Origin: Candidatus Kuenenia stuttgartensis
GTDB lineage: Bacteria > Planctomycetota > Planctomycetia > Isosphaerales > Isosphaeraceae
Assembly: GCA_945865635.1 (NCBI GenBank)
Contig: CAMBEP010000003.1
Span: 62,001-126,000, forward strand
Direction: 5' to 3'
DNA: 64,000 nt
Shown: positions 1-64,000 of the stretch, one piece after another
Layout: each line of letters opens with the position of its first letter
How positions within the stretch are numbered: position 1 is the first letter of the stretch
Position numbers and translations under genes: made by a program
The notes under the pieces: model-generated
The model's database searches: none
Told to the model about the DNA's origin: nothing
Seen by the model: the letters and a program-made list of their open reading frames with translations, nothing else

Positions 1-115
1 GTGAAGGCGCGGCCGAAGTTCAACCAACGAGAAAGGTGGATTCGTAATAGCCACAACTCGTATCCCCTTTTCTGACAATGGGCGATGAAAAGCGTCCGAG
101 ACAGTTTGGACTCGG

Positions 116-1066
116 TTAGGCTGTGGCAGCCAAAGAACGCACTGACTCGATGGCTCTTGCAATGACTACCCAATAATCACCACCATTTGGGGTCATCCAG
201 CACTCACCCGAGCCTTGGGCCATGATGATGTTGTCAGGCTCGGCCGGATCAAACCGAATATCGCTTATGGTGTCGAATGCTATCAACTCGGGAAGGCCTT
301 TTTTAATGACCTTCGCCCAAGTTTTTCCCCCATCTTTAGTTTCATAAAGACCAAACTGAAATCCCTGAGGTCGCACCGCCAGACTGCTTGCCACTGGCTT
401 GGCAGCCGCAGCGCCTGCCAGCATCCATTTTGGATCGGCAGGATTAATGTCCAGACAATAAACTTCGGGAACCGCTTCCAGCCCCTTGCCTGATGGTGCG
501 AAAGTCAAACCTCTATCTGTGCTGATAAAGACCCCCTGATCTGTGCCCAATGCGACTTGTGAGCCTACACTTCGAATCTTGTGAATGACTTTAGGTACGG
601 ATTCTACCTTGGTCCATGTCGTTGCAGCGTCAATGGATCGGTAAAGACCTGCTCCAGTGATTGCTACCAATAGGGTTGGTACATCACCATCTGTCATGGC
701 TAGAGAGCTCACCGTATGATTTTCGCCAGCCGCCTCGATCGGCAAAGCCAATTTCGACCACCAGCGACTCCCGTGTGCACGGCAAAAAAGACCTGCCGGC
801 CGACTTGCCAGTAACATGATCAGGGGACTCCCCCCCAAGGCATATGACGTTGAGTCCATCACGCCTACCGGTAAATCAATCGTCATCCAGGATTCACCGT
901 TGGTTGATGTTTCCTGAATCCGTCCACCATCATCAATAACCGTTAAACGTCCTTCGCCTCCTGCCAGAACTGTGCGGATACGCACACCCTGAAGGCTGTG
1001 AAAAACTGGCCAAGGTGCCCCTTGCGACCAGCGATATAGACCCGACTCAGTGCCCAGATAGATCAT
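116..1066 (-). CDS. BNR/Asp-box repeat protein (sialidase-like beta-propeller)
   Basis: A 316-residue protein. It carries several Asp-box-like strings (S-x-D-x-G-x-T-W type), for example YRSIDAATTW, ISTDRGLTF and ETKDGGKTW, spaced as in the BNR/VPS10/YCF48 beta-propellers. No signal peptide or membrane segment is visible at the N-terminus, which begins MIYLGTESGLYRW, so it may be cytoplasmic or the true start may lie elsewhere. The ATG at 1066 is the only obvious start. Such propellers are usually binding scaffolds or glycan-active; no catalytic residues could be assigned, so the substrate is unknown. It stands alone, with 620 gene-free bases before the next gene. Confidence 0.75.
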   Translation of the reverse strand: MIYLGTESGLYRWSQGAPWPVFHSLQGVRIRTVLAGGEGRLTVIDDGGRIQETSTNGESWMTIDLPVGVMDSTSYALGGSPLIMLLASRPAGLFCRAHGSRWWSKLALPIEAAGENHTVSSLAMTDGDVPTLLVAITGAGLYRSIDAATTWTKVESVPKVIHKIRSVGSQVALGTDQGVFISTDRGLTFAPSGKGLEAVPEVYCLDINPADPKWMLAGAAAAKPVASSLAVRPQGFQFGLYETKDGGKTWAKVIKKGLPELIAFDTISDIRFDPAEPDNIIMAQGSGECWMTPNGGDYWVVIARAIESVRSLAATA

Positions 1067-1687
1067 GGAACCAGGTTTCCCGAAGACTCTGAGATTCGGC
1101 TCATGTTACCGTAGGAACTCATGAGCATCATTGACCGGAAATACTCCGTATGACACCTAGTCTAATCAATCCTGCAAATTCGGTCATCGGGAATTCTGAT
1201 CGATTTACCTCTTTACCTCTTTTCGTTTCCATCAGCCAGACACAGAGACGTCACTTACAAGTTTCTTGCCCCCTTAAATTTATAAAAATTGAGAGTTTCT
1301 GAAATCATTCATCCCTCGGGAGGCACATTGTGACAAGACCCGAACCAAGAATCAAGGACTGCCTAAATTACCCAATTTTTCCAAAACCGTAAAACTCTCT
1401 ATAAATCCTAAGAATTCTTAACCTTTCCAAATCGCCCATCCGATCAGTTCTTAAGTGGATAGAATAGGTAGATCATGTAAGCCAACCTAATGACCGAATA
1501 TTTTCGGGCTAAACTGGTCGCTTATCAGCCTCTTCCTGATCGATCCGAAATTGGATGGAATCGTATAAAACAGACTGCCTGAAGCGTCGAGGATGACGCG
1601 GACGGAGCCGACTGACACGGATGTTCGCCACCTATTCGGATCAGGATGATTCGCCTGGAGGCCAGTCAGTGAAAGAAGGATATTGCC
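1067..1687. other. Gene-free stretch between divergent genes
   Basis: This 621-base interval lies between a minus-strand gene starting at 1066 and a plus-strand gene starting at 1688, so it must hold promoters for both. It has AT-rich tracts around 1260-1460 and a TATAAA hexamer near 1564 with no good -35 partner. No RNA gene, repeat array or convincing ORF was seen. Confidence 0.5.
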
Positions 1688-2935
1688 ATGATCTTCGGAT
1701 TAAGGCGTGGCGTGGCTCTTGCCGCAATTCTGGTATCAGGTTTTGTAAGCTCTACCTATGCCATTGAAAAACACATTGTCATCCCTGAAACGGTCGAAGC
1801 CATCGACCTCAATACGGGCGGGCCTTATTATGCCCCTCCAGTCCCTGGTGGCCACTACACCAAAGACACCTTGGGACACCTCTCAGATACCATTCATGGC
1901 AAGCTTGGCCTTGTCATAAATGCAGTAAAATCGCTTTGTGCCAATTGTGGCGGTAGCGGACAATGTACGGGCTGCGGTGCAGCCGCTGGCTCATCTGGCC
2001 TAGGTGCTTGCAATCATTGCAGTGGAACTGGTTTTGTGTTGGGCTCTGGCGATTCCCACACCGGCCACATTCATGGCAATGCCGGGCAGGGTACCACGAT
2101 GATTGCCGCCAATGGTACAAGCGGTCAAGGTGGTCTGCTTTCTGGCCTGCATGGTAAAGATGCGACGGGTCATGCCACCTTCAATGGTGGTATAGCTCAG
2201 CCAGCATCTGTAAGCTCTCATGGTGCATTTGGTGGTCATGGCAAGGCATCGCCTCAAGCCGCTGCCGCTCCTTCTGGTCAGACGGTTGGCTCACCTCAAT
2301 CCGCCTGTGCCAACGGCGGTTGTGGTGGAAGAGCTTGCGGCGATCCAGCCTGTCATGGCCTGTTTGGCCGTAAGGATAGAGGCAATTCCGCAGCCGGTCA
2401 CAATGGTTGTGGCACCCCGGGATGTACGAACCCTGGCTGTGGCCTTGGTGGAATGTTTGCCGGTAAAGGTCATGGAGCAGGTAACGGTTGTGGTAACCCT
2501 GCCTGCACAAGTTGTGGAAATGGTGCAGGAATGGGCCATGGGGCTGGTCACGCTGGAATGGGCAATGGTAACGATCACGGTGCTGGACATGCAGGTTTGG
2601 GTTCCAAGCTTGCTGGCCTGTTCCACAGGGAACCCAAAGTCAAATGGTTTGTAGGCCCAGGCGGACCTGTACCATTGACACCCGGATACGTTCCTTACGT
2701 GAACCCTATTCGTTCACCACGTGATTATTTCGCCTTCCCACCATACTTGGATCAGGCGATGCAACCTGGCTATGGATCCATGCCACAAAGTACAGCCGGA
2801 TTTGCCACTGACAAGGCGACTACTCCGACGGACTTTGTTGCTCCTGTTGCAAAACCAGCAATTCCTCCGCCAGCTCCAAAGCCGGCGCCTGCAGCCCCTG
2901 CACCCAAGGGTGCAGACAAAAAAGACGACAACTGA
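1688..2935 (+). CDS. Exported Gly/His/Cys-rich protein with DnaJ-like zinc-finger motifs
   Basis: A 415-residue protein with a signal peptide (about residues 1-25, ending STYA-IE) and a GAAGGA ribosome binding site before ATG 1688. Residues about 84-118 contain CxxCGGSG and CxxCSGTG, the same pattern as the DnaJ central zinc finger. Residues about 205-290 contain further Cys motifs (CANGGCGG, CGDPACHG, CGTPGC, CGNPACTSCG) mixed with GHGAGHAG-type Gly-His runs. The C-terminal 100 residues are Pro-rich and end in a Pro-Ala tail with charged KKDDN. No family was recognised. The composition suggests an exported metal-binding or structural envelope protein; that is inference. A strong hairpin lies 33 bases after the stop. 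Confidence 0.8.
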   Translation: MIFGLRRGVALAAILVSGFVSSTYAIEKHIVIPETVEAIDLNTGGPYYAPPVPGGHYTKDTLGHLSDTIHGKLGLVINAVKSLCANCGGSGQCTGCGAAAGSSGLGACNHCSGTGFVLGSGDSHTGHIHGNAGQGTTMIAANGTSGQGGLLSGLHGKDATGHATFNGGIAQPASVSSHGAFGGHGKASPQAAAAPSGQTVGSPQSACANGGCGGRACGDPACHGLFGRKDRGNSAAGHNGCGTPGCTNPGCGLGGMFAGKGHGAGNGCGNPACTSCGNGAGMGHGAGHAGMGNGNDHGAGHAGLGSKLAGLFHREPKVKWFVGPGGPVPLTPGYVPYVNPIRSPRDYFAFPPYLDQAMQPGYGSMPQSTAGFATDKATTPTDFVAPVAKPAIPPPAPKPAPAAPAPKGADKKDDN

Positions 2936-2967
2936 TCAGGCTCGCCAATAAATCAGTTTTTGCAATC

Positions 2968-3008
2968 TCAGGCGTGGCTACCAATTCACAAACGGTAGTC
3001 ACGCCTGA
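2968..3008 (+). terminator. Long hairpin after the Cys-rich protein gene
   Basis: A 15-base stem, TCAGGCGTGGCTACC (2968-2982) with GGTAGTCACGCCTGA (2994-3008), one G-U wobble and an 11-base loop. No U-run follows, so it may act as an mRNA 3'-end stabiliser or a non-classical terminator. Confidence 0.55.
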
Positions 3009-3167
3009 AATAGTTTCCGAAATCGACCATGTAAATGCCGATAAGATTGAAAGATGCTCAATTGCCTGAACTCATTGAACCGGAATGATTTCTAGGCTCT
3101 GCCGTTTTCAGTCATACCAAAGAATCCATGTCTTGTCAGGTTTAGATGAGGACAGGAGGTCCCCCCG

Positions 3168-3695
3168 ATGCTCAAAACTCAAAGAAAACGCCTCGGCCAA
3201 ATACTGCCGGCCTTAATCGGCTGGCTATTGGTTGGTTCGTCCGCCGTTCTGGCCCAAGTGGACTATGCCCCTCGTGTGGTTGATGTCCACGAACGAAGCG
3301 GCTTATTCACCCGACTTCAGCCTTTTAACCGCCCACTGCCTCACGACCCGTATCGTGATACTTTCTACGGCACTAAATACGACGACAGGCCTGATGCCCG
3401 ACGCCCTAACGACTGGAAGCATGGTGGCCTTTATGGTCAATATTGGGAACCATCACCTGCTCGTTCGATGAAACCTTACTTCAGGGGTGCGCCCGGTGTT
3501 GACACTATCACACCTGACAAAGCACCCGCTCTCGGCCTAAAACGCTGGGTCACAGGCATCACTGATCCGTTCCGACCTGTGAAATATTATTATCAATCGG
3601 GAAGCTATGTTCCTGTTTATGACCTTGATCCGCTAGTGACCGGACCTGGCACATTCCCATGGCCGTTCTTCTACAAAGAAAAACACGGCGGTTGA
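3168..3695 (+). CDS. Small exported protein of unknown function
   Basis: A 175-residue protein with a near-perfect Shine-Dalgarno AGGAGGT seven bases before ATG 3168. The signal peptide covers about residues 1-29 (hydrophobic core GWLLVGSSAVLAQ). The mature part is rich in Pro, Tyr, Arg and Asp (PLPHDPYRDTFYG, YYYQSGSYVPVYDLDP) and has no Cys. No domain was recognised. It follows the Gly/His/Cys-rich exported protein on the same strand, but a 232-base gap and hairpin suggest separate transcription. The strong ribosome binding site and its own terminator suggest abundant expression of an envelope protein. Confidence 0.75.
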   Translation: MLKTQRKRLGQILPALIGWLLVGSSAVLAQVDYAPRVVDVHERSGLFTRLQPFNRPLPHDPYRDTFYGTKYDDRPDARRPNDWKHGGLYGQYWEPSPARSMKPYFRGAPGVDTITPDKAPALGLKRWVTGITDPFRPVKYYYQSGSYVPVYDLDPLVTGPGTFPWPFFYKEKHGG

Positions 3696-3726
3696 TTTTT
3701 TTACCGGTTTAATGACCATCATGAAT

Positions 3727-3755
3727 ACCGCGATTGAAATCCAGTCGCGGTTTTT
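3727..3755 (+). terminator. Rho-independent terminator
   Basis: Stem ACCGCGA (3727-3733) pairs with TCGCGGT (3745-3751) across an 11-base loop and is followed by a T-run. It lies 32 bases after the stop of the small exported protein gene. Confidence 0.75.
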
Positions 3756-3894
3756 GAAATTCTATGGATTGTTTCTCCAACCATTTTCTGGCTTTTTTAT
3801 TAGTAGCCTCTTTAAAACTCTTGTGATTTGACCAACTTTAGTCTGGTTGGCTTGCGTCACAAACCCTGATACCGAGCATCGGAGCAGATCTGCC

Positions 3895-5274
3895 ATGAAA
3901 TCCAATTCTCTTAAAAACCCTGTGAGGGTAGTCGAATCCGAGCTGAATACTTCAATACAGCAGCCACGACTCAAAGAAATCCTGGTGATTGGGGGTGGCT
4001 TTGGCGGACTGAATGTTGTGAAACAACTCACTGGCACTGGAGCACGCATCTGGCTTGTGGACAAACGAAATCACCACCTCTTTCAACCACTGCTTTACCA
4101 AGTCGCTACGGCGGCTTTGTCACCTGCAGATATCGGATACCCGATCCGACGGATTTTCCGGAAGCGAAAGGATGTTCATGTCGTTATGGACGAACTCCTG
4201 GGTGTGGATCTAGCCCACAATGTCGCAATTTTCCCGCATGGTGAAGCCAATTTTGATTATCTTGTCCTAGCCTGTGGCGCCACCCACAGCTATTTTGGAC
4301 GCGATGACTGGGCACAATATGCGACTGGCTTGAAGTCCATCGAAGATGCTCTGAAAATCCGAAGCCAAGTACTGCTGGCATTCGAAGAAGCCGAGATGGA
4401 AGCCGATCCAATCGAACGTCGCTCGAGCTTGACGTTTGTCATCGTAGGCGGTGGCCCAACCGGTGTCGAACTTGCCGGAGCTTTGCGTCAAATCGCTACA
4501 CAAACAATTCCCAACGACTTTCGTAATATTGACACCAAACAAACTCGAGTCCTTCTCATTCAATCTGCTGATCGGCTTCTTCCTGGCATGCCTGAACGGC
4601 TTTCCGTACAAGCTCTGCAAGACCTTCAGGAGATGGGAGTGGAAGTGAGACTTGGCTCGCGCGTAACCGATATCAAGGACGGCTCAATTTCCATAGGCGA
4701 GGAAATAATCCTTGCTCGATCCATTTTCTGGGCCGCCGGAGTCAAGGCTAGTCCGATTACCTCAACTTTGGGCGTTCCACTCGATAAAGCAGGACGAATT
4801 CTCGTCAATCCGGACTTAAGCCTGCCTGGTTACTCGAATGTTTTTGCCATCGGCGACATCGCCGCCATAAATAATCCCAAGACTGGTCAGCAGGTCGCTG
4901 GAGTCGCCCAAGCTGCAATTCAAATGGGCCAGTTTGTCGGTCAGCTCATTCGTGATGAATTTCAACAGAAATTTCAGAATCGAATTCGGCCAGAATTTCA
5001 ATTTCATGATAAAGGCCAAATGGCCGCCATAGGACGTTGCCGGGCTGTCGTTGAAATTGGTCGATATCAATTCAAAGGTGTTTCGGCCTGGCTTTTATGG
5101 GGAATCGTACACGTCCTGTTTCTCATCGGCTTCCGCAACAGGTTCGCAGTATTGGCTCAATGGATCTGGGACTACATCACATTTTCCAAGGGTGCCCGCC
5201 TGATTACTGGCAAATCAAGGCCTGTTGTTCGCACTCATCACAAGGAATTTCTTGTGCCAAAATCTGAAAAGTGA
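3895..5274 (+). CDS. ndh: Type II NADH:quinone dehydrogenase (NDH-2)
   Basis: A 459-residue member of the single-subunit, non-proton-pumping NADH dehydrogenases that pass electrons from NADH through FAD to membrane quinone. The FAD-binding motif GGGFGG is at residues 33-38 and the NADH-binding motif GGGPTG at 185-190. The second FAD-contacting motif (FAIGDIAA) and the C-terminal amphipathic/hydrophobic part (LLWGIVHVLFLIGF) that anchors NDH-2 at the membrane are present. The length is normal for the family. ATG 3895 is preferred over a TTG at 3847 because GGAG lies 10 bases upstream. The gene converges on the PQQ dehydrogenase gene, and a hairpin overlaps its stop codon. Confidence 0.9.
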   Translation: MKSNSLKNPVRVVESELNTSIQQPRLKEILVIGGGFGGLNVVKQLTGTGARIWLVDKRNHHLFQPLLYQVATAALSPADIGYPIRRIFRKRKDVHVVMDELLGVDLAHNVAIFPHGEANFDYLVLACGATHSYFGRDDWAQYATGLKSIEDALKIRSQVLLAFEEAEMEADPIERRSSLTFVIVGGGPTGVELAGALRQIATQTIPNDFRNIDTKQTRVLLIQSADRLLPGMPERLSVQALQDLQEMGVEVRLGSRVTDIKDGSISIGEEIILARSIFWAAGVKASPITSTLGVPLDKAGRILVNPDLSLPGYSNVFAIGDIAAINNPKTGQQVAGVAQAAIQMGQFVGQLIRDEFQQKFQNRIRPEFQFHDKGQMAAIGRCRAVVEIGRYQFKGVSAWLLWGIVHVLFLIGFRNRFAVLAQWIWDYITFSKGARLITGKSRPVVRTHHKEFLVPKSEK

Positions 5275-5296
5275 CCAGTCAGTAAAGACTGGTCAC
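5271..5296. terminator. Perfect hairpin between convergent genes
   Basis: A perfect 10-base inverted repeat, GTGACCAGTC (5271-5280) and GACTGGTCAC (5287-5296), with a 6-base loop. It includes the ndh stop codon and lies between convergent genes, so it could end transcription on both strands. It lacks a clear T-run. Confidence 0.55.
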
Positions 5297-5318
5297 TCCT
5301 AATAGAACAAGCCATCGA

Positions 5319-7571
5319 TTATTCAGCCGTTTTATCATTTTTTTCGGGAATTTTTGCATCCTCGGCAGTCAATTTTTCAATCCATTCCTTCAATAACTCC
5401 ACGGATTTTTGATCCACCACATTCGACCCCAAAGGTGGCATCTGCCCGTTTCCGCGCCGGTTCACTCTCAGATAAACCACGGAATTCTCGGGATGTCCCG
5501 GATCAATAAGCCGTGCATCCACTTTTTCTGGAAAAACGTGAATCGGTTTCACACCAATCATTCTCAGCTCATGGCCCTTTGCTTTAAAGTCCATGTTCAT
5601 CAGTGAATTGCCACCACCGGCATCCACATGACAACTGGCACAATTTGTGTAGAAATAAGATCTTGCACGCGCTACAAGTGGTTGCTGTTTATCGTTCGGA
5701 TCCACCAGGTGAGGAGCATCGGGCTTTCTGCGCTCATAGCCTTTCTCATTCTTCAGCAGTCCAATATGATATAGTGCGCGGAGCTGATTATCCGTCCTGC
5801 CTTCACCATAGTTGAAATCCGAGTCGAGTTGCAATGGGCTGAAGCCCAGAACAAAATTAGCGGCACGACTGTGACAGACCATACACTCCGTTCGGCTCGG
5901 ATAGTGCCAGACCTGATCCCGAAAACCTCGCGGATTTGATTTATCGATAACTCGGTAAGGCTTATCAAGGCCATTTTTATCCACAAGAGTCGCGTCCGTC
6001 TGCTCATCATTCCAAAGATAGGTATATCCTGTCCATTCCTTCTGTTGACGTACCATAATCCGTGTTTCAATGTATTTCCGGCTGGCAGGTTCTCCGGATT
6101 GCATTTCTAGCTGGAAACTCTTAATCGTGACCGACCCATCAGGAGCCTCCCAACGCTCGGACTTCGTATCAACGGACTCAGTTCCCGGTACACCTATCGC
6201 ACGAATTTTTATGGCTCCATCCGACCAAAACGGTGCTGCCGGTGCATAAGGCACAACACCTGCCGCGAAACGATGCAATTTCACATCGGTAAAAAGACCT
6301 GTTTCGCTAAGCTTCGTCGGAAAATCTTTGTTCAATTCCGTTCGATCGTTGGGTACGATCCGGTAAAACATTCCAGCATGGTCAATCACCCACAATTCGC
6401 CATTCGGGTCATTGCCAAAGCCTGTGATTGCAAATGGTGTATCCACAAGTTCTTTGTGAAACGTAGCTTTCGTGCCATCATGTTTGATCGCCCAAACTCG
6501 TCCTGTTGAATAATCACCATAGATAAAGGCACCTGTCAGTTCCGGCAACTTTTTGCCCGTATAAACCACACCACCTGTCAAGGATCGGGCTTCACTGTGA
6601 TGGTGTTCAGCGGCCGGTTTGACTGGCGGAGTCGGTCCACGTGGTCGATCCAGATGAAACGCATGCGAGCCTTCATAAATAGGCCATCCATGATTATCTC
6701 CACGTTTGATCAGGTGCACTGTTTCCCAAAGATCCTGACCATTTGCACCCACCCAAAGTTGGCCGTTGGATTCATCAAAATCCAGCTTCCATGGATTGCG
6801 AAGGCCATACGCCCAAAGCTCGGGCCGAGCTCCGGGAAAACCAAGGAATGGGTTATCCCTCGGTATCGAATACGCTCGACCTGGGTCCGTATGATCCACG
6901 TCAATTCGTATTACCGAGCCCGGGATGTCGGATATGTCCTGGCCACTCCCGTAGGTGTCGCTGTCTGAAGATCCATCTCCTGTTGATGCATAGAGATAGC
7001 CATCCTTTGGACCAAAGTGGATTCCACCGCCATCGTGGCCATTGGAAGGCCATGCGATAATCTCTAACTTGCTCTCAGGTTTGGTTTTATAAGGTGGATT
7101 ACGATCGACTGTAAATCGAAAAATACGGTTATGTACAACCGGATTCTTCTTGTCGTTCAAGTAAACGTAAAAAAAACCGTTCTGCTCATACTTTGGATGA
7201 AACGTGACCGCATATGCCATTTCCGTTTTAAATTCAACCATGACATCGGTTTGCGATACATTTTGTTCATTCTTGACACGAAGGATTCTGGCACCGCCAG
7301 ACCACGATCCCAAGTGCTGTGTAAACCAGAGATTATTCGTACCAGGTTCCGGTTCTATCGAAATCGGTTGTTCCATCTTCAGATTCGGAAACACCCGCTC
7401 GGTTTTATAAGGAGATGGGGGCTCTGGCGAGCCAACCACTCGACTGGTTGTAAAGGGAACGCGATTCTCCAGTCCATAGGGCTTATTCTCGACGACCTTA
7501 TCGGCCGCTTGAGACGCTAGGTTTCCAGTGATAATTGACAGCATGAGGCCAATTGCGATTACGCGACTCAT
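5319..7571 (-). CDS. PQQ-type sugar dehydrogenase fused to C-terminal cytochrome c domain
   Basis: A 750-residue exported protein with a signal peptide (residues 1-22, ending ASQA-AD). Residues about 80-400 match the glucose/sorbosone dehydrogenase (GSDH) beta-propeller, with strings such as WFTQHLG, HDGGGIHFGPKDGYLY, YGLRNPWKLDFD and GDNHGWP. The C-terminal third has two haem-type motifs: CMVCH, and CASCHVDAGGG about 110 residues from the end. A distal Met could come from GQMPPLGS. The likely role is periplasmic oxidation of a sugar or alcohol group with electrons passed to the attached cytochrome. It converges on ndh. Substrate and cofactor are inferred from the family. Confidence 0.85.
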   Translation of the reverse strand: MSRVIAIGLMLSIITGNLASQAADKVVENKPYGLENRVPFTTSRVVGSPEPPSPYKTERVFPNLKMEQPISIEPEPGTNNLWFTQHLGSWSGGARILRVKNEQNVSQTDVMVEFKTEMAYAVTFHPKYEQNGFFYVYLNDKKNPVVHNRIFRFTVDRNPPYKTKPESKLEIIAWPSNGHDGGGIHFGPKDGYLYASTGDGSSDSDTYGSGQDISDIPGSVIRIDVDHTDPGRAYSIPRDNPFLGFPGARPELWAYGLRNPWKLDFDESNGQLWVGANGQDLWETVHLIKRGDNHGWPIYEGSHAFHLDRPRGPTPPVKPAAEHHHSEARSLTGGVVYTGKKLPELTGAFIYGDYSTGRVWAIKHDGTKATFHKELVDTPFAITGFGNDPNGELWVIDHAGMFYRIVPNDRTELNKDFPTKLSETGLFTDVKLHRFAAGVVPYAPAAPFWSDGAIKIRAIGVPGTESVDTKSERWEAPDGSVTIKSFQLEMQSGEPASRKYIETRIMVRQQKEWTGYTYLWNDEQTDATLVDKNGLDKPYRVIDKSNPRGFRDQVWHYPSRTECMVCHSRAANFVLGFSPLQLDSDFNYGEGRTDNQLRALYHIGLLKNEKGYERRKPDAPHLVDPNDKQQPLVARARSYFYTNCASCHVDAGGGNSLMNMDFKAKGHELRMIGVKPIHVFPEKVDARLIDPGHPENSVVYLRVNRRGNGQMPPLGSNVVDQKSVELLKEWIEKLTAEDAKIPEKNDKTAE

Positions 7572-7785
7572 AGTCGTAAGATCCCTTGGTTTATAGTCAC
7601 AGTCTGTGCGATTGCGAAAGGCTTGACTTGATGCTTGTTGAACATCTTCATACCTTTTTTAACCATTCTTCATACAGAATGCAACTTATTCGTTGGATTT
7701 ACCAAGGCCCTACTCAATCAACTGCAGCGATTTCGCAAATCGATCGCACGATTTTTCGGCTGAATTGTAATCAGTCCTCTTGGTT

Positions 7786-8745
7786 TTACTTCCTTCGTCC
7801 ACGACTTGCCCAAGCATCGGTGGCCGCAAATGTAAGGATCAGTGCTCCTGTAACCAGCGAACGATATTGGTCGTCAAGACCACGCAGTGTGATAATGGTT
7901 TCGATCGTTTTAAGCATCAAACATCCTGCCGCTGCACCCAGCACGGAACCATCGCCACCTGCAAGCGATACTCCTCCAATAACACACGATGCAATCGAAT
8001 CAAGCTCATAACCATTCGCAGTATCCGTCTTGGAAACCTTCACAAAACTTAGTAATAACACCGAGGCCAACCCGGCGCAAAGTCCACTCAGCGCAAATGA
8101 TAAAATTTTCATTCGGTCTGTGCGAACACCTGCCAGGCGGGCAGCTTCAGCATTACCGCCTGTCGCCCGTAAATGCTGTCCCCATAACGTCTGCCGGAGA
8201 AAGATCCAGATTATCGTGGTTGCCAGAATAAAGACTGCCGCTCTTCCTGAAAGGCCTACACCCGCAACTTCCACTTTGCGATCAAGGGCTGCAAACATCG
8301 TGAGCTTGTTTAACGTCAAACCACCCAACACTATAAAAGTCAGACCCTTTACAACCATCAGGCCACTCAGGGTCGTCACAAACGGGTTCGTACCCAACTT
8401 GGCCACAAAAATCCCATTCACTATCCCGACAAGAATGCCTGTGGAAAGTGCAGCAATGAAACAGGTACCCGAATCATAACCCTTGGTCATCGCAGTACCT
8501 GCTACAGCACAGGCCAATCCGACATTGGCACCTTGACTAAGGTCAAAACCACCCGCCAACAAAACACAACACTGGCCCACAGCCAAAACGCCAACAATTG
8601 CCGCCCTTGTCAAAATCGAGCTTAAATTTGAGCCTGTATAAAAGCGATCTGTCGTGAATGTCAGCCACAAGGCCGCCACAAACAGCAGTATTTGCGGCCA
8701 GCGACGTATCGCAAAACGTAACCATGATTTTGCATTCGCGGACAT
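7786..8745 (-). CDS. Sugar ABC transporter permease (RbsC-like, BPD_transp_2)
   Basis: A 319-residue integral membrane protein of the RbsC/XylH/AraH family, with about 8-10 hydrophobic segments. The family hallmark is visible as LLAGGFDLSQGANVGL near residue 62-77, and ASCVIGGVSLAGGDGS in the second half matches the usual IGG-S-L-GG-G motif. It starts 18 bases after the RbsA-like ATPase stop, so the two are translated as a pair. The family normally imports pentoses or other sugars with a periplasmic binding protein, which is not encoded here. Substrate unknown. Confidence 0.9.
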   Translation of the reverse strand: MSANAKSWLRFAIRRWPQILLFVAALWLTFTTDRFYTGSNLSSILTRAAIVGVLAVGQCCVLLAGGFDLSQGANVGLACAVAGTAMTKGYDSGTCFIAALSTGILVGIVNGIFVAKLGTNPFVTTLSGLMVVKGLTFIVLGGLTLNKLTMFAALDRKVEVAGVGLSGRAAVFILATTIIWIFLRQTLWGQHLRATGGNAEAARLAGVRTDRMKILSFALSGLCAGLASVLLLSFVKVSKTDTANGYELDSIASCVIGGVSLAGGDGSVLGAAAGCLMLKTIETIITLRGLDDQYRSLVTGALILTFAATDAWASRGRRK

Positions 8746-8763
8746 AAGCTTGATCCCTTCTTC

Positions 8764-10269
8764 TTAAGCAGTTACGCCTACTGTTTCCGCAAGTATACGC
8801 CGCTCGCCTATCTCTGACCCTGTCAGTTCGCACTGGACCTGCCCATGGCGGAACACCAAGACTCGGTCCGATACCCGCTCAAGCTCTTGCGTATCCGGAC
8901 TAATCACAATCACTGCAATTCCTTTTGAGGAAAGGGTTTCAATCCTCTGATGAATGGCTTCTCGAGTCCGGATGTCAACTCCACGGGTTGGTTCGTTCAG
9001 AATGGCAAGCTTCGGATTTGTAGCCAGTGCTCGCGCAAGCAGCACTTTCTGCTGATTCCCACCCGATAGAGTCAGTGGATTCTGACTTAGCCAGTCGTAT
9101 TTGATCTGAAAATCCGTACAAAGCTCTTCTGATTCCCGCAAGAATTTGCTCCAGTTGAGCCATCCTAAACGGTGACTCTGCCTTAATCGTTGAAACACCA
9201 GATTTCGAGCCAATCCAAGTGCGGAAATCAGGCCACGTTTTCGGCGATCTGCCGGCACAGCGACAACTCCTGATCGCTGAGCCTGATCTGGATGACTCGG
9301 GCGATAGCTCTTACCCTCGTAAGTCATATACCCGGTCGAAGCAACGGATTCACCGGCCATGATCTGGGCTAATTCTTCCTGCCCAGCACCTGCCAAACCT
9401 GTTAATCCAACAATCTCGCCGATCCGAATCGAGAGTGAAACATCTTGAATCGTTTTACCAGATATATTTTCTACTTTAATTAGTATCGTCTCATTTTCGA
9501 TTCTCGCAGAGCTCGCGACTCGTTTTACTCCTGTAGCTACGTCCCGACCAATCATTGCATGAACCAGTCGTTTATGATCCATCTGTTGACGTTGCCAAGT
9601 GCCAACCCGTTCGCCATCTCGAAGAACTGTAAGTTGATCCGCCAAATACAAAACTTCGTCAAGATGATGGCTTACCAGACCAATCGCAAGCCCCTTGTTT
9701 TTCAAGCGAATCATCAGTTCGGCCAAGTGTTTGGCTTCGCCGCGTGTCAGCGCTGCCGTAGGCTCATCTAGTATCAAGACACGCGCACGACGCCTTAGAG
9801 CGCGTGCGATTTCTACAATCTGTCGCTGACCTGTTGGCAGAGTATCGGCTGGAACATTTAATGGAATATGCTGTGCATCAAGCATTTCCAACGTCTTGGC
9901 AGATTCCGCTCGAATCGCTCGCCGATTCAATTTACCATGCATCACAGGCTCATCGCCAAGCATGATATTTTCAGCAACACTCAAGCATCCCACCAATTGT
10001 AATTCCTGGTGAATCACAGCAATTCCCAACTTCAGCGCAGATGCCGGACTCAATATTTGAATCTTTCGGCCATCAAGACTTATGTTACCGAGATCTGGCT
10101 GAACTGTTCCAGCCAAAGTCTCCACCAAAGTGCTTTTGCCTGCTCCATTTTCACCACAAAGCGCGTGAATTTCCCCTGAAAATAAAACCCAGTCCACACT
10201 TCGAAGCGCTTTGGCTCCAAAGTAGGATTTGTGTATTCCAGACATCTCAAGAATTGGGTCGACTTTCAT
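8764..10269 (-). CDS. Sugar ABC transporter ATP-binding protein (RbsA-like, two ATPase domains)
   Basis: A 501-residue tandem ATPase of the RbsA/MglA/XylG type. The first domain has Walker A GENGAGKST (residues 39-47), signature LPTGQRQ and Walker B VLILDEPTAAL. The second domain has the usual degenerate Walker A (GLAGAGQEE) with intact LSGGNQQ and LNEPTRGVD. The first-domain signature LPTGQ differs from the more common LS(I/V)GQ. It lies 7 bases after the TMEM14-like gene and 18 bases before the permease gene, clearly in one operon. It energises sugar import; the sugar is not predictable. Confidence 0.92.
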   Translation of the reverse strand: MKVDPILEMSGIHKSYFGAKALRSVDWVLFSGEIHALCGENGAGKSTLVETLAGTVQPDLGNISLDGRKIQILSPASALKLGIAVIHQELQLVGCLSVAENIMLGDEPVMHGKLNRRAIRAESAKTLEMLDAQHIPLNVPADTLPTGQRQIVEIARALRRRARVLILDEPTAALTRGEAKHLAELMIRLKNKGLAIGLVSHHLDEVLYLADQLTVLRDGERVGTWQRQQMDHKRLVHAMIGRDVATGVKRVASSARIENETILIKVENISGKTIQDVSLSIRIGEIVGLTGLAGAGQEELAQIMAGESVASTGYMTYEGKSYRPSHPDQAQRSGVVAVPADRRKRGLISALGLARNLVFQRLRQSHRLGWLNWSKFLRESEELCTDFQIKYDWLSQNPLTLSGGNQQKVLLARALATNPKLAILNEPTRGVDIRTREAIHQRIETLSSKGIAVIVISPDTQELERVSDRVLVFRHGQVQCELTGSEIGERRILAETVGVTA

Positions 10270-10276
10270 GGATTGT

Positions 10277-10609
10277 TCAGAATCTCGGGCCTGCCAAGAC
10301 TAGCAAGATAAAGATCGCGACACTAAAGACCGCCATCACCCCACCTGGCATGAGCTTGCGTGATTTGGCAAACCGTTTTCCAAAAAACAAAGCCAATGAC
10401 AATGACGTGAACGTAGCCAAAAGGCATCCCGTCTGTGCGATTGAACCCGTCTGGTTCATTAGATAAATAGAAACCAGTATCATCAGACCTGATAGACTTC
10501 CAGCAATCAGACTCGGCTTGCTTTTTGCTTTGATGAAGCCCATCAAACCGCCCAGCATCAAAATCACGGCGTAAATCAGAAGTAAGATTGAGACATCTTT
10601 GATATTCAT
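10277..10609 (-). CDS. TMEM14-family small membrane protein
   Basis: A 110-residue protein with four hydrophobic segments. It resembles the TMEM14/UPF0136 family in size and in the pattern GLMGFIKAKSKPSLIAGSLSG (split here as GFIKAKSKPSL then IAGSLSG), a Gly/Lys-rich loop between the first helices. Eukaryotic TMEM14C is a mitochondrial protein linked to porphyrin export; bacterial members are uncharacterised. It is 7 bases from both the EamA gene upstream and the RbsA-like gene downstream, so it is firmly part of this transport operon. Confidence 0.8.
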   Translation of the reverse strand: MNIKDVSILLLIYAVILMLGGLMGFIKAKSKPSLIAGSLSGLMILVSIYLMNQTGSIAQTGCLLATFTSLSLALFFGKRFAKSRKLMPGGVMAVFSVAIFILLVLAGPRF

Positions 10610-10616
10610 GGTCGTA

Positions 10617-11714
10617 TCAACTCTTCAAAGGGTCGACCGTATCTGGCTTACTCAAGCCATAAACCATCGACTTGGATTTGCGGAAATCTGGAGATTGGCT
10701 GCCTGAAATACAATTTACTTGCATTTCAATGTTGTCACAGGCCTTCGTGACAACTTCATTTGAATCAAGACCGACTGTATTTGCAACATGGGGCCTGCCT
10801 TTGCCCTGCAACATCACCCACATCACTGGACCAACCACAAGCACCATCCCGACCAGGCTCAATCGAGCCGGAAGCTGTTCACGATAAATGATATCAAAAA
10901 CTAGCCCCATTGCGATCTGGCTCATCCCAACCAATGCCACCCTTGGTGCCGAACCAGTCGCATACGCCTTTGTCAGACAGATTTGACCAATCGTCCCTGT
11001 GATACCTACACCCAAAAGCAAAGTGCACGTAACCGAGTCTGCGACAACCGACCAATCAACCGGCTCCCCCATCATAAGCACAGGAATCATCGAAATTGCC
11101 GCAACGCCTGAAAAGTGCGTCACCACAGCTCGTGGATCGATTTCGCCAAGCCGGTTCAGACCAATCATGGCAAACCCTGTAAAAGTCGCTGCCGACAAGG
11201 CCGACGCCAAGGCCAGCCGATTGCCTTCAAGATGAGGCTGCTGTATCAACACCACACCAACAATTGCTGACGCAATTGCGACAAGAATTGACGAATCAAC
11301 GGTCTCTCCCCAAATTACAAAACCAATCAGAACAATCCAAAGCGGATAGGTGTTTGTCAGAGTAAGGGCATCTGCCAATGGCAGATTTGACAAGGCATAA
11401 AATGTGCTCATAAGACTGAGTGTGCCAGCAATCGACCTGAGCCAGAGAATTCTGGGATGCAAGAAAACTAGCTTGGCACCCGCCATTCGAGCAAGTGTCA
11501 ACGCGACTAAAAAGCTAAAAATAGTACGAGACTGGGCCACTATTCGCCAATCACACCTTGTCCCAAGTGCATTGGCCATACCGCCCATCATTGTAAAACT
11601 GGCTGCACCACAAATCATCCATAAAGAAGGATTTGCGATATATTTCTCCAGTTTCTCAGGGTCGCCAGTGAGGAGTCTGATTATCAAGCCTTCCAGATGT
11701 ACTGTCTTGCCCAT
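10617..11714 (-). CDS. EamA/DMT-family transporter
   Basis: About 365 residues with ten predicted membrane helices in two EamA repeats (first beginning near SLWMICGAASFTMMGG, second near LASALSAATFTGFAMIGL), typical of drug/metabolite transporters. The soluble C-terminal tail of about 55 residues after the last helix is longer than usual. ATG 11714 is preferred over an upstream TTG at 11735, although neither has a strong ribosome binding site. It is the first gene of the operon with the TMEM14-like and RbsA/RbsC-like genes. Direction and substrate are unknown. Confidence 0.85.
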   Translation of the reverse strand: MGKTVHLEGLIIRLLTGDPEKLEKYIANPSLWMICGAASFTMMGGMANALGTRCDWRIVAQSRTIFSFLVALTLARMAGAKLVFLHPRILWLRSIAGTLSLMSTFYALSNLPLADALTLTNTYPLWIVLIGFVIWGETVDSSILVAIASAIVGVVLIQQPHLEGNRLALASALSAATFTGFAMIGLNRLGEIDPRAVVTHFSGVAAISMIPVLMMGEPVDWSVVADSVTCTLLLGVGITGTIGQICLTKAYATGSAPRVALVGMSQIAMGLVFDIIYREQLPARLSLVGMVLVVGPVMWVMLQGKGRPHVANTVGLDSNEVVTKACDNIEMQVNCISGSQSPDFRKSKSMVYGLSKPDTVDPLKS

Positions 11715-11980
11715 TTTGCCGAAAACTTGCCGCAATTGGTTACTTAGAGATTGGATGCATCCCCCAGTTCACAATACTGTAAGCAACCTTCTGGGCTTGA
11801 TTTCCAGCCATTATCCATGCTTGCTCAAGAACTGTATAACGAAACTTGTGCAGCAAGGATTCGTCAACACCAATTTCGACACAATGTGTATCATCCACAA
11901 TCTGATGCTTCGGAGTCAATCGCAGTTGAACATATGCCCTTGATTAAGTCCACGATTCAACTCTGAACACCTTGATAGGC

Positions 11981-12952
11981 TCATTGTACAGACATGGAGG
12001 ACTGAAGTGGGTTATTCCAGTCAAATACTCCCATGAATCTTGCCAGAATATTTCCATATTCGTCAACCAGCAATGTCACCGGCAAAAGTGATAAATCGGT
12101 CCCAAGCTGAAAACCATTTTCTTTATCTGTAAGACTTGGTGTGGTTATTCCTCTGGAGTTCAGAAATTTTTGAACATTCGAAAGTTCTGGTTCGTCAACA
12201 CAAAGAAGATGATATCCAAACCCAAGTTTCGATAAATCGCTGCGAATTTTTGAAGATTCGCCTAATTTCTCAACGCATACAGCGCAGTGCACACCCCATA
12301 CTTCAAAGAAATACAATCCTGTTTTTGATACCGAATTGGATTTGATTATTTCGGCGATTTTCTTATTGTTTTCATTCGGGTCTGTCGAACCAATTCTTGT
12401 CCCGGTTTTTAATTTTTCTGATGACCATTGCCAGCCATATTTCTCCACCAGATTTTGAACAAACTGGCGATGACCATCCTTATCGGGTATACGTGACAAT
12501 GCTGATGATAAAGAAGCCACATAACGAACTATCTGCTCACGATCAAATTCACCAATGGTTGTACCAAAAGCAGCCATCGGCGTGCCTGGAACTCCTTTCA
12601 TCAAAACCTGTTCAATACTTTCTGGTCTCGAATCCGTTTTCCATTGAATGCTTAAGAAATCTCGCGGCCGTTCTGAAACTGACAAATGAACGGACTCAGG
12701 CCCATCGCCATAACCATTCGGACCATGACATCGAGCACAATTAGACAGATATAATAAGCGTCCGGGATGCTCGACTGACGAATTTTTCTGCAAATTGGCA
12801 CTTGAGGTTACACTTTCTTTTTTTAAAAAGCCTTCCGATTGTTTAGATTTCATACCCCAGAATCCTGCAATAACACCGACCGTCATTGCAGGAAATGGAA
12901 TCCACCATAACGTTTGTGATGTTTTTTTTTCACTTGAAAGGTTGGAACTCAT
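11981..12952 (-). CDS. Cytochrome c / thioredoxin-like fusion protein
   Basis: A 323-residue protein with one N-terminal membrane anchor (residues about 16-34, ending GFWGMKS). A class I cytochrome c domain follows, with haem motif CARCHGPNGYGDG and a later Met in VLMKGVPGTPM. The C-terminal part is thioredoxin/TlpA-like with CAVC in VWGVHCAVCVEKLG and the cis-Pro context SLLPVTLLVDEYGN. It is probably an envelope redox protein, moving electrons or thiols outside the cytoplasm. Its ATG overlaps the upstream sialidase-like gene's stop by four bases (ATGA), so the two are translationally coupled. Confidence 0.85.
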   Translation of the reverse strand: MSSNLSSEKKTSQTLWWIPFPAMTVGVIAGFWGMKSKQSEGFLKKESVTSSANLQKNSSVEHPGRLLYLSNCARCHGPNGYGDGPESVHLSVSERPRDFLSIQWKTDSRPESIEQVLMKGVPGTPMAAFGTTIGEFDREQIVRYVASLSSALSRIPDKDGHRQFVQNLVEKYGWQWSSEKLKTGTRIGSTDPNENNKKIAEIIKSNSVSKTGLYFFEVWGVHCAVCVEKLGESSKIRSDLSKLGFGYHLLCVDEPELSNVQKFLNSRGITTPSLTDKENGFQLGTDLSLLPVTLLVDEYGNILARFMGVFDWNNPLQSSMSVQ

Positions 12953-14493
12953 GGTGCCTTGACTCCTGAAATCGCTAGGGAATTATCCAGACTGCTTTGG
13001 TCAATACGCTGGATACGAACCGACTTTCCTTCTTTCCCGCCAAGCTCTGTCCATGCCAGAATGACTCCGTCTTCAGTAACCGCAATCGCTGGATTTCTTG
13101 GAAGACGATCAGCCGATGACTTGAATTCGATTCGTGATTGAATCGATTGGAAGCCATTTGGACGATGTGCAACCACAATACCACGTGCTGTTGAGGTTTG
13201 AGATGAATCGGATTTATGGTCGCCATGCATCCCTGGCTGCTTTAATTCGGACTGATCCCAAGCCATGTATATACCGCTTTTATTGTCGGGTATGATCTTC
13301 AAATGACTTTGAGAGCCTTCAAACGATGGGGTCACCGGCATGGTTTGAATTTCTTTTGGTTTGGCTTGGTCAAATTCGCTTAAATAAACACGTGGTTTGC
13401 CATCCTTAGCATCCATCCATCCGGTTATAATTTTATTATCTGCCTTGATCATACTAGGGCCATCGTGAGGGCAGCCAGCAAATTTCCAGCCACGACTGGA
13501 TAAGGCAGCTGGGGCAATCGTTTTGTCACCATTGACATTGCCAATCCAAATATCTCGAATATCGCCAACATTATTACGAAAAGCATACAGCATATGATTT
13601 TCTGAAGACGCTGCGACAGTGACATCACAACACGGGCAAACACCTTTGCCATCAGGACCTTCATAAACAAGCCTGATCGGTTCAAATCCAGATTTATCTT
13701 GTTTCTCTCGTGCTGCAAAGACTTTGGCGCCACCTGATCCTGAAGAATCCAACTTTTTCCCATTTGTATTATCTGATTTCGTCGGGTTATCCAGCCAAGA
13801 AGCCAGGATCAGACCTTTTTCATCGGCTGCCAACGAAATGAATCCTGGGCGACTGGAATCCGAACCACCAATCGAACGAGGTTCGCCGAAGGATAGCCCA
13901 CCGTCTGTAGACTCAGCTATGTAAAACACAGCTTTCGGGCCACCATTCAAGGCTTCCACCCACCCAAGTATCATGCGATCACCGGCCATGATCAATCTTG
14001 GCAAAATATGTGTCGAAAACGTCATCGGAGCACGTGTCGGTTTGGATTTTTCGACCGGTTCTGATTTTTCATCTTCTTTTTTGAGAGATTCAGAAATCAG
14101 CTTGTTCGAAGCACTGGATGTGTAGGCATAAACAGGTACCTCACGCCAGGGCTTGGGGGCGTCATAATTTCGGCCACCGTCTGAGGATCGTGTCATCCAG
14201 ATTGTTCGTCGTGTATTTCCTGAATTGGGGAGCGTGGCGGCAGCCCATGCCACCACAACGACATTATTTTTCTGATCAGCAACAACTGTTGGATATTCAC
14301 GATCCAACGGAATATCCGCAGTTGTCAACGTAAATCGAAATTCATTCTCTGGTTTTGCAACTTCAGGTGCTGCAACTGGTGAAACAACAGGTGGTATCAG
14401 TGTCACCGTGCTTCGGATGGACCCAAAGAACCATTGGGCCGCAAGAAAACCTACGATCATGGAAATAGCCGCTAAAGTCAAGTTGTATTTCAT
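12949..14493 (-). CDS. Exported sialidase-like BNR repeat protein
   Basis: A 514-residue protein with an N-terminal signal anchor (MKYNLTLAAISMIVGFLAAQWFFG). It contains Asp-box repeats such as RSSDGGRNY and ESTDGGLSF, and a conserved segment with GVCPCCDVTVAAS and AGCPHDGPSM. ATG 14493 follows an AAAGGA and begins a good membrane segment; the frame extends upstream to a TTG at 14580, which is less likely. It is the middle gene of the DUF1559 / BNR / cytochrome-thioredoxin operon. The CPCC motif and cytochrome partner suggest a redox- or metal-linked envelope role rather than classical sialidase activity; that is inference. Confidence 0.82.
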   Translation of the reverse strand: MKYNLTLAAISMIVGFLAAQWFFGSIRSTVTLIPPVVSPVAAPEVAKPENEFRFTLTTADIPLDREYPTVVADQKNNVVVVAWAAATLPNSGNTRRTIWMTRSSDGGRNYDAPKPWREVPVYAYTSSASNKLISESLKKEDEKSEPVEKSKPTRAPMTFSTHILPRLIMAGDRMILGWVEALNGGPKAVFYIAESTDGGLSFGEPRSIGGSDSSRPGFISLAADEKGLILASWLDNPTKSDNTNGKKLDSSGSGGAKVFAAREKQDKSGFEPIRLVYEGPDGKGVCPCCDVTVAASSENHMLYAFRNNVGDIRDIWIGNVNGDKTIAPAALSSRGWKFAGCPHDGPSMIKADNKIITGWMDAKDGKPRVYLSEFDQAKPKEIQTMPVTPSFEGSQSHLKIIPDNKSGIYMAWDQSELKQPGMHGDHKSDSSQTSTARGIVVAHRPNGFQSIQSRIEFKSSADRLPRNPAIAVTEDGVILAWTELGGKEGKSVRIQRIDQSSLDNSLAISGVKAP

Positions 14494-14576
14494 GATTTCA
14501 ATGGATCCTTTTTGCAGCCCGTTGGAATTCGAATGAACTGGATTTACGACGAGAAATTGAAATATCCGCCAGATTC

Positions 14577-15620
14577 TCAAAAAGAATCGGCTGAAATGAC
14601 TTCGCCACCACTCCGTGTGGAAATGGCGCGAAATGTGTTGAGGCTCACAGTGTCTTTCATGTATTGGACATGTCCATCGAGGAAAAGCATGTTCACGCCA
14701 CCCGGATGCAAGCTCCGCGGACCAGTGACCGCCGCATTACGGCCAGCATCCGTACAGTCTGGATACTTGCTGTTGGGGACATAAAAGTGATTGTAGGAAG
14801 TCATGATGAAACTGCCTCGCGACCATTCCCGGCCGCGATCACCCGCCCACACATCAGGCGTACTACAGGCAGGAATATACGTGTTGGGGAGCATGAATGC
14901 CGAAGCTGGCAGACTATTCACCAGTTTGCCTGAAGTGTTGAAAAGTGCAAACTGGCGTTTGAAATCCCCAGGGGCTGAAGTGCCTGGTGTATTCGTATTA
15001 TTACCCAAAACCGTTTCACTATAGGCAACCGTAGAACTCAGACCATCTGAAATCTGAGAAAACTTGATCGCACTCGTGTTATAAAACGGACAATCAGGTA
15101 GTTGTGCGCCAGAGACGACATTGAAATTGCCGTTGTTAATGGTACCTGTTCCAGAGTTTGAGACGTAATTGGTTGCACCAAAATTGCTTGGATCAACTCG
15201 TTGCACGCCGTCACTTGGGCAAAGAAACACTTGGATGACCGCTGATTCCGCCGTCAAGTTCGCAGGATATGGAATTTGATTGACTTGGGACGGAAACGAA
15301 AAGTTGATGGCATTATACATATTGGCGGCTTCAATATAAGTCAATAGTGAAGCCAGCGACGACCAGAGGTAAGGATAGCCATATCGACCTGCTGGCAAAG
15401 CATTCCAAGTGCCTTCATAGTTGTGGGCTGCAATACCAAGCTGCTTCAGATTATTGACACATTGCGAACGGCGCGCCGCTTCCCGTGCTGACTGGACAGC
15501 AGGCAGTAGCAACGATATCAGTACCGCAATAATTGCAATCACCACCAGAAATTCAATCAGTGTGAAAGCGGATCTTGATCGAAATCTGGATGAAGGATCG
15601 ATAAACTTCTTGCTAGTCAT
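14577..15620 (-). CDS. DUF1559 protein with prepilin-type N-terminus
   Basis: A 347-residue protein with the type IV pilin/type II secretion methylation motif: a short basic leader, then [23 protein letters not shown], here spanning about residues 19-41. The Glu at +5 (FTLIE) is present. The body matches the planctomycete DUF1559/SBP_bac_10 family, with [24 protein letters not shown] after the helix and [14 protein letters not shown] near the C-terminus. These proteins occur in large numbers in planctomycetes and are thought to assemble in or on the envelope. This copy heads an operon whose next gene begins 84 bases downstream. Confidence 0.92.
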
Positions 15621-15862
15621 GATGAAATCTCTTTCAATTCTATCTCGAAATATAGTATTTTGTGTGAATCGACTCGATTGCTTGAATTTCCGTCGGATGA
15701 TGAATTCACCCGAGTTTTAACAGATCAATATCATGCGGCACGGATAACGGAATTTACTGTATTCCAAGGCAAATATTGTCAATTCCATCAGCTCTTCTGA
15801 TAAAACCGCATTTCAAACTCAAGCCTTATTGGGCCTTTGGTTCTCAGAAGGTTCTGTACGGT

Positions 15863-16399
15863 TCAGGCAAAATCCGGAGGTGGATCAGGCGGCGCCTCTA
15901 AATTAGTCTTTTTTAATAAACCTTTCGTTCGCATAAATTCTAATCTCGATTCCACTTCTGATCGTTTCGAAATGCCCGAGAAAAGCGCGTTTTGACACGA
16001 TCGCGCTCTGGAATACTTTGAATCAGGACTACGCGAAGACCTCGGGAGTTTCTCAGATGGAGAGATCTGGCACCGACAGGCCGATTTTAATTCCAATTCA
16101 AATCTTGCCAAATCTGCTAAGGTACCCTCTTCGGCCAACTTTTGATCTAGAGAAGAACTACCACAGCAACATCGGGTTTTACAAGACATGCCACAAGCAC
16201 ATCTGTGTGTAATCTCACTTAACTTATTTTGAGGCACAAGTTGTTCGCTAGAAATGATTTGGTAAGGTATCTCGACGAGACTCCCAAACAGGTTGCTTGA
16301 AGACAACACCATCATCAGAAAAAACAACGCTATAAAATCAACCGAGGTCGGTTGTCGGCGTGATTGATCATGGGTTGGGGGCGAATCGTAGAAGTTCAT
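15863..16399 (-). CDS. Membrane-anchored Cys-rich protein of unknown function
   Basis: A 178-residue protein with an N-terminal hydrophobic segment (VDFIALFFLMMVLSSSNLFG, about residues 20-40) preceded by Arg-Arg, acting as signal or anchor. A compact Cys cluster follows, CACGMSCKTRCCCG (about residues 67-80), with another CRC further on. The rest is basic and Ser/Arg-rich with a Pro-rich end (PPDPPPDFA). The dense CxCGxxC-xxx-CCC cluster resembles metal-binding or disulphide-rich sites but fits no family I recognise. It is flanked by promoter-like regions and seems monocistronic. Confidence 0.6.
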   Translation of the reverse strand: MNFYDSPPTHDQSRRQPTSVDFIALFFLMMVLSSSNLFGSLVEIPYQIISSEQLVPQNKLSEITHRCACGMSCKTRCCCGSSSLDQKLAEEGTLADLARFELELKSACRCQISPSEKLPRSSRSPDSKYSRARSCQNALFSGISKRSEVESRLEFMRTKGLLKKTNLEAPPDPPPDFA

Positions 16400-16911
16400 C
16401 AGAGTGATGTTGGATCAGGACATTTCTGCGGGTTGTCTAAAACTGGTTCGAGGATTGCTTAGCAAGAACGTAATTAGTCTAACAAAACTTTCTTGGCGAT
16501 TCAACTATTTTGTTTAGGATTTAAAGGTAAATCGTTTTTAAGATCAATCTTTCCCTGTCCTGTTAATTTTACACAAATGTCTTTATGGATTTGTGTTGCA
16601 TCATTTTTCTCGGGTCAATTCTGGCCATTGATCTCACAACCTTACCGGAATCCCTCCGAAAGACAGTTAAGCAATCATTTGTGAACTAAAGTTTACGTGA
16701 ACAAGTTAGGGTTATAAGGGTTGTCGGAATTATATCGAAGTTTTTGAACAAGTTGGACGATAACTTGGATATGGACGAAGTTCGAACAGATGTGAAGCTT
16801 GCGTACAATAGCCTTTGATTTTGGGACATAGGTCATTGTTGCTTGGAAGTTCGACTTCAGTCTTCAACCAAATAAGGGGCGAGTCCCGTCCTGAGCAAGG
16901 AGACCTGCAAG
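16400..16911. other. Gene-free divergent promoter region with repeated motifs
   Basis: A 512-base interval between divergent genes. It contains GTGAAC-TAAA-GTTTAC (16681-16696), an imperfect inverted repeat, and a 10-base direct repeat TGAACAAGTT at 16698-16707 and 16745-16754. These lie upstream of the exported-protein gene at 16912 and could be an operator. No RNA gene or ORF was supported. Confidence 0.4.
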
Positions 16912-17628
16912 ATGAAGATTCAGAAGCGATTGTTCGCGGCGGCCTTAGCAATGTCCTTAGGCATGGGAACATCGGGCCAATCTTGGGCCGATAATGGTTT
17001 GTATGTTGCTGGAGCTTCTAAAGCAGCACAGGTAGGCTTGCCGAAAGGGCCCGTTTCGAAGCCTGCATACAAGCATGACAATATCCATCAGACTGTTGCG
17101 AATGTAGGCGATCAGACGGCTGAGGGCACTGTGATCAGTGTAACTCCAGTTTATAACCCGGGTGAAGAGCCTGGCAAGGCCAGTTTTGATGGGAACCGGG
17201 GCGACTCAAGTCTGGGCCAGGCCGATCCAAATTCTGGTATGGGAAGAGCAGCTCATGTTACATCTGAGCCAACTCCAATTGGTGTAGTACAAACGAATTA
17301 CAACAATCCTGGAGCACGCTCGGGTCAACCCTCGAACATGCCTGTGGATGTCATGGCTCATGGTCGATCCGCAGCAATGAATGGGATGAACCCCGGAATG
17401 GTTCCTCAAGGTCCAACCCCGAATCAGGGAATGAAGCCACCACGACGTGGTTTAATGAGCTTGCTACGTCCGAAGAAGGCGGCAGCACATGATCCACTGG
17501 CTGTTTTTAATATGAATGCTTCAGAGCGATCGATGCATGCGGCCATGCCAGTCGGGCCACAGGGTGGCCAAGCACCTGATACAAGTCTACCGCGATCAGC
17601 CGTTTATGGCCAAAGACCAAGCCATTGA
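16912..17628 (+). CDS. Exported Gly/Pro/Met-rich protein of unknown function
   Basis: A 238-residue protein with an AAGGAG site nine bases before ATG 16912. The signal peptide covers about residues 1-26 (FAAALAMSLGMGTSGQSWA-DN). The mature chain is low-complexity, with Asn, Gly, Pro and Met (MNGMNPGMVPQGPTPNQGM), then a short basic patch (KPPRRGLMSLLRPKKAAAH). No domain was recognised; it is predicted to be largely disordered and exported. A strong terminator follows, so it is probably monocistronic. Confidence 0.72.
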   Translation: MKIQKRLFAAALAMSLGMGTSGQSWADNGLYVAGASKAAQVGLPKGPVSKPAYKHDNIHQTVANVGDQTAEGTVISVTPVYNPGEEPGKASFDGNRGDSSLGQADPNSGMGRAAHVTSEPTPIGVVQTNYNNPGARSGQPSNMPVDVMAHGRSAAMNGMNPGMVPQGPTPNQGMKPPRRGLMSLLRPKKAAAHDPLAVFNMNASERSMHAAMPVGPQGGQAPDTSLPRSAVYGQRPSH

Positions 17629-17672
17629 TACTTGATCCTTTCGGGATCTGAATCCGCATCGGGCCTGTCATG

Positions 17673-17708
17673 ACAGGGTAAGCCAAGTGCTTATCCTGTT
17701 TATTTTTT
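17673..17708 (+). terminator. Rho-independent terminator
   Basis: Stem ACAGGGTAAGC (17673-17683) pairs with GCTTATCCTGT (17689-17699), with one G-U wobble and a 5-base loop, followed by TTATTTTTT. It ends the 16912-17628 transcript. The palindrome CCTGTCATGACAGG (17664-17677) overlaps its left arm and could form a competing structure. Confidence 0.8.
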
Positions 17709-17998
17709 GTGAAACCGACCACTTCGATTTGGTTCTGTAATCCTCTCCATTGGCATGTCTTGGACTTGTCCATTGAGGTCCGTAAGATTTTCCTCCTTTT
17801 GGACGTGTAGCTAAACAACTTAGACTTTCCAAGTATGCTTATCTTAGGTTCGTAATATTTCGGAAGTCTGGCGAAACCTTGGCCATGCAGATAAAATGAC
17901 TTTCGACAGACAGAATGTTGGTCCGCCATGTTGATTCCCATCCTCTGGAACCATGACAACCAAAACCAAGAAGCGGATGACAAGTCATTTTTGAGGTG
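17709..17998. other. Upstream region of dapB
   Basis: About 290 bases between the terminator and dapB. I looked for a lysine riboswitch because of the downstream gene and did not recognise its conserved core. No ORF or RNA gene is supported. GAGGTG just before ATG 17999 provides a ribosome binding site. Confidence 0.4.
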
Positions 17999-18817
17999 AT
18001 GGACGTGAGCCAGCAAGGTCCAACGACAGTCAAAATCGCGGTTCATGGGGCAGCGGGTCGGATGGGCATCCGGATCATGCAGTTACTGTTTGAAGATCAA
18101 CGAACCGAATTGGCAGCGGCCATCGACAGAACTGGCCATCCTTTCATAGGCCGGAACGTTGGAGAATGGATTGGTCAACCAGCGGATGGTGTTTTGATGA
18201 GCGATTCGCCTGTTGGCTTGACAGGCATACAAGCAATGATCGACTTTTCAGCGCCCGCGGCATCTCTGGCCATAGCGGCGGAATGTGCGAAACAACAGAT
18301 TCCACTTGTGATTGGCACCACGGGGCTCGAACCCGAGCAAAAAGAGCAACTTAAGGCATACTCACATTTGATACCTTTGCTGGTCTCGCCAAACGTAAGC
18401 AGGGCTGTTAATGTTCTTATGGCCTTAGTGCGAAACGCTGCTCGCCTTTTGCCCGACGCTGATGTCGAGATTATCGAGCGGCATCACAAATTCAAAAAAG
18501 ATGCGCCTAGCGGAACCGCCTTGCGCCTGGCTGAAATTGTAGCCGTCGAGACTGGTGTGGGCCATGAGTCGTATACCCATGGACGTGAAGGCATTACAGG
18601 CGATCGGCCAAAAGGCCAGATCGGTTTGCATGCTCTAAGAACAGGTGATAATCCTGGCGAGCATACGGTCGTTTTTGGCCTCATGGGCGAGTGTGTCGAA
18701 CTTTCGCACAGGGCCTTGAATCGGGACGGTTTTGCTCGCGGATCCATTGATTGTGCCGTCTGGCTAGCCAGCCAGCCCCCGGGCTGGTATACGATGAACG
18801 ATGTTCTTGGCCTTTGA
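17999..18817 (+). CDS. dapB: 4-hydroxy-tetrahydrodipicolinate reductase
   Basis: A 272-residue enzyme of the diaminopimelate/lysine pathway that reduces 4-hydroxy-tetrahydrodipicolinate with NAD(P)H. The nucleotide-binding motif is VHGAAGRMG (residues 15-23), the central IGTTG is present, and the family signature ERHHKFKKDAPSGTA is around residue 160 with the catalytic His and Lys. The length is normal. ATG 17999 is preferred over the GTG three bases earlier. It is not clustered with other lysine genes, so it seems to be a stand-alone housekeeping gene. It also supplies diaminopimelate for any peptidoglycan this planctomycete makes. Confidence 0.96.
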   Translation: MDVSQQGPTTVKIAVHGAAGRMGIRIMQLLFEDQRTELAAAIDRTGHPFIGRNVGEWIGQPADGVLMSDSPVGLTGIQAMIDFSAPAASLAIAAECAKQQIPLVIGTTGLEPEQKEQLKAYSHLIPLLVSPNVSRAVNVLMALVRNAARLLPDADVEIIERHHKFKKDAPSGTALRLAEIVAVETGVGHESYTHGREGITGDRPKGQIGLHALRTGDNPGEHTVVFGLMGECVELSHRALNRDGFARGSIDCAVWLASQPPGWYTMNDVLGL

Positions 18818-18898
18818 TCAGAATCTCTTAAATCCCTATGAAAAAACCGTATATGTCGTTGACCCGATATTGAACATAGATTGAAAGGATATGAAGTC

Positions 18899-19702
18899 AT
18901 GGATGATAATCCACCGGATGAAATGCCTCCTGAAGGTGGTGGTTTTGTGGTCGGTTCATCCGGCTATTTACGTTTATTTCTGGACGATGACCCGGCTCGG
19001 GCTGAAGCATTCTTAGATAAATTTCCTGATGCCCATTGGGTTCAGACCACTTCGGAATGTATCTTGGCTCTGGCGGAAAAAAGCTGGGATGAAATTCATC
19101 TGGATCACGACCTTGAAGGTGAGTGGTTTGTTGATTCGGAGCGTGACGACTGCGGTATGGAAGTGGTCAGATGGCTCACCAAAGAGCCACGAAAGCACCT
19201 CTTGGCGGCGAAATTCGTGGTACATTCGCATAATCAGAATGCGTCCATGGTCATGGTAACCCAACTTGGCTTGGCTGGTTATTATGCCTTGGAACAGCCA
19301 TTCGGTACCGCATCCAATAATCCGCCCAGCCCAGAATTGGACGTCTTGAATCCGATTGGCAATTCCGCAAAGCCACGACGTGACAAATCACTGGAACCAC
19401 TCAAGGACGAGCCAGAAAAAGGCCCCGGAATTATCAAGCGGATTCTTAGATGGTTCGTGCCACCACCTACTGTGAATAAACCATGGCAAAACACACCTGG
19501 CGGATTGAATGCCAATTCAGGAACGAGGGCAAAGTGGGGCACGCCTGAACAAGATATTTTTGACCAAAACGGCATCGAAGGAAGTGTGGGCTTGGACGAT
19601 GAATTACCCGGGCCTTATGTGATGCCAATTCACGAAGACGATACAGATCTGTTTCGGCCTGGCGGGCGTCGTCAAAATCGACGGAATTCCAGCGCCGAGT
19701 GA
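18899..19702 (+). CDS. Cyclic-phosphate-processing receiver (cREC)-like protein with disordered tail
   Basis: About 267 residues. The N-terminal 120 residues resemble a receiver-like fold of the cyclic-phosphate processing type: LFLDDDPAR (acidic triad at 29-31), LDHDL (residues 68-72) and HSHN (109-112). The second acidic/His motif and HSHN distinguish it from CheY-type receivers, which carry one phospho-Asp and a conserved Lys. Residues 125-267 are Pro/Gly/Asp-rich and probably disordered (PPPTVNKPWQNTPGGL). ATG 18899 follows AAAGGA; a TTG at 18881 is less likely. It lies between dapB and a nucleotide-sugar enzyme gene, with short gaps. Function unknown; cREC members are thought to act on cyclic nucleotide or RNA ends. 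Confidence 0.68.
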   Translation: MDDNPPDEMPPEGGGFVVGSSGYLRLFLDDDPARAEAFLDKFPDAHWVQTTSECILALAEKSWDEIHLDHDLEGEWFVDSERDDCGMEVVRWLTKEPRKHLLAAKFVVHSHNQNASMVMVTQLGLAGYYALEQPFGTASNNPPSPELDVLNPIGNSAKPRRDKSLEPLKDEPEKGPGIIKRILRWFVPPPTVNKPWQNTPGGLNANSGTRAKWGTPEQDIFDQNGIEGSVGLDDELPGPYVMPIHEDDTDLFRPGGRRQNRRNSSAE

Positions 19703-19748
19703 TTGATTGGTTCTGGATGGAACCTTTTAAAATTGAAAGGAGCATAAA

Positions 19749-20687
19749 ATGCGGGTCATTGTTACTGGTGGTGCAGGATTCATAGGAAGTCACCTTTGCG
19801 AAGCTTATATGACTGCCGGCCATGAGTGTATTTGCGTTGATAATCTGATCACGGGCCGATTATCAAATATTGCGCATTTGATTGGTCAGCCCGGCTTCAG
19901 CTTTCGCCAGCATAATATTTGTGACCCCTTGTTTGTTGATGGAGTGATTGATCTTATCCTTCATTTTTCAAGCCCCGCAAGCCCATCCGATTATCTGGCT
20001 CACCCCATTGCGACACTCAAGGTCGGCTCGCTCGGAACCTATAATGCTCTTGGGCTGGCCAAGTCAAAGAATTCAAGGTTTATACTGGCCAGCACATCTG
20101 AAGTATACGGCGACCCTGATGTTCATCCGCAGACCGAAGATTATTGGGGCAACGTCAATCCCGTTGGGCCTCGCAGTTGCTACGACGAAGCAAAACGTTT
20201 TGCGGAAGCCATCACCATGGCCTATCATCGGTCGCTTGATGTAAACACAGGAATTGTAAGGATATTCAACACCTATGGCCCACGAATGAGACTCAACGAT
20301 GGGCGCGTTTTGCCAGCCTTGATGGGCCAGGTTTTACGAAACGAACCCATGACGGTTTTCGGCGACGGTTCTCAAACGCGAAGTTTTTGCTATGTGACAG
20401 ACCTTGTGGATGGAATCATGCGACTGGCCGCCAGCGAGGAGCATTTTCCAGTCAATATTGGTAATCCGTCAGAGCTTACAATCCTTGAGTTTGCCAAAGA
20501 AATTGGCTCGCTTGAACTTGATTACAAGCAGGGAATCATCATGCAACCATTGCCAGAAGATGACCCAAAACGTCGCAGACCTGATATCACCCTTGCTCGC
20601 ACCATTCTGGGCTGGGAACCAAAGGTCGTTCGTCGTGAAGGGCTTCGCCAGACCCTCGATTATTTCAAGTCAGAACTCGGACTCTAA
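19749..20687 (+). CDS. UDP-glucuronate decarboxylase-like SDR (UDP-xylose synthase type)
   Basis: A 312-residue extended short-chain dehydrogenase with a strong AAAGGAG ribosome binding site. The NAD motif is GGAGFIGSH (residues 7-15) and the catalytic pair is Y145-x3-K149 in [11 protein letters not shown]. That context, with PVGPR before it and FNTYGPRM after it, is typical of UXS enzymes, which convert UDP-glucuronate to UDP-xylose. The C-terminal part ([13 protein letters not shown]) also fits. The product would feed polysaccharide or glycoprotein synthesis, consistent with the GT87-type glycosyltransferase encoded next. A different epimerase/dehydratase specificity cannot be excluded. Confidence 0.85.
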
Positions 20688-20890
20688 GCCTGCTCGCATG
20701 TAAAAACTCGATTCCGTTACATGGTAAACCGTGCACCTTTCCTGACAGTCAGTCCAGTGAATCTATCCGATCTGACCTTTACGATTTTGAGACTTTTCGT
20801 TAAATCAAAGTTCTCAAAAAGCAATTTTCAATGCGCATGTCAGACCGATCGATGCGTTCAGAAACACTGGGGCAAGGAGCGCCCACCGCG

Positions 20891-22354
20891 ATGAACCCAC
20901 AAACAACCAAACAATCGAGCCCTGACCCGCTGGTTCAGATCGCCAACTTTTTACGCCGCCGCGCCATGCGTTGGCGACTATTGCGTCATGGTATCGAATT
21001 AATTGAAAGCCGCGATCCATTAATCTATCAATTTACGGCCGTATTGTTTGTGATTCTGGCAATCGCATTTTCAGTTGCTCCGATCATAAACTCCTTGATG
21101 GGCAGGATGAACAAAGATTATGACCTGTGGCAGCGCACAGGTGCCATTGTCGCAACGGGTGGTTCGATTTACCCTACAGATCCACATCGTCTCTTCCCAT
21201 TTATGTACCCACCGGCAGCGGCTGTGATGATGGCGCCGATATCCGGCCTGCCAAAGCCCTTATTCGTGGCCATCATGGTCTTGATCCAGACTCTGGCATG
21301 GGCATTTTGCATTTATGCCTCTGTGAAGCTGGCCACTGGCCAGTTCAAAGCGGGTCATCCTTTGCTTTATATGCTTCCATCGCTGTTCGTCATTCCATTT
21401 GTCAGTGATATGTACCTGCTCGGCCAGCCTGCCTTGCTGCTTCTGGCCTTAAGCTTGGGGGCCTTCCTGGCTTTACGCAGGCAACGGCCTTTGCTGGCCG
21501 GTTTTCTAGTCGCTACAGCGACCGCCATGAAAGCTTATCCGATTATTCTTATTGGCTATTTCATCTATCGTAAAGAATCGCGTGCCACCATAGCTATCAT
21601 TGCAAGTGTGGCCTTTTACTTGACAATCTTTCCTCTGTCTTATCGAACTGGCGAACAATCGCAACAGGACTTGAAGCTGTGGGCTCGTGGCATGTTATTC
21701 AAATATGATGACCATTCCATCGCGCAGCGACCTGATCGATCCTTCAGCTTCAAGAACCAATCCCTTCAGGCCACAGTTCATCGACTCTCAAGACCGGTCT
21801 TGGCCGACGGTGAGAAAGACAGATCCTGGACTGTAAACCTCACGAATCTGAACTTCAAGCAATCCAATTGCCTCATGTTAGCAAGTGTCGTAGGATTGGG
21901 TTTGTTCACCATGTGGTCATGGTGGGGGAAGGGACAACCTCTCCACCCACTTCAAGACTCCATCAACTGCGAACAGTCAATGAGCCTCATGCTGACTGTC
22001 ATGCTGGCCCCCTTATCGTTCAACTATTCGTATGTCTGGCTGATCTTTCCGTTTACTTTCCTGATTTCGATCGTTGTTGATTCAGGGCGATCAAAATCCC
22101 AGAGAAATTCGGCTGCACGCACCTTGATTGCATCGGTTGCCTTGCTGTCACTTTCCATTCTCTCTCAGCGCGGATCAGCCGCTAATGGCAATATCTTTTT
22201 TGCTGGATTAGTCGCATTCATCGGTCTTGGACTTTGGGAGCGTCGCGGAACTTTCTTTGAGCAAGCCCAAGCCAAGTTGATCAACGTCCAATCCAAGCCC
22301 CATGTGCTGAAAAATCACCCTAAAAGTCGCCGGAATCGTGCGCGGGCAAGCTGA
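20891..22354 (+). CDS. GT87/DUF2029 membrane glycosyltransferase-like protein
   Basis: About 487 residues with roughly ten membrane helices. It resembles the GT87/DUF2029 family of polyprenyl-phosphate-sugar-dependent transferases: an early extracytoplasmic acidic site (DYDLWQRTG), then FMYPPAAAVMM with the conserved YPP, and later KAYPIILIGYFIYRK. ATG 20891 is preferred because AAGGAG lies 11 bases upstream; an in-frame ATG at 20831 would add 20 residues. The soluble C-terminal 40 residues are basic. It lies downstream of the UXS-like gene and may attach sugars outside the membrane. Acceptor and donor are unknown. Confidence 0.75.
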   Translation: MNPQTTKQSSPDPLVQIANFLRRRAMRWRLLRHGIELIESRDPLIYQFTAVLFVILAIAFSVAPIINSLMGRMNKDYDLWQRTGAIVATGGSIYPTDPHRLFPFMYPPAAAVMMAPISGLPKPLFVAIMVLIQTLAWAFCIYASVKLATGQFKAGHPLLYMLPSLFVIPFVSDMYLLGQPALLLLALSLGAFLALRRQRPLLAGFLVATATAMKAYPIILIGYFIYRKESRATIAIIASVAFYLTIFPLSYRTGEQSQQDLKLWARGMLFKYDDHSIAQRPDRSFSFKNQSLQATVHRLSRPVLADGEKDRSWTVNLTNLNFKQSNCLMLASVVGLGLFTMWSWWGKGQPLHPLQDSINCEQSMSLMLTVMLAPLSFNYSYVWLIFPFTFLISIVVDSGRSKSQRNSAARTLIASVALLSLSILSQRGSAANGNIFFAGLVAFIGLGLWERRGTFFEQAQAKLINVQSKPHVLKNHPKSRRNRARAS

Positions 22355-22400
22355 TGGTTTGAAGACCGGGGGGGGTTGAACCTAGAGCGCTTGAATAGAA

Positions 22401-22434
22401 CCCCACCCCAGAGCGCTTCGGCTCTGGTGGGGTG
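22401..22434 (+). terminator. GC-rich terminator-like hairpin
   Basis: CCCCACCCCAGAGC (22401-22414) pairs with GCTCTGGTGGGG (22421-22432) with a small bulge and a GCTTCG loop. It lies about 50 bases after the GT87-like gene. The T-run is missing, so its strength as a terminator is uncertain. Confidence 0.6.
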
Positions 22435-22576
22435 ATCATTTCCTGAAATATTTAAAAAAAGCTTAAAAAGACGAAACTTTATTGCTGAGCCTGTGTTCAT
22501 TAAGATATCGAAACGAAACGGTTTCCGGCGTCACACCGCCTACAGATCATTCAGTCATGCTTGAGGTCTCATCTCC

Positions 22577-24541
22577 ATGTCGCAATTGTGCATTCGAAAC
22601 GGTTTGAATCGGCTATGGGTCATGGCCTTGTTGATCTTGATGGTTGTCGGACCATTCGCTAAGGCGGCCGACCCGGCCAAGGCCAAGCAAAAAACGAAAA
22701 AGCCAGGTAATGCGACTATCGACAAAGCCACGGCCAAAGAGCGTAAAGCTCTGGCCAAAGTGCTTGAGAAGCAGGGTGCTGGCGAAGAATCGACACGCCA
22801 GGCCATAGAAACCATTACTCCGGCTGATCGCCGCGAGGCGCTTCAGACCATTCAGGCTATCCAGTCGTTTGTGAAGGCTGTTGAAACCGCTGATAAATCT
22901 GCAAATACGGACACGGCTACGATCGACAAACTGTTGTCTGATCGGCCAAGAAAGGTCGTCGAAAAGCCAACGCTCAAGCCTTCAGATATAGACAGGCTGA
23001 TGGGCGCCTCGCTGTCCAAATCTGGCATTCAAGCGGCTGGGATCACGAATGATGGTACCTTTCTTCGCCGGGTTTCACTCGACTTGATCGGGCTGATCCC
23101 ATCGCCTGAGCAAGTGACCCAGTTTGAGCAATCAACGGATCCGGAGAAACGCTCGACGGTGATCAAAAAACTATTGGCCTCCCCTTTTTTTGCGGCAAAT
23201 CTTGCAAAATACTGGCGTGATGTCATCCGATACCGTGCCACTGAGACCCAGCCTCGCCGATTCCAGCCGCAATTGCTGGAAGGCTATCTTAGAGAGAAAT
23301 TTACATCCAACACACCATGGGATGAAATCGCTCGCGAGATGATCACGGCTGTTGGATCCAATCAAGAGAATCCTGCAGTACTTTTGACCATGGCCCAGGA
23401 ATCAAAGGCCGAAGAAACCGCTGGCGAAGTCTCACGGGTCTTTATGGGCGTACAAATCCAATGTGCCCAGTGTCACGACCACCCGACTGATAGCTGGAAG
23501 CGACAACAGTTCCAGCAATTTGCGGCATTTTTCTCAGGTGTTCGTTCAGCAAATTTTTCAGGGAATAATGTGGCGGCAGGTCAGAGGGTATTTGGTGTGA
23601 GAGCCGCTGGTCAATCCCTTCATAAGGTAGCCAACCCTAAAGACCCTTCAGACATGGAGCAATATGCTCCGAAGTTTTTTCTGGGCGACAAATCCACCGT
23701 ACTTCAAATGAATGTACCTGTCGATGCCCGTCGTACCGTAGCGGCCAGTTTTATCGCTTCACAGGATAACCCCTGGTTTGCCAGGGCTTTTGTCAATCGT
23801 GTTTGGTACACCTTGATGGGCGACGCTTTCTACATGCCGATCGACGACCTTGGGCCCGACCGCAAGGGCAAAAATCTTGAAGTCTTGGATACCATCGCCA
23901 CCGCTTGGGCCAAATCGGGTTACGATATCAAGTGGTTGTTTGAAACGATTGCTGGAACTCAGACATATCAGCGCGAAAGCCGTGCCAGCGACCCCAGCGC
24001 ATCCATAGAATCGGCTGCGGGTGCCAACTGCCCGACTCGTCTCAGGGCGGATCAGGTTTTGCAAAATCTCAGGCAGGTTACTGGTTTTCCAATTCTTGGC
24101 TTAAAGGTGCCTGAAAATGCTCGTCGAGCCAGGCCCGAGATGGCCAAAGCCAAAGCAGCGGGCCTTCCCGCCCAGTTGCAGGGGCCGGCTGGCAGAGCGG
24201 CTTTGAAAGCCTATCAAACATTTGCGTTCGACCCTTCCACCCCCGACGACGATGTTTTGGGCACCATTCCACAAGCCTTGTTCCTGATGAATGCGCCTGA
24301 TTTGAACAAGGCCATAGAAGCCAAAGATGGTTCGGTGCTGAAAAAAATTCTGGATGAATATCCCAAAGATGATTCAGCGGCTTTGAATGCGCTCTACAAG
24401 CGAACTTTGGCCCGAGTTCCAAACTCCGACGAGTTGAAAGTGGCGACTGACTACGTCCAAACGGTTGGCATCCGGGTTCAGGCTTTTGAGGATCTTTTCT
24501 GGAGCTTGTTGAACTCGGCAGAGTTTATCAGCCGTCGTTGA
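22577..24541 (+). CDS. PSCyt2/PSD1 (DUF1549/DUF1553) planctomycete protein
   Basis: A 654-residue protein with a signal peptide (core WVMALLILMVVGPFAKA). A Lys/Ala-rich, probably helical spacer follows to about residue 135. The DUF1549 (PSCyt2) domain begins near SDIDRLMGASL and includes RVSLDLIGLIPSPEQV and the haem-like CAQCHDHPTDSW. The DUF1553 (PSD1) domain begins near DNPWFARAFVNRVWY. The N-terminal PSCyt1 cytochrome domain found in many relatives is absent. It is followed 84 bases later by a DUF1501 gene, the usual partner. The biochemical role of the pair is not established; export of both suggests an envelope complex. Confidence 0.93.
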   Translation: MSQLCIRNGLNRLWVMALLILMVVGPFAKAADPAKAKQKTKKPGNATIDKATAKERKALAKVLEKQGAGEESTRQAIETITPADRREALQTIQAIQSFVKAVETADKSANTDTATIDKLLSDRPRKVVEKPTLKPSDIDRLMGASLSKSGIQAAGITNDGTFLRRVSLDLIGLIPSPEQVTQFEQSTDPEKRSTVIKKLLASPFFAANLAKYWRDVIRYRATETQPRRFQPQLLEGYLREKFTSNTPWDEIAREMITAVGSNQENPAVLLTMAQESKAEETAGEVSRVFMGVQIQCAQCHDHPTDSWKRQQFQQFAAFFSGVRSANFSGNNVAAGQRVFGVRAAGQSLHKVANPKDPSDMEQYAPKFFLGDKSTVLQMNVPVDARRTVAASFIASQDNPWFARAFVNRVWYTLMGDAFYMPIDDLGPDRKGKNLEVLDTIATAWAKSGYDIKWLFETIAGTQTYQRESRASDPSASIESAAGANCPTRLRADQVLQNLRQVTGFPILGLKVPENARRARPEMAKAKAAGLPAQLQGPAGRAALKAYQTFAFDPSTPDDDVLGTIPQALFLMNAPDLNKAIEAKDGSVLKKILDEYPKDDSAALNALYKRTLARVPNSDELKVATDYVQTVGIRVQAFEDLFWSLLNSAEFISRR

Positions 24542-24625
24542 GAATCAAATGGCTTGATCTCGGAAAAGATTCACATCGCTCCCCCGATAATTCCAAAACA
24601 GAACCTATTTGAGGACTTACAGGCT

Positions 24626-25924
24626 ATGAACCCGATAAAGACGATTGTAAATGTGAAGACAAATGGCCATGGCGTTATCAGTCGCCGTGGATTCGTTGGT
24701 TCTTTAGCCACCGGCTTCGGCTTGGCTGGGATGGGCTGGACTGATCTGATGGCGGCTTCGGCGAACGACCTCCGAAATCGCAAAATGTCGGTCATCGTGC
24801 TTTGGATGCAAGGCGGACCAAGTCAGTTTGAAACCTTCGATCCAAAGCCGGGCCACAAGAATGGAATGGAAACCAAGGCGATACAGACCGCAGTGCCTGG
24901 AATCCAGATCGCCGAAGGCTGGGACAAAACGGCAGCGATGATGAAAGATATCGCTTTGATCCGTAGCATGACAAGTAAAGAAGGCAATCACCAGCGTGCC
25001 ACATATGCCATTCACACGGGCTATGTGCCCACAGGCACGGTGAAACACCCAAGCTTCGGGTCTTTATGTGCTGCGGAATTGGGCGAAAAAGAGTTCGATC
25101 TGCCCCAGATCGTGGCTGTGGGTGGTCAGCAGGTTTCAGGCGCTGGCGCCGGTTTTCTGGGCGTGGCTTACGAGCCATTTGCCGTCGAAAACCCTTTGGA
25201 AATGCCATCAAATATGGAGAGCCCTGTCGATCCAGCCCGGTTCAACAGGCGTCTGGATATTCTGGGAAGCCTCGAAAAGGCTGGTTTTGGCAAAAATGCT
25301 GGTGCTGATCGCGTTCGCGAACACCAATCCCTCTACAAGCAAACGGCGGGCATGGTGCTCTCCCCTCGCGTACGTGCTTTCGACCTCACCAGCGAACCCT
25401 CTGAACTGCGCGACGCCTACGGCCGCAACCCTTTCGGCCAAGGTTGTCTGCTGGCTCGAAGGCTTGTTGAGCAGGGCGTGACCTTTATTGAAGTTCGCTC
25501 CAATGGCTGGGACATGCACCGCGGCTTAAAAGAGACCATGTCAACAAATGCGTCCCAAGTTGATCCCGCCTTTGCTACCTTGATTCAAGACCTCAAACAG
25601 CGCGGCATGCTGGAATCTACACTTGTCGTCTGGATGGGTGAATTCGGCCGCACACCAAAAATCAACCCCAACGGCGGTCGCGACCATTATCCTCGTGCTT
25701 TCAATGTGGCCGCCGCTGGTGGTGGTGTCAAAGGTGGTCAGGTCATCGGCAAGACATCTGACGATGGATCAGCAGTGACCGATTCGCCTGTTTCGATCCA
25801 AGACCTCCTGCGTACATTCTGCAAGACTCTAAATATCAATCCCGCTAAAGAGAACGTCAGCCCTCAAGGCCGTCCTCTCAAAATTGTTGATGGCGGCAAG
25901 ATTGTTACCTCACTATTGGCCTGA
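24626..25924 (+). CDS. DUF1501 protein
   Basis: A 432-residue protein of the DUF1501 family, distantly related to the alkaline phosphatase/sulfatase superfamily. It carries a Tat-type leader, SRRGFVGSLATGFGLAG, near residues 17-33. Conserved strings include WMQGGPSQFETFDPKPG, SNGWDMH, GEFGRTPKINPNGGRDHYP and AGGGVKGGQVIG. ATG 24626 is preferred since TGAGGAC precedes it; the frame opens at 24554. It follows the PSCyt2/PSD1 gene directly and is followed by a strong terminator, so the two form an operon. The enzymatic activity is unknown. Confidence 0.93.
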   Translation: MNPIKTIVNVKTNGHGVISRRGFVGSLATGFGLAGMGWTDLMAASANDLRNRKMSVIVLWMQGGPSQFETFDPKPGHKNGMETKAIQTAVPGIQIAEGWDKTAAMMKDIALIRSMTSKEGNHQRATYAIHTGYVPTGTVKHPSFGSLCAAELGEKEFDLPQIVAVGGQQVSGAGAGFLGVAYEPFAVENPLEMPSNMESPVDPARFNRRLDILGSLEKAGFGKNAGADRVREHQSLYKQTAGMVLSPRVRAFDLTSEPSELRDAYGRNPFGQGCLLARRLVEQGVTFIEVRSNGWDMHRGLKETMSTNASQVDPAFATLIQDLKQRGMLESTLVVWMGEFGRTPKINPNGGRDHYPRAFNVAAAGGGVKGGQVIGKTSDDGSAVTDSPVSIQDLLRTFCKTLNINPAKENVSPQGRPLKIVDGGKIVTSLLA

Positions 25925-25950
25925 TCGCTTTGATTCTACCCAAATGGGCA

Positions 25951-25979
25951 AAAGGCAGACGCCTTGTCTGCCTTTTTTT
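25951..25979 (+). terminator. Rho-independent terminator
   Basis: Perfect 10-base stem AAAGGCAGAC (25951-25960) with GTCTGCCTTT (25966-25975), 5-base loop and T-run. It ends the PSD1-DUF1501 operon. Confidence 0.93.
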
Positions 25980-26137
25980 ATTTCATGACGATAAAAATCG
26001 CTATCCCTCCACTTCAAAGATTGATTACCATTGATTTCTTCGCAGAAAACAATCTGACATGATAAAATTGCGATTGTCAGATACTAACTTCAAAGAAACT
26101 AGAATCAAGATTTCTCTGGAATCATCGTCTCGACCCC

Positions 26138-27226
26138 ATGCAACCTCTCATCATCATTCCCAATCTGAAAAAAAGCCCAAGCAGAACTTATCGGATTGCC
26201 CTTGGCAGTTTGAAATTCGCCGTCGGTTTGCTGGTTTTTTTAAGTATTACTTTTCTTGCCGCTCGAATCTGGCTGATGCGTTCCACTGGTGGGCCCGGCA
26301 AGCCACCGGTCGGCTATTCCAGCATGTCAGAAATTTATTCCGCTCTCGTCTTGGGCGCTTTGCCCCTGATAGAGCGACAGCCACCTATCCCGCCCGAAAT
26401 TGATTATCAATCCAGCCTAACATACGCTCGCGTAGGCAATTTGGAGCTTAAGCTTGATCTTTATCGCCCATCAAAGTCGGCAAAAAGTCATCGCCGGCCT
26501 TTGGTTGTGCTCATTCATGGAGGCGGCTGGAAGTCCGGCCAACGAGAGGATTATCGCCCACATGCACTCAAGGTCGCCAAGGCAGGCTATGTGGTGGCAA
26601 GCTTAAGTTATCGGCTCTCTGGGGTGGCAAAGTTTCCGGCTGCGGTTCGTGATGTGAATGCCGCTTTGCAATTCCTCGCAGACCATTCCGATGAGTATGG
26701 AATCGACCCTCAGAAAATCGTATTGATGGGTGGCTCCGCTGGCGGCCATTTATCGATGCTTTCAGGATATTCCAAAGATCCAGCGTTTCGTCCCGACTCG
26801 GATCCAAGTTTCAAGCCGGTGAGAGCTCTTGATCAAAAATCAGTTCCACTTAAAATCGCTGCCATCTTCAATTTTTACGGCCCTTGTGATCTAACCTCAG
26901 ATTTTGCTAAGAAAGTTGATGTAGTTCGCAGTTTTATGGGTGTAGATTATGAGGAAGATCCGGAATTATATCGAAAAGCCTCGCCAATTTATGAAATCAA
27001 CCCGAGTTCCCCGCCCACTTTGATTGTCCACGGAACCATCGACGACATCGTGCCTGTACAACAATCTGACGAATTGGCCAATGCTTTGAAGCAAGCCCAA
27101 GTGCCAGTGCGCTACGAACGCATGCGGGGTTGGCCACATACGATGGATCTGGCAGGCCCTATGTTCCAATATATGTCAGGTGTCATTCTCGAAGAACTCA
27201 CCAAACATGTCGGCAGACCTGATTGA
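26138..27226 (+). CDS. Membrane-anchored alpha/beta hydrolase (esterase)
   Basis: A 362-residue protein with an N-terminal hydrophobic segment (VGLLVFLSITFLAARIWLM, about residues 29-47) as signal or anchor. The hydrolase fold follows: oxyanion motif VLIHGGGWKSG, nucleophile motif GGSAGGHLS, catalytic Asp in GTIDDIVPV and His in GWPHTMD. The family resembles BD-FAE/esterase-lipase HGGG proteins acting on acylated sugars or small esters. It stands alone between the DUF1501 terminator and the SOUL protein gene. The substrate is unknown; extracytoplasmic activity is likely. Confidence 0.87.
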   Translation: MQPLIIIPNLKKSPSRTYRIALGSLKFAVGLLVFLSITFLAARIWLMRSTGGPGKPPVGYSSMSEIYSALVLGALPLIERQPPIPPEIDYQSSLTYARVGNLELKLDLYRPSKSAKSHRRPLVVLIHGGGWKSGQREDYRPHALKVAKAGYVVASLSYRLSGVAKFPAAVRDVNAALQFLADHSDEYGIDPQKIVLMGGSAGGHLSMLSGYSKDPAFRPDSDPSFKPVRALDQKSVPLKIAAIFNFYGPCDLTSDFAKKVDVVRSFMGVDYEEDPELYRKASPIYEINPSSPPTLIVHGTIDDIVPVQQSDELANALKQAQVPVRYERMRGWPHTMDLAGPMFQYMSGVILEELTKHVGRPD

Positions 27227-27257
27227 ATTGCCACTTAAATTTAACGCTTGACTCCAC

Positions 27258-27286
27258 TTGACCAGCGCATATAAAAAAACTATGTA
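27258..27286 (+). promoter_or_regulatory. Candidate sigma-70-type promoter for the SOUL protein gene
   Basis: TTGACC (27258-27263), a 17-base spacer and TATGTA (27281-27286), about 50 bases before the start codon at 27337. A second overlapping choice is TTGACT (27248-27253) with ATAAAA (27271-27276). Pattern evidence only. Confidence 0.4.
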
Positions 27287-27336
27287 CCTTCCTAGGGTAT
27301 TCCATCCCACGGACTTTAGCCAAGGCAATATCCCTC

Positions 27337-27990
27337 ATGAAACGTCGCGATAGCTTGAAAATTCTCTGGGCTGGTTTTGTATCAGCAATCGGGTTAGGTC
27401 ATCATCAATTGATTGCCGAACCACTTCAGAAAGAGCCAAAAAAGGCCAACAGCGATGCCCCTTTTGCTAAGGACTGGCCCGACTCCACCAAGCCAGGTTC
27501 AATAGAAATCAAAAAATACCCGGCCTATCGTTCCGCCGTGGCAAAAGCAAAGAATGCCAATATGGGCGCGGATGGGGTTCTATTCTTCTCACTCTTCCGC
27601 CATATTACGCAATCGAACGTGGAAATGACTTCGCCGGTCGTCAATACCTATGAACCAAAGATGATCGAAAGTCCAAACGAAAAGGGCGAAGTTTCGATGG
27701 AATTTCTTTATTCCTCACGCGAACTCGGCAAACCCGGTAAAGGCGTTGGGGCTGTTCAGGTTGTAGATCATCCTGAATCCACATTTTTATGCATGGGTGT
27801 GCAGGGCAGGATGGATGACAAAATGATGCGTGAAGGTGTATTAAAATTAAGGACCTGGATCAAAGAACATGCCTCGGAGTGGACAGAAGATGGCCCCCCA
27901 CGACGCTTGGGGTATCACGGCCCGATGACACCCGAAAGCCAGCGATTGTGGGAAGTACAGGTTCCTGTCAAGCCGGTCAGGAAATCCTAA
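27337..27990 (+). CDS. Exported SOUL-family haem-binding-like protein
   Basis: A 217-residue protein. The N-terminus has a twin-arginine-like motif (KRRDSLKIL) followed by a hydrophobic stretch, consistent with Tat export. The remainder matches the SOUL/HBP family: IEIKKYPAYRSAVAK, LFRHITQSNVEMTSPVV (the conserved I-x-MTSPV) and FLYSSRELGK. SOUL proteins bind haem or porphyrins with modest affinity. Export through Tat would fit folding with a cofactor before transport. It converges on the VWA gene at 28040. Its link to other haem proteins in the window is only suggestive. Confidence 0.85.
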   Translation: MKRRDSLKILWAGFVSAIGLGHHQLIAEPLQKEPKKANSDAPFAKDWPDSTKPGSIEIKKYPAYRSAVAKAKNANMGADGVLFFSLFRHITQSNVEMTSPVVNTYEPKMIESPNEKGEVSMEFLYSSRELGKPGKGVGAVQVVDHPESTFLCMGVQGRMDDKMMREGVLKLRTWIKEHASEWTEDGPPRRLGYHGPMTPESQRLWEVQVPVKPVRKS

Positions 27991-28004
27991 AGCGATCTTG
28001 AGCA

Positions 28005-28035
28005 AAACGGCAGATCTAACCAATGGCTCTGCTGT
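28005..28035. terminator. Hairpin between convergent genes
   Basis: AACGGCAGA and TCTGCTGTT form a 9-base stem (one wobble) followed by GTTTT on the plus strand, between the SOUL gene stop (27990) and the VWA gene stop (28040). Likely a plus-strand terminator. Confidence 0.5.
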
Positions 28036-28039
28036 TGTT

Positions 28040-29044
28040 TTATCGTCGATTAAAGCTATCAACCCGCTTTGATTGATTTCGCTTTCGTTTGACACCAGCT
28101 TGCCAGCCCGTTCCAAAGCAATGCAGTAAGACCGGTAGCCCGGCAATGATCGAAGCCGACACTCCTGATGTGATCAAGGCGTATTCCCGAGACGTCAGTT
28201 GCTCAAAAGTGCCTGGCTTGGCCCGAACCGTCACAGCCTTTAATAAGTCCGATGGTAAATGCTTTTCATTACCGTCGTGGTAGGTGCCATTTAATCGCGC
28301 GGCCATCTGACGAAGCGCCGAGCTGTCCTGCCGCGATGCACGCCCGTCAATAAATTTCCCTGATTTCGTGTCACCCACACCGACCAGAATGACATCCGAT
28401 ACCGATGCAGGCATGCGCGGCATGCCTGTGGGTGAAATGGTATCCCCATCCGTCACGAGCAAAACCAGTGTACTGTTTGGCTGAAATGGTGCCGCTATTT
28501 TCGCAGCTTCTTTTAGACCAGCAAACAAGTCGGTTTTGCCAGGTGTAAATGCAAAGTTCAAAGGCAGGTCATTCAATATATTGCGAACCACTTCCAAATC
28601 TCTGGTTTCCACCACAACGGGCTTGGCTCCATTATAACAGGCAATCACGCTGGTTAGATATTGCTCCATCGGTACCCTCTGAAAAAACGATTCCATCAAC
28701 TCACGCGACCGTTTGCGGCGGCTTATTTTCCGGTCAGGCCCGGCATCTTCAAGTGTCATGCTTGGCGAGACGTCAAGCACCATCACAATATGCCGCTTTT
28801 TACTTTCAGGAACTGTGGCCGATTGATATATTTTGGGTGGCAACTGCAATAATAATGCAAATGCGCCTGCCAATGATCCAAACGCAAGCGGCCTAACGAT
28901 TGGCACCAGACGAACCCAGTTTCGTGGTTTTTCACTCGCTCCAAATGCTAACCGCCCCAAACGATTTACTCGACGCGCATGAAGCGATTCCGCCAGAAAC
29001 ATCCAGAAAAATACACTGGCTGAGACAATTGAAGCGATCACCAT
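28040..29044 (-). CDS. VWA-domain membrane protein (BatB-like)
   Basis: About 334 residues. It starts at ATG 29044, overlapping the end of the preceding VWA gene by seven bases; the frame opens further upstream within that gene. Two N-terminal hydrophobic segments flank a short loop, followed by a von Willebrand A domain with MIDAS motif DVSPSM, a Thr in PGKTDLFAG and TDGDT. The C-terminal helix (SASIIAGLPVLLHCFGTGW) anchors the end, followed by a basic tail. It is the last gene of the MoxR/DUF58/VWA operon. Such proteins sit in the membrane and form complexes assembled by MoxR ATPases. Confidence 0.88.
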   Translation of the reverse strand: MVIASIVSASVFFWMFLAESLHARRVNRLGRLAFGASEKPRNWVRLVPIVRPLAFGSLAGAFALLLQLPPKIYQSATVPESKKRHIVMVLDVSPSMTLEDAGPDRKISRRKRSRELMESFFQRVPMEQYLTSVIACYNGAKPVVVETRDLEVVRNILNDLPLNFAFTPGKTDLFAGLKEAAKIAAPFQPNSTLVLLVTDGDTISPTGMPRMPASVSDVILVGVGDTKSGKFIDGRASRQDSSALRQMAARLNGTYHDGNEKHLPSDLLKAVTVRAKPGTFEQLTSREYALITSGVSASIIAGLPVLLHCFGTGWQAGVKRKRNQSKRVDSFNRR

Positions 29045-29970
29045 GGCGAATACCTCAAGCCCATTGCAGCGATTGTGGCCAAACCTAAAACGGATAAACC
29101 TGACACACACCAAGGTCCAAAAGCATCCAATACTTGGGCCGATGTCTGTACCATCTTGGCCCGATTCATCGAATCAATTCGTGTGAACATGGCCTTGAGA
29201 GATTCCGGATCGCCCGGCTGGAATGCTTCTCCGCCAGTATAATGTGTGATATTAATAATCTCTTCCGGCACATCGCCACCAGCGATATGAATGGAATAAA
29301 CCGTGATATTGTCACGTTTCAGAAGCCGCGCAATTTCTTCATCCCGTCCATTGTCCAAATCAAAACTGGCTCCATCCGAGATCAGAATAATCAGACGATC
29401 GCCCTCTTCGCGTGTCACAAGCAGCTCTCGACAGGCCATCAGGGCTTTTCCAATCTCTGTGCCTCCCATCCACGGCGGTGCCTTGTCGGGACTCATGAAC
29501 GGTGCGGCATGACGAATGGCGCTGATGTCATTTGTCAGTGGCACCCAGTGCAATACATTGTTACCGAAGAAAGTCAGACCAACCGCATCGCCCTGGCGTT
29601 TGTCCAAAAAGCTGTTGATTGCATCCATCGAACCGTCATACCGGGTGCCTGTGCCAAACGGGGCCAGCATACTGCCAGAAACGTCTACGCAAAGCTCAAT
29701 ATTGGTCATGGCCCGGCGTGCTTGTGGAATCGAAAGCCTCTGTGGACCCGCTAAAATCACGATCACTACCGCCAAAATCAAGGCTGGCAGTGAATCCGAA
29801 ATTGCAAGCAGCCGGCCCAGCCATTTTCGGCGTGGAATTAATGTTGCATCCGCAGGCAGTGATACTCGGTGGTTTGCCCAGCGGCCTTGCCAGTAAATCA
29901 GCAAAATTGGCAACACCAGTGCGATCAGCAAAATTGGACGACCAAATGAAACGGGTAGAATCTCAGGCAT
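29038..29970 (-). CDS. VWA-domain membrane protein (BatA-like)
   Basis: A 310-residue protein with N-terminal hydrophobic segments (ILLIALVLPILLIYW and LPALILAVVIVILAG), then a VWA domain with intact MIDAS: DVSGSM, the Thr in GGTEIG and Asp in ISDGASF. A C-terminal helix (GLSVLGLATIAAMGL) closes it. This is the classic BatA layout (two helices, VWA, one helix). The start is three bases after the previous gene's stop and the end overlaps the next VWA gene, showing tight coupling. Bat proteins are linked to envelope integrity and stress tolerance; the precise role is unknown. Confidence 0.9.
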   Translation of the reverse strand: MPEILPVSFGRPILLIALVLPILLIYWQGRWANHRVSLPADATLIPRRKWLGRLLAISDSLPALILAVVIVILAGPQRLSIPQARRAMTNIELCVDVSGSMLAPFGTGTRYDGSMDAINSFLDKRQGDAVGLTFFGNNVLHWVPLTNDISAIRHAAPFMSPDKAPPWMGGTEIGKALMACRELLVTREEGDRLIILISDGASFDLDNGRDEEIARLLKRDNITVYSIHIAGGDVPEEIINITHYTGGEAFQPGDPESLKAMFTRIDSMNRAKMVQTSAQVLDAFGPWCVSGLSVLGLATIAAMGLRYSPW

Positions 29971-29973
29971 GGA

Positions 29974-30840
29974 TCAGGCCTGACCTTTCCCTGGAATGGA
30001 TGGCATCGTGGGCGATTCTGAAATCGAATCATAAGGCTTAAGCAAAGTGGCCAAATCTGCCGAATTTTTCATGCCCTCACCGACTGGCATGTGCAACCAT
30101 CCCTCCATTTGCAGAATCAAAGGGCCGGCTTCCGCATGATTTTTAAGGGTTGTCAGAATTAGACCTGGTGCAATATCGTTGGCCAGTTCCAGTTTTGACG
30201 TCCAATATTGGATCAGCAACGATTCCAGTTCCGCTCTCTGATTTGGCTTAATCGTACCATCGCAAGCGGCCTGAACAAGAGGTTTCAGGTGCTGGCCTAG
30301 AGTCTGAGGTGGCAATTCGGCCTGCGCTGCAACCTTGCTTGTGGTTTTTGATTTGCCCCAAATCAGGGCCAAGCCAATGATCCAAACCACCACCAGCACG
30401 TCCAACTTGGTCCAATAAAGCATCCAGCCCGGGATCATTGGCGCGTTGGGCTTGCTGGGCTCTATCTTGCCTTCTGGCAAAGCACTTATCACCTCTACCT
30501 CAATTGGTGCCATGTTGGCTGTCGGTTCGTCTGGTTTCTTTCGCTTCAGGCTTTTGGTCAAGTCATAACGCCCTGGCTCCATTCCTGTGAATTCCAGGTT
30601 GTAGCGGAAAGCGTCTCCATGACGAAAGGTCTCTGCCACTCGGACCACGATCTTGGCCAGTGGATCACTGGTGGGCTGGGCTTCCAGTTCTCCACCTGGA
30701 ATCAAGACCTGATCCAGCTTGCCAATCATCCCCACAGAGACTCTTGTTCTGCTCTCAGCTGGCTGAGCGGGAGCCGTTCCAAAACAGAAACTTGCAACAA
30801 CGGCTAGGACAATAGATTTCAGACCCATTTGCTTATTCAT
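29974..30840 (-). CDS. Membrane protein in the MoxR/VWA operon (BatD position)
   Basis: About 288 residues. The start MNKQMGLKS at 30840 gives a four-base ATGA overlap with the DUF58 gene; the frame opens upstream. A signal peptide (ends TAPAQPAE) is followed by a short beta-rich extracytoplasmic domain (about residues 30-130), one membrane helix (LDVLVVVWIIGLALIW) and a cytoplasmic helical domain of about 110 residues. Position and layout resemble the BatD/DUF4381-type proteins of Bat operons, but sequence identity to them is not evident to me. It probably joins the VWA proteins in one envelope complex. Confidence 0.75.
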   Translation of the reverse strand: MNKQMGLKSIVLAVVASFCFGTAPAQPAESRTRVSVGMIGKLDQVLIPGGELEAQPTSDPLAKIVVRVAETFRHGDAFRYNLEFTGMEPGRYDLTKSLKRKKPDEPTANMAPIEVEVISALPEGKIEPSKPNAPMIPGWMLYWTKLDVLVVVWIIGLALIWGKSKTTSKVAAQAELPPQTLGQHLKPLVQAACDGTIKPNQRAELESLLIQYWTSKLELANDIAPGLILTTLKNHAEAGPLILQMEGWLHMPVGEGMKNSADLATLLKPYDSISESPTMPSIPGKGQA

Positions 30841-31697
30841 CGTGCCCCCCGACCCAGCATATTGCGGCCCTTGAAGAATTGCCGCAAGCGTGCAACATAT
30901 GGTTGGGAAACATCGATTGACAGCGAGTCGATGCGACTGGTTTTGAGAAGCTCTCGCAAGCCCTGCGGATCTGTCCAAGCACGATTCCCAGATGCAATCA
31001 CCTCTCGACCGGTTTCCGCCTCCTGGCCACGAACAAATCCTGTTCCAGGAAAACCCATTTCTGAAGGATCAATCAAATGGATCACCGAACAATCATGAAC
31101 TTGTGCGGCCAGTTTAAGTGCAGGCAAGGATTCGGGTTCGTGCAGATCACTTAAAATGATGATCTGGCTGCGCTGGGGCAGACGTGCGGCCAGCTCGCCC
31201 ACGCGCTTGCCAAGCTGGGTTGGCTCATCAAACCGGAATCGCCTCAAGGCGTGCAGCCAGCCGTGCACTTGGTCTTTTGAAAGGCTTTCAGGCCGCATCA
31301 ATCCACGCCCGCCTACACTCAGAAAACCCACAGGGCGTATCGCATCAAGCGATGCCAAAGCCAAACCACCCGCCACATGCACAGCCACACTATACTTTGT
31401 TCGCTTCATGGACCCAATCGTCATACTGGCCGATGTATCCACTAAAATCCATACTGGCAAACGCTTTATAGCCTCATATTCCTTGACGAAGACTTTCCCT
31501 GTCCGGGCCGTTACACGCCAGTCAATTGCTTTGATCGAATCCCCAAACTGATATGGCCGTGATTGGTGATATTCCAGACCCGACCCAATATAGGGCGACC
31601 TGTCTGTGCCAAAGGCCAAACTGTCTGCCAAGCGTTTGACAGCGATCAGAAACTGACGGGTATCAAGAACTTCCGGCGAATCAAGAAACCCTTCCAT
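30837..31697 (-). CDS. DUF58 protein
   Basis: About 286 residues. The DUF58 core is clear: HQSRPYQFGDSIKAIDWRVTARTG with the hallmark D-x-R-x-IDW, then a VWA-like part starting VDTSASM with RRFRFDEPTQLG and IILSDLHEPE. The ATG at 31697 overlaps the moxR stop by 17 bases; an in-frame start at 31742 is less likely. DUF58 proteins always travel with MoxR ATPases and are thought to be their clients or adaptors. Confidence 0.92.
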   Translation of the reverse strand: MEGFLDSPEVLDTRQFLIAVKRLADSLAFGTDRSPYIGSGLEYHQSRPYQFGDSIKAIDWRVTARTGKVFVKEYEAIKRLPVWILVDTSASMTIGSMKRTKYSVAVHVAGGLALASLDAIRPVGFLSVGGRGLMRPESLSKDQVHGWLHALRRFRFDEPTQLGKRVGELAARLPQRSQIIILSDLHEPESLPALKLAAQVHDCSVIHLIDPSEMGFPGTGFVRGQEAETGREVIASGNRAWTDPQGLRELLKTSRIDSLSIDVSQPYVARLRQFFKGRNMLGRGAR

Positions 31698-32742
31698 GAG
31701 CGGCCGTTCCGTTTCTTGTGGTGTGTCGCAGATTGTCCCCAAACGGCCCCAATAGCTCTCTCAAAACCTTCGGCCCGGTCATGCCGTCAGCCAAAGCTTC
31801 ATAATTAAGCCTCACGCGGTGAAGAATTACGTCTTCAGCCAGACAATAAAGATCTTCAGGAGTGACATAATTCCGGCAATGTATCAATGCCCGAGCCCGC
31901 GAGGCTTTCACCAGTGCAATGCCAGCACGTGGGCTACAGCCCAACTCCAGGGCAGGGTGGTTTCGGCTTCGATTCACGAGCTCCACAACATGGTCCGTAA
32001 ACGTATCACTTACGTGGACCTCGTGAACTGCTTCCATCGCGTTGACCAAGTCGCTGATCGTTCCAACCGGCTCGTGTGAAAGAACGTCGAATTCGGACTT
32101 GGCCACCGCTCCTCGCTCCTGCCGGCGAACTCCAAGTCGAGTGTTCCGTCGCAGCACTTCGCGCTCCTCGTCCGGAGTCGGATAACTCAGCCGATGACAT
32201 AACATGAAACGATCAAGCTGGGCTTCAGGCAATTCAAATGTACCCGACTGCTCAATCGGGTTCTGCGTGGCAATTACCAGAAACGGAGCGGGCAACTCAA
32301 ATGTTTCACTTCCAATCGTTACCCTACGCTCTTGCATGGCTTCAAGCAAGGCAGACTGAACCTTCGGCGCAGCCCTGTTGATCTCATCGGCCAGAAGCAG
32401 ATTCGTAAATATCGGCCCCTTGCGAGTGTGGAATGTGTTTGTACGCGGGTCAAGAATTTCACTTCCCAGAATGTCCGAAGGCAACAGGTCTACCGTGAAC
32501 TGAACACGACTGAAAGAAAGATCGATAGATTTTGAAAGAACCGAGACAAGCAGAGTTTTCGCAAGCCCAGGAACACCTTGCAACAAAAGATGACCACCTG
32601 TAAATAATGATATAAGAAGGCGTTCCACCACGTCTTCCTGCCCCACAACGACTTCCCCCACACGTGCCCTGACAGCCTTGATAAAGTCGGTTGTGGCAGC
32701 CGGTGGAGCTGGCTTCGGAACGGTTTCAGCGTCTGTATTCAT
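31681..32742 (-). CDS. MoxR-family AAA+ ATPase
   Basis: A 353-residue AAA+ ATPase. Walker A is GVPGLAKT (residues 56-63) and Walker B LLLADEIN (about 115-122). The family hallmarks NPIEQSGTFELPEAQLDRF and SPRAG are present. MoxR ATPases act as chaperone-like motors on VWA protein complexes. It is the first gene of an operon with DUF58, a BatD-position protein and two VWA proteins, all overlapping or nearly so. The upstream 316 bases are shared with the divergent M13 peptidase gene. Confidence 0.95.
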   Translation of the reverse strand: MNTDAETVPKPAPPAATTDFIKAVRARVGEVVVGQEDVVERLLISLFTGGHLLLQGVPGLAKTLLVSVLSKSIDLSFSRVQFTVDLLPSDILGSEILDPRTNTFHTRKGPIFTNLLLADEINRAAPKVQSALLEAMQERRVTIGSETFELPAPFLVIATQNPIEQSGTFELPEAQLDRFMLCHRLSYPTPDEEREVLRRNTRLGVRRQERGAVAKSEFDVLSHEPVGTISDLVNAMEAVHEVHVSDTFTDHVVELVNRSRNHPALELGCSPRAGIALVKASRARALIHCRNYVTPEDLYCLAEDVILHRVRLNYEALADGMTGPKVLRELLGPFGDNLRHTTRNGTAAHGRVS

Positions 32743-33058
32743 GTGATAATCTGCTTTTTTCAGGGCAATTTCGCCGCTTTTAGATTGTGTTAGTCGTTCC
32801 TACAGCATTCTGTAATCAAATCCTGTCCTTGAGAATAATCAAGCCTGACTGCAATGCATAGAGGCTCGATTTGATCCACCCACAAATATTGACGTTTTTA
32901 AAGATTATAGATTGCATTGGAATTCGTTCAAGCAAAGGTAGATCCGTCATAAACTCCATTTCGATCTGGCATCTCATTCCTTTTTTCGTTTAGACTGCTT
33001 TCTCAGGGATATTTTCCAAGACATCTTTATCGCTCACGATAACGGAGTTCATCTCACA
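32743..33058. other. Divergent promoter region
   Basis: 316 bases between the moxR start (32742) and the M13 peptidase start (33059). AT-rich around 32880-33000. No ORF, RNA gene or clear inverted repeat was seen; promoters for both directions must lie here. Confidence 0.4.
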
Positions 33059-35116
33059 ATGCCACGACCACCTCAGCGACCTCTCCCATTTGCTCTCGCT
33101 CTTGCTGCAACCACTTCTATTGGCTTTTTAAGCCTTTATGCTCAAAAGCCTTCGGTCAGATCCGGGATCGACTCTTCCGCTACCGATCCCTCAATCCGTG
33201 CTCAGGACGACCTCTTTCGACACATCAACGGCACTTGGCTGAAAAAAACCGAAATCCCTGCCGAACGCGCCAGTTATGGCTCATTTATCGCTCTGGCTGA
33301 CAAAGCTGAAAGCGACCTCCGTGCCATTATCGAAGAAACGTCCCAAAAGCCCAATAACCCCCAAGGCAGTGAAGCCCAAAAAGTCGGCGACCTATTCGCA
33401 GCCTTTCTCAACGAAGAGGCCGCTGAAAAACTCGGTTTGGCCCCAATCGCCGACGATTTGGCTCTTATTGACCAAATTCAAGCCGGCACTGATCTGGCAA
33501 AAGTTCTCGGTCAACTTGCCGTGCGAGGTACGAATGGACTTTTCTCCGCCTTTGTCAACACTGATGCCAAAAACTCCACTCGCTACGTAGTTTATATCGA
33601 TCAAGCTGGCATAGGTCTCCCCGACGAATCGTATTATCGCGATGACAAGTTTCTGAAAATCCGATCCGCTTACGTTCAGCACATCGCCAACATCCTGAAA
33701 CTGGCCGGCTCAATCAATCCAGAAGGCGATGCAGCCAGGGTCATGTCAGTCGAAACATTGCTGGCGAAAAGCCATTGGGACCGCGTTCGCCGCCGCGACG
33801 ACACCCTCACCTACAACAAAAAAACTGCCGCCGAACTTGCCGCAATCACTCCAGGCTTTGACTGGTCCGCATGGTCCAAAGCTGTCACTGGAAAACCTTC
33901 CAGCGAACTCGGTGATATCATCGTTCAGGAACCAAGCTTTTTTGAAGCCATGGCCAAAGCAGTCGGCGAAGTGCCTGCGGCAGACTGGCGGCTTTGGGCA
34001 CGCTGGCACGTCCTGCACGATCATGCCCCTCTCCTGACAAAAGCCTTTGTAGACGAATCCTTTAACTTCTTCGGCAAAACCCTGACTGGCACGCCCCAGC
34101 AGCGGCCACGCTGGAAACGTGGTGTGAGTGCAGTAGAATCTGCTCTCGGTGAAGCTGTCGGCAAGATTTATGTCGAAAAACACTTCCCGCCACAAGCCAA
34201 AGAGCGTATGAAAACCCTCGTGGCCAACTTGGTCGAAGCCTACCGCGAAAGCATCTCAGAGCTCGAATGGATGAGCCCGGAAACCCGCAAAAAAGCACTC
34301 GAAAAACTCTCCAAATTCACTCCAAAAATTGGCTACCCAGACCAATGGCGCGATTATTCCAGCTTGGAAATCAAGCGCAACGACCTCGTAGGCAATATGC
34401 GCCGGGCCCATCAATTTGAATTGAATCGCAGCTTCAATAAACTGGGCAAGCCTGTCGATAAGTCAGAATGGTTCATGACACCTCAAACCGTCAATGCCTA
34501 TTACAACCCGGGTCTCAATGAAATCGTTTTCCCTGCCGCTATTCTGCAACCACCATTTTTTGACCTGAATGCCGACGATGCTGTAAATTACGGTGGTATC
34601 GGCGCTGTGATCGGTCATGAAATCGGCCACGGTTTTGATGACCAAGGTTCAAAATTCGACGGCGATGGAAACATGAATAACTGGTGGACAGACCAAGACC
34701 GTAAAGAATTTGAAGCCCGTGCCAAAATGTTGATCGACCAGTACAACGGTTTCTCACCTGTTCAATTGCCCGATCAAAAAGTGAACGGAGCACTGACCAT
34801 AGGCGAAAATATCGGTGATCTGGGTGGCCTTTCCATCGGCTACAGAGCCTATATCCGTTCACTCAAGAGCAAGCCTTCACCGGTGATCGACGGCCTCAAC
34901 GGCGCGCAACGCCTATTCATCGGCTGGGGCCAAATCTGGCGAACAAAATACCGTGATACGGAAATGATGCGACGCCTGACTGTCGATTCTCACTCTCCAC
35001 CAGAATTCCGCTGCAATGGCGTCATTCGAAACCTGCCAGAATTCTATGAAGCCTTCGGTGTAAAACAAGGCGACAGACTCTGGCTGCCAAAAGAAAAACG
35101 CGTTCGGATCTGGTAA
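33059..35116 (+). CDS. M13-family zinc metallopeptidase (PepO/neprilysin-like)
   Basis: A 685-residue M13 peptidase with a signal peptide (residues 1-30, LALAATTSIGFLSLYA). The zinc site HEIGH is at residues 520-524 within VIGHEIGHGFDDQG, and the third ligand lies in GENIGDLGG (residues 582-590). The substrate-binding NAYYNPGLNEIVFPAAIL is intact. These enzymes cleave oligopeptides outside the cytoplasm. The protein ends RVRIW, so the Cys of the common C-terminal CxxW motif is not present. It stands alone and converges on the 1338-residue protein gene. Confidence 0.96.
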   Translation: MPRPPQRPLPFALALAATTSIGFLSLYAQKPSVRSGIDSSATDPSIRAQDDLFRHINGTWLKKTEIPAERASYGSFIALADKAESDLRAIIEETSQKPNNPQGSEAQKVGDLFAAFLNEEAAEKLGLAPIADDLALIDQIQAGTDLAKVLGQLAVRGTNGLFSAFVNTDAKNSTRYVVYIDQAGIGLPDESYYRDDKFLKIRSAYVQHIANILKLAGSINPEGDAARVMSVETLLAKSHWDRVRRRDDTLTYNKKTAAELAAITPGFDWSAWSKAVTGKPSSELGDIIVQEPSFFEAMAKAVGEVPAADWRLWARWHVLHDHAPLLTKAFVDESFNFFGKTLTGTPQQRPRWKRGVSAVESALGEAVGKIYVEKHFPPQAKERMKTLVANLVEAYRESISELEWMSPETRKKALEKLSKFTPKIGYPDQWRDYSSLEIKRNDLVGNMRRAHQFELNRSFNKLGKPVDKSEWFMTPQTVNAYYNPGLNEIVFPAAILQPPFFDLNADDAVNYGGIGAVIGHEIGHGFDDQGSKFDGDGNMNNWWTDQDRKEFEARAKMLIDQYNGFSPVQLPDQKVNGALTIGENIGDLGGLSIGYRAYIRSLKSKPSPVIDGLNGAQRLFIGWGQIWRTKYRDTEMMRRLTVDSHSPPEFRCNGVIRNLPEFYEAFGVKQGDRLWLPKEKRVRIW

Positions 35117-35140
35117 AAAAGACGGTTCAATGGTTGCAAT

Positions 35141-35209
35141 CGGCCCGAAATTCTGTCATGGAATGAATCTTGAAAATGATTCCATTTACTGCATTTCAAG
35201 ATCGGGCCG
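35141..35209. terminator. Nested inverted repeat between convergent genes
   Basis: CGGCCCGA (35141-35148) pairs with TCGGGCCG (35202-35209), and inside it TGGAAT (35159-35164) pairs with ATTCCA (35179-35184). It lies between the M13 peptidase stop and the stop of the 1338-residue protein gene, so it may end or stabilise transcripts on both strands. Confidence 0.45.
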
Positions 35210-35272
35210 TTTCAACGATTCGAATGTCTGATATCCAAAGCTTTAAGGGCAATCGACTCGTCAGAAAACGTC

Positions 35273-38200
35273 TCAACCTTGCCCCAGTCCTGACCATCGA
35301 ACAGCCATTGATTGCAAATCTGGAACGGCTCGCGGTGAATCCACGTCAGAACCGAAATAGGCTTCCTCCACAGATCGAATAGCCATTGAAAGTTCTGTGC
35401 GTAGTGATTCGCTAAGGTTCTTGTCCCGCTCCAAACCTCTCAGAAGTCCCAACAAAGCAAAGGGATCCGCAGGGGGCGCCTCATGTCTGACCGATGGTTT
35501 GCGACTAAAAGATCTCAATAGTTTTGGAACTGTTATTCCAACAATGATCAAGCTGGCAACCAATCCAGCGATGGTTAGGTACTGACTGGTTCTGTCAATC
35601 TGACCGTATCTCGCTATAAGCGTGGTCAAAGCTTCAGCGCTGACCAGGTCGGCATCAACATATTTCTGATAGATAATTTTCGGGTTATCTACCTTTGACC
35701 TAGGAAATTGTATTTGAGAGGGCAAAGAGGTTAAGCCAGAGACAGCTTTGAGTGTGACTAAAGTTGTTCGTTCAGAAATGATACCAGCCAAGCTGGAATC
35801 TTCATCAAATCTTGAGACCGCCAGGCCCTGATCGTCAATCTTGTCTACATCAAACGATGGAATCGCATTAATATCAAGAATTTCGCCGACTGGTGGCATC
35901 AAACCATGGCCAGTTGTTTTGATCTCAAGAATCAATCGACCATCGCCCGATTGACGCTCATCCAGAATTTGAGTGATTTGAACGTCCTTGAAAGGCCTTG
36001 GAGTCGACTTCTCAGAATTGCAATTCACAGCGACTGGCGGCGATTCGACTGGTAAAATGACATACCCGGAAGTGTCCATGAAATCGAGATCAAGTTTCAA
36101 TGATGGAATCCGATCCACCTTCGAGCTTTTCGATTTCAATAAAAGATAGGCATAAGGTGTCGAACGCCAGCCCTTCTCAGGCGAGGGATGGCTTGTGACC
36201 TTCTCCGTCTCAAATGTGACTGAAAGCACTTCAAAATGCTCTTGAAGTGCCTTTGATGCCGCCTCCTGAAATTTATCGCGATAGTTTTCCAGTGGTCGAC
36301 CATAATTGTAATAGAAATTATTGCCTGCATTTTGATTTTGCAAATATTTACCAAATCCACCGCTTTCGCGTTCAATTTCCCGAGTATGGCGAATATTCAC
36401 ATAAACCCCGAATGGCTGCGATGCATCAATCGTTGTCGGGCCATCTACCAAGGCATCAAGCTGTATTTCCTTGTTTAAATCCTTGTAGTAGTCGTAAACC
36501 TTTCGGGCCTCATAAGCCTGTGGCACATCGCCCACAATTTCAAAACCCGCCTTGAGATATCGAAACTTCACCGCTGGCCCTATCGCACTCATCCTCGTAA
36601 AAAGCTGATTGGCAAAGCGGTTCAGGTGCATATCCGCTGCAGCACCAGGCAGTTTTCTCAAGGCTTCACGAATCAAACCCGGCTGACCAGCCTCAGCCAC
36701 TGTCGTTTCCGTAATCTGAGCCGGTTCGCATGCTCCAAGACCTGCAAAAAACCACTGGTCAAACACATCGTTGGTCTGCCGATCCACGGGCAGACCGTTT
36801 GCAATGCCGACATACTGCTCGGCCGCTTGTGCAAATAGGGCCAAGGCCTTGCGTCGTGTGGGTGTGAAGTCAGGCGAAAGTGCAATTTCCTGCTGAAAAT
36901 TGTTCTCATCATGCAGCAATGCCGCCTTGGCCGCTGTCAGCGACCATTCGTCCGGATATTTCAACCGTGCTTCGTCCACCACTTTCTGGGCTGTTGAATA
37001 ACCTCGAAGCACTTCGTCCTTGATATCCTTCTCACGTCGTTTGGTCTTGGCCTGATCCTGTACGGCTGGCCGACGCCACAACCCGGCAAGATTCTGACGC
37101 ATCTGCTGTGCAAGCCGGGCAATCGTCTCCGGACTAAGAGTCTCGATCGGGCCGAAAACCGATGCAATCGTCTCCATCCGATAGACTTCCGCTGAGCTGT
37201 GGCAGGTCGTGAATGCCTTGGCTATCAACGACTCATCCACCGGTCGAATCGGCAATTTCCTAAGCCGGATCAGCCAGCCTGCCAACTCTTGAAGATTGCG
37301 CTCCTGCTTCGATCGAGTCAGTGGAATGCTTTCCGCCTTTTGTTCAAAGCCAAACATGAAAATATAGGGGTTCCTCTGATTTTTGGCCTGATTCATGTCG
37401 TGGTTGGTGGTCCAGACCTTTAGAAATTCCTGAGCCAGTTCCCGACCCATCTCAGGCTCGGTCGTGGCGATTTGCTCGATATGTGGAAAAGCCTCTGAAT
37501 CTCCACCAATCTTTAAGTATAGCTCAGCCAATGCTTTGTGAATATTAGGACGCATTCCCGAATCAACCCGCTCCAGCCAGCCACCCTGCGGAGCCAGCCG
37601 AACCATCTCCCGAGCCGGTACAGCTTGAGGCATGTTGGGATTCATCTGCATGTTGACTTGGGTTTCATCGTCAGAACTATAAAAAACATTGCCGTACATG
37701 TCCCTTTGAATGCGTGGCCCACCCGATCGGTCAAACTGTTTCGTCATCTTGGCCTCAGCCAGCCAGGCTGCAGCCAGCGTTGTCAGACTCTCACGCCATT
37801 GGTCAGCACGTTCAGGGGCTGTTGCAAGCAATGCGTCAACGGCCGTTTTGAGCATCTGAATATTCCGCAGGCGTGGCTCGCTTGATCGGATCGACAATTG
37901 AAGGTTTGAACTGGCCGATTCGCCAAGGCTGGCCAGCAAGGCTGCACCGCGTTCGGGCTGGCCTCTGAATGAATCTTCAAACCACTTGCGAGTCAACGCT
38001 TTATCAACTTTTGAAACCAACGCAAGGGCCTGCTTAGTTGCTTCTTCGCGGGCTTGGCTTTGCTCAGCAGTTTTTACTTCCAGGGCCACCACACGCTGAA
38101 GTGCAGCCCAGGCCTGATTCACAAGTTCTGGTGTTCCAAACCTGTTATATTTGGCAAGTGCATGACGTGCCAAAAGGTTAAGTATGACTGGGTCAGACTT

Positions 38201-39289
38201 GGCCTCCGTACTCTCAACTGATGGCAGAAAGGCGCCAATATCAGCGGCCAGATTCGCAGCCATTAAAATCAGGGCGGCATCGCGTTTTGTCAGAACAGGT
38301 TTTGGGTCTTTCTGTTCGACAATCGCTCGTATCTGACGGACAAGCTCTTCTGTCGCGTCCGTTTGTCGATCCACCAGAAGAACCAATCGGGCCAATGGTT
38401 CGCGATCCTCCGGTTCGACTGCCTGGGGAGTGGCCTTGGTCAAGGCGATAAAGTCGTTAGCAGTCATCAGATTCAGTTCCGCAGACCCGCCTCGCCCCTG
38501 CATCAGAGCCATGGTTTCCGGGTCGTTCATGATGAAGTTGTTGTTGTACATCATGCGCTGCATAATCATCGATGACTGCTGGCTGCTGTTATCCACCGGA
38601 ATGGTCGATGCTCCAGAAGATTTGACCAAGGCGATCGCACCTGAAACGACTTGCTGGCCTGCTCCTAAAGTTTTAACGATCGTACGCCAAGCCGTCTGGC
38701 CTTCTTTGGGCGGCAGTTTTTTGAGCTGTTCGGCTACTTTGACCCAACGGCCCAATGAGACATTGCGGCCAAGCGCGTCAAGCTCTTTCTCAAAAGGATC
38801 TTCCGAAGTTTTTTTGACGGCCACTTGATCCGTTGCAGCGGTATCCGAAACTGATGATCTCGCCTCGGCAGCTTCAACCTGTGCTAAAATCTCCGGAGGT
38901 AAATGAGCCGTTGCTGGATCTGTCGTTGCCCCTGTTTTGCGTTTCGGCTGGATCACTCCTGATTCCATGGACCAAACCCTGAGAATGGTCGAGGGCTTTC
39001 GGTCGAAAATCTGCTTTTCAATCTTGGCCAGTCGCTCGGCTGCAGGATCGGCCTTTTTTTCTTCCGGTTTGACCGTTTTATCGGTCGCATCAACGACTGG
39101 TTTTTGATCCAGTTTTGGTTCTGGCTTTTTCGGTTCAATGACCTTGGCAGGCGTTATGACAGCTGCAGATTTTATTTGTGTAAAAGGAATGGCTTGAATG
39201 GTTTGTGTCTGGGCGATTGATGCAGTTACAGAGATGACGGAACAGACCGCGACCATCAACGTCATGAATTGTAAAAAAAGCCGGTTCAT
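35273..39289 (-). CDS. Large exported helical-repeat protein of unknown function
   Basis: A 1338-residue protein not recognised as any named family. It has a signal peptide (residues 1-26, ending SIAQ-TQ), then a Lys/Pro/Glu-rich linker (about 40-90). A long region of helical, TPR-like character follows (about 150-920), for example LNLLARHALAKYNRFGTPELVNQAWAAL, here spanning the middle third. A beta-rich portion runs to about 1200, and near the C-terminus one membrane helix (YLTIAGLVASLIIVGITV) precedes a cytoplasmic tail of about 75 residues. It therefore looks anchored at its C-terminal end with most mass outside the cytoplasm. It is preceded 128 bases upstream by a TPR-like exported protein gene on the same strand. 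Confidence 0.8.
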   Translation of the reverse strand: MNRLFLQFMTLMVAVCSVISVTASIAQTQTIQAIPFTQIKSAAVITPAKVIEPKKPEPKLDQKPVVDATDKTVKPEEKKADPAAERLAKIEKQIFDRKPSTILRVWSMESGVIQPKRKTGATTDPATAHLPPEILAQVEAAEARSSVSDTAATDQVAVKKTSEDPFEKELDALGRNVSLGRWVKVAEQLKKLPPKEGQTAWRTIVKTLGAGQQVVSGAIALVKSSGASTIPVDNSSQQSSMIMQRMMYNNNFIMNDPETMALMQGRGGSAELNLMTANDFIALTKATPQAVEPEDREPLARLVLLVDRQTDATEELVRQIRAIVEQKDPKPVLTKRDAALILMAANLAADIGAFLPSVESTEAKSDPVILNLLARHALAKYNRFGTPELVNQAWAALQRVVALEVKTAEQSQAREEATKQALALVSKVDKALTRKWFEDSFRGQPERGAALLASLGESASSNLQLSIRSSEPRLRNIQMLKTAVDALLATAPERADQWRESLTTLAAAWLAEAKMTKQFDRSGGPRIQRDMYGNVFYSSDDETQVNMQMNPNMPQAVPAREMVRLAPQGGWLERVDSGMRPNIHKALAELYLKIGGDSEAFPHIEQIATTEPEMGRELAQEFLKVWTTNHDMNQAKNQRNPYIFMFGFEQKAESIPLTRSKQERNLQELAGWLIRLRKLPIRPVDESLIAKAFTTCHSSAEVYRMETIASVFGPIETLSPETIARLAQQMRQNLAGLWRRPAVQDQAKTKRREKDIKDEVLRGYSTAQKVVDEARLKYPDEWSLTAAKAALLHDENNFQQEIALSPDFTPTRRKALALFAQAAEQYVGIANGLPVDRQTNDVFDQWFFAGLGACEPAQITETTVAEAGQPGLIREALRKLPGAAADMHLNRFANQLFTRMSAIGPAVKFRYLKAGFEIVGDVPQAYEARKVYDYYKDLNKEIQLDALVDGPTTIDASQPFGVYVNIRHTREIERESGGFGKYLQNQNAGNNFYYNYGRPLENYRDKFQEAASKALQEHFEVLSVTFETEKVTSHPSPEKGWRSTPYAYLLLKSKSSKVDRIPSLKLDLDFMDTSGYVILPVESPPVAVNCNSEKSTPRPFKDVQITQILDERQSGDGRLILEIKTTGHGLMPPVGEILDINAIPSFDVDKIDDQGLAVSRFDEDSSLAGIISERTTLVTLKAVSGLTSLPSQIQFPRSKVDNPKIIYQKYVDADLVSAEALTTLIARYGQIDRTSQYLTIAGLVASLIIVGITVPKLLRSFSRKPSVRHEAPPADPFALLGLLRGLERDKNLSESLRTELSMAIRSVEEAYFGSDVDSPRAVPDLQSMAVRWSGLGQG

Positions 39290-39416
39290 CGGTGCCAGTC
39301 CTTGGGTGAAGTACGATCTGATAAGTATCCGAAAACGAGTTGCTCTGGCATCTCTTTGCGAGCTGAAAATGCCAGAGACCTCAAAAAATGTTCAAAAGCT
39401 GAGGGCTGAATACGGC

Positions 39417-40127
39417 TCAGGAACCACTACCGTCAGGCGCTGGGCCTGCTGCTGCTCCACGACCGTCTTTTTTCGGATTGTTGCTTGGCTTCCGACCTTT
39501 ATTTTTGCACTGGCCTGACTTGCAGTTGGAGCATGGCTTCGGGATTGGCATACCCTGAAGCTCAGAGACATCCATTCGTGCCAGCCGAATGGTGCCTTCC
39601 AAGTTGTCTCGATACGTTTTAGCAGCGTCCAGATCACCGGATTTGTCAGCATCCTCAGCCAATTGGCGATAGGTCTGGCGGGCGTTCTCAACATCGGGCT
39701 GCCATTCGGCTTCACTCAAGCCTTCCAGACGCTTGAGCCAGGTCATGTAGAACTTGGCATTGGCCAAAGTCGACTGGGCCTCTCTCCTGACCTTGGAATC
39801 CGCCTTGGGGTCCGCTTCCAAATCAGCCAGCAGTGTATCAAGCTCAGCGGCGGCTTCTGGCAATTGGCTTGAAAACATCTGTGCCTGGGCTTTGCCAAGG
39901 CGGATCGACTGGACCAGTCCAAGCGATTCTTTGCTGTCAACGCCAGCCAAGGCGGCGTCATAAGCCAGCAAGGCTTCTGACCAGTTCTCAGCCTCAACAG
40001 CAGCTTTGGCTCGTGTCAGTGCCACAGCGGACTGATCCATTTTCAGAGCATTTTGGCCAGGCCCATAATGATAGGCTCCGACAACCGCAGGCAACATCAG
40101 CCAGATAGCCAGCAACCATGATCGCAT
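39417..40127 (-). CDS. Exported TPR-like protein with Cys/Lys-rich tail
   Basis: A 236-residue protein starting at ATG 40127; the frame opens upstream, but this start gives a good signal peptide (MRSWLLAIWLMLPAVVGA-YH). Residues about 35-170 form helical pairs in TPR-like spacing (LTRAKAAVEAENWSEALLAYDAAL). The last 45 residues include CSNCKSGQCKNKGRKP, then Gly/Ala/Pro. No family was recognised beyond a general TPR fold. It precedes the 1338-residue protein gene and is probably co-expressed with it. TPR partners of this size occur as BatE in Bat operons, but this is not in the MoxR operon itself. Confidence 0.7.
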   Translation of the reverse strand: MRSWLLAIWLMLPAVVGAYHYGPGQNALKMDQSAVALTRAKAAVEAENWSEALLAYDAALAGVDSKESLGLVQSIRLGKAQAQMFSSQLPEAAAELDTLLADLEADPKADSKVRREAQSTLANAKFYMTWLKRLEGLSEAEWQPDVENARQTYRQLAEDADKSGDLDAAKTYRDNLEGTIRLARMDVSELQGMPIPKPCSNCKSGQCKNKGRKPSNNPKKDGRGAAAGPAPDGSGS

Positions 40128-40536
40128 AATTAAGGCCCCCAAGTGCTCAATCTGATGAAAACGCGTATTTGTACCGCTTCTCAAAACGGCACGATTAATG
40201 TTATTCTACACACAAACATATCGTACGGACTATACGGTCTTCTTAAAATTCTGAATGATTATCGCTTCCAAGTTTCCAACCCTGTTTGGAAATATCGCAA
40301 ACCGAATCTTTTTGAGCCTTTTGAAAGCAACTCGTCAAACAGATTTTCTGCCATATCCATTCGCTGTTTGTTGCGCATCCATGGAATCATAACATTTTGG
40401 CCAATCTCTGTATCAGCCCTTGAAATCACCTCGGAGACAGAGCTATCATGTATGAGAGCTTCTGTAAACTGCCTGCCTCATGCTGTTCCTACAAAAATCC
40501 GACTCGTTACCTGAGACCAAACATGTGCATCTTCCT
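40128..40536. other. Gene-free divergent promoter region
   Basis: About 410 bases between divergent genes. AT-rich around 40190-40290. The frame of the downstream gene is open from 40480, but ATG 40537 is the better start. No RNA gene or repeat was recognised. Confidence 0.35.
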
Positions 40537-43269
40537 ATGAGAAAAACCCATTGTTTCTGGCTATTTGGGTGCACGGCAATGATCTGCATGAGTCTGCAGG
40601 AAACCAGTGCTGCTGTAGATTATTTAACGGAAATAAAACCGATTTTGAAATCCCGATGCTATGCCTGTCATGGCTCGCTGATGCAAAAAGCCGGCTTACG
40701 ACTGGATACCGTATCGCTCATGCACAAAGGCAGCGATAACGGTGATGTACTCAAAGGCAATCCAAGCCTTCTGATGGAACGCATCAACGAAGCCAATGTC
40801 GCCGACCGCATGCCTCCTGAAGGGGAAGGGGTAACTCTCACATCTTCAGAAAAAAACCGAATTGCCGAATGGATCGCCGGCGGTGCCATTTCACCCATCG
40901 ATGAAAAGCCGGAACCAAGCCCTAAAGATCACTGGGCATTTCGTCCGATTGTCAAACCTGCTATCCCCAAAGTGAACCAGACCAATTGGGTACAGAACCC
41001 GATTGATTCATTTATTCTTCACCAATTGGAATCAAAAGGCCTGACGCCCGCCCCTAAAGCTGATGCTCTGGCCTTGCTGCGTCGTTTAAACATCGACCTG
41101 ATTGGCCTGCCCCCATCGATCAATGAAATCCAATCTGTATTCTCGCAACACAATCCAAACTGGTATGCAACAACCTCTGCAAGGCTCTTGAAAGACCCCC
41201 GTCATGGGGAGCGATGGGCACGTCATTGGATGGACATCTGGCGATATAGCGACTGGTGGGGCCTGGGTGCCGAGCTGCGAAATAGCCAGAAACAGATCTG
41301 GCATTGGCGGGACTGGATTGTTGAATCTCTGAATCGTGATAAACCCTACGACAGCATGGTCCGGCTCATGCTGGCCGCTGACGAAATCGATCCAGAAGAT
41401 TTGGGATCATTAAGAGCCTCCGGATACCTGGCCCGAAATTATTTCCTCTTTAATCGCAACCAATGGCTTGATGAAACCGTAGAGCATGTGAGCAAGGCGT
41501 TTCTGGGATTGACGATCAATTGTGCAAAATGCCATGACCATAAGTTTGACCCTATCAAACAAACCGATTATTACTCGATGCGCGCCGTATTTGAACCTTA
41601 CCTCGTGCGAAATGACGTAGTGCCCGGAACTCTGGATACCAAACAGGATGGTATTTCAAGAGCTTATGATGCCTATCTAAACGAGCCAACCTATCGATTT
41701 ATTCGGGGCCAGGAAAACAGCCCTGATAAAAGAGTCGTAATTCCACCTGATGTGCCAGCATTTTTGACTGGTTCAGGATTAATTGTAAAACCAATCGCAT
41801 TGCCCACACCGGCTTGGCACCCAGAAATTCGACCACATGTTCGCTTATCAAATTTGAAACAGAAACAAATGCTGGTCGAATCGGCAAAAGCTGAGCTTTT
41901 TCAAGCCCAAAACGCTTGGAAATTAGCCAGCGACGATGAGCAGCAACGCAAGCAATTAGCTTCCAAATCGAGCATTTCAAATCCGGATCAAAAAGCTTCA
42001 TCGACCACAACGGAAAAATTGCTCGCTCGAAACCTTGCGGAAAAGACCTTGAGAGCGGCTGAAGAGGAATGGGCATCGGTGAGACTACGCGCGGCTGCAG
42101 ATCTATCAAGTGCGCGATCGGCCTCTGAGGAATCCAGTCAAGAACTGGTCAAAATATCGGTTTGGGCCGAGCGACAGGCATCTGTTTCGCGAGCGGATGC
42201 AGAATTGGCCCGATGCGAACTGGAGCTTTTTCGTGGTGATAAACCGCAGAAGCCGGAATTACAGAAGAAGTTCGAATCCGCTAAAAGCCTGGCAGAACAA
42301 GCCAAAGCCAAGCTGGCCGAACCACCGGGCAAGCACACCTCGCTCGTCGGGGCCGAGCATGTACCCACCAAATTTAAATCATCGACGGCATTCGACCCAA
42401 TACCCACCTTCCCAAGCCAAAGCTCAGGACGCCGTACCGCCCTTGCGGAATGGATCACCAGCCCCAATCATCCTCTGACCGCGCGAGTCGCCGTCAATCA
42501 TATCTGGGCCAGGCATATGGGTAAGCCTCTGGTACCAAGTCTTTTCGACTTCGGACGCAAGGGGCAGCTACCATCGCACCCGAAACTCCTCGACTGGCTG
42601 GCAGCAGAATTTGTCGAAAACGGCTGGAGCATGAAGCACATCCACCGACTGATTGTCGAATCCTCAGCCTATCAAATGCAATCATCGCTGCTGAATGCAT
42701 CTGAAAAAAACTTGGAGATCGATGCCGACAATAAGAATTTCTGGCGCCGAGAGCCAATTCGGATCGAATCGCAAGTTGTACGAGATTCCATTCTAAAGCT
42801 TTCGGAAACTCTTGACCCAACCATGGGTGGCCCACCTATTGAGTCCAGCCTACAAACCAATTCAAATCGTCGCAGCCTTTATTTTTTTCATTCCAATAAT
42901 GATAGAAATCTCTTCCTGACAACATTTGACGAAGCCATGGTGAAGGACTGTTACCAGCGCGAACAAAGTATTGTACCGCAACAAGCCCTGGCTTTATCCA
43001 ACTCGCGTTTGGTGCATGATTCAGCACCCCGAATCGCTCAAGAAATTGCCAATAAAATGGCACCTGAAACCAATGAGGCAAAATTTGTGAATCTGGCTTT
43101 TATCTATACACTTGGAATAGTGCCAAGCCGCGATGAAACACTGGCATCGATCAAGGCCATGGAGAGCTGGAAAAAGCTGGTAGACCAAAAACCAGACTCT
43201 GAAAAAATAGCCAGAACAAACCTGATCTGGGCGCTTCTCAATCACAACGATTTTGTCACCTTGCGATAA
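40537..43269 (+). CDS. PSCyt1/PSCyt2/PSD1 planctomycete cytochrome-associated protein
   Basis: About 910 residues, starting at ATG 40537 (MRKTHCFWLFG) with a signal peptide ending TSAA-VD. The N-terminal PSCyt1 domain holds a cytochrome-like SRCYACHG followed by LRLDT and DRMPPEGEG. DUF1549 (PSCyt2) follows with RLNIDLIGLPPS and CAKCHDHKFDPI. A helical, coiled-coil-prone insert rich in Lys, Glu and Ala occupies roughly residues 440-620. DUF1553 (PSD1) closes with NHPLTARVAVNHIWARH and HPKLLDWLAAEF. The DUF1501 gene begins 9 bases after the stop. This is the fuller version of the pair at 22.6-25.9 kb. Confidence 0.94.
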   Translation: MRKTHCFWLFGCTAMICMSLQETSAAVDYLTEIKPILKSRCYACHGSLMQKAGLRLDTVSLMHKGSDNGDVLKGNPSLLMERINEANVADRMPPEGEGVTLTSSEKNRIAEWIAGGAISPIDEKPEPSPKDHWAFRPIVKPAIPKVNQTNWVQNPIDSFILHQLESKGLTPAPKADALALLRRLNIDLIGLPPSINEIQSVFSQHNPNWYATTSARLLKDPRHGERWARHWMDIWRYSDWWGLGAELRNSQKQIWHWRDWIVESLNRDKPYDSMVRLMLAADEIDPEDLGSLRASGYLARNYFLFNRNQWLDETVEHVSKAFLGLTINCAKCHDHKFDPIKQTDYYSMRAVFEPYLVRNDVVPGTLDTKQDGISRAYDAYLNEPTYRFIRGQENSPDKRVVIPPDVPAFLTGSGLIVKPIALPTPAWHPEIRPHVRLSNLKQKQMLVESAKAELFQAQNAWKLASDDEQQRKQLASKSSISNPDQKASSTTTEKLLARNLAEKTLRAAEEEWASVRLRAAADLSSARSASEESSQELVKISVWAERQASVSRADAELARCELELFRGDKPQKPELQKKFESAKSLAEQAKAKLAEPPGKHTSLVGAEHVPTKFKSSTAFDPIPTFPSQSSGRRTALAEWITSPNHPLTARVAVNHIWARHMGKPLVPSLFDFGRKGQLPSHPKLLDWLAAEFVENGWSMKHIHRLIVESSAYQMQSSLLNASEKNLEIDADNKNFWRREPIRIESQVVRDSILKLSETLDPTMGGPPIESSLQTNSNRRSLYFFHSNNDRNLFLTTFDEAMVKDCYQREQSIVPQQALALSNSRLVHDSAPRIAQEIANKMAPETNEAKFVNLAFIYTLGIVPSRDETLASIKAMESWKKLVDQKPDSEKIARTNLIWALLNHNDFVTLR

Positions 43270-43278
43270 TCCGAAATC

Positions 43279-44763
43279 ATGAAAACCTCGCGTCAAAACC
43301 AATCCAATCACAGGTACGGAATGTGCCAAGGCCAGCACACGGCCAGACGCGCCTTCCTGGCCGACATGGGCATGGGCTTCACCGGCCTGGCTTTAGGTGC
43401 AATGCTGCACGATGAAACCCAGGCCAATGACACGACTTGGGCTCCACCCGATGGTCGGCCCCACTTCACGCCCAAGGCAAAAAATGTGATCTGGCTCTTC
43501 ATGAATGGTGGTGTCAGCCATGTGGAGAGCTTCGATCCAAAGCCCATGCTGACAAAATATGCGGGCAAAACCATTTCAGAAACTCCGTTCGCAAGCACCC
43601 AGGACCCCAAAAAACTGGCTATCGAGCGGCTCGTTGTGCCCGATGCCAATGGCAATCAACGCAACAAACTCTTCCCTCTGCAGGTGGGATTTAGAAAACA
43701 TGGCGAAAGTGGTATCGAAATCAGTGACTGGTTCCCTCACACGGCCAGGCATGTCGACAAACTCGCTATTGTGAGATCCATGTGGACAACCGACAGTAAC
43801 CACGGCGCCCAGACCCAGTTCCATTCAGGACGCCATCAAAACGATGGCGACTTCCCCAATCTCGGTGCCTGGGTACATTATGGGCTTGGATCCCTCAACG
43901 ATAATCTGCCTCAATTCATTTCCATTGGAACTCGAGAATACTGGAACAAGAAAGATGGCCATTATCTAGGCCCAGCTCATGATGCTGTCCCTCTAAGAAT
44001 TGATCCTAAGAATCCGCTCGATTTCGGAAATCCCGAAACCCCATTCCAAGCCAAGGCCCAAGAGACCGGATTCGAACTCATTGAAAAGCTCAATCGCTTG
44101 CGGAGTATCGAGTACCCGCACGACCCCGCTATGGCAGCTCGTGTGGCTTCCTATGAACTTGCTTATCGTATGCAGCGGTCGGTCCCTGAAGTGGTCGATT
44201 TTTCGAATGAATCCGCTGAAACTAAGTCGCTTTATGGGCTCGACAACCCGCAATGCCGCGATTTCGGTATGCAACTTCTTGCAGCCCGTAGGCTTGTGGA
44301 ACGTGGTGTACGATTCATCCAAATTCAGCATGGTGGAGGCGGAGCAGGGGCCTGGGATGCTCACAGTGCCTTGAAAGCAAACCACTCACAATTGGCCAAG
44401 GCTGTGGATCAGCCTGTTGGTGCTTTGCTTGAAGACTTGAACAGACGCGGGTTGCTAAATGAAACCCTGGTCATTTTTGCAAGCGAATTTGGCAGAACTC
44501 CTGGCACTCAAGGCGCAGATGGCCGCGATCATCACATCTTTGGATTTTCCGTGTGGATGGCTGGCGGCGGAATCAAGGGCGGAATTGCTCACGGAGCGAC
44601 CGATGAAATCGGATTCCATGCCAGTGAAAATCGCCATTATGTCACCGATATTCATGCCACCATTCTGCATCAAATGGGTTTGGATTCACGAAAACTCGAA
44701 ATCCCAGGCCGAAAACGTCTGGAAATCGACCACGGAACACCGATTCAAGCCATTCTGGCCTAA
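43279..44763 (+). CDS. DUF1501 protein
   Basis: A 494-residue DUF1501 protein, 9 bases downstream of the PSCyt1/PSCyt2/PSD1 gene. The leader [20 protein letters not shown] (about residues 21-40) is Tat-like. Conserved strings include [49 protein letters not shown] and [13 protein letters not shown]. It is longer than the copy at 24.6 kb, mainly through the segment around residues 90-260. Function is not established; the constant pairing with PSD1 proteins implies a joint role. Confidence 0.94.
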
Positions 44764-44815
44764 TTTCCAGGAATGACTCAATCAAATCTGTCGCGAAGCC
44801 TGAATCACTTGCCTT

Positions 44816-46597
44816 CTATTCTGCACGATTCTCGTTCAAGATTCGGGCAATCTCGTTCAAAGTGCGTCGGTCGTGTGTACAAAAATGGTCTTGAACCGGT
44901 AAGACCACTTGACTGACTGCTTCATCAATCAGACTGCTTTTGAAAGGTACAAGGCCGTCTGTAGATAACTGACGTGGTAACATTGGTGTCAAATTGGCCT
45001 GAATCGAATGTGAGTTAAGCCCATCCTTAAGCCTCAAATTGTTAGTCACAGCCAAAATTGGGCTCTCCGGGCTCTGGTTGTCGATAGACGAAGGTACTCG
45101 ATTGCGATATTCCGGCTGAAACGCATCAATCCCATTATTTTCTATGATTTCCGTATGAAATAATTCCAGAAGTTTGCGACGTGGCAAAACTGCCGACAAA
45201 GCCCGTGCTTCAACTTGGTCCGCAATCCGACTACCACGCATCGTGGCAGTCAGATAAATCACACGATTGATTTCCGAGACTGGCTCAAAAAAAATTGCTG
45301 GCTCCGATGCCTGGCGAATAGTTTCTCTCATGACAAGTTCGTCCCAAGATCTTGTAAATAAAGTCTGCTCAATTTTTTGATCGCTGTGGCTCGTGAGCAA
45401 GCGGGCAATGGGACCACCCAAACTGTGTCCTAATACGACTGTATTATCCCAGGCTGTGTCTGTGTGCGATGGGTCGTAATGTGATCGCATGGAGTGAAAT
45501 GCTCTCCGAATCACGGCCGCATCCTGCAAAATCGTATCGCCAGTTGTGTAATACACAATCATGACTTGATAACGCTGTCGCAAAACTGGATCCGCATGCA
45601 CACTATTTGCGATATCCGCCATGATCCGTGGGCTACAGCCTAGCCCATGAATCAGCACCAGCGGAATCCGCCCAGGCCGATATGGATGCACCAGCGTGAC
45701 ACCTTCTTCGTTGGTCAATGAGCTCGGCCACATCAGACCCTGAATGGCTTTATTTCGATATCCACTGTGTGAAAGAAGACTAATGACCGGAGTAGTAAAA
45801 TCTTTGGCCAGTGGGATTTTCAAATCGCCCACCCGCACATGATCCGTCTCAAGCGGGTCTATCAGTTCTATCACTGGTACGACCCCCTGACCATCATCCG
45901 ATTTCACGAGTCTCGCCACTGCCGTGGCTGCAAACTTCCAGTGCGGCGGGAAAAACATTTCAGGAACGATTCCATCCCGTGGCCTCGGCTTACGATAAAC
46001 AATCAGGGGAAGGCCAAGCCCTTTCTCACGGGCCGGATCTTTGACTTCGATCGTCATAAAACCATTCGCTGGCCAGAGCTCATCTGGCTCAAATTCGTTC
46101 ATGAAGCCATCGCTACAAGAGATTTGGAAGCCAAGCTTCTCCAGTTTCTTAGTAGCCAAACGTGCGTCCTGGCCGATCCCAAAGCCTGTGGCCAACAAAA
46201 GCCCCTCAAGTGATTCATTATGGAGCTTGATCAAGGTGCTTGGTTCATGAGCACAGGCTGAACAACTTGCAGGAGAATTCAAGGCATACAAAGAGTAAGT
46301 CAATGCATCGCGATAATAAGCAGATGCCGTGGGACTACAGAACAACCGTGCCATACGTGCTTGGGCCAAAGCCGATTTTGAATCCTCAGTAGGGCAAGTG
46401 GTCGGGACATTGGAAGGAGTCTCCCAAGTCATGATATATTTTCGTGTTAGGATCTGTTGTAAAGATGGAATTGGAGCTATTTTTGGCTCCATTACGCAGC
46501 CGGTACCAAGCAGAATCAAACATCCAAGCATGACCTGAAAGGCCTTGCGCTTCGTTCGCAAAAGTATCCATCTGGTATCAGGGTCTGCTTGAATCAT
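44816..46597 (-). CDS. Lipoprotein alpha/beta hydrolase (lipase-like)
   Basis: A 593-residue protein with a lipoprotein signal: a hydrophobic core then LGTGC, making Cys34 the lipidated residue. The second half has an alpha/beta hydrolase fold with VLIHGLGCSPRIM and nucleophile motif GHSLGGPIARLL, and a likely catalytic His in the C-terminal VQDHFCTHDRRT. The first half (about residues 60-290) is specific to this type, with Cys-rich strings such as SPASCSACAHEP. It probably acts on lipid or ester substrates at the outer face of a membrane. It converges on the DUF1501 gene and is monocistronic. Confidence 0.85.
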   Translation of the reverse strand: MIQADPDTRWILLRTKRKAFQVMLGCLILLGTGCVMEPKIAPIPSLQQILTRKYIMTWETPSNVPTTCPTEDSKSALAQARMARLFCSPTASAYYRDALTYSLYALNSPASCSACAHEPSTLIKLHNESLEGLLLATGFGIGQDARLATKKLEKLGFQISCSDGFMNEFEPDELWPANGFMTIEVKDPAREKGLGLPLIVYRKPRPRDGIVPEMFFPPHWKFAATAVARLVKSDDGQGVVPVIELIDPLETDHVRVGDLKIPLAKDFTTPVISLLSHSGYRNKAIQGLMWPSSLTNEEGVTLVHPYRPGRIPLVLIHGLGCSPRIMADIANSVHADPVLRQRYQVMIVYYTTGDTILQDAAVIRRAFHSMRSHYDPSHTDTAWDNTVVLGHSLGGPIARLLTSHSDQKIEQTLFTRSWDELVMRETIRQASEPAIFFEPVSEINRVIYLTATMRGSRIADQVEARALSAVLPRRKLLELFHTEIIENNGIDAFQPEYRNRVPSSIDNQSPESPILAVTNNLRLKDGLNSHSIQANLTPMLPRQLSTDGLVPFKSSLIDEAVSQVVLPVQDHFCTHDRRTLNEIARILNENRAE

Positions 46598-46878
46598 GAA
46601 TAAAACACGACCCGCATTTTCTGTTTGAAAGACTGGAGTACAGTTACAATAGAGATTATCGGTATAATAGCTATTTTGGTTGAGATCGTTATTTTAGATT
46701 TCTGACTGCAAGTACCTTTTTGCTAAGTAAACCTCCTTATCTCTGATGAAACGAACCTGGAAGAACCACCATAAACGTTAATTCTAAAACGACTTCAAGC
46801 CTGTTGTTCAAGAAACCACCCAAGCCACTCTTCCAAATTGGATACCACTACCAGCCTCTACGATAAGCAGAGCTCGAC
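46598..46878. other. Gene-free AT-rich region
   Basis: About 280 bases between the lipase-like gene start and the tRNA promoter. AT-rich, particularly around 46630-46730. No ORF or RNA gene was recognised. Confidence 0.35.
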
Positions 46879-46907
46879 TTGACCGTTTGCAAAGGCTAAT
46901 GTATGAT
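46879..46907 (+). promoter_or_regulatory. Sigma-70-type promoter of tRNA-Ser
   Basis: TTGACC (46879-46884), an exact 17-base spacer and TATGAT (46902-46907), placing transcription start a few bases before the tRNA 5' end at 46921. It has the strength expected for a tRNA gene. Confidence 0.8.
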
Positions 46908-46920
46908 AGGTACGTTCTGT

Positions 46921-47009
46921 GGAGAGATGGCTGAGTGGTCGATAGCGACAGTTTGCTAAACTGTTGAACTGGGTAACCGGTTCCGCGGGTTCGAATCCCG
47001 CTCTCTCCG
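46921..47009 (+). tRNA. tRNA-Ser (anticodon GCT)
   Basis: An 89-base class II tRNA. The acceptor stem GGAGAGA (46921-46927) pairs with TCTCTCC (47002-47008), with discriminator G at 47009. The anticodon stem ACAGT/ACTGT (46948-46952 and 46960-46964) frames the loop TTGCTAA with anticodon GCT at 46955-46957. A long variable arm (GAACTGGGTAACCGGTTCC region) and T arm GCGGG-TTCGAAT-CCCGC follow, all typical of tRNA-Ser reading AGC/AGU. CCA is not encoded. Confidence 0.97.
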
Positions 47010-47221
47010 TTTTTATACTTACAGCTTTTGGTGCTTTATCGTATACCTAATTTAAATTATCCTTATCTTGCAAACCCAATTCATAACCTCGCTGATACTT
47101 GCAGCATATTTATCAAAGGGTTGCGTTAAATCTGCAAACATTTCTTAACGTTCACTCCTGATTCGTTAGAGCCGAAATCACGAAACCTGATTGATCTGAA
47201 TACTCGATTTACAACTATTGA
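47010..47221. other. Gene-free region after the tRNA
   Basis: About 210 bases between tRNA-Ser and the terminator of the minus-strand lipoprotein gene. A T-run (47010-47015) directly follows the tRNA and may help stop transcription. Nothing else was recognised. Confidence 0.35.
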
Positions 47222-47269
47222 AAAAAAAACACCATCCTGATTCGCCTTCCTTGGTGAATCTGGATGGTG
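47222..47269 (-). terminator. Strong rho-independent terminator (minus strand)
   Basis: A 17-base stem between 47230-47246 and 47253-47269 (one mismatch, one wobble) with a six-base loop. On the minus strand it is followed by about nine T (the A-run 47221-47229 on plus). It lies about 115 bases after the lipoprotein gene stop. Confidence 0.85.
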
Positions 47270-47383
47270 GTTTCGATTTGAAGGGCTTTGACAAGCCGAT
47301 ATTGAGCTTATTCCAAAGATTTTAAGACACTCGCCCAAATTCTTGGAACCAGCATGTTTTTTCAAGCAGCCTTGAATCGATGC

Positions 47384-47824
47384 TCAAGGCACATTTGGGT
47401 TGCCTTGTTGACCTGGACGACCACCTGGAGGAGGCACGGCAGGAATATTATCACGACCACCAGAGGTCGGTATCGGACTCTCCAAGTCATCGAGATTGCC
47501 TGAGGCATTACGCTCTGGAGCAATATTGCCAGCAGGCACTGGCGGCGTAATGACGCGTCCACCTGTAGGGGCGGGTACATCAATGCCCAAGGCCTTCATA
47601 CGTGCTCGCTGAGTTGCGGCCATCGTATTGGCGTAAGGAAACTTCGGACCTGGGTCAAAATGCTGAACATCGTCATGGAAGTACTTGCCTGAAGGCAAGG
47701 TCATTCCAGCGTATTCCACCTGACAACCGGTCGAGATGCTGAGTGTGGCCAATGCAGCAGAGGCCATCCAAGCCTTCCGAACCTGCTTCTGCACACACAA
47801 CCGGACGAATACTATAGCGAACAT
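47384..47824 (-). CDS. Small lipoprotein with Pro/Gly-rich tail
   Basis: About 146 residues from ATG 47824, which has GGAGG eight bases upstream. A basic then hydrophobic leader ends in LSISTGC, so Cys34 is the predicted lipidated residue. The mature chain is short (about 112 residues): CQVEYAGMTLPSGKYFHDD with a motif-like SGKY-x-HDDVQHF, then low-complexity Gly/Pro/Asn (GGRDNIPAVPPPGGRPG). No domain was recognised. The SGKY/HDDVQ region is reminiscent of short conserved planctomycete membrane-anchored proteins, but I cannot name a family. Confidence 0.75.
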   Translation of the reverse strand: MFAIVFVRLCVQKQVRKAWMASAALATLSISTGCQVEYAGMTLPSGKYFHDDVQHFDPGPKFPYANTMAATQRARMKALGIDVPAPTGGRVITPPVPAGNIAPERNASGNLDDLESPIPTSGGRDNIPAVPPPGGRPGQQGNPNVP

Positions 47825-48197
47825 GGTGTCACCCTCCATGGCGAGAAGGCGGCCCAGCGTGGTAAATTCCAGCGCCTCGGGCCGATCGCTCCTGCTGATC
47901 GGAACAATTCCTACATTCAGAATCGTCCGAACTGACCACTGACTTGACTGAATCTTAATGATCAGTTCGGGTTTGATGGGTGAGAGGGGGGTGATTGACT
48001 GAGTCGACGGAGCATTTTTGGGACGGTATTTTCACGTCGTGCCGCGATGATCAAGCTTAGAATTCGGCGTATATTGGGAATTCCCGAACAGCAGTTTGAA
48101 TAAACCGCAATGGCTCGCGGCCCTGACTTTTTGAGGTAAGCGTCTCCCAAATTCTGAATGTGTAAAGTGCCGGAGCATATTTAGGCTGGGAGTGAGG
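47825..48197. other. Upstream region of the lipoprotein gene
   Basis: About 370 bases between the lipoprotein start and the stop of the HEPN-like gene. A GGCCC/GGGCC hairpin (47850-47885) lies in the expected 5' leader of the lipoprotein mRNA. No ORF or RNA gene is supported. Confidence 0.35.
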
Positions 48198-48572
48198 CTA
48201 AGGATATTTCAAATTCGGCCCATCGTTGGCCAGGTCGGGCGTAAGCCTTTCCAGATCATAGGCAATCGGCAGGAGGGTATTCAGCCAGTTCTGAAAATCA
48301 ACAAATCTACTGAATCCAAAAAGACTTGCGATTTTATCTCGCTGCTTTTTGTCATGGATTTGGCCAAGAACCTTCAGGAACTTGACAAACCCGTTATGCG
48401 ATTTCTGAGGTGAGTACCCTTCACGCCAGAAATAAGCCTTGGCGAGTTTTTCTGTCGTCATTTGCAGGTAATGTAACGTATGGCAAACCGCAGGCCCATG
48501 GCCGCGAAGCAATTGATATGCTTCGTGATCCGATTTCGAATGCTGCCACCCGAGTTCCTGTGAGGTGTTCAT
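48198..48572 (-). CDS. HEPN-like helical protein
   Basis: A 124-residue protein starting at ATG 48572, which overlaps the stop of the preceding gene by four bases (ATGA). It is almost all alpha-helical, with a pattern like the HEPN superfamily: YQLLRGHGPAVCHTLHYLQM, then TEKLAKAYFWREGY, and KSHNGFVKFLKVL. The canonical HEPN RNase motif R-x4-6-H is not clearly present (R-x7-H at the first helix), so RNase activity is uncertain. The tight coupling to the small protein suggests a two-component unit. Whether this is a toxin-antitoxin pair is unproven. Confidence 0.62.
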   Translation of the reverse strand: MNTSQELGWQHSKSDHEAYQLLRGHGPAVCHTLHYLQMTTEKLAKAYFWREGYSPQKSHNGFVKFLKVLGQIHDKKQRDKIASLFGFSRFVDFQNWLNTLLPIAYDLERLTPDLANDGPNLKYP

Positions 48573-48919
48573 TTCACAGGACGAGTCTTGAACTCTGAAA
48601 AAACCTGTTCCTGCTCCAAAGTCCATGAACTGGGAATCGATAACTTCTGATTTCGAATCTGGTCCCATTGCTTCGGCGTGACATCAAGCACCAGAAGCCG
48701 GTGCTCGGTCTGTTTGCCCATATCAACGCCAAAATCAATTGGCTCAAGGGCTTCCGTGAAACGATCCGCGATCAGTTTATTGACCTCGATAAACCGAATT
48801 TCACGCTCGCCGGCGTTCTTGGGCAGGTTATGAACGGAAACTACGCCAGGATCCGTTTTCAGGTGCTTCGTGGCATACCATATGGCTAGTTTGTCTCGGT
48901 CGAATTTGACAGTAGACAT
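48569..48919 (-). CDS. Small conserved-looking protein paired with HEPN-like gene
   Basis: About 116 residues from ATG 48919 (a GTG three bases earlier is also possible). No domain was recognised. It has a compact mixed alpha/beta pattern: KLAIWYATKHLKTDPGVVSVHNLP, then REIRFIEVNKLI, EPIDFGVDMG, and HRLLVLDVTPKQWDQI. The stop overlaps the HEPN-like gene start by four bases. The strings EIRFIEVN and LEPIDFGVD look like motifs of a real family. It could serve as regulator or partner of the HEPN-like protein; that is inference from arrangement only. Confidence 0.68.
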   Translation of the reverse strand: MSTVKFDRDKLAIWYATKHLKTDPGVVSVHNLPKNAGEREIRFIEVNKLIADRFTEALEPIDFGVDMGKQTEHRLLVLDVTPKQWDQIRNQKLSIPSSWTLEQEQVFSEFKTRPVK

Positions 48920-48975
48920 CACAATGCCCTAGTGTGCAAGTCAGAATCGAACACGTTTCCGAACCGATGCCCGCC

Positions 48976-49644
48976 TTACTTCTTCAACAGGCCGTCTTCA
49001 ATTTCCAGAAGCATATCTTGCGGCTGGATAAACCGCCGGTCGTGTGTCACAACCACCAAAGTTGTCCCGAGCTCACGCTGAAGTTCTCGCAAAATCCGAA
49101 AAACATCTTCCCCTGTGCGGGTATCCAACTGTCCCGTAGGCTCATCGGCAAGAACCACTTGAGGGTTCTTCACCAAAGCACGTGCAATGGCGACTCGCTG
49201 TTGCTCACCGCCCGACATCTGTATCGGCCGGTGTGTCAACCGGTGCCCCAACCCCACTTTGGTCAGCATCGCCTTGGCACGCTCACGCAGTTCTGGTGTT
49301 ATGCCAACGGGCAGGAACGGTACAAGCACATTCTCAAAGGCTGTTAAATTACCCACAAGATTGAACGCCTGAAAGATGATCCCAATTTTGTCACGCCGAA
49401 ACAAATCTTTTTCTGGCTCGGTCATCTTCGTCAAATCTTGACCATCGATCACCACTTGCCCCTTGGTCGGCTGATCCATCGCACCAATCAAGTGCAACAA
49501 AGTGCTTTTGCCAGAACCCGATGGCCCTACAATAAATGCGCACTGGCCTGCTGGAATCGACAGGCTGACGCCGTGCAGAATCTCCATGACGCCTTCGCCG
49601 CTGCGATACGATTTGGTCACGTCACGGGTTTCAATCATCGACAT
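48976..49644 (-). CDS. ABC transporter ATP-binding protein (MacB/LolD type)
   Basis: A 222-residue ATPase with Walker A GPSGSGKST (about residues 40-48), the LolD/MacB-type MDQPTKGQV, Q-loop IFQAFNL, signature MSGGEQQRVAIARAL and Walker B VVLADEPTGQLD followed by THDRRF. It is the third gene of a minus-strand operon behind two permease genes (gap 59 bases). Such ATPases drive FtsX/MacB-like permeases that move lipoproteins, peptides or drugs rather than import. No MacA-type adaptor is encoded next to it. Confidence 0.94.
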   Translation of the reverse strand: MSMIETRDVTKSYRSGEGVMEILHGVSLSIPAGQCAFIVGPSGSGKSTLLHLIGAMDQPTKGQVVIDGQDLTKMTEPEKDLFRRDKIGIIFQAFNLVGNLTAFENVLVPFLPVGITPELRERAKAMLTKVGLGHRLTHRPIQMSGGEQQRVAIARALVKNPQVVLADEPTGQLDTRTGEDVFRILRELQRELGTTLVVVTHDRRFIQPQDMLLEIEDGLLKK

Positions 49645-49703
49645 CGCTGTTATGTTCCATGTCTCTATAGATCAGTGAGATACCGCTTTTATGGACATCC
49701 ATA

Positions 49704-50930
49704 TCAACGGTGCCCAAATCGGATTGCTTCCATCGGGGCCAGGCGTGCTGCCTTCCAAGCTGGATAAAGACCACCCAATGTGCCTGTCACAACCGATAAA
49801 ACCATCCCCAAAAGCAAAAGTGTTGGAGTCACAACCAATTGCAGACCACCGGTCAGGAACTGGTTGGCAATGTTAACCCCTATGAGAGCCAGCACACACC
49901 CCATCACTCCGGCGATTAGCCCCATGTATGCACTTTCGAGTGTCACAAGCCCCAACACATGATTCTGTGACCAGCCATTGGTCCGCAAAATCCCAAATTC
50001 AGCAATTCGCTCTAATGTGCTCATCAGCATTGTATTTACAATACCAATCACACCTACGGCCAACGCCAGACTAACGGTCAGCCCAAGAACTCGATCGAGT
50101 TGGCCCATGAGATTTCCAAAACTGTTCTGAAACTCGTTCATGCTGCGAGCATCAAAATCAGGAAATGTGCTTTCGATCAACTGGGCAACTTCATCTGACT
50201 TTACCGGGTCGTTCATCTCCACATAAACGTCGGACAACCCATTGGGCCGATTCAATACTCGACGGGCTGTTTCAATGTCCATCACTATCACACCATCCAA
50301 GAGCATGGAATTCGTGTGATAAATGCCAATTACGTTGAACTGCTCATTCCCGACCTTGATTTGGTCGCCTGGTTTTTTAGGCGAATTGTCAGGGTTTTTG
50401 AATTGGTTGGCAAATTTTTTAGATAGCACCACATTCTTCGAGCCACGATCTGTCTCATTTAGGTATCGTCCACCGTTTTCTGAGGCCGGAAGCAACGCCT
50501 TTCGATAAACCGATGTCGTTATTTTGGCATGTGTTATGGTGTCCTGGCCTGTCACGACAGGTGTATCCAGAATGCTTTGCATGCGCTTTTGCTGGTCGCC
50601 AAGCGTGTTTAGTGTACGCGCGATCAAACTCGTGTTCTCAATCGGTGGAGAAATTCCCCATATCTCGGGACTCACGATCTTTACACCAGGAATTGCACGA
50701 ATCTTATCGGGCAGATCCGCCGGTATGTCGCTAAAAACTGGGCTCGGTGCGTTGTTCCGAAGTACAATCACACCCTGAATCTGGTTCAAGGTATTACCAA
50801 CTAGCATGCGCAGGCCATTGGAAAGGCTGAACAAGCCAACAACACCCAGAATAGGTATCGAGAGGCCAATAAGTGCCAAGAACGTGCGAGTGGGTCGCGT
50901 CAGAATATTTCGCCAGGCAAATCGCCACAT
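49704..50930 (-). CDS. ABC transporter permease (FtsX/MacB-like), copy 1
   Basis: A 408-residue permease with a N-terminal helix (TFLALIGLSIPILGVVGLFSLSNG), a large periplasmic domain (about residues 40-270) and three C-terminal helices, including VSLALAVGVIGIVNTMLMSTLERIAEFGILRTNGW, which is the FtsX motif region and here spans about 280-315. The periplasmic domain is of the MacB_PCD type. It is clearly a paralogue of the next upstream gene: both begin with RFAWRN and both contain PSPVFSDI and RLNRPN-like or RLLKAP-like parts. Together with the ATPase they would form a heterodimeric exporter. Confidence 0.93.
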   Translation of the reverse strand: MWRFAWRNILTRPTRTFLALIGLSIPILGVVGLFSLSNGLRMLVGNTLNQIQGVIVLRNNAPSPVFSDIPADLPDKIRAIPGVKIVSPEIWGISPPIENTSLIARTLNTLGDQQKRMQSILDTPVVTGQDTITHAKITTSVYRKALLPASENGGRYLNETDRGSKNVVLSKKFANQFKNPDNSPKKPGDQIKVGNEQFNVIGIYHTNSMLLDGVIVMDIETARRVLNRPNGLSDVYVEMNDPVKSDEVAQLIESTFPDFDARSMNEFQNSFGNLMGQLDRVLGLTVSLALAVGVIGIVNTMLMSTLERIAEFGILRTNGWSQNHVLGLVTLESAYMGLIAGVMGCVLALIGVNIANQFLTGGLQLVVTPTLLLLGMVLSVVTGTLGGLYPAWKAARLAPMEAIRFGHR

Positions 50931-50971
50931 GATGGTATCGGTTCCGATGCCGTTTGAGTGAATTCGAATGA

Positions 50972-52195
50972 TTACGGATCGTAACGGATCGCCTCCATCG
51001 GCGACCAGCGTGAGGCACGCCAGGCAGGATACATCCCAGCTAGCATACCTGTCAGAATTGAGAGAACCAAACCTTCAATGAGAATCGTAGGAGTCGGTAT
51101 CAGTCGGATACCGTCCTTCAGATAAAAGTTTGCCACCCAGCAACCAATAATCGCAAGACTACATCCAAAAATCCCAGAAACTGTTCCAAGATAAAGACTT
51201 TCAAGGGTAATAAGCGAAAGGATCTGGCGGCTCGACCAGCCATTGGTACGCAAAACACCAATCTCTGGAACCCGTTCCATGATGCTCATGATCATGGTGT
51301 TGACAATCCCAATCGCACCCACTCCAAACGCGAGTCCGACCGCCATAAGCAGGAGTACGTCAATCTGGCCCATGATATCGCCAAATGATGCTTCGATTTC
51401 GTTCATTCCCCGACTATCTATCTCAGACCAGCGGTCTTCCACCGTTTTACTGAATCGCTCATTCTCTCTGGCACTATTCATCTCGACATATAACGCCGAT
51501 GTTGCATCCAATGGTGCTTTGAGAAGCCTTCTGGCTGTGACAATGTCCATCACCAGAACCACGTCCAACAACAGCGATTTTGTTTCGTAAAGCCCAACAA
51601 TCTCAAAGTCTTCTGTTCCAATTTTAATCTTCTCGCCGGGTCGCTTTGGCGATCCATCAAGATTTGGATATTGGATCGAAAACTTTTTGGAAAGTACTAC
51701 ACGATTCTGCCCACGATCGGATTCTTCCAGAAATCGCCCACCAATACTGGGTGGTTTGATTAAAGCACGCTGGTATACTGCCGAATCAAGTCTGTTATGC
51801 TCAGAAATATTCATACCCAGCACAACGGGCGAATCCAGAAAATTCGATAATCGCTTCTCTGTACTTCCAGACGCTAACGATCGCAATACCATACTGGTGT
51901 TGTCCACAGGTGGCGCTACCCGCCAGAATTCTGAGGCAACATTCTTAACACCAGGAAGTTTGCGAATCTCATCCGACAATTTCGGGTCAATATCACTAAA
52001 AACCGGGCTAGGTGTATTTGTCCGAAGAAGCATCACTCCCTGAACCTGCTTGACCGTATCGCCTACGAGACCTCTGAGCCCGTTCGAAAGACTCATCAAG
52101 CCGACCACTCCAAATACAGGAATGGAAAGGCCAATTAGTGCAAGACCCGAGCGGATCGGACGCGAAAACAGATTACGCCAGGCAAAACGGTACAT
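50972..52195 (-). CDS. ABC transporter permease (FtsX/MacB-like), copy 2
   Basis: A 407-residue paralogue of the downstream permease, first gene of the operon. The N-terminus YRFAWRNLFSRPIRS, then SLSNGLRGLVGDTVKQVQG, and the FtsX region GAIGIVNTMIMSIMERVPEIGVLRTNGWS match the layout of copy 1. The gap to copy 1 is 41 bases. Retention of two divergent copies side by side suggests a heterodimer rather than redundancy. The cargo is unknown. Confidence 0.93.
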   Translation of the reverse strand: MYRFAWRNLFSRPIRSGLALIGLSIPVFGVVGLMSLSNGLRGLVGDTVKQVQGVMLLRTNTPSPVFSDIDPKLSDEIRKLPGVKNVASEFWRVAPPVDNTSMVLRSLASGSTEKRLSNFLDSPVVLGMNISEHNRLDSAVYQRALIKPPSIGGRFLEESDRGQNRVVLSKKFSIQYPNLDGSPKRPGEKIKIGTEDFEIVGLYETKSLLLDVVLVMDIVTARRLLKAPLDATSALYVEMNSARENERFSKTVEDRWSEIDSRGMNEIEASFGDIMGQIDVLLLMAVGLAFGVGAIGIVNTMIMSIMERVPEIGVLRTNGWSSRQILSLITLESLYLGTVSGIFGCSLAIIGCWVANFYLKDGIRLIPTPTILIEGLVLSILTGMLAGMYPAWRASRWSPMEAIRYDP

Positions 52196-52290
52196 CTTTA
52201 ATCAGGCCAGGTTCCATGTGAGATTGTCTGAAAGCCACTATTGCAATTATTGTATACACCGTATTCCACTTGAACCCACATTGATGTCAG

Positions 52291-52335
52291 CAAAAAAACC
52301 CGCCATAAGCGACGGGGAGTTTTTTTTCAGTTATC
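52291..52335 (-). terminator. Hairpin with flanking A/T runs
   Basis: CCCG/CGGG stem (about 52298-52316) flanked by an A-run on the left and a T-run on the right, so it could work in either direction. It lies between tex and the upstream end of the permease operon and probably terminates the minus-strand tex transcript. Confidence 0.5.
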
Positions 52336-52458
52336 AATGAGTTTGAAATACGTTCTCGAGTAGGGATTGATGACTGATGAATACAGACCAAATCAAAGTC
52401 AGTCAATGATCCATACATCATATCACGTGGTTCATCCAGAGTTTTATCATGTGAGATC

Positions 52459-52486
52459 TTAAGATCCCTTGATTTAGGGATCTTAA
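52459..52486 (-). terminator. Perfect 11-base hairpin after tex
   Basis: TTAAGATCCCT (52459-52469) and AGGGATCTTAA (52476-52486), six-base loop, starting 12 bases after the tex stop. It has no T-run; it may act with the hairpin at 52291-52335 as 3'-end structure. Confidence 0.6.
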
Positions 52487-52497
52487 CTACATGTTGA

Positions 52498-55400
52498 TCA
52501 CTGGGGTGCTGAAGGAGACTCAGGTGTACCACCACCTTGTTCGCCTTCTGTCTCTGGATCACGTGTTGCAAAGAATTGCTTCAACTGCCCAAACGAGCGA
52601 AGCGGTACTGCGCCTGTGATCTCTTTTTCAGAAAGCGGTTTTGCTGGTTCAGATGGTCTCGATGGTCGTGTTGGACGAGATTGCTGAGCATATCCGCCTC
52701 CACCACTGCCTCCTCCACCACCATATCCGCCTTGTTGCGATCCTCGTCCGAATCGGGACGAGCGGCCCTGATCTCGCTGCTGACCACCGTCATTACGTCG
52801 ATCGCCACCACCCTGACTCGATGCAGAAGGTCCGCCACCACTGCCTTCATCACGACGTGGTGGACGACGATCGCCACCACCACCAGAATTAGAAGGTCCA
52901 CGATCATTCCCACGATCGCGGCGTGGTCCAGGTCCACGTTGGCCGCCACCTTCTCCACCATTACCACCACCGCCGCCGTCATCTCGTCGCTGCCCACCAT
53001 CACCGCCACGTGATCGCTGCTCTCGCTCTCGCTCCGTGCCAGGGGCAACCATCGTCAGGGAAACTCGCTTGCGATCGTTATCAACACCTAAGACCCAGAT
53101 CGTGACAACGTCTCCAACAGAAACGACATCATGAGGGCTCTTGATATAGCGGTTGGCCAACTGACTGATGTGCACCAGGCCTGAATCTTTCAAGCCAATA
53201 TCCACAAAGGATCCAAAATCAACAACATTCAGAACAGTTCCCTTAAGTTCCATTCCAGGCTGAAGATCTTCAAGCTTGAGAATGCCTGTCTTGAAAATTG
53301 GATTGGGCAAATCTTCCCGAGGATCCCTGCCAGGACGCGCCAACGCAGCACAAATATCATCAAGTGTTGGTACACCCACACCAAGCTCAATGGCTGTAGG
53401 CTCAAGCTCAAGCTCATTCAACTTCGCACGAAGCAGATTGACCTGTTCTTTGTCCTTCAGTGAATCCAAAGAAAACCCGAGCTTTTCAAGCAACTTCGTT
53501 GCAGCTTCGTAGTTTTCAGGGTGGACCCAAGTATTATCAAGCGGATTGGACGCTTCTAGAATTCGCAAGAATCCCGCAGCCTGAGTGAACGTCGCAGGAC
53601 CAACACCTTCAACTTCCAAAATCTGATCACGAGTCTTGAATACACCGTGCTGTTGACGATGCTCGACCAATCGCCGGGCTGTCAATTGATTCAGGCCCGC
53701 CACATGTCTGAGCAAGGGAACGCTTGCCGTGTTAAGATCAACACCAACAAAGTTCACACCGCTTTCGACAACGGCTTCCAGTGTTTCTTTCAGTGTTTTC
53801 GCACTGACATCATGCTGGTAAAGACCGACACCGATGTTCTGGGGATCAATCTTCACAAGCTCGGCAAGCGGATCGAGCAGTCTGCGACCGATCGAAATCA
53901 CACCCCTGAGTGTTGCATCATAGTCAGGAAACTCTTCGCGACCCACATTGCTTGTGGAATATACGCTCGCTCCAGACTCATTTACAATCACATAGCTCAG
54001 GCCTGCAAGGACCGGGTCAGCAACGTGAGGTGCCGGTGGCTGAGGTGGCTGAGGTGGCTGAGGTTTCGGACCACGTGGGCCCTTCTCCTTACGCTCAGAC
54101 CGCTCTTTTTCTCTCACAGGTTTTTTCTTTGGAGGCTCTTCCGCTTCTTCTTTCGCAGCCAACCCTTTGGGAAGGCTAGTCAAACTCGAAAAAACGGCCG
54201 CACCTGCTGCTTTTGTTGACTCTGACTTGACTTCAACACCAGATTCTGATGAGGAAGTATTCGCATCAGCAACTTCAATTGCCGACACCTCAGATGCATC
54301 TTCAGCAACCAACTCTGGTACCACTGGTGAGGTCACTTCTGCCAAGACTTCGACTGTAGGTGGTTCAACGACTTCACCTGCTTCAGGATCTGGCAAAACG
54401 GGTTCGTCCTCTTCCGGTGACCCACCTGAAATCGGAGGAGGCACATCCTCAGAACCACTTTCCGCTTCTATGGTTTCAGCAACGGCTTCCACAGGTTGAG
54501 CTGTAGTGGCTTCAATCACAAATGCAGGCTCCACTTGCATTTCTGCATCTTCTGGTGCAGCAGCATCAGCCATGCTTGCGATCTGTTCTGCATTTTCTGC
54601 AGGAATGGTTGGTTCTACAGATTTCACTGGTGTGTGAACCGGTGCCGGTGGCTCGGGTGGTTTCCAGTTTTCAACTGTAATTCCAGCTTCCTGAAAGCGG
54701 GTTCCTTCAGAAATGATTTCAGCAACTAGTTCTTCAGTCTCTCGACAGGCTGTACCGTTACCAATCGCAACGGCCTGAACTTTATGCTTCCCAATTAAAT
54801 CCTTGAGAGTCATTTTGGCCTCATGACGCCGATTTTGAGGCGGGTGAGGGTAGATCACCGTGTGGTCGATCAAATTACCATGCGAATCCAGAACCGCAAC
54901 TTTACATCCGGTTCGGAAGCCAGGATCAATCGCCAATACCACCTGCGAAGCAATCGGCGGCTGGAGAAGCAGGCTCCGAAGATTACGGGCAAAGACCTCA
55001 ACTGCGTGTCGCTCGGCTGTTTCTGAAAGGTCACGACGGACTTCACGCTCCAAGCTCGGACGAATCATTCGCTCCAAGGCATCAATCGCTGCATCCCGGA
55101 AAATCGCACCTTGTGGGTGCCCATCAATCGGAAGGTTCTCAAGCACAGCCTTTTCAAAATCAACCAGTGGTACTTCCAGTTTTATCTTCAGGACATTCTC
55201 TTTTTCACCACGGTTGAATGCCAAAATCCGATGAGGTGGGATGTTCTGGATCGGTTCGCTATATTCGAAATAATCGCGATAATCCAGCCCCTTTCCTTCT
55301 TCAAGGCTTTCATTTTTGTTAGTCGCAATCTTGCCAAATCGCCAAACCACCTTGCGGGCAGAATCACGAATCAAGGCCAGTTCACTGATGGCTTCCGCCA

Positions 55401-55908
55401 AAATGTAACGAACTCCCTCAAGAACCTGATCCGTCGTTTCAATACCCTTTTCCGCGTTCAAAAACTCTCTTGCCGCTTCCACAATATCGCCAAGCGTTTC
55501 ATCACGATTCCAGACCCGCAGTGCAAGCGGCTCAAAACCTTTTTCACGGGCTTCACTGGCCTTAGTACGCTTCTTGGGCTTGTAAGGCAGATAAAGATCT
55601 TCAAGCCGCTTAGGGCTTTCCGTCTGGCGAATTGCTTCTTTAAGTTCTTCGGTTAACTTGCCTTGCGATTCAATGGCCTTGAGAATCGTCTGCTTGCGAT
55701 CATTAAGATCACGTATTTTTTGTACCCGGCCTTGAATTTCACGGATCTGGACTTCATTGAGCCCACCGGTACGCTCTTTGCGATAACGCGTAACAAAAGG
55801 AACAGTGTTGCCTTCGTCCAGCAATTGGACGACGCTCTCCACTTGAACCTTGCGGATCTGTAAGTCCTGTGCGATTCGCCCAAGGTCAATAGGGAAAAGG
55901 GTTTCCAT
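52498..55908 (-). CDS. tex: Tex-family S1 RNA-binding protein with large insertion and Gly/Arg tail
   Basis: About 1136 residues from ATG 55908 (METLFPIDLG); the frame is open 27 codons further. Tex helical domain, YqgF-like domain (VVLAIDPGFRTGCKVAV, then IGNGTACRETE), HhH region (VAGLNQLTARRLVEHR and EVEGVGPATFTQAAGFL) and S1 domain (LKGTVLNVVDFGSFVDIGL) are all clear. Typical Tex proteins are about 720-780 residues. The excess comes from an insertion of roughly 230 residues (about 400-633) inside the YqgF domain, rich in Pro, Glu, Ala and Val and ending in a Lys/Arg/Pro stretch, and from a Gly/Arg-rich tail of about 170 residues after S1. Tex binds RNA or nucleic acid and affects transcription. 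Confidence 0.95.
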   Translation of the reverse strand: METLFPIDLGRIAQDLQIRKVQVESVVQLLDEGNTVPFVTRYRKERTGGLNEVQIREIQGRVQKIRDLNDRKQTILKAIESQGKLTEELKEAIRQTESPKRLEDLYLPYKPKKRTKASEAREKGFEPLALRVWNRDETLGDIVEAAREFLNAEKGIETTDQVLEGVRYILAEAISELALIRDSARKVVWRFGKIATNKNESLEEGKGLDYRDYFEYSEPIQNIPPHRILAFNRGEKENVLKIKLEVPLVDFEKAVLENLPIDGHPQGAIFRDAAIDALERMIRPSLEREVRRDLSETAERHAVEVFARNLRSLLLQPPIASQVVLAIDPGFRTGCKVAVLDSHGNLIDHTVIYPHPPQNRRHEAKMTLKDLIGKHKVQAVAIGNGTACRETEELVAEIISEGTRFQEAGITVENWKPPEPPAPVHTPVKSVEPTIPAENAEQIASMADAAAPEDAEMQVEPAFVIEATTAQPVEAVAETIEAESGSEDVPPPISGGSPEEDEPVLPDPEAGEVVEPPTVEVLAEVTSPVVPELVAEDASEVSAIEVADANTSSSESGVEVKSESTKAAGAAVFSSLTSLPKGLAAKEEAEEPPKKKPVREKERSERKEKGPRGPKPQPPQPPQPPAPHVADPVLAGLSYVIVNESGASVYSTSNVGREEFPDYDATLRGVISIGRRLLDPLAELVKIDPQNIGVGLYQHDVSAKTLKETLEAVVESGVNFVGVDLNTASVPLLRHVAGLNQLTARRLVEHRQQHGVFKTRDQILEVEGVGPATFTQAAGFLRILEASNPLDNTWVHPENYEAATKLLEKLGFSLDSLKDKEQVNLLRAKLNELELEPTAIELGVGVPTLDDICAALARPGRDPREDLPNPIFKTGILKLEDLQPGMELKGTVLNVVDFGSFVDIGLKDSGLVHISQLANRYIKSPHDVVSVGDVVTIWVLGVDNDRKRVSLTMVAPGTEREREQRSRGGDGGQRRDDGGGGGNGGEGGGQRGPGPRRDRGNDRGPSNSGGGGDRRPPRRDEGSGGGPSASSQGGGDRRNDGGQQRDQGRSSRFGRGSQQGGYGGGGGSGGGGYAQQSRPTRPSRPSEPAKPLSEKEITGAVPLRSFGQLKQFFATRDPETEGEQGGGTPESPSAPQ

Positions 55909-56202
55909 CGAACAGTACTCGTCACTTCCATCTAAGTTTTGATACGTGTTGGCAAGCGATACGCGCCGCCTCTTGAAGGATACGGCCACGTTCTGTCAGG
56001 CCGATGTCAAGATGCCGAAAGCCACACTTAACTAACCAAGTTATCGTTCGCCTGTCAAGATCCAATGACCTTCGATTCTTGATATGTCAAACATTTTTTA
56101 TGCTGTAAACCACTCTAAATCCTATGGATAACATCTTTTATACACCCGCTATATTGCTCCTAAATTATTTTCCAGTTCCCTCTCGTTTCAGCCCATATCC
56201 GT
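55909..56202. other. Gene-free region upstream of tex
   Basis: About 290 bases between tex and the terminator of the aldolase gene. AT-rich around 56090-56170. It should hold the tex promoter. No ORF or RNA gene was recognised. Confidence 0.35.
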
Positions 56203-56205
56203 CCG

Positions 56206-56259
56206 AAAAAATGGATCGCCCGATTCCATCCGACATCGGGCAATCCATCCTGTTTTTTT
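56206..56259. terminator. Bidirectional rho-independent terminator
   Basis: ATGGATCGCCCGAT (56211-56224) pairs with ATCGGGCAATCCAT (56235-56248), one mismatch, ten-base loop. An A-run precedes it and a T-run follows it. The T-run overlaps the aldolase stop codon region. It ends the minus-strand aldolase transcript. Confidence 0.85.
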
Positions 56260-57055
56260 ACCGCCCAAAGATTTCTTTCCAAGGCTCGTCAAGCCCTGCC
56301 AAACCCGCTTGAACCAGCCAAGTATCGACCGAATGCGTGATAAATCGGCACCCACGGTCAATAAATTTACTCGCCATCGGCACACCCACAGCCAACGCCG
56401 CCATTGGCACATCAGCCGCCTCGCAAGCCGCCGCAATTTCATCAATCGCCAACCACAGCTTGGGATGGTCAAACTGTCCAGGGATACCCAGTGACTGACT
56501 CAGGTCGGCTGGCCCTACAAAAATCATGTCCACTCCTGGCACTTTTGCAATCGTTTTTACTTCCGCAAGCGCTTCGGCTGTCTCAATTTGAATCGCTACA
56601 AATGCTCGACGATTGGCGTCTTCAAAATACGCATCGCGGCTAGCATAACCCCCGTAACGTCCATCCACTCCACTTCCGTTGATCCCGCGCATCCCCTGAG
56701 GGTAGAACCGGGCCCATTCCATGATCTTCTCCACCTCGGCTGTTGTTCGCACCATCGCCGCCATGATCCCATCTGCTCCCGCCTCCAGGGGACGCATCAC
56801 ATCGGCATAATTTTGGGCATAAAGCCTTACAAAAGATGGTATTCCGACTGATCTTGCCGCTCTTGCGGCATTCTCTATCTGTTGGGTGGTAAGGCCGACA
56901 TGCTCTTGGTCAAACCAGACAATATCAAACTTGCCCGACATGCACAAAAGTTCGATAAACTTGGGATCGCACAACTGACCTACTAAAACGCTTGACAGAA
57001 TTCGGTTACGTTCTCGAACAAGTTCACGTAAATTGGCGATGTTCCTGGAAGGCAT
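56258..57055 (-). CDS. HpcH/HpaI-family aldolase
   Basis: A 265-residue enzyme of the HpcH/HpaI aldolase/citrate lyase family, a metal-dependent TIM barrel that cleaves or forms carbon-carbon bonds of 2-keto acids with pyruvate. Visible family strings: DIVWFDQEHVG, GADGIMAAMVRT, QIETAEAL (metal-binding Glu), VGPADLSQSLGIPG and HSVDTWLV. The Gln-His/Asp-Gln-Glu-His cluster fits the class II catalytic site. The exact substrate cannot be told. It is monocistronic with a strong terminator. Confidence 0.9.
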   Translation of the reverse strand: MPSRNIANLRELVRERNRILSSVLVGQLCDPKFIELLCMSGKFDIVWFDQEHVGLTTQQIENAARAARSVGIPSFVRLYAQNYADVMRPLEAGADGIMAAMVRTTAEVEKIMEWARFYPQGMRGINGSGVDGRYGGYASRDAYFEDANRRAFVAIQIETAEALAEVKTIAKVPGVDMIFVGPADLSQSLGIPGQFDHPKLWLAIDEIAAACEAADVPMAALAVGVPMASKFIDRGCRFITHSVDTWLVQAGLAGLDEPWKEIFGR

Positions 57056-57273
57056 TCTTGTCGCAACTCCTCTGATTTTTTAAGATGGCTTCTACTATTG
57101 ATGATCGTTGTGGATCTGGCCCGTCCGAATCAAGCCAAGAACAATCATCGAATTGTTCCTAAATTAACGGATCTCACCCAGAAATACAGAAAATTTGACC
57201 AATTTGCACCGAGATAATGCGACATGCCTGAACAATGACCAATTCTCGAAATAGCTGCTAAACAGCCAGCCAT

Positions 57274-57891
57274 TCAGGGGAAATGACCAAAATTCTTATC
57301 CAGGGATTTTTGTTTACGCTTGTTGATTGCCAAAAGTATCGGCGGGCGGCTACGGATATTGGGCAAGTCATATCGTGCTACATGCCAGAGGCGATCGTCC
57401 AAGCCCATTGCCCACTCCAATATGGCCTGCGTTTCGGATTCTCCACCCTCATGGGCCCGATACGCCACCACGGTCATCAGACCGCCCTCCGCTAGAAGAC
57501 CAAGACTCTGTCCCATGGCGCTGAGTGTCGTGACAAGTCCTGTCGAAACCGGACGTTCGGAATTGGGCCGATAACCAAGGTTGAACATGATCACACGTAC
57601 ACAACCCAGCCATTCCGCCGATGCCACTTGCTCAAGGCGGGCATGGTCTGCCAGAACCAGCTTGATATGTTCACCAAAAGTTCCTTCTTCAACCAGCCTC
57701 AAGCGTGTGTTCTCAAGCCCTTCAGGCTGAATGTCGAGCGCAAGGACACGCCCGGAAAGGCCAACCAATCGCGCCAAAATCGCTGTATCATGGCCGTTGC
57801 CAGCCGTGGCATCAATCGCGAAATCTCCCGGGCGAATCCACAGTGAAACCAGCCAATGAGCCATTTCGGTCAATCGTGGCAAGCTCGGCAT
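57274..57891 (-). CDS. Class I SAM methyltransferase, MnmM (YtqB)-like
   Basis: A 205-residue Rossmann methyltransferase. The SAM motif is FAIDATAGNGHDTAILARLVG (about residues 23-43, split here by the text break DATAGNGHDT) with ALDIQPEGLE following, and the motif IV region MFNLGYRP then a PVST stretch. This combination (ATAGNGHDT and FNLGYLPG-like) is typical of the YtqB/MnmM family, tRNA wobble uridine 5-aminomethyl-2-thiouridine methyltransferases. Whether this copy methylates tRNA is inferred from family only. Confidence 0.8.
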   Translation of the reverse strand: MPSLPRLTEMAHWLVSLWIRPGDFAIDATAGNGHDTAILARLVGLSGRVLALDIQPEGLENTRLRLVEEGTFGEHIKLVLADHARLEQVASAEWLGCVRVIMFNLGYRPNSERPVSTGLVTTLSAMGQSLGLLAEGGLMTVVAYRAHEGGESETQAILEWAMGLDDRLWHVARYDLPNIRSRPPILLAINKRKQKSLDKNFGHFP

Positions 57892-58227
57892 GGTGGATTT
57901 TGGCCTTTTTTTCTAAATCTCGCTTCTGGAAACTCGGTTTGAATATAACACCTTCCAAGTCTCGAATCATTGATAGAAATCCATTTTCACATCGTCCTGC
58001 TCATTTTTTCGGACAAATATTAAACCTTGGTGCACGCAGAATCTCGCGACCTTTTCAAATCGTTGGCCGGATCAACCAAAAAATAGACAATTTCTAAATC
58101 TGGCTGGACAAATTCGTTCGAATGAGTTCTAGTCCGAAACATAGCGTCATCATGCCGTTTTTCGGCGGCTGAATGGCGAAAATAGGCGATTTCGGTGAAT
58201 CACTTGGCTTGGGAAAAGGATGGCTCC
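57892..58227. other. Divergent promoter region
   Basis: About 335 bases between the methyltransferase start and the ceramidase-like gene. The final bases contain AAAAGGATGG, the likely ribosome binding site of the ceramidase-like gene. No ORF, RNA gene or repeat was recognised. Confidence 0.35.
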
Positions 58228-59868
58228 ATGCGCGGTATCAACGGATCTTTTTTTAGCGGCTTCAACCGGATTCAATCTTTGGGTCTCATTCTGGCCACAA
58301 TGGCTGGCTTGGCCTTGAGCGTTCCGGTGAACGCTCAACAAACCAAAAACCGTCCTGCCGACGAATCCAATCGTCTCTGGCTGGCTGGTGCTGCTTCCGT
58401 CGAAATTACTCCGCCTGCCGAGGCCAAAGCCTGGCTTGCCGGCTACGCAGCCCGCAAAGAGCCCAATACCGGTGTGGAACAACCCATCTATGCCAAGGCT
58501 TTGGTCATCACCCAGCCCGGCGGCGAACCACTGGCGCTGGTCACTCTCGACCTGATCGGCATCCGGCGCCCCATTACCCGTCGTGTTGCCGACCGCATCG
58601 AAAGCCGCTTCGGCATTCCTCGCAAAAGCCTGATCCTGTTCAGTTCCCACACTCACAGCGCGCCTATCCCTAACGACAGCACCGACAAATGGGAAATCTA
58701 TGGGATTGACGGCAATACCGTTGCACCCAACATCGAGTTCACCACCGAACTTGAAAACAAAATCGTTGACGTGGTGGGTAAGGCCATGCTTTCACGCCGT
58801 CCAGCAAAGCTCGAACATGCCGAAGGCAATGCAGCCTTTGCTGTAAATCGTCGAGAGGCAACAAAGGATGGCTTCAAAATCGGTCTCAATCCTGATGGAC
58901 CCACAGATCACAGCGTGCCTGTCCTTAAGGTGACTGATCTCCAGTCCAATAAACCGCTTGCAATCATGTTTGGCTATGCGTGCCATAACACCACCCTGGG
59001 ATCCGAGCAGATGAAAATCTGTGGCGATTATGCAGGCTATGCTCAGGCATCTCTGGAAAAAGCCAACCCCGGAACCGTGGCTATGTTTGTGACTGGCTGT
59101 GCTGGCGACCAGAACCCGAATCCGAGAGGCACCTTGGAACTCGCCAAAAAACATGGCGAAACCCTTGCCTCAGCAGTCACTTCGGCCATCAGCGGCAAAA
59201 CCCGCCCCATTCAAGGCACTCTGAGATCCATTCATTCAGAACCAGTTCTCCACTTCGCTGGACCTGTGGATCGTTATTCATACCAAAGCCGGCTGTCTGA
59301 CAAAGGGGGCCCACGTGATGCCCACGCACGACGTCTCATCAATATTCTGGCGGCCGGTAATGTGATCGACCGATCCTATGTCTTCCCAATCCAGGTGGTT
59401 TCGTTTGGCGACGATCTCTTGATGGTCGCCCTGGCGGGTGAAGTCGTTGTCGATTATAGCCTTAATATCAAGGCCAAACACAACAAACCAAATCGACCAC
59501 TCTGGGTCTCGGCCTATGCCAATGATGTCTTCGGATATGTGCCCTCCACACGCATTCTGCGCGAAGGCGGATACGAAGGCGGCGAGGCATTTTATTACTC
59601 CAACTTCCCAACCCCCTTGGCGAATGACACCGAACGCATCATTATGGATGAAGTGCGCCGAATGATCGATCAACTGGCCGAATACCCGCTTGGTTCCCCA
59701 AGCCTCACACCTGCCGTGGCCAGCCCCTTGGCTCCAAATTCACCAAGAATCCTTGACCCTTCCGCAACGCCGGCTCCTGCCGCTGCTGAAACTACGGGTA
59801 CCACCAACCCAGTTCCAGCAACTCCCGCTCCATCAACCCCGGCTGTCGTGCCTGCACCTGCTCCATAA
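58228..59868 (+). CDS. Neutral/alkaline ceramidase-like exported protein
   Basis: About 546 residues. The start ATG 58228 follows AAAAGGATGG; a GTG at 58195 is open but weaker. Signal peptide core SLGLILATMAGLALSVPVNA. The body matches the N-terminal domain of neutral/alkaline non-lysosomal ceramidases, with LAGAASVEITPP, SSHTHSAP (zinc-binding His pair), YACHNTTLG, GDYAGYA and TGCAGDQNPNP. The C-terminal 60 residues form a Pro/Ala/Thr-rich tail. Planctomycetes use many members of this family whose substrate need not be ceramide. The FG-GAP protein begins 166 bases downstream. Confidence 0.9.
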   Translation: MRGINGSFFSGFNRIQSLGLILATMAGLALSVPVNAQQTKNRPADESNRLWLAGAASVEITPPAEAKAWLAGYAARKEPNTGVEQPIYAKALVITQPGGEPLALVTLDLIGIRRPITRRVADRIESRFGIPRKSLILFSSHTHSAPIPNDSTDKWEIYGIDGNTVAPNIEFTTELENKIVDVVGKAMLSRRPAKLEHAEGNAAFAVNRREATKDGFKIGLNPDGPTDHSVPVLKVTDLQSNKPLAIMFGYACHNTTLGSEQMKICGDYAGYAQASLEKANPGTVAMFVTGCAGDQNPNPRGTLELAKKHGETLASAVTSAISGKTRPIQGTLRSIHSEPVLHFAGPVDRYSYQSRLSDKGGPRDAHARRLINILAAGNVIDRSYVFPIQVVSFGDDLLMVALAGEVVVDYSLNIKAKHNKPNRPLWVSAYANDVFGYVPSTRILREGGYEGGEAFYYSNFPTPLANDTERIIMDEVRRMIDQLAEYPLGSPSLTPAVASPLAPNSPRILDPSATPAPAAAETTGTTNPVPATPAPSTPAVVPAPAP

Positions 59869-60034
59869 GTCGCAGCACAAGCAAGACATAGCGGCTGGTT
59901 GAGTGAAAAAGGGGGGGAAGGCTGCAACCACTGCGGCCATTCCCCATTTTCATTCCTGTTCCTGCAAACCTGTTCCTGCAAAATGCTGTCAGGCAAATCT
60001 CTTCGAATCAGAGAAAAAAAAGGATCTCTCACCC

Positions 60035-61327
60035 GTGAAATGCAAGCTCAATCCAGTCTGCCATCTTTTTCTCAGCTTGGCCCTGATCAACACCGCACAC
60101 GCCGTGGATCTGCCTGCCTCCATCGCATTTCAAACTCAGGAGATCGACCCCCATGTCGGGCAGGTCTGTTACGCTCTGGCCGTGGCAGACGTCAACTCTG
60201 ACGGTAAGCCTGACTTGGTCGCTGTGACCGAAAATGCCGTCGTCTGGTACGAAAATCCAACCTGGAAACGCTCCGATATCATTCGCGACCGCACCGAAAA
60301 AGACAACGTCTGCCTCCAGCCGATGGATATCGATGGCGATGGCCGGGTCGATTTCGCAATCGGTTCCGCCTGGAGACCCACCGACACTGCCACCGGTGGC
60401 ACCCTTCAATGGCTTAAACAGCCAAACGCACCAGGCCAACCTTGGACAATTCATCCGCTCGGCAATGAGCCCACCATGCATCGTCTCCGTTTTGGTGACG
60501 TTCTCGGCACTGGCAAACCCCAGTTGATCACCGCCCCCTTGCAGGGGCGTGGCACAAAGCCGGCAAACTGGAGCGATGGCAATGGCGTGCGCATCATGGT
60601 CCACAGCATTCCGGAAAAGCCCGACACACAAGTCTGGCCCGCCATTGTCGCCAACGATTCATTGCACACAACCCACAATTTGCAGATCGTTGACTTCGAT
60701 AACGACGGCGATCAGGACATCCTGCTCTGTGCCTGGGAAGGTCTCTTTGTCTTGTCCTACGACAAAGCCGAGAAAAGATTCCATCGCTTAAAAATTGGCA
60801 CCGGCAATCAAACCGCCACACCCTTCAAGGGTGCAAGCGAAATTAAACTCGGCCGATTGAAGGATGGACGTCGCTATGTGGCCACAATCGAGCCATGGCA
60901 TGGCTTTCAGGTCGTTGTTTATACGGAGCCCGGTAAGCCTGCCGCCAAGGCTGTGCCCGAACCCGAAGGTGTGGTTGACGAACCTGTGGAACAAGGCCTC
61001 TGGACACGGCGGGTGATCGCCCAACCCGTCACCTGGGGGCACGCAGTGTGGACCGCCGATGTCGACAACGATGGCGACGACGAACTTTTCATCGGCCAAC
61101 GCGACAAAAACAAAACCGGCTCGCCTTCCGGGCCTGGTGTCTTTATGTTCGATCCCGTGAATAACGGTGATTCACTCACCTTTCATCGCCAGATCATCGA
61201 CAATGGCGGTGTGGCTGTCGAAGATCTTCTCGTCGCTGATTTCAATGGCGATGGCCGACCTGATATTGCCGCCGGTGGCCGTGCCACTCACAACATCCGA
61301 ATTTACTGGAACCAAGGCAAGAAATAA
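60035..61327 (+). CDS. Exported FG-GAP/VCBS beta-propeller protein
   Basis: About 430 residues. The frame is open from 59903, but the GTG at 60035 follows AAAAGGA and begins a good signal peptide (KCKLNPVCHLFLSLALINTAHA). The mature protein has VCBS/FG-GAP calcium-binding repeats: DVNSDGKPDLVA, DIDGDGRVDFAIG, DFDNDGDQDILL, DVDNDGDDELFIG and DFNGDGRPDIAAGG, making an integrin-like beta-propeller. It lies close behind the ceramidase-like gene on the same strand and may be cotranscribed. Ligand unknown. Confidence 0.88.
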   Translation: MKCKLNPVCHLFLSLALINTAHAVDLPASIAFQTQEIDPHVGQVCYALAVADVNSDGKPDLVAVTENAVVWYENPTWKRSDIIRDRTEKDNVCLQPMDIDGDGRVDFAIGSAWRPTDTATGGTLQWLKQPNAPGQPWTIHPLGNEPTMHRLRFGDVLGTGKPQLITAPLQGRGTKPANWSDGNGVRIMVHSIPEKPDTQVWPAIVANDSLHTTHNLQIVDFDNDGDQDILLCAWEGLFVLSYDKAEKRFHRLKIGTGNQTATPFKGASEIKLGRLKDGRRYVATIEPWHGFQVVVYTEPGKPAAKAVPEPEGVVDEPVEQGLWTRRVIAQPVTWGHAVWTADVDNDGDDELFIGQRDKNKTGSPSGPGVFMFDPVNNGDSLTFHRQIIDNGGVAVEDLLVADFNGDGRPDIAAGGRATHNIRIYWNQGKK

Positions 61328-61436
61328 GCCATGGTTTGATTGGGCTCCAATCGACAATTCCTCTTCCTAGCGGTTAGTATCTGTGACTATCCGCAGCCGA
61401 AAAAAAACGTCCGATCAGCACAACGGGCAGAAGTTC

Positions 61437-62270
61437 ATGAACGGCAATGGCCCCACCATACTCGACAAAATCGTGGAAACCAAGCGTCTGGAAGTCGCCA
61501 CTGCCAGACGCCGAATGCCGCTCGAAGAATTGGTCGAACAAGCTCGGGAAACCGCGCTTGCCTTCCCAATCCGTAACTTCAAGGCGGCCATCACACAGCC
61601 AGGCCCAATCCGGCTCATCGCTGAAGTCAAAAAAGCCAGCCCTTCAGCCGGTGTGATTCGGGCCAACTTCAACCCGGTAGACATCGCCCAGATTTACCAG
61701 GATCATGGCGCAGATTGCCTCTCAATCCTTACCGACGAACAATATTTCCAAGGCCACCTGACTTTCCTGGCGCGGGTCAAGGCTGGAACAGCCTTACCCT
61801 GCCTACGAAAAGATTTCGTGATCGACGAATATCAGGTGGTTGAGGCCCGATTGGCAGGCGCTGATGCCATACTCCTGATCGCAGAGATCCTCGACGACAC
61901 TCAGATGACCTTCCTCACAAACCGCGCCCATGCTCTTGGCATGACCGTTCTGGTCGAGTTTCACGATACGGCCAACCTGCCTCGCGTTCTGGCATGTGGA
62001 GCCGACCTGGTGGGCGTCAATAATCGCGACCTTCACAAAATGGTCACCGACCTCGAAACTACCCTGCGAATGCGCGACCGGATCCCGCCACATATTCCAC
62101 TCGTCAGCGAAAGCGGTATTAAAACCCACGAGGATGTCGCCCGGCTCGAAAATGCGGGCGTTTCAGCCATTCTGGTAGGCGAATCGCTCATGAAACAGGC
62201 TGATATCGGATTGGCCGTCGATCAACTGCTTGCTCACAAGGGAGCCGGACGCCGCGGTTCTGCCCCCTGA
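61437..62270 (+). CDS. trpC: Indole-3-glycerol phosphate synthase
   Basis: About 277 residues from ATG 61437; a GTG at 61383 is also open. This tryptophan pathway enzyme closes the indole ring of CdRP. Family motifs are clear: IAEVKKASPSAGVI (catalytic Lys), FLARVKAGTALPCLRKDFVIDEYQV (second catalytic Lys) and VGVNNRDLHKM, then SESGIKTHEDV and GVSAILVGESLM. The length is normal. It is isolated from other trp genes here and follows the FG-GAP gene by 109 bases. Confidence 0.96.
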   Translation: MNGNGPTILDKIVETKRLEVATARRRMPLEELVEQARETALAFPIRNFKAAITQPGPIRLIAEVKKASPSAGVIRANFNPVDIAQIYQDHGADCLSILTDEQYFQGHLTFLARVKAGTALPCLRKDFVIDEYQVVEARLAGADAILLIAEILDDTQMTFLTNRAHALGMTVLVEFHDTANLPRVLACGADLVGVNNRDLHKMVTDLETTLRMRDRIPPHIPLVSESGIKTHEDVARLENAGVSAILVGESLMKQADIGLAVDQLLAHKGAGRRGSAP

Positions 62271-62438
62271 CTCTCAGGTATGGATCCACCTCGCTTCATT
62301 AAAACCTTGCCTTAATGAAAAAGGTGTCCAGAATTTTGCATGTGAATACGGATCTTTTTCCATCCCGCCCTGGTGTGATCATAAAAAGATGGCGATCCGG
62401 TACTCTTGCCCGGTGTTCGCCATCGGCCCGAGCCTAAA
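62271..62438. other. Convergent intergenic region
   Basis: 168 bases between the stops of trpC and the DUF1552 gene. An imperfect GGATCTTTTT / AAAAAGAT-GATCC inverted repeat spans about 62350-62399, a weak terminator candidate. Confidence 0.35.
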
Positions 62439-63758
62439 TCAGCTCAATCCTGTGAGCGGGCCTGCGCTGCAGAAGTCTTGGTTGCCGTGGGACTTCAGGT
62501 GATGACCGAAGCCATGGGCCAGCGACATCAGGAATCGGTTGTGAGCCACTCTTGGCAGCTTCAGCGACTGCCCCATCTTAAAGTCGAGTCCATTGCCAAC
62601 CAAGACAAAAGGAATGTTGTCCAGGGTGTGGCTGTTGCCCTTGCCCAGCTCGTTTGTCCAGATGATCAGGGTGTTGTCCAGCAGCGACCCATTGCCACCC
62701 GGTTCAGGCGTTTCAGCCATGCGCTTGGCCATATAGGCCAACTGTTCGGCAAACCACTTGTTGATCTTGACGAGTTTGTCGACTGAGGCCTTGTCTGTGT
62801 CCGGATTGTGCGAAAGTTCGTGGTGACCTTCTTCAATTCCCAGCCAGCGCATCCGTGCCATGCCAACCGAATTGGTATATTGCAGGGTGGCAATTCGCGA
62901 AAAGTCGTTCACAAAGCTATTCACCATCAAATCAATCTGCATCTTGCTGATCTGAGGAATGTTGTTGTTGTCCTTGCGCACGCCGGGCTCCATCGCTGGA
63001 ACAGCATGGCCCATCTCTTTCTTTGACGCCTGAAGCTCCTGCTCCATCTCTCTCACAAAACCGGCATGTTCTTCGAGCAGGTGCCGATCTTCAGCACTCA
63101 CAACCGAACCTAGCGTTTTGAGATCGTCCCGAATGTCATCCAAAATGCTTCGCAGGCTCTCCTGATCCTTCATCCGCCCATAAAGCTTGTTAAACATCTG
63201 GTAGGGGTCATCGATCGGCGAAATTGGCTTGTTGGCACCTGAATAAACCATGCGTGTCCAAGTGTCGGCCCGCTCGGGAACCATCACTCCAAACTCGAGC
63301 GATCCAAATCGCGTGCGAGTAGCAGCTTCCTTCTGGAGAAAGTTCTTGATCTCCTGATCAATCGATATGCCGGAGGCCCACCCAGCGGGTGTGTCCGAAC
63401 CGCCCTGAATGTTGCCTGGATAAAGCTCCGTACCGGTCAGAAGGCAGCCCATGCCGCGCATGTGGTTATCGCCATCCCCACGAACCTTGTCGCAAAGCCC
63501 ATGCAGAATCATGGTTTGCTTCTTGAATGGCTCAAGCGGCTTCAGACTCTCTTTGAAGGTGAAATCCGAGCCGGTTTCCGATGGCCAGAATTGATCAGGA
63601 AAGACTCCATTCGGGCTGAACATCACCACCAAACGCTTCTTGCGAGCCTGCTGATTCGCAAAGCCAAGACTTGGCAGGTTCAGCAGAAAGGGCAGGGCCG
63701 TGGCCTTCAGGCCGAGGTCGCGGACAAATTCGCGGCGATTGGTCGTGGTCCGATTCAT
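62439..63758 (-). CDS. DUF1552 protein
   Basis: About 439 residues from ATG 63758, with AAAGGA 12 bases upstream; the frame also opens at a TTG at 63767. Twin-arginine-like leader [18 protein letters not shown] (about residues 7-24). DUF1552 is found in planctomycetes and other bacteria, normally beside DUF1592/DUF1588-type proteins. Visible family strings: [33 protein letters not shown], and [22 protein letters not shown]. The function is unknown. The next gene upstream ends 70 bases away on the same strand. Confidence 0.93.
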
Positions 63759-63828
63759 GGGATTCAAGGGTCCTTTCAGGCAGCAGACAATATTTCTATC
63801 GACTTATTCTATCAGATAATCTCTTCTA

Positions 63829-64000
63829 TCAGCGACGATCGTTTTCAGATAGGCCCGCAACCACTGATGGTTTGTTCGTTTCAACCGGTTTTTTCGCCCC
63901 CAAAGCCGCCAGTGCCGCAGAACGTGCCATGAGCTTTCTGACATCATAACCATCCGCTACATAATCCGTTCTGAGCTCTTCAGGTACCTTCAGGCCATAG
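63829..64000 (-). CDS. C-terminal end of an unidentified gene (partial)
   Basis: An open frame from the window edge to a TGA at 63829-63831 gives the last 56 residues, ending GLSENDRR. Strings include YGLKVPEELRTDYVADGYDV and RKLMARSAALAALGAK. It ends 70 bases before the DUF1552 gene on the same strand, so the two may be one operon. DUF1552 neighbours are often DUF1592/DUF1588 cytochrome-associated proteins, but this fragment does not show a recognisable motif of them. It runs off the window. Confidence 0.55.
   Translation of the reverse strand, partial: YGLKVPEELRTDYVADGYDVRKLMARSAALAALGAKKPVETNKPSVVAGLSENDRR

What the first reader, a model, noticed from the sequence alone, without database searches (positions are those of the whole stretch)
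1688..2935. Exported protein with DnaJ-type Cys motifs and Gly-His repeats
An exported 415-residue protein combines CxxCxGxG motifs, known from the DnaJ zinc finger in the cytoplasm, with repeated C-x3-4-C and GHGAGHAG strings. Such a mixture in a secreted protein is unusual and suggests metal binding or disulphide-linked structure.
Basis: partly seen in the sequence, partly recalled or inferred. Interest (0 to 1): 0.5.

Follow-up and report, generated by a model that had tools for sequence, protein, structure and literature searches.

The report
Secreted cysteine-histidine protein of Isosphaeraceae bacteria
This is a secreted, probably metal-binding structural protein, found so far only in one family of budding bacteria, in which cysteines and histidines seem to replace each other between genera while their total stays about the same, next to a partner gene that is nearly always present.

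Summary
ORF 1688-2935 encodes a 415-residue protein with an apparent signal peptide, 16 Cys, two CxxCxGxG motifs and one GHGAGHAG. It belongs to an unnamed single-copy family ("B") in 40 of 45 Isosphaerales genomes (26 of 26 good ones); no match was found outside. Two conserved caps enclose a fast-evolving Gly/Cys/His middle. Pfam and NCBIfam give nothing for the window protein, so it is not DnaJ. Within the window's genus Cys are kept (16/16 twice, with 6 and 8 silent changes). Between genera the layout changes, and two genera lost nearly all Cys. There His rises, so Cys+His stays near 16.6% of the middle; no other residue compensates as strongly. This favours interchangeable metal ligands over obligatory disulphides. 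B lies beside a second orphan gene (C, 3168-3695) in 38 of 40 genomes; a third (A) is usually upstream. Leaders of A, about half of B and some C genes carry GGA-loop hairpins like CsrA sites, and each of 45 genomes has 4-13 csrA matches. Best guess: an envelope or matrix protein cross-linked through metal, under Csr-type control. Function is untested.

The parts
1584..1599 (+). Leader hairpin 1: GCGTCG-AGGA-TGACGC, GGA in the loop, 98 nt before the start codon
   Evidence: At the matching place 17 of 34 family leaders have an unbroken AGGA-loop stem of score >=12 against 4 of 36 upstream AGGA sites of other genes; pairing exceeds row-permuted controls
1637..1653 (+). Leader hairpin 2: CGGATC-AGGAT-GATTCG, 45 nt before the start; contains CAGGATG, the form of the repeated element of CsrB RNA
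   Evidence: element wording from PMC7652899 (passages)
1671..1680 (+). Shine-Dalgarno-like GAAAGAAGGA tract (also contains GGA)
   Evidence: Sequence
1688..2935 (+). Gene B: the 415-aa protein of the finding
1688..1762 (+). Apparent signal peptide (residues 1-25)
   Evidence: Read by eye; hydrophobic N-terminus shared in alignment A1
1778..1867 (+). N-terminal cap (residues 31-60): VIPETVEAIDLNTGGPYYAPPVPGGHYTKD
   Evidence: Alignment A1; predicted beta-hairpin 36-39/46-49, local pLDDT about 71-84
1868..2635 (+). Fast-evolving Gly/Cys/His middle (residues 61-316) with all 16 Cys; CxxCxGxG at 1937-1960 and 2009-2032
2636..2761 (+). C-terminal cap (residues 317-358): KVKWFVGPGGPVPLTPGYVPYVNPIRSPRDYFAFPPYLDQAM
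   Evidence: Profile A3; 40 of 45 order genomes
3150..3162 (+). GGAC-AGGAG-GTCC at the ribosome-binding site of gene C
   Evidence: not in the minimum-energy fold
3168..3695 (+). Gene C: 175-aa protein with apparent signal peptide, same phyletic distribution as B
16912..17628 (+). Gene A: divergent 238-aa third cassette member, away from B in this genus
   Evidence: Profile A5 match at G000:C3:79038-79616; reading frame

Best explanation
The protein is a secreted structural component of the Isosphaeraceae envelope or extracellular matrix. The two conserved caps, each perhaps a small beta-hairpin, dock it to a partner or to the wall; protein C is the likeliest partner. The middle is a flexible Gly-rich spacer whose Cys and His bind metal ions and so cross-link or stiffen the material. 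Selection holds the density of ligands, not their exact order, so CxxC modules can be rearranged or replaced by Gly-His strings. Synthesis is probably controlled after transcription by CsrA-type proteins acting on GGA-loop hairpins in the leaders of A, B and some C genes. SHOWN by computation: the family, its order-wide distribution, near-constant B-C adjacency, cap conservation, purifying selection on Cys within genera, Cys/His compensation across the sampled proteins, leader hairpins above controls for A and for about half of B. INFERRED: export (by eye), metal binding, structural role, partnership with C, CsrA control.
For: B cap profile in 40 of 45 order genomes, 26 of 26 of those >=90% complete and <=5% contaminated; 2 of 392 in a phylum draw, both same family. 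C in the same 40 of 45 and in 0 of 252 other-family genomes of the class. B and C lie within about 1.1 kb in 38 of 40 genomes (positions, counted by hand; in G026 C is cut by a contig end); the two exceptions are one genus. Twelve close pairs (eleven with Cys; some proteins used twice), residue-neutral alignment: Cys kept 185/216, Gly 649/805, His 129/191, others 624/1297; in the window's genus 16/16 twice, with 6 and 8 silent and 0 replacing changes. pN/pS of the middle 0.20-0.63; N-cap 0.00-0.36; C-cap 0.00-0.30 (pS up to 0.79, so partly saturated). (C+H)/length of the middle: mean 0.166, sd 0.020, against a mean sd of 0.046 when His is permuted (0 of 5000 as low); Pearson -0.83 over 26 proteins, -0.84 over 18 genus means. 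Next strongest negative correlations of the 19 residues are Leu (-0.45) and Tyr (-0.41). Leader hairpin 1: 127 of 170 cells paired against 111 (sd 3.9) for row permutation, 0 of 2000 as high; unbroken stem of score >=12 in 17 of 34 leaders against 4 of 36 control sites. Gene A ribosome site in a GGA-loop stem of score >=13 in 15 of 24 against 3 of 90 other genes. csrA in 45 of 45 genomes, 4-13 matches each.
Against: No experiment, and no relative among solved structures by sequence. AlphaFold2 models are poor: B mean pLDDT 49, pTM 0.23; C 46, 0.29. The Cys/His compensation leans on two Cys-poor genera: among the 23 Cys-rich proteins Spearman is -0.34, P=0.12, and Thr (-0.58) and Ala (-0.54) trade with Cys more strongly there. 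His is kept less well (68%) than Cys or Gly. Half of the B leaders (17 of 34) lack an unbroken strong stem at site 1, many having only 2 bp. The second site outside the window's genus is mostly a short stem. Whole-leader folds are not more stable than shuffles: z = 0.44, 0.52, -0.74, -0.49, -0.73, and the minimum-energy fold of the window's C leader lacks the proposed hairpin. C leaders are only weakly enriched: 6 of 25 at score >=11 against 7 of 90. The window's own A leader has no such hairpin (score 5). Row permutation does not correct for relatedness.
Confidence: 0.42

Rival explanations
1. Soluble periplasmic metal store or buffer: the middle sequesters Zn or Cu and the caps only stabilise the protein or tether it.
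For: Near-constant Cys+His density; Cys purifying selection; no lipobox or other anchor seen by eye in alignment A1.
Against: The invariant columns listed are all in the caps; the constant neighbour C has no fixed set of Cys or His; none of the recurrent neighbour clusters looked like a metal transporter or sensor (by eye, not searched).
Confidence: 0.22
2. Disulphide-cross-linked wall protein, like the cysteine-rich YTV proteins of planctomycetes, in which Cys pairs join neighbouring chains.
For: Apparently exported; Cys kept within genera; cysteine-rich YTV proteins are reported from planctomycete cell walls (PMC8567305, passages seen).
Against: Not a YTV protein; Cys nearly absent in two genera that keep the C-cap and C; YTV matches are present anyway in 58 of 59 genomes, so no gap needs filling.
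Confidence: 0.18
3. Low-complexity filler: a Gly-rich spacer whose Cys and His are by-products of composition; only the caps matter.
For: Layout and length vary (158-344 residues) and Cys can be lost.
Against: Cys kept 86% against 48% for residues other than Gly and His, with silent changes present; CxxCxGxG above composition shuffles in the 4 of 30 proteins tested; Cys+His held nearly constant.
Confidence: 0.1
4. An exported DnaJ-like zinc-finger chaperone or anti-TRAP-like binder.
For: CxxCxGxG motifs; one of 29 members reaches the DnaJ central domain at E=0.011, one reaches anti-TRAP at E=0.0049 and one DnaJ_bact at E=0.011.
Against: Nothing for the window protein; motif number varies 0-13; members without the motif exist.
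Confidence: 0.03

Closest known systems
YTV-domain cysteine-rich cell-wall proteins of Planctomycetes (Pfam PF07639)
   Same: Apparently exported, cysteine-rich, planctomycete proteins; YTV proteins are reported from cell-wall preparations (PMC8567305, passages seen)
   Different: No YTV match in B; B is single-copy, seen only in Isosphaerales, Gly/His-rich, and Cys-free in some members
DnaJ cysteine-rich domain (PF00684) and anti-TRAP (RtpA)
   Same: CxxCxGxG motif
   Different: No J-domain match, no profile match for the window protein, variable motif number, apparent signal peptide
Gly-His-rich, metal-cross-linked structural proteins such as mussel byssal collagens and squid beak proteins (recalled, not tested)
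   Same: Gly-His repeats between assembly domains, secreted
   Different: Unrelated animals; no sequence comparison made
CsrA-controlled leaders such as glgC and pgaA of E. coli (PMC7652899, passages seen)
   Same: GGA in hairpin loops upstream and a GGA at the ribosome-binding site; CAGGA(U/A/C)G-type element
   Different: Different genes and phylum; CsrA binding not shown here; many csrA copies

Membership tests
DnaJ cysteine-rich domain (PF00684) | Profile match above curated cut-off | tested here: not met
   0 families for the window protein at E<=1; 1 of 29 members at E=0.011
DnaJ cysteine-rich domain (PF00684) | Four CxxCxGxG repeats forming two zinc sites (definition recalled) | tested here: not met
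   2 motifs in the window protein; 0-13 across 30 proteins
DnaJ | J domain with HPD (recalled) | tested here: not met
   No J-domain family in the Pfam scan
YTV cell-wall proteins (PF07639) | YTV profile match | tested here: not met
   No match for the window's B or C at E<=1; the genome has YTV matches elsewhere (12 in G000)
YTV cell-wall proteins (PF07639) | Presence in cell-wall preparations | not testable with these tools
   Needs proteomics
Isosphaerales B family (defined here) | C-terminal cap profile A3 and N-terminal cap | tested here: met
   E=8.7e-26 for the C-cap in G000; alignment A1. The window protein is itself a row of both alignments
CsrA-regulated leader | Two or more GGA motifs in hairpin loops, one GGA near the ribosome site | tested here: inconclusive
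   Hairpins at 1584-1599 and 1637-1653, GGA at 1678-1680, both hairpins in the centroid fold; but whole-leader z-score 0.44
CsrA-regulated leader | CsrA present | tested here: met
   7 matches in G000; 45 of 45 order genomes
CsrA-regulated leader | Direct binding by CsrA | not testable with these tools
   Needs gel shift or CLIP

The most novel reading that the evidence does not exclude
An order-specific extracellular material built from three co-evolving secreted proteins (A, B, C), in which selection fixes the density of metal ligands in a disordered spacer but lets Cys and His substitute for one another wholesale between genera, and whose synthesis is switched by an expanded set of CsrA proteins acting on a shared GGA-hairpin code in the leaders.
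Probability: 0.25. Interest if true: 0.72.

Novelty: new variant of a known kind. Interest (0 to 1): 0.5.

Why it matters
If right, it gives a marker and a candidate building block of an Isosphaeraceae-specific surface structure (holdfast, capsule or matrix are reported for some species, PMC7716859, passages seen). It also offers a natural experiment in which Cys-based and His-based cross-linkers are swapped in one scaffold, useful for asking what a disordered metal-binding spacer must conserve. Finally it gives a concrete target set for CsrA in an order whose genomes carry several csrA copies and for which I know of no described targets.

Tried and rejected
Plasmid records: no match. DnaJ and anti-TRAP: see rivals. 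Idea that B substitutes for missing YTV proteins: rejected, YTV matches in 58 of 59 genomes, the one without being 81% complete. Fold search: not run, because both models are low confidence. First retention count with BLOSUM62 gave Cys 204/215 over 13 pairs; I replaced it by a residue-neutral alignment of 12 pairs, 185/216 (L010/L026 left out), because BLOSUM62 favours aligning Cys. First ribosome-site background (112 sites) held A orthologues among its best; one search separates them (24 A, 6 B, 25 C, 90 others of 145). Reading frames there are mechanical ORFs, so some are not genes, and the two scripts used different length limits. In one search, 34 of 35 leaders were used; L029 had no AGGA in the range. 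In some searches four near-duplicate proteins (L003, L008, L020, L027) were left out of 30. Alignment A1 holds 29 of the 30 (L003 left out). Leader pattern search in 10 genomes: 5 have it, once each, at positions just upstream of B; the other 5 lack that strict form. Absence of A by profile in Tautonia (g8, 4 genomes) and g20 is at least partly divergence: ORFs at the same place match weakly (L081 E=9.4e-15, L038 6.7e-07, L039 0.29, in a search of four sequences). A tree of C proteins does not group g8 with g20, but supports are low (0.535 and 0.344). Rfam at gathering thresholds: only a tRNA in the window. Phylum and class searches scored a capped number of candidates per genome (18, 11, 9), so absence outside the family is at that depth; the same caps still found the same family genomes as the deeper order searches.

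Full report
OBSERVATION. The ORF at 1688-2935 (+) is open from an ATG: 415 residues. The stated motifs are present. CxxCxGxG starts at residues 84 and 108, six C-x4-C spacings lie between 207 and 273, and GHGAGHAG occurs once. They exceed what composition gives: CxxCxGxG 2 against 0.07 expected, C-x4-C 6 against 0.94, from 2000 shuffles of the middle. Pfam and NCBIfam give no family at E<=1. The plasmid collection gives no match and the protein is single-copy in its genome.

FAMILY. A search of 59 near genomes found 33 with a relative: 33 of 37 in the same family (own genome included) and 0 of 22 outside. The family is Isosphaeraceae: a scan of the named genome collection gave 29 loci, among them Singulisphaera acidiphila, Aquisphaera insulae, Paludisphaera soli and Tautonia sociabilis at the positions of G028, G034, G016 and G035; the other titles are mostly unclassified planctomycetes. 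A profile of the C-terminal cap alone (A3) matches 40 of 45 genomes of the order, and 26 of 26 of those at least 90% complete and at most 5% contaminated. The five misses are 68-89% complete. In a draw of 392 genomes of the phylum it matches two, both of this family (at most 18 candidates scored per genome). In the window's genome only this gene matches, even at E<=10.

ANATOMY. Alignment A1 (29 proteins) shows an apparent signal peptide; an N-cap, TIPxEVxAxDxxTGGxYxAPPxPYGHYAKD; a middle of 158-344 residues; and a C-cap, YFVGPGGPVPLTPGYVPYxxxxRSPRDFFAFPP. The window's genus and L018 add a Pro-rich tail. AlphaFold2 gives a poor model (pLDDT 49, pTM 0.23) but places a short beta-hairpin in each cap; local confidence is fair for the N-cap and lower for the C-cap.

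ARE THE CYSTEINES FREE TO VARY? Twelve close pairs were aligned with a residue-neutral score. Within the middle, Cys is kept in 185 of 216 cases, Gly in 649 of 805, His in 129 of 191 and all others in 624 of 1297. In the window's genus all 16 Cys are kept against both relatives tested, with 6 and 8 silent TGT/TGC changes and no replacement. So Cys is under purifying selection while the middle around it drifts (pN/pS 0.20-0.63; N-cap 0.00-0.36; C-cap 0.00-0.30). Between genera the picture changes. CxxCxGxG ranges from 0 to 13 copies. Three Tautonia-genus proteins (L010, L026, L027) and the g20 protein (L030) have 2, 0, 0 and 2 Cys in the middle. I take g20 (G022, 5.5 Mb, two contigs) to be Isosphaera, whose genome PMC7716859 gives as 5.53 Mb with one plasmid; no call names it.

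CYS AND HIS TRADE PLACES. Where Cys is lost His rises. Over 26 proteins (four near-duplicates dropped from 30), (Cys+His)/length of the middle is 0.166 with sd 0.020, against a mean sd of 0.046 after permuting His, never as low in 5000. Pearson is -0.83; over 18 genus means it is -0.84. Of the other 18 residues the strongest negative ones are Leu (-0.45) and Tyr (-0.41). The two Cys-poor genera sum to 0.155 and 0.158, inside the range of the rest (0.137-0.204). Against this: the correlation leans on those two genera. Among the 23 Cys-rich proteins Spearman is -0.34 (P=0.12), and Thr and Ala correlate more strongly there. A C-protein tree does not put the two genera together, but its supports are low. 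Cys and His share few chemical roles besides metal binding, so I read this as selection on ligand density. That is an inference.

NEIGHBOURS. Gene C (3168-3695) is an orphan protein with an apparent signal peptide and a conserved end, PVGxYYxxGSYVPIYDLDPxVPGPGPFPWPF. It occurs in the same 40 of 45 order genomes as B and in 0 of 252 other-family genomes of the class. Reading the positions, B and C lie within about 1.1 kb in 38 of 40 genomes. The exceptions, G017 and G031, are one genus. Gene A, a third orphan with APGxAVVG repeats and two Cys pairs in most members, matches in 36 of 45 order genomes and in 0 of 252 outside. By the same reading it lies a short way upstream of B in 31 of those 36. 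In the window's genus it does not; here it is at 16912-17628, without Cys.

LEADERS. Most B genes outside the window's genus have CTCCAGGAGGG or a close form, mostly about 36 nt before the start. A strict longer form occurs once, just upstream of B, in five of ten genomes searched and not in the other five. About 80-100 nt upstream lies a place where AGGA tends to sit in a hairpin loop. Counting positions 3-7 outward from AGGA, 127 of 170 cells pair, against 111 (sd 3.9) when right arms are permuted among 34 leaders; sliding gives 51 of 136 to 94 of 170. An unbroken stem of score 12 or more is there in 17 of 34 leaders, against 4 of 36 upstream AGGA sites of other genes; the other half have short or broken stems. 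The window's leader holds two strong ones, at 1584-1599 and 1637-1653. In the whole window, both strands, 12 of 356 AGGA sites score as high as the weaker of the two, and two of the 12 are these. Gene A has its ribosome site in such a loop (GGGAA-AGGAG-TTCCC and variants that keep the pairing): 15 of 24 at score 13 or more, against 3 of 90 other genes. Gene C is mixed: 6 of 25 at score 11 or more against 7 of 90. The second hairpin in the window contains CAGGATG. [quoted passage not shown] Each of 45 order genomes has csrA matches: 4-13, and 7 in G000. Against this reading: the five leaders folded whole are no more stable than shuffles (z from -0.74 to 0.52), and the minimum-energy fold of the window's C leader lacks the hairpin.

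WHAT IT DOES. I judge a secreted structural protein with metal-binding spacer the likeliest (0.42), ahead of a soluble metal store (0.22) and a disulphide-linked wall protein (0.18). The caps are the most conserved part and C is the near-constant neighbour, which fits assembly with a partner. The spacer conserves ligands rather than sequence. Some Isosphaeraceae are reported with holdfast, capsule or abundant matrix (PMC7716859, passages seen), which is the kind of structure this could serve. That link is a guess.

KNOWN OR NEW. It is not DnaJ and not YTV by the tests above, and PDB sequences give nothing for B or C. I saw no paper describing it among those listed by seven searches of an open-access library (listings and starts of abstracts, with passages of three papers). 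Those searches covered Isosphaeraceae with cysteine-rich or secreted proteins, planctomycete signature proteins, CsrA in planctomycetes, cell-wall and YTV proteins, holdfast and crateriform structures, CxxCxGxG in secreted proteins, and CsrA sites. Subscription papers were mostly not in that library.

Noticed in passing
G000 and 44 other genomes of the order: Every Isosphaerales genome examined carries several csrA matches (4-13); I saw no discussion of this in the 12 of 15 papers listed (listing and start of abstracts only).
   Followed up: partly
L075, L076: Two contigs titled 'Candidatus Kuenenia stuttgartiensis' MAGs carry B with a cap 98% identical to the window's, at the positions of G003 and G001 of the window's genus; the titles look wrong.
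   Followed up: no
window 116-1066 (-): Sortilin/BNR-like repeat protein (Pfam E=8.6e-10) next to B, also present in L031 of the same genus, where most other genera have gene A.
   Followed up: no
window 7786-10269 (-): By look at the sequence, a sugar-type ABC permease and a double ATPase gene; an ATPase of this kind also lies near B in some other loci, possibly by chance.
   Followed up: no
L010, L021, L026, upstream of B: Seen by eye: very short ORFs that end just before the B start codon; possible translational coupling, not tested.
   Followed up: no
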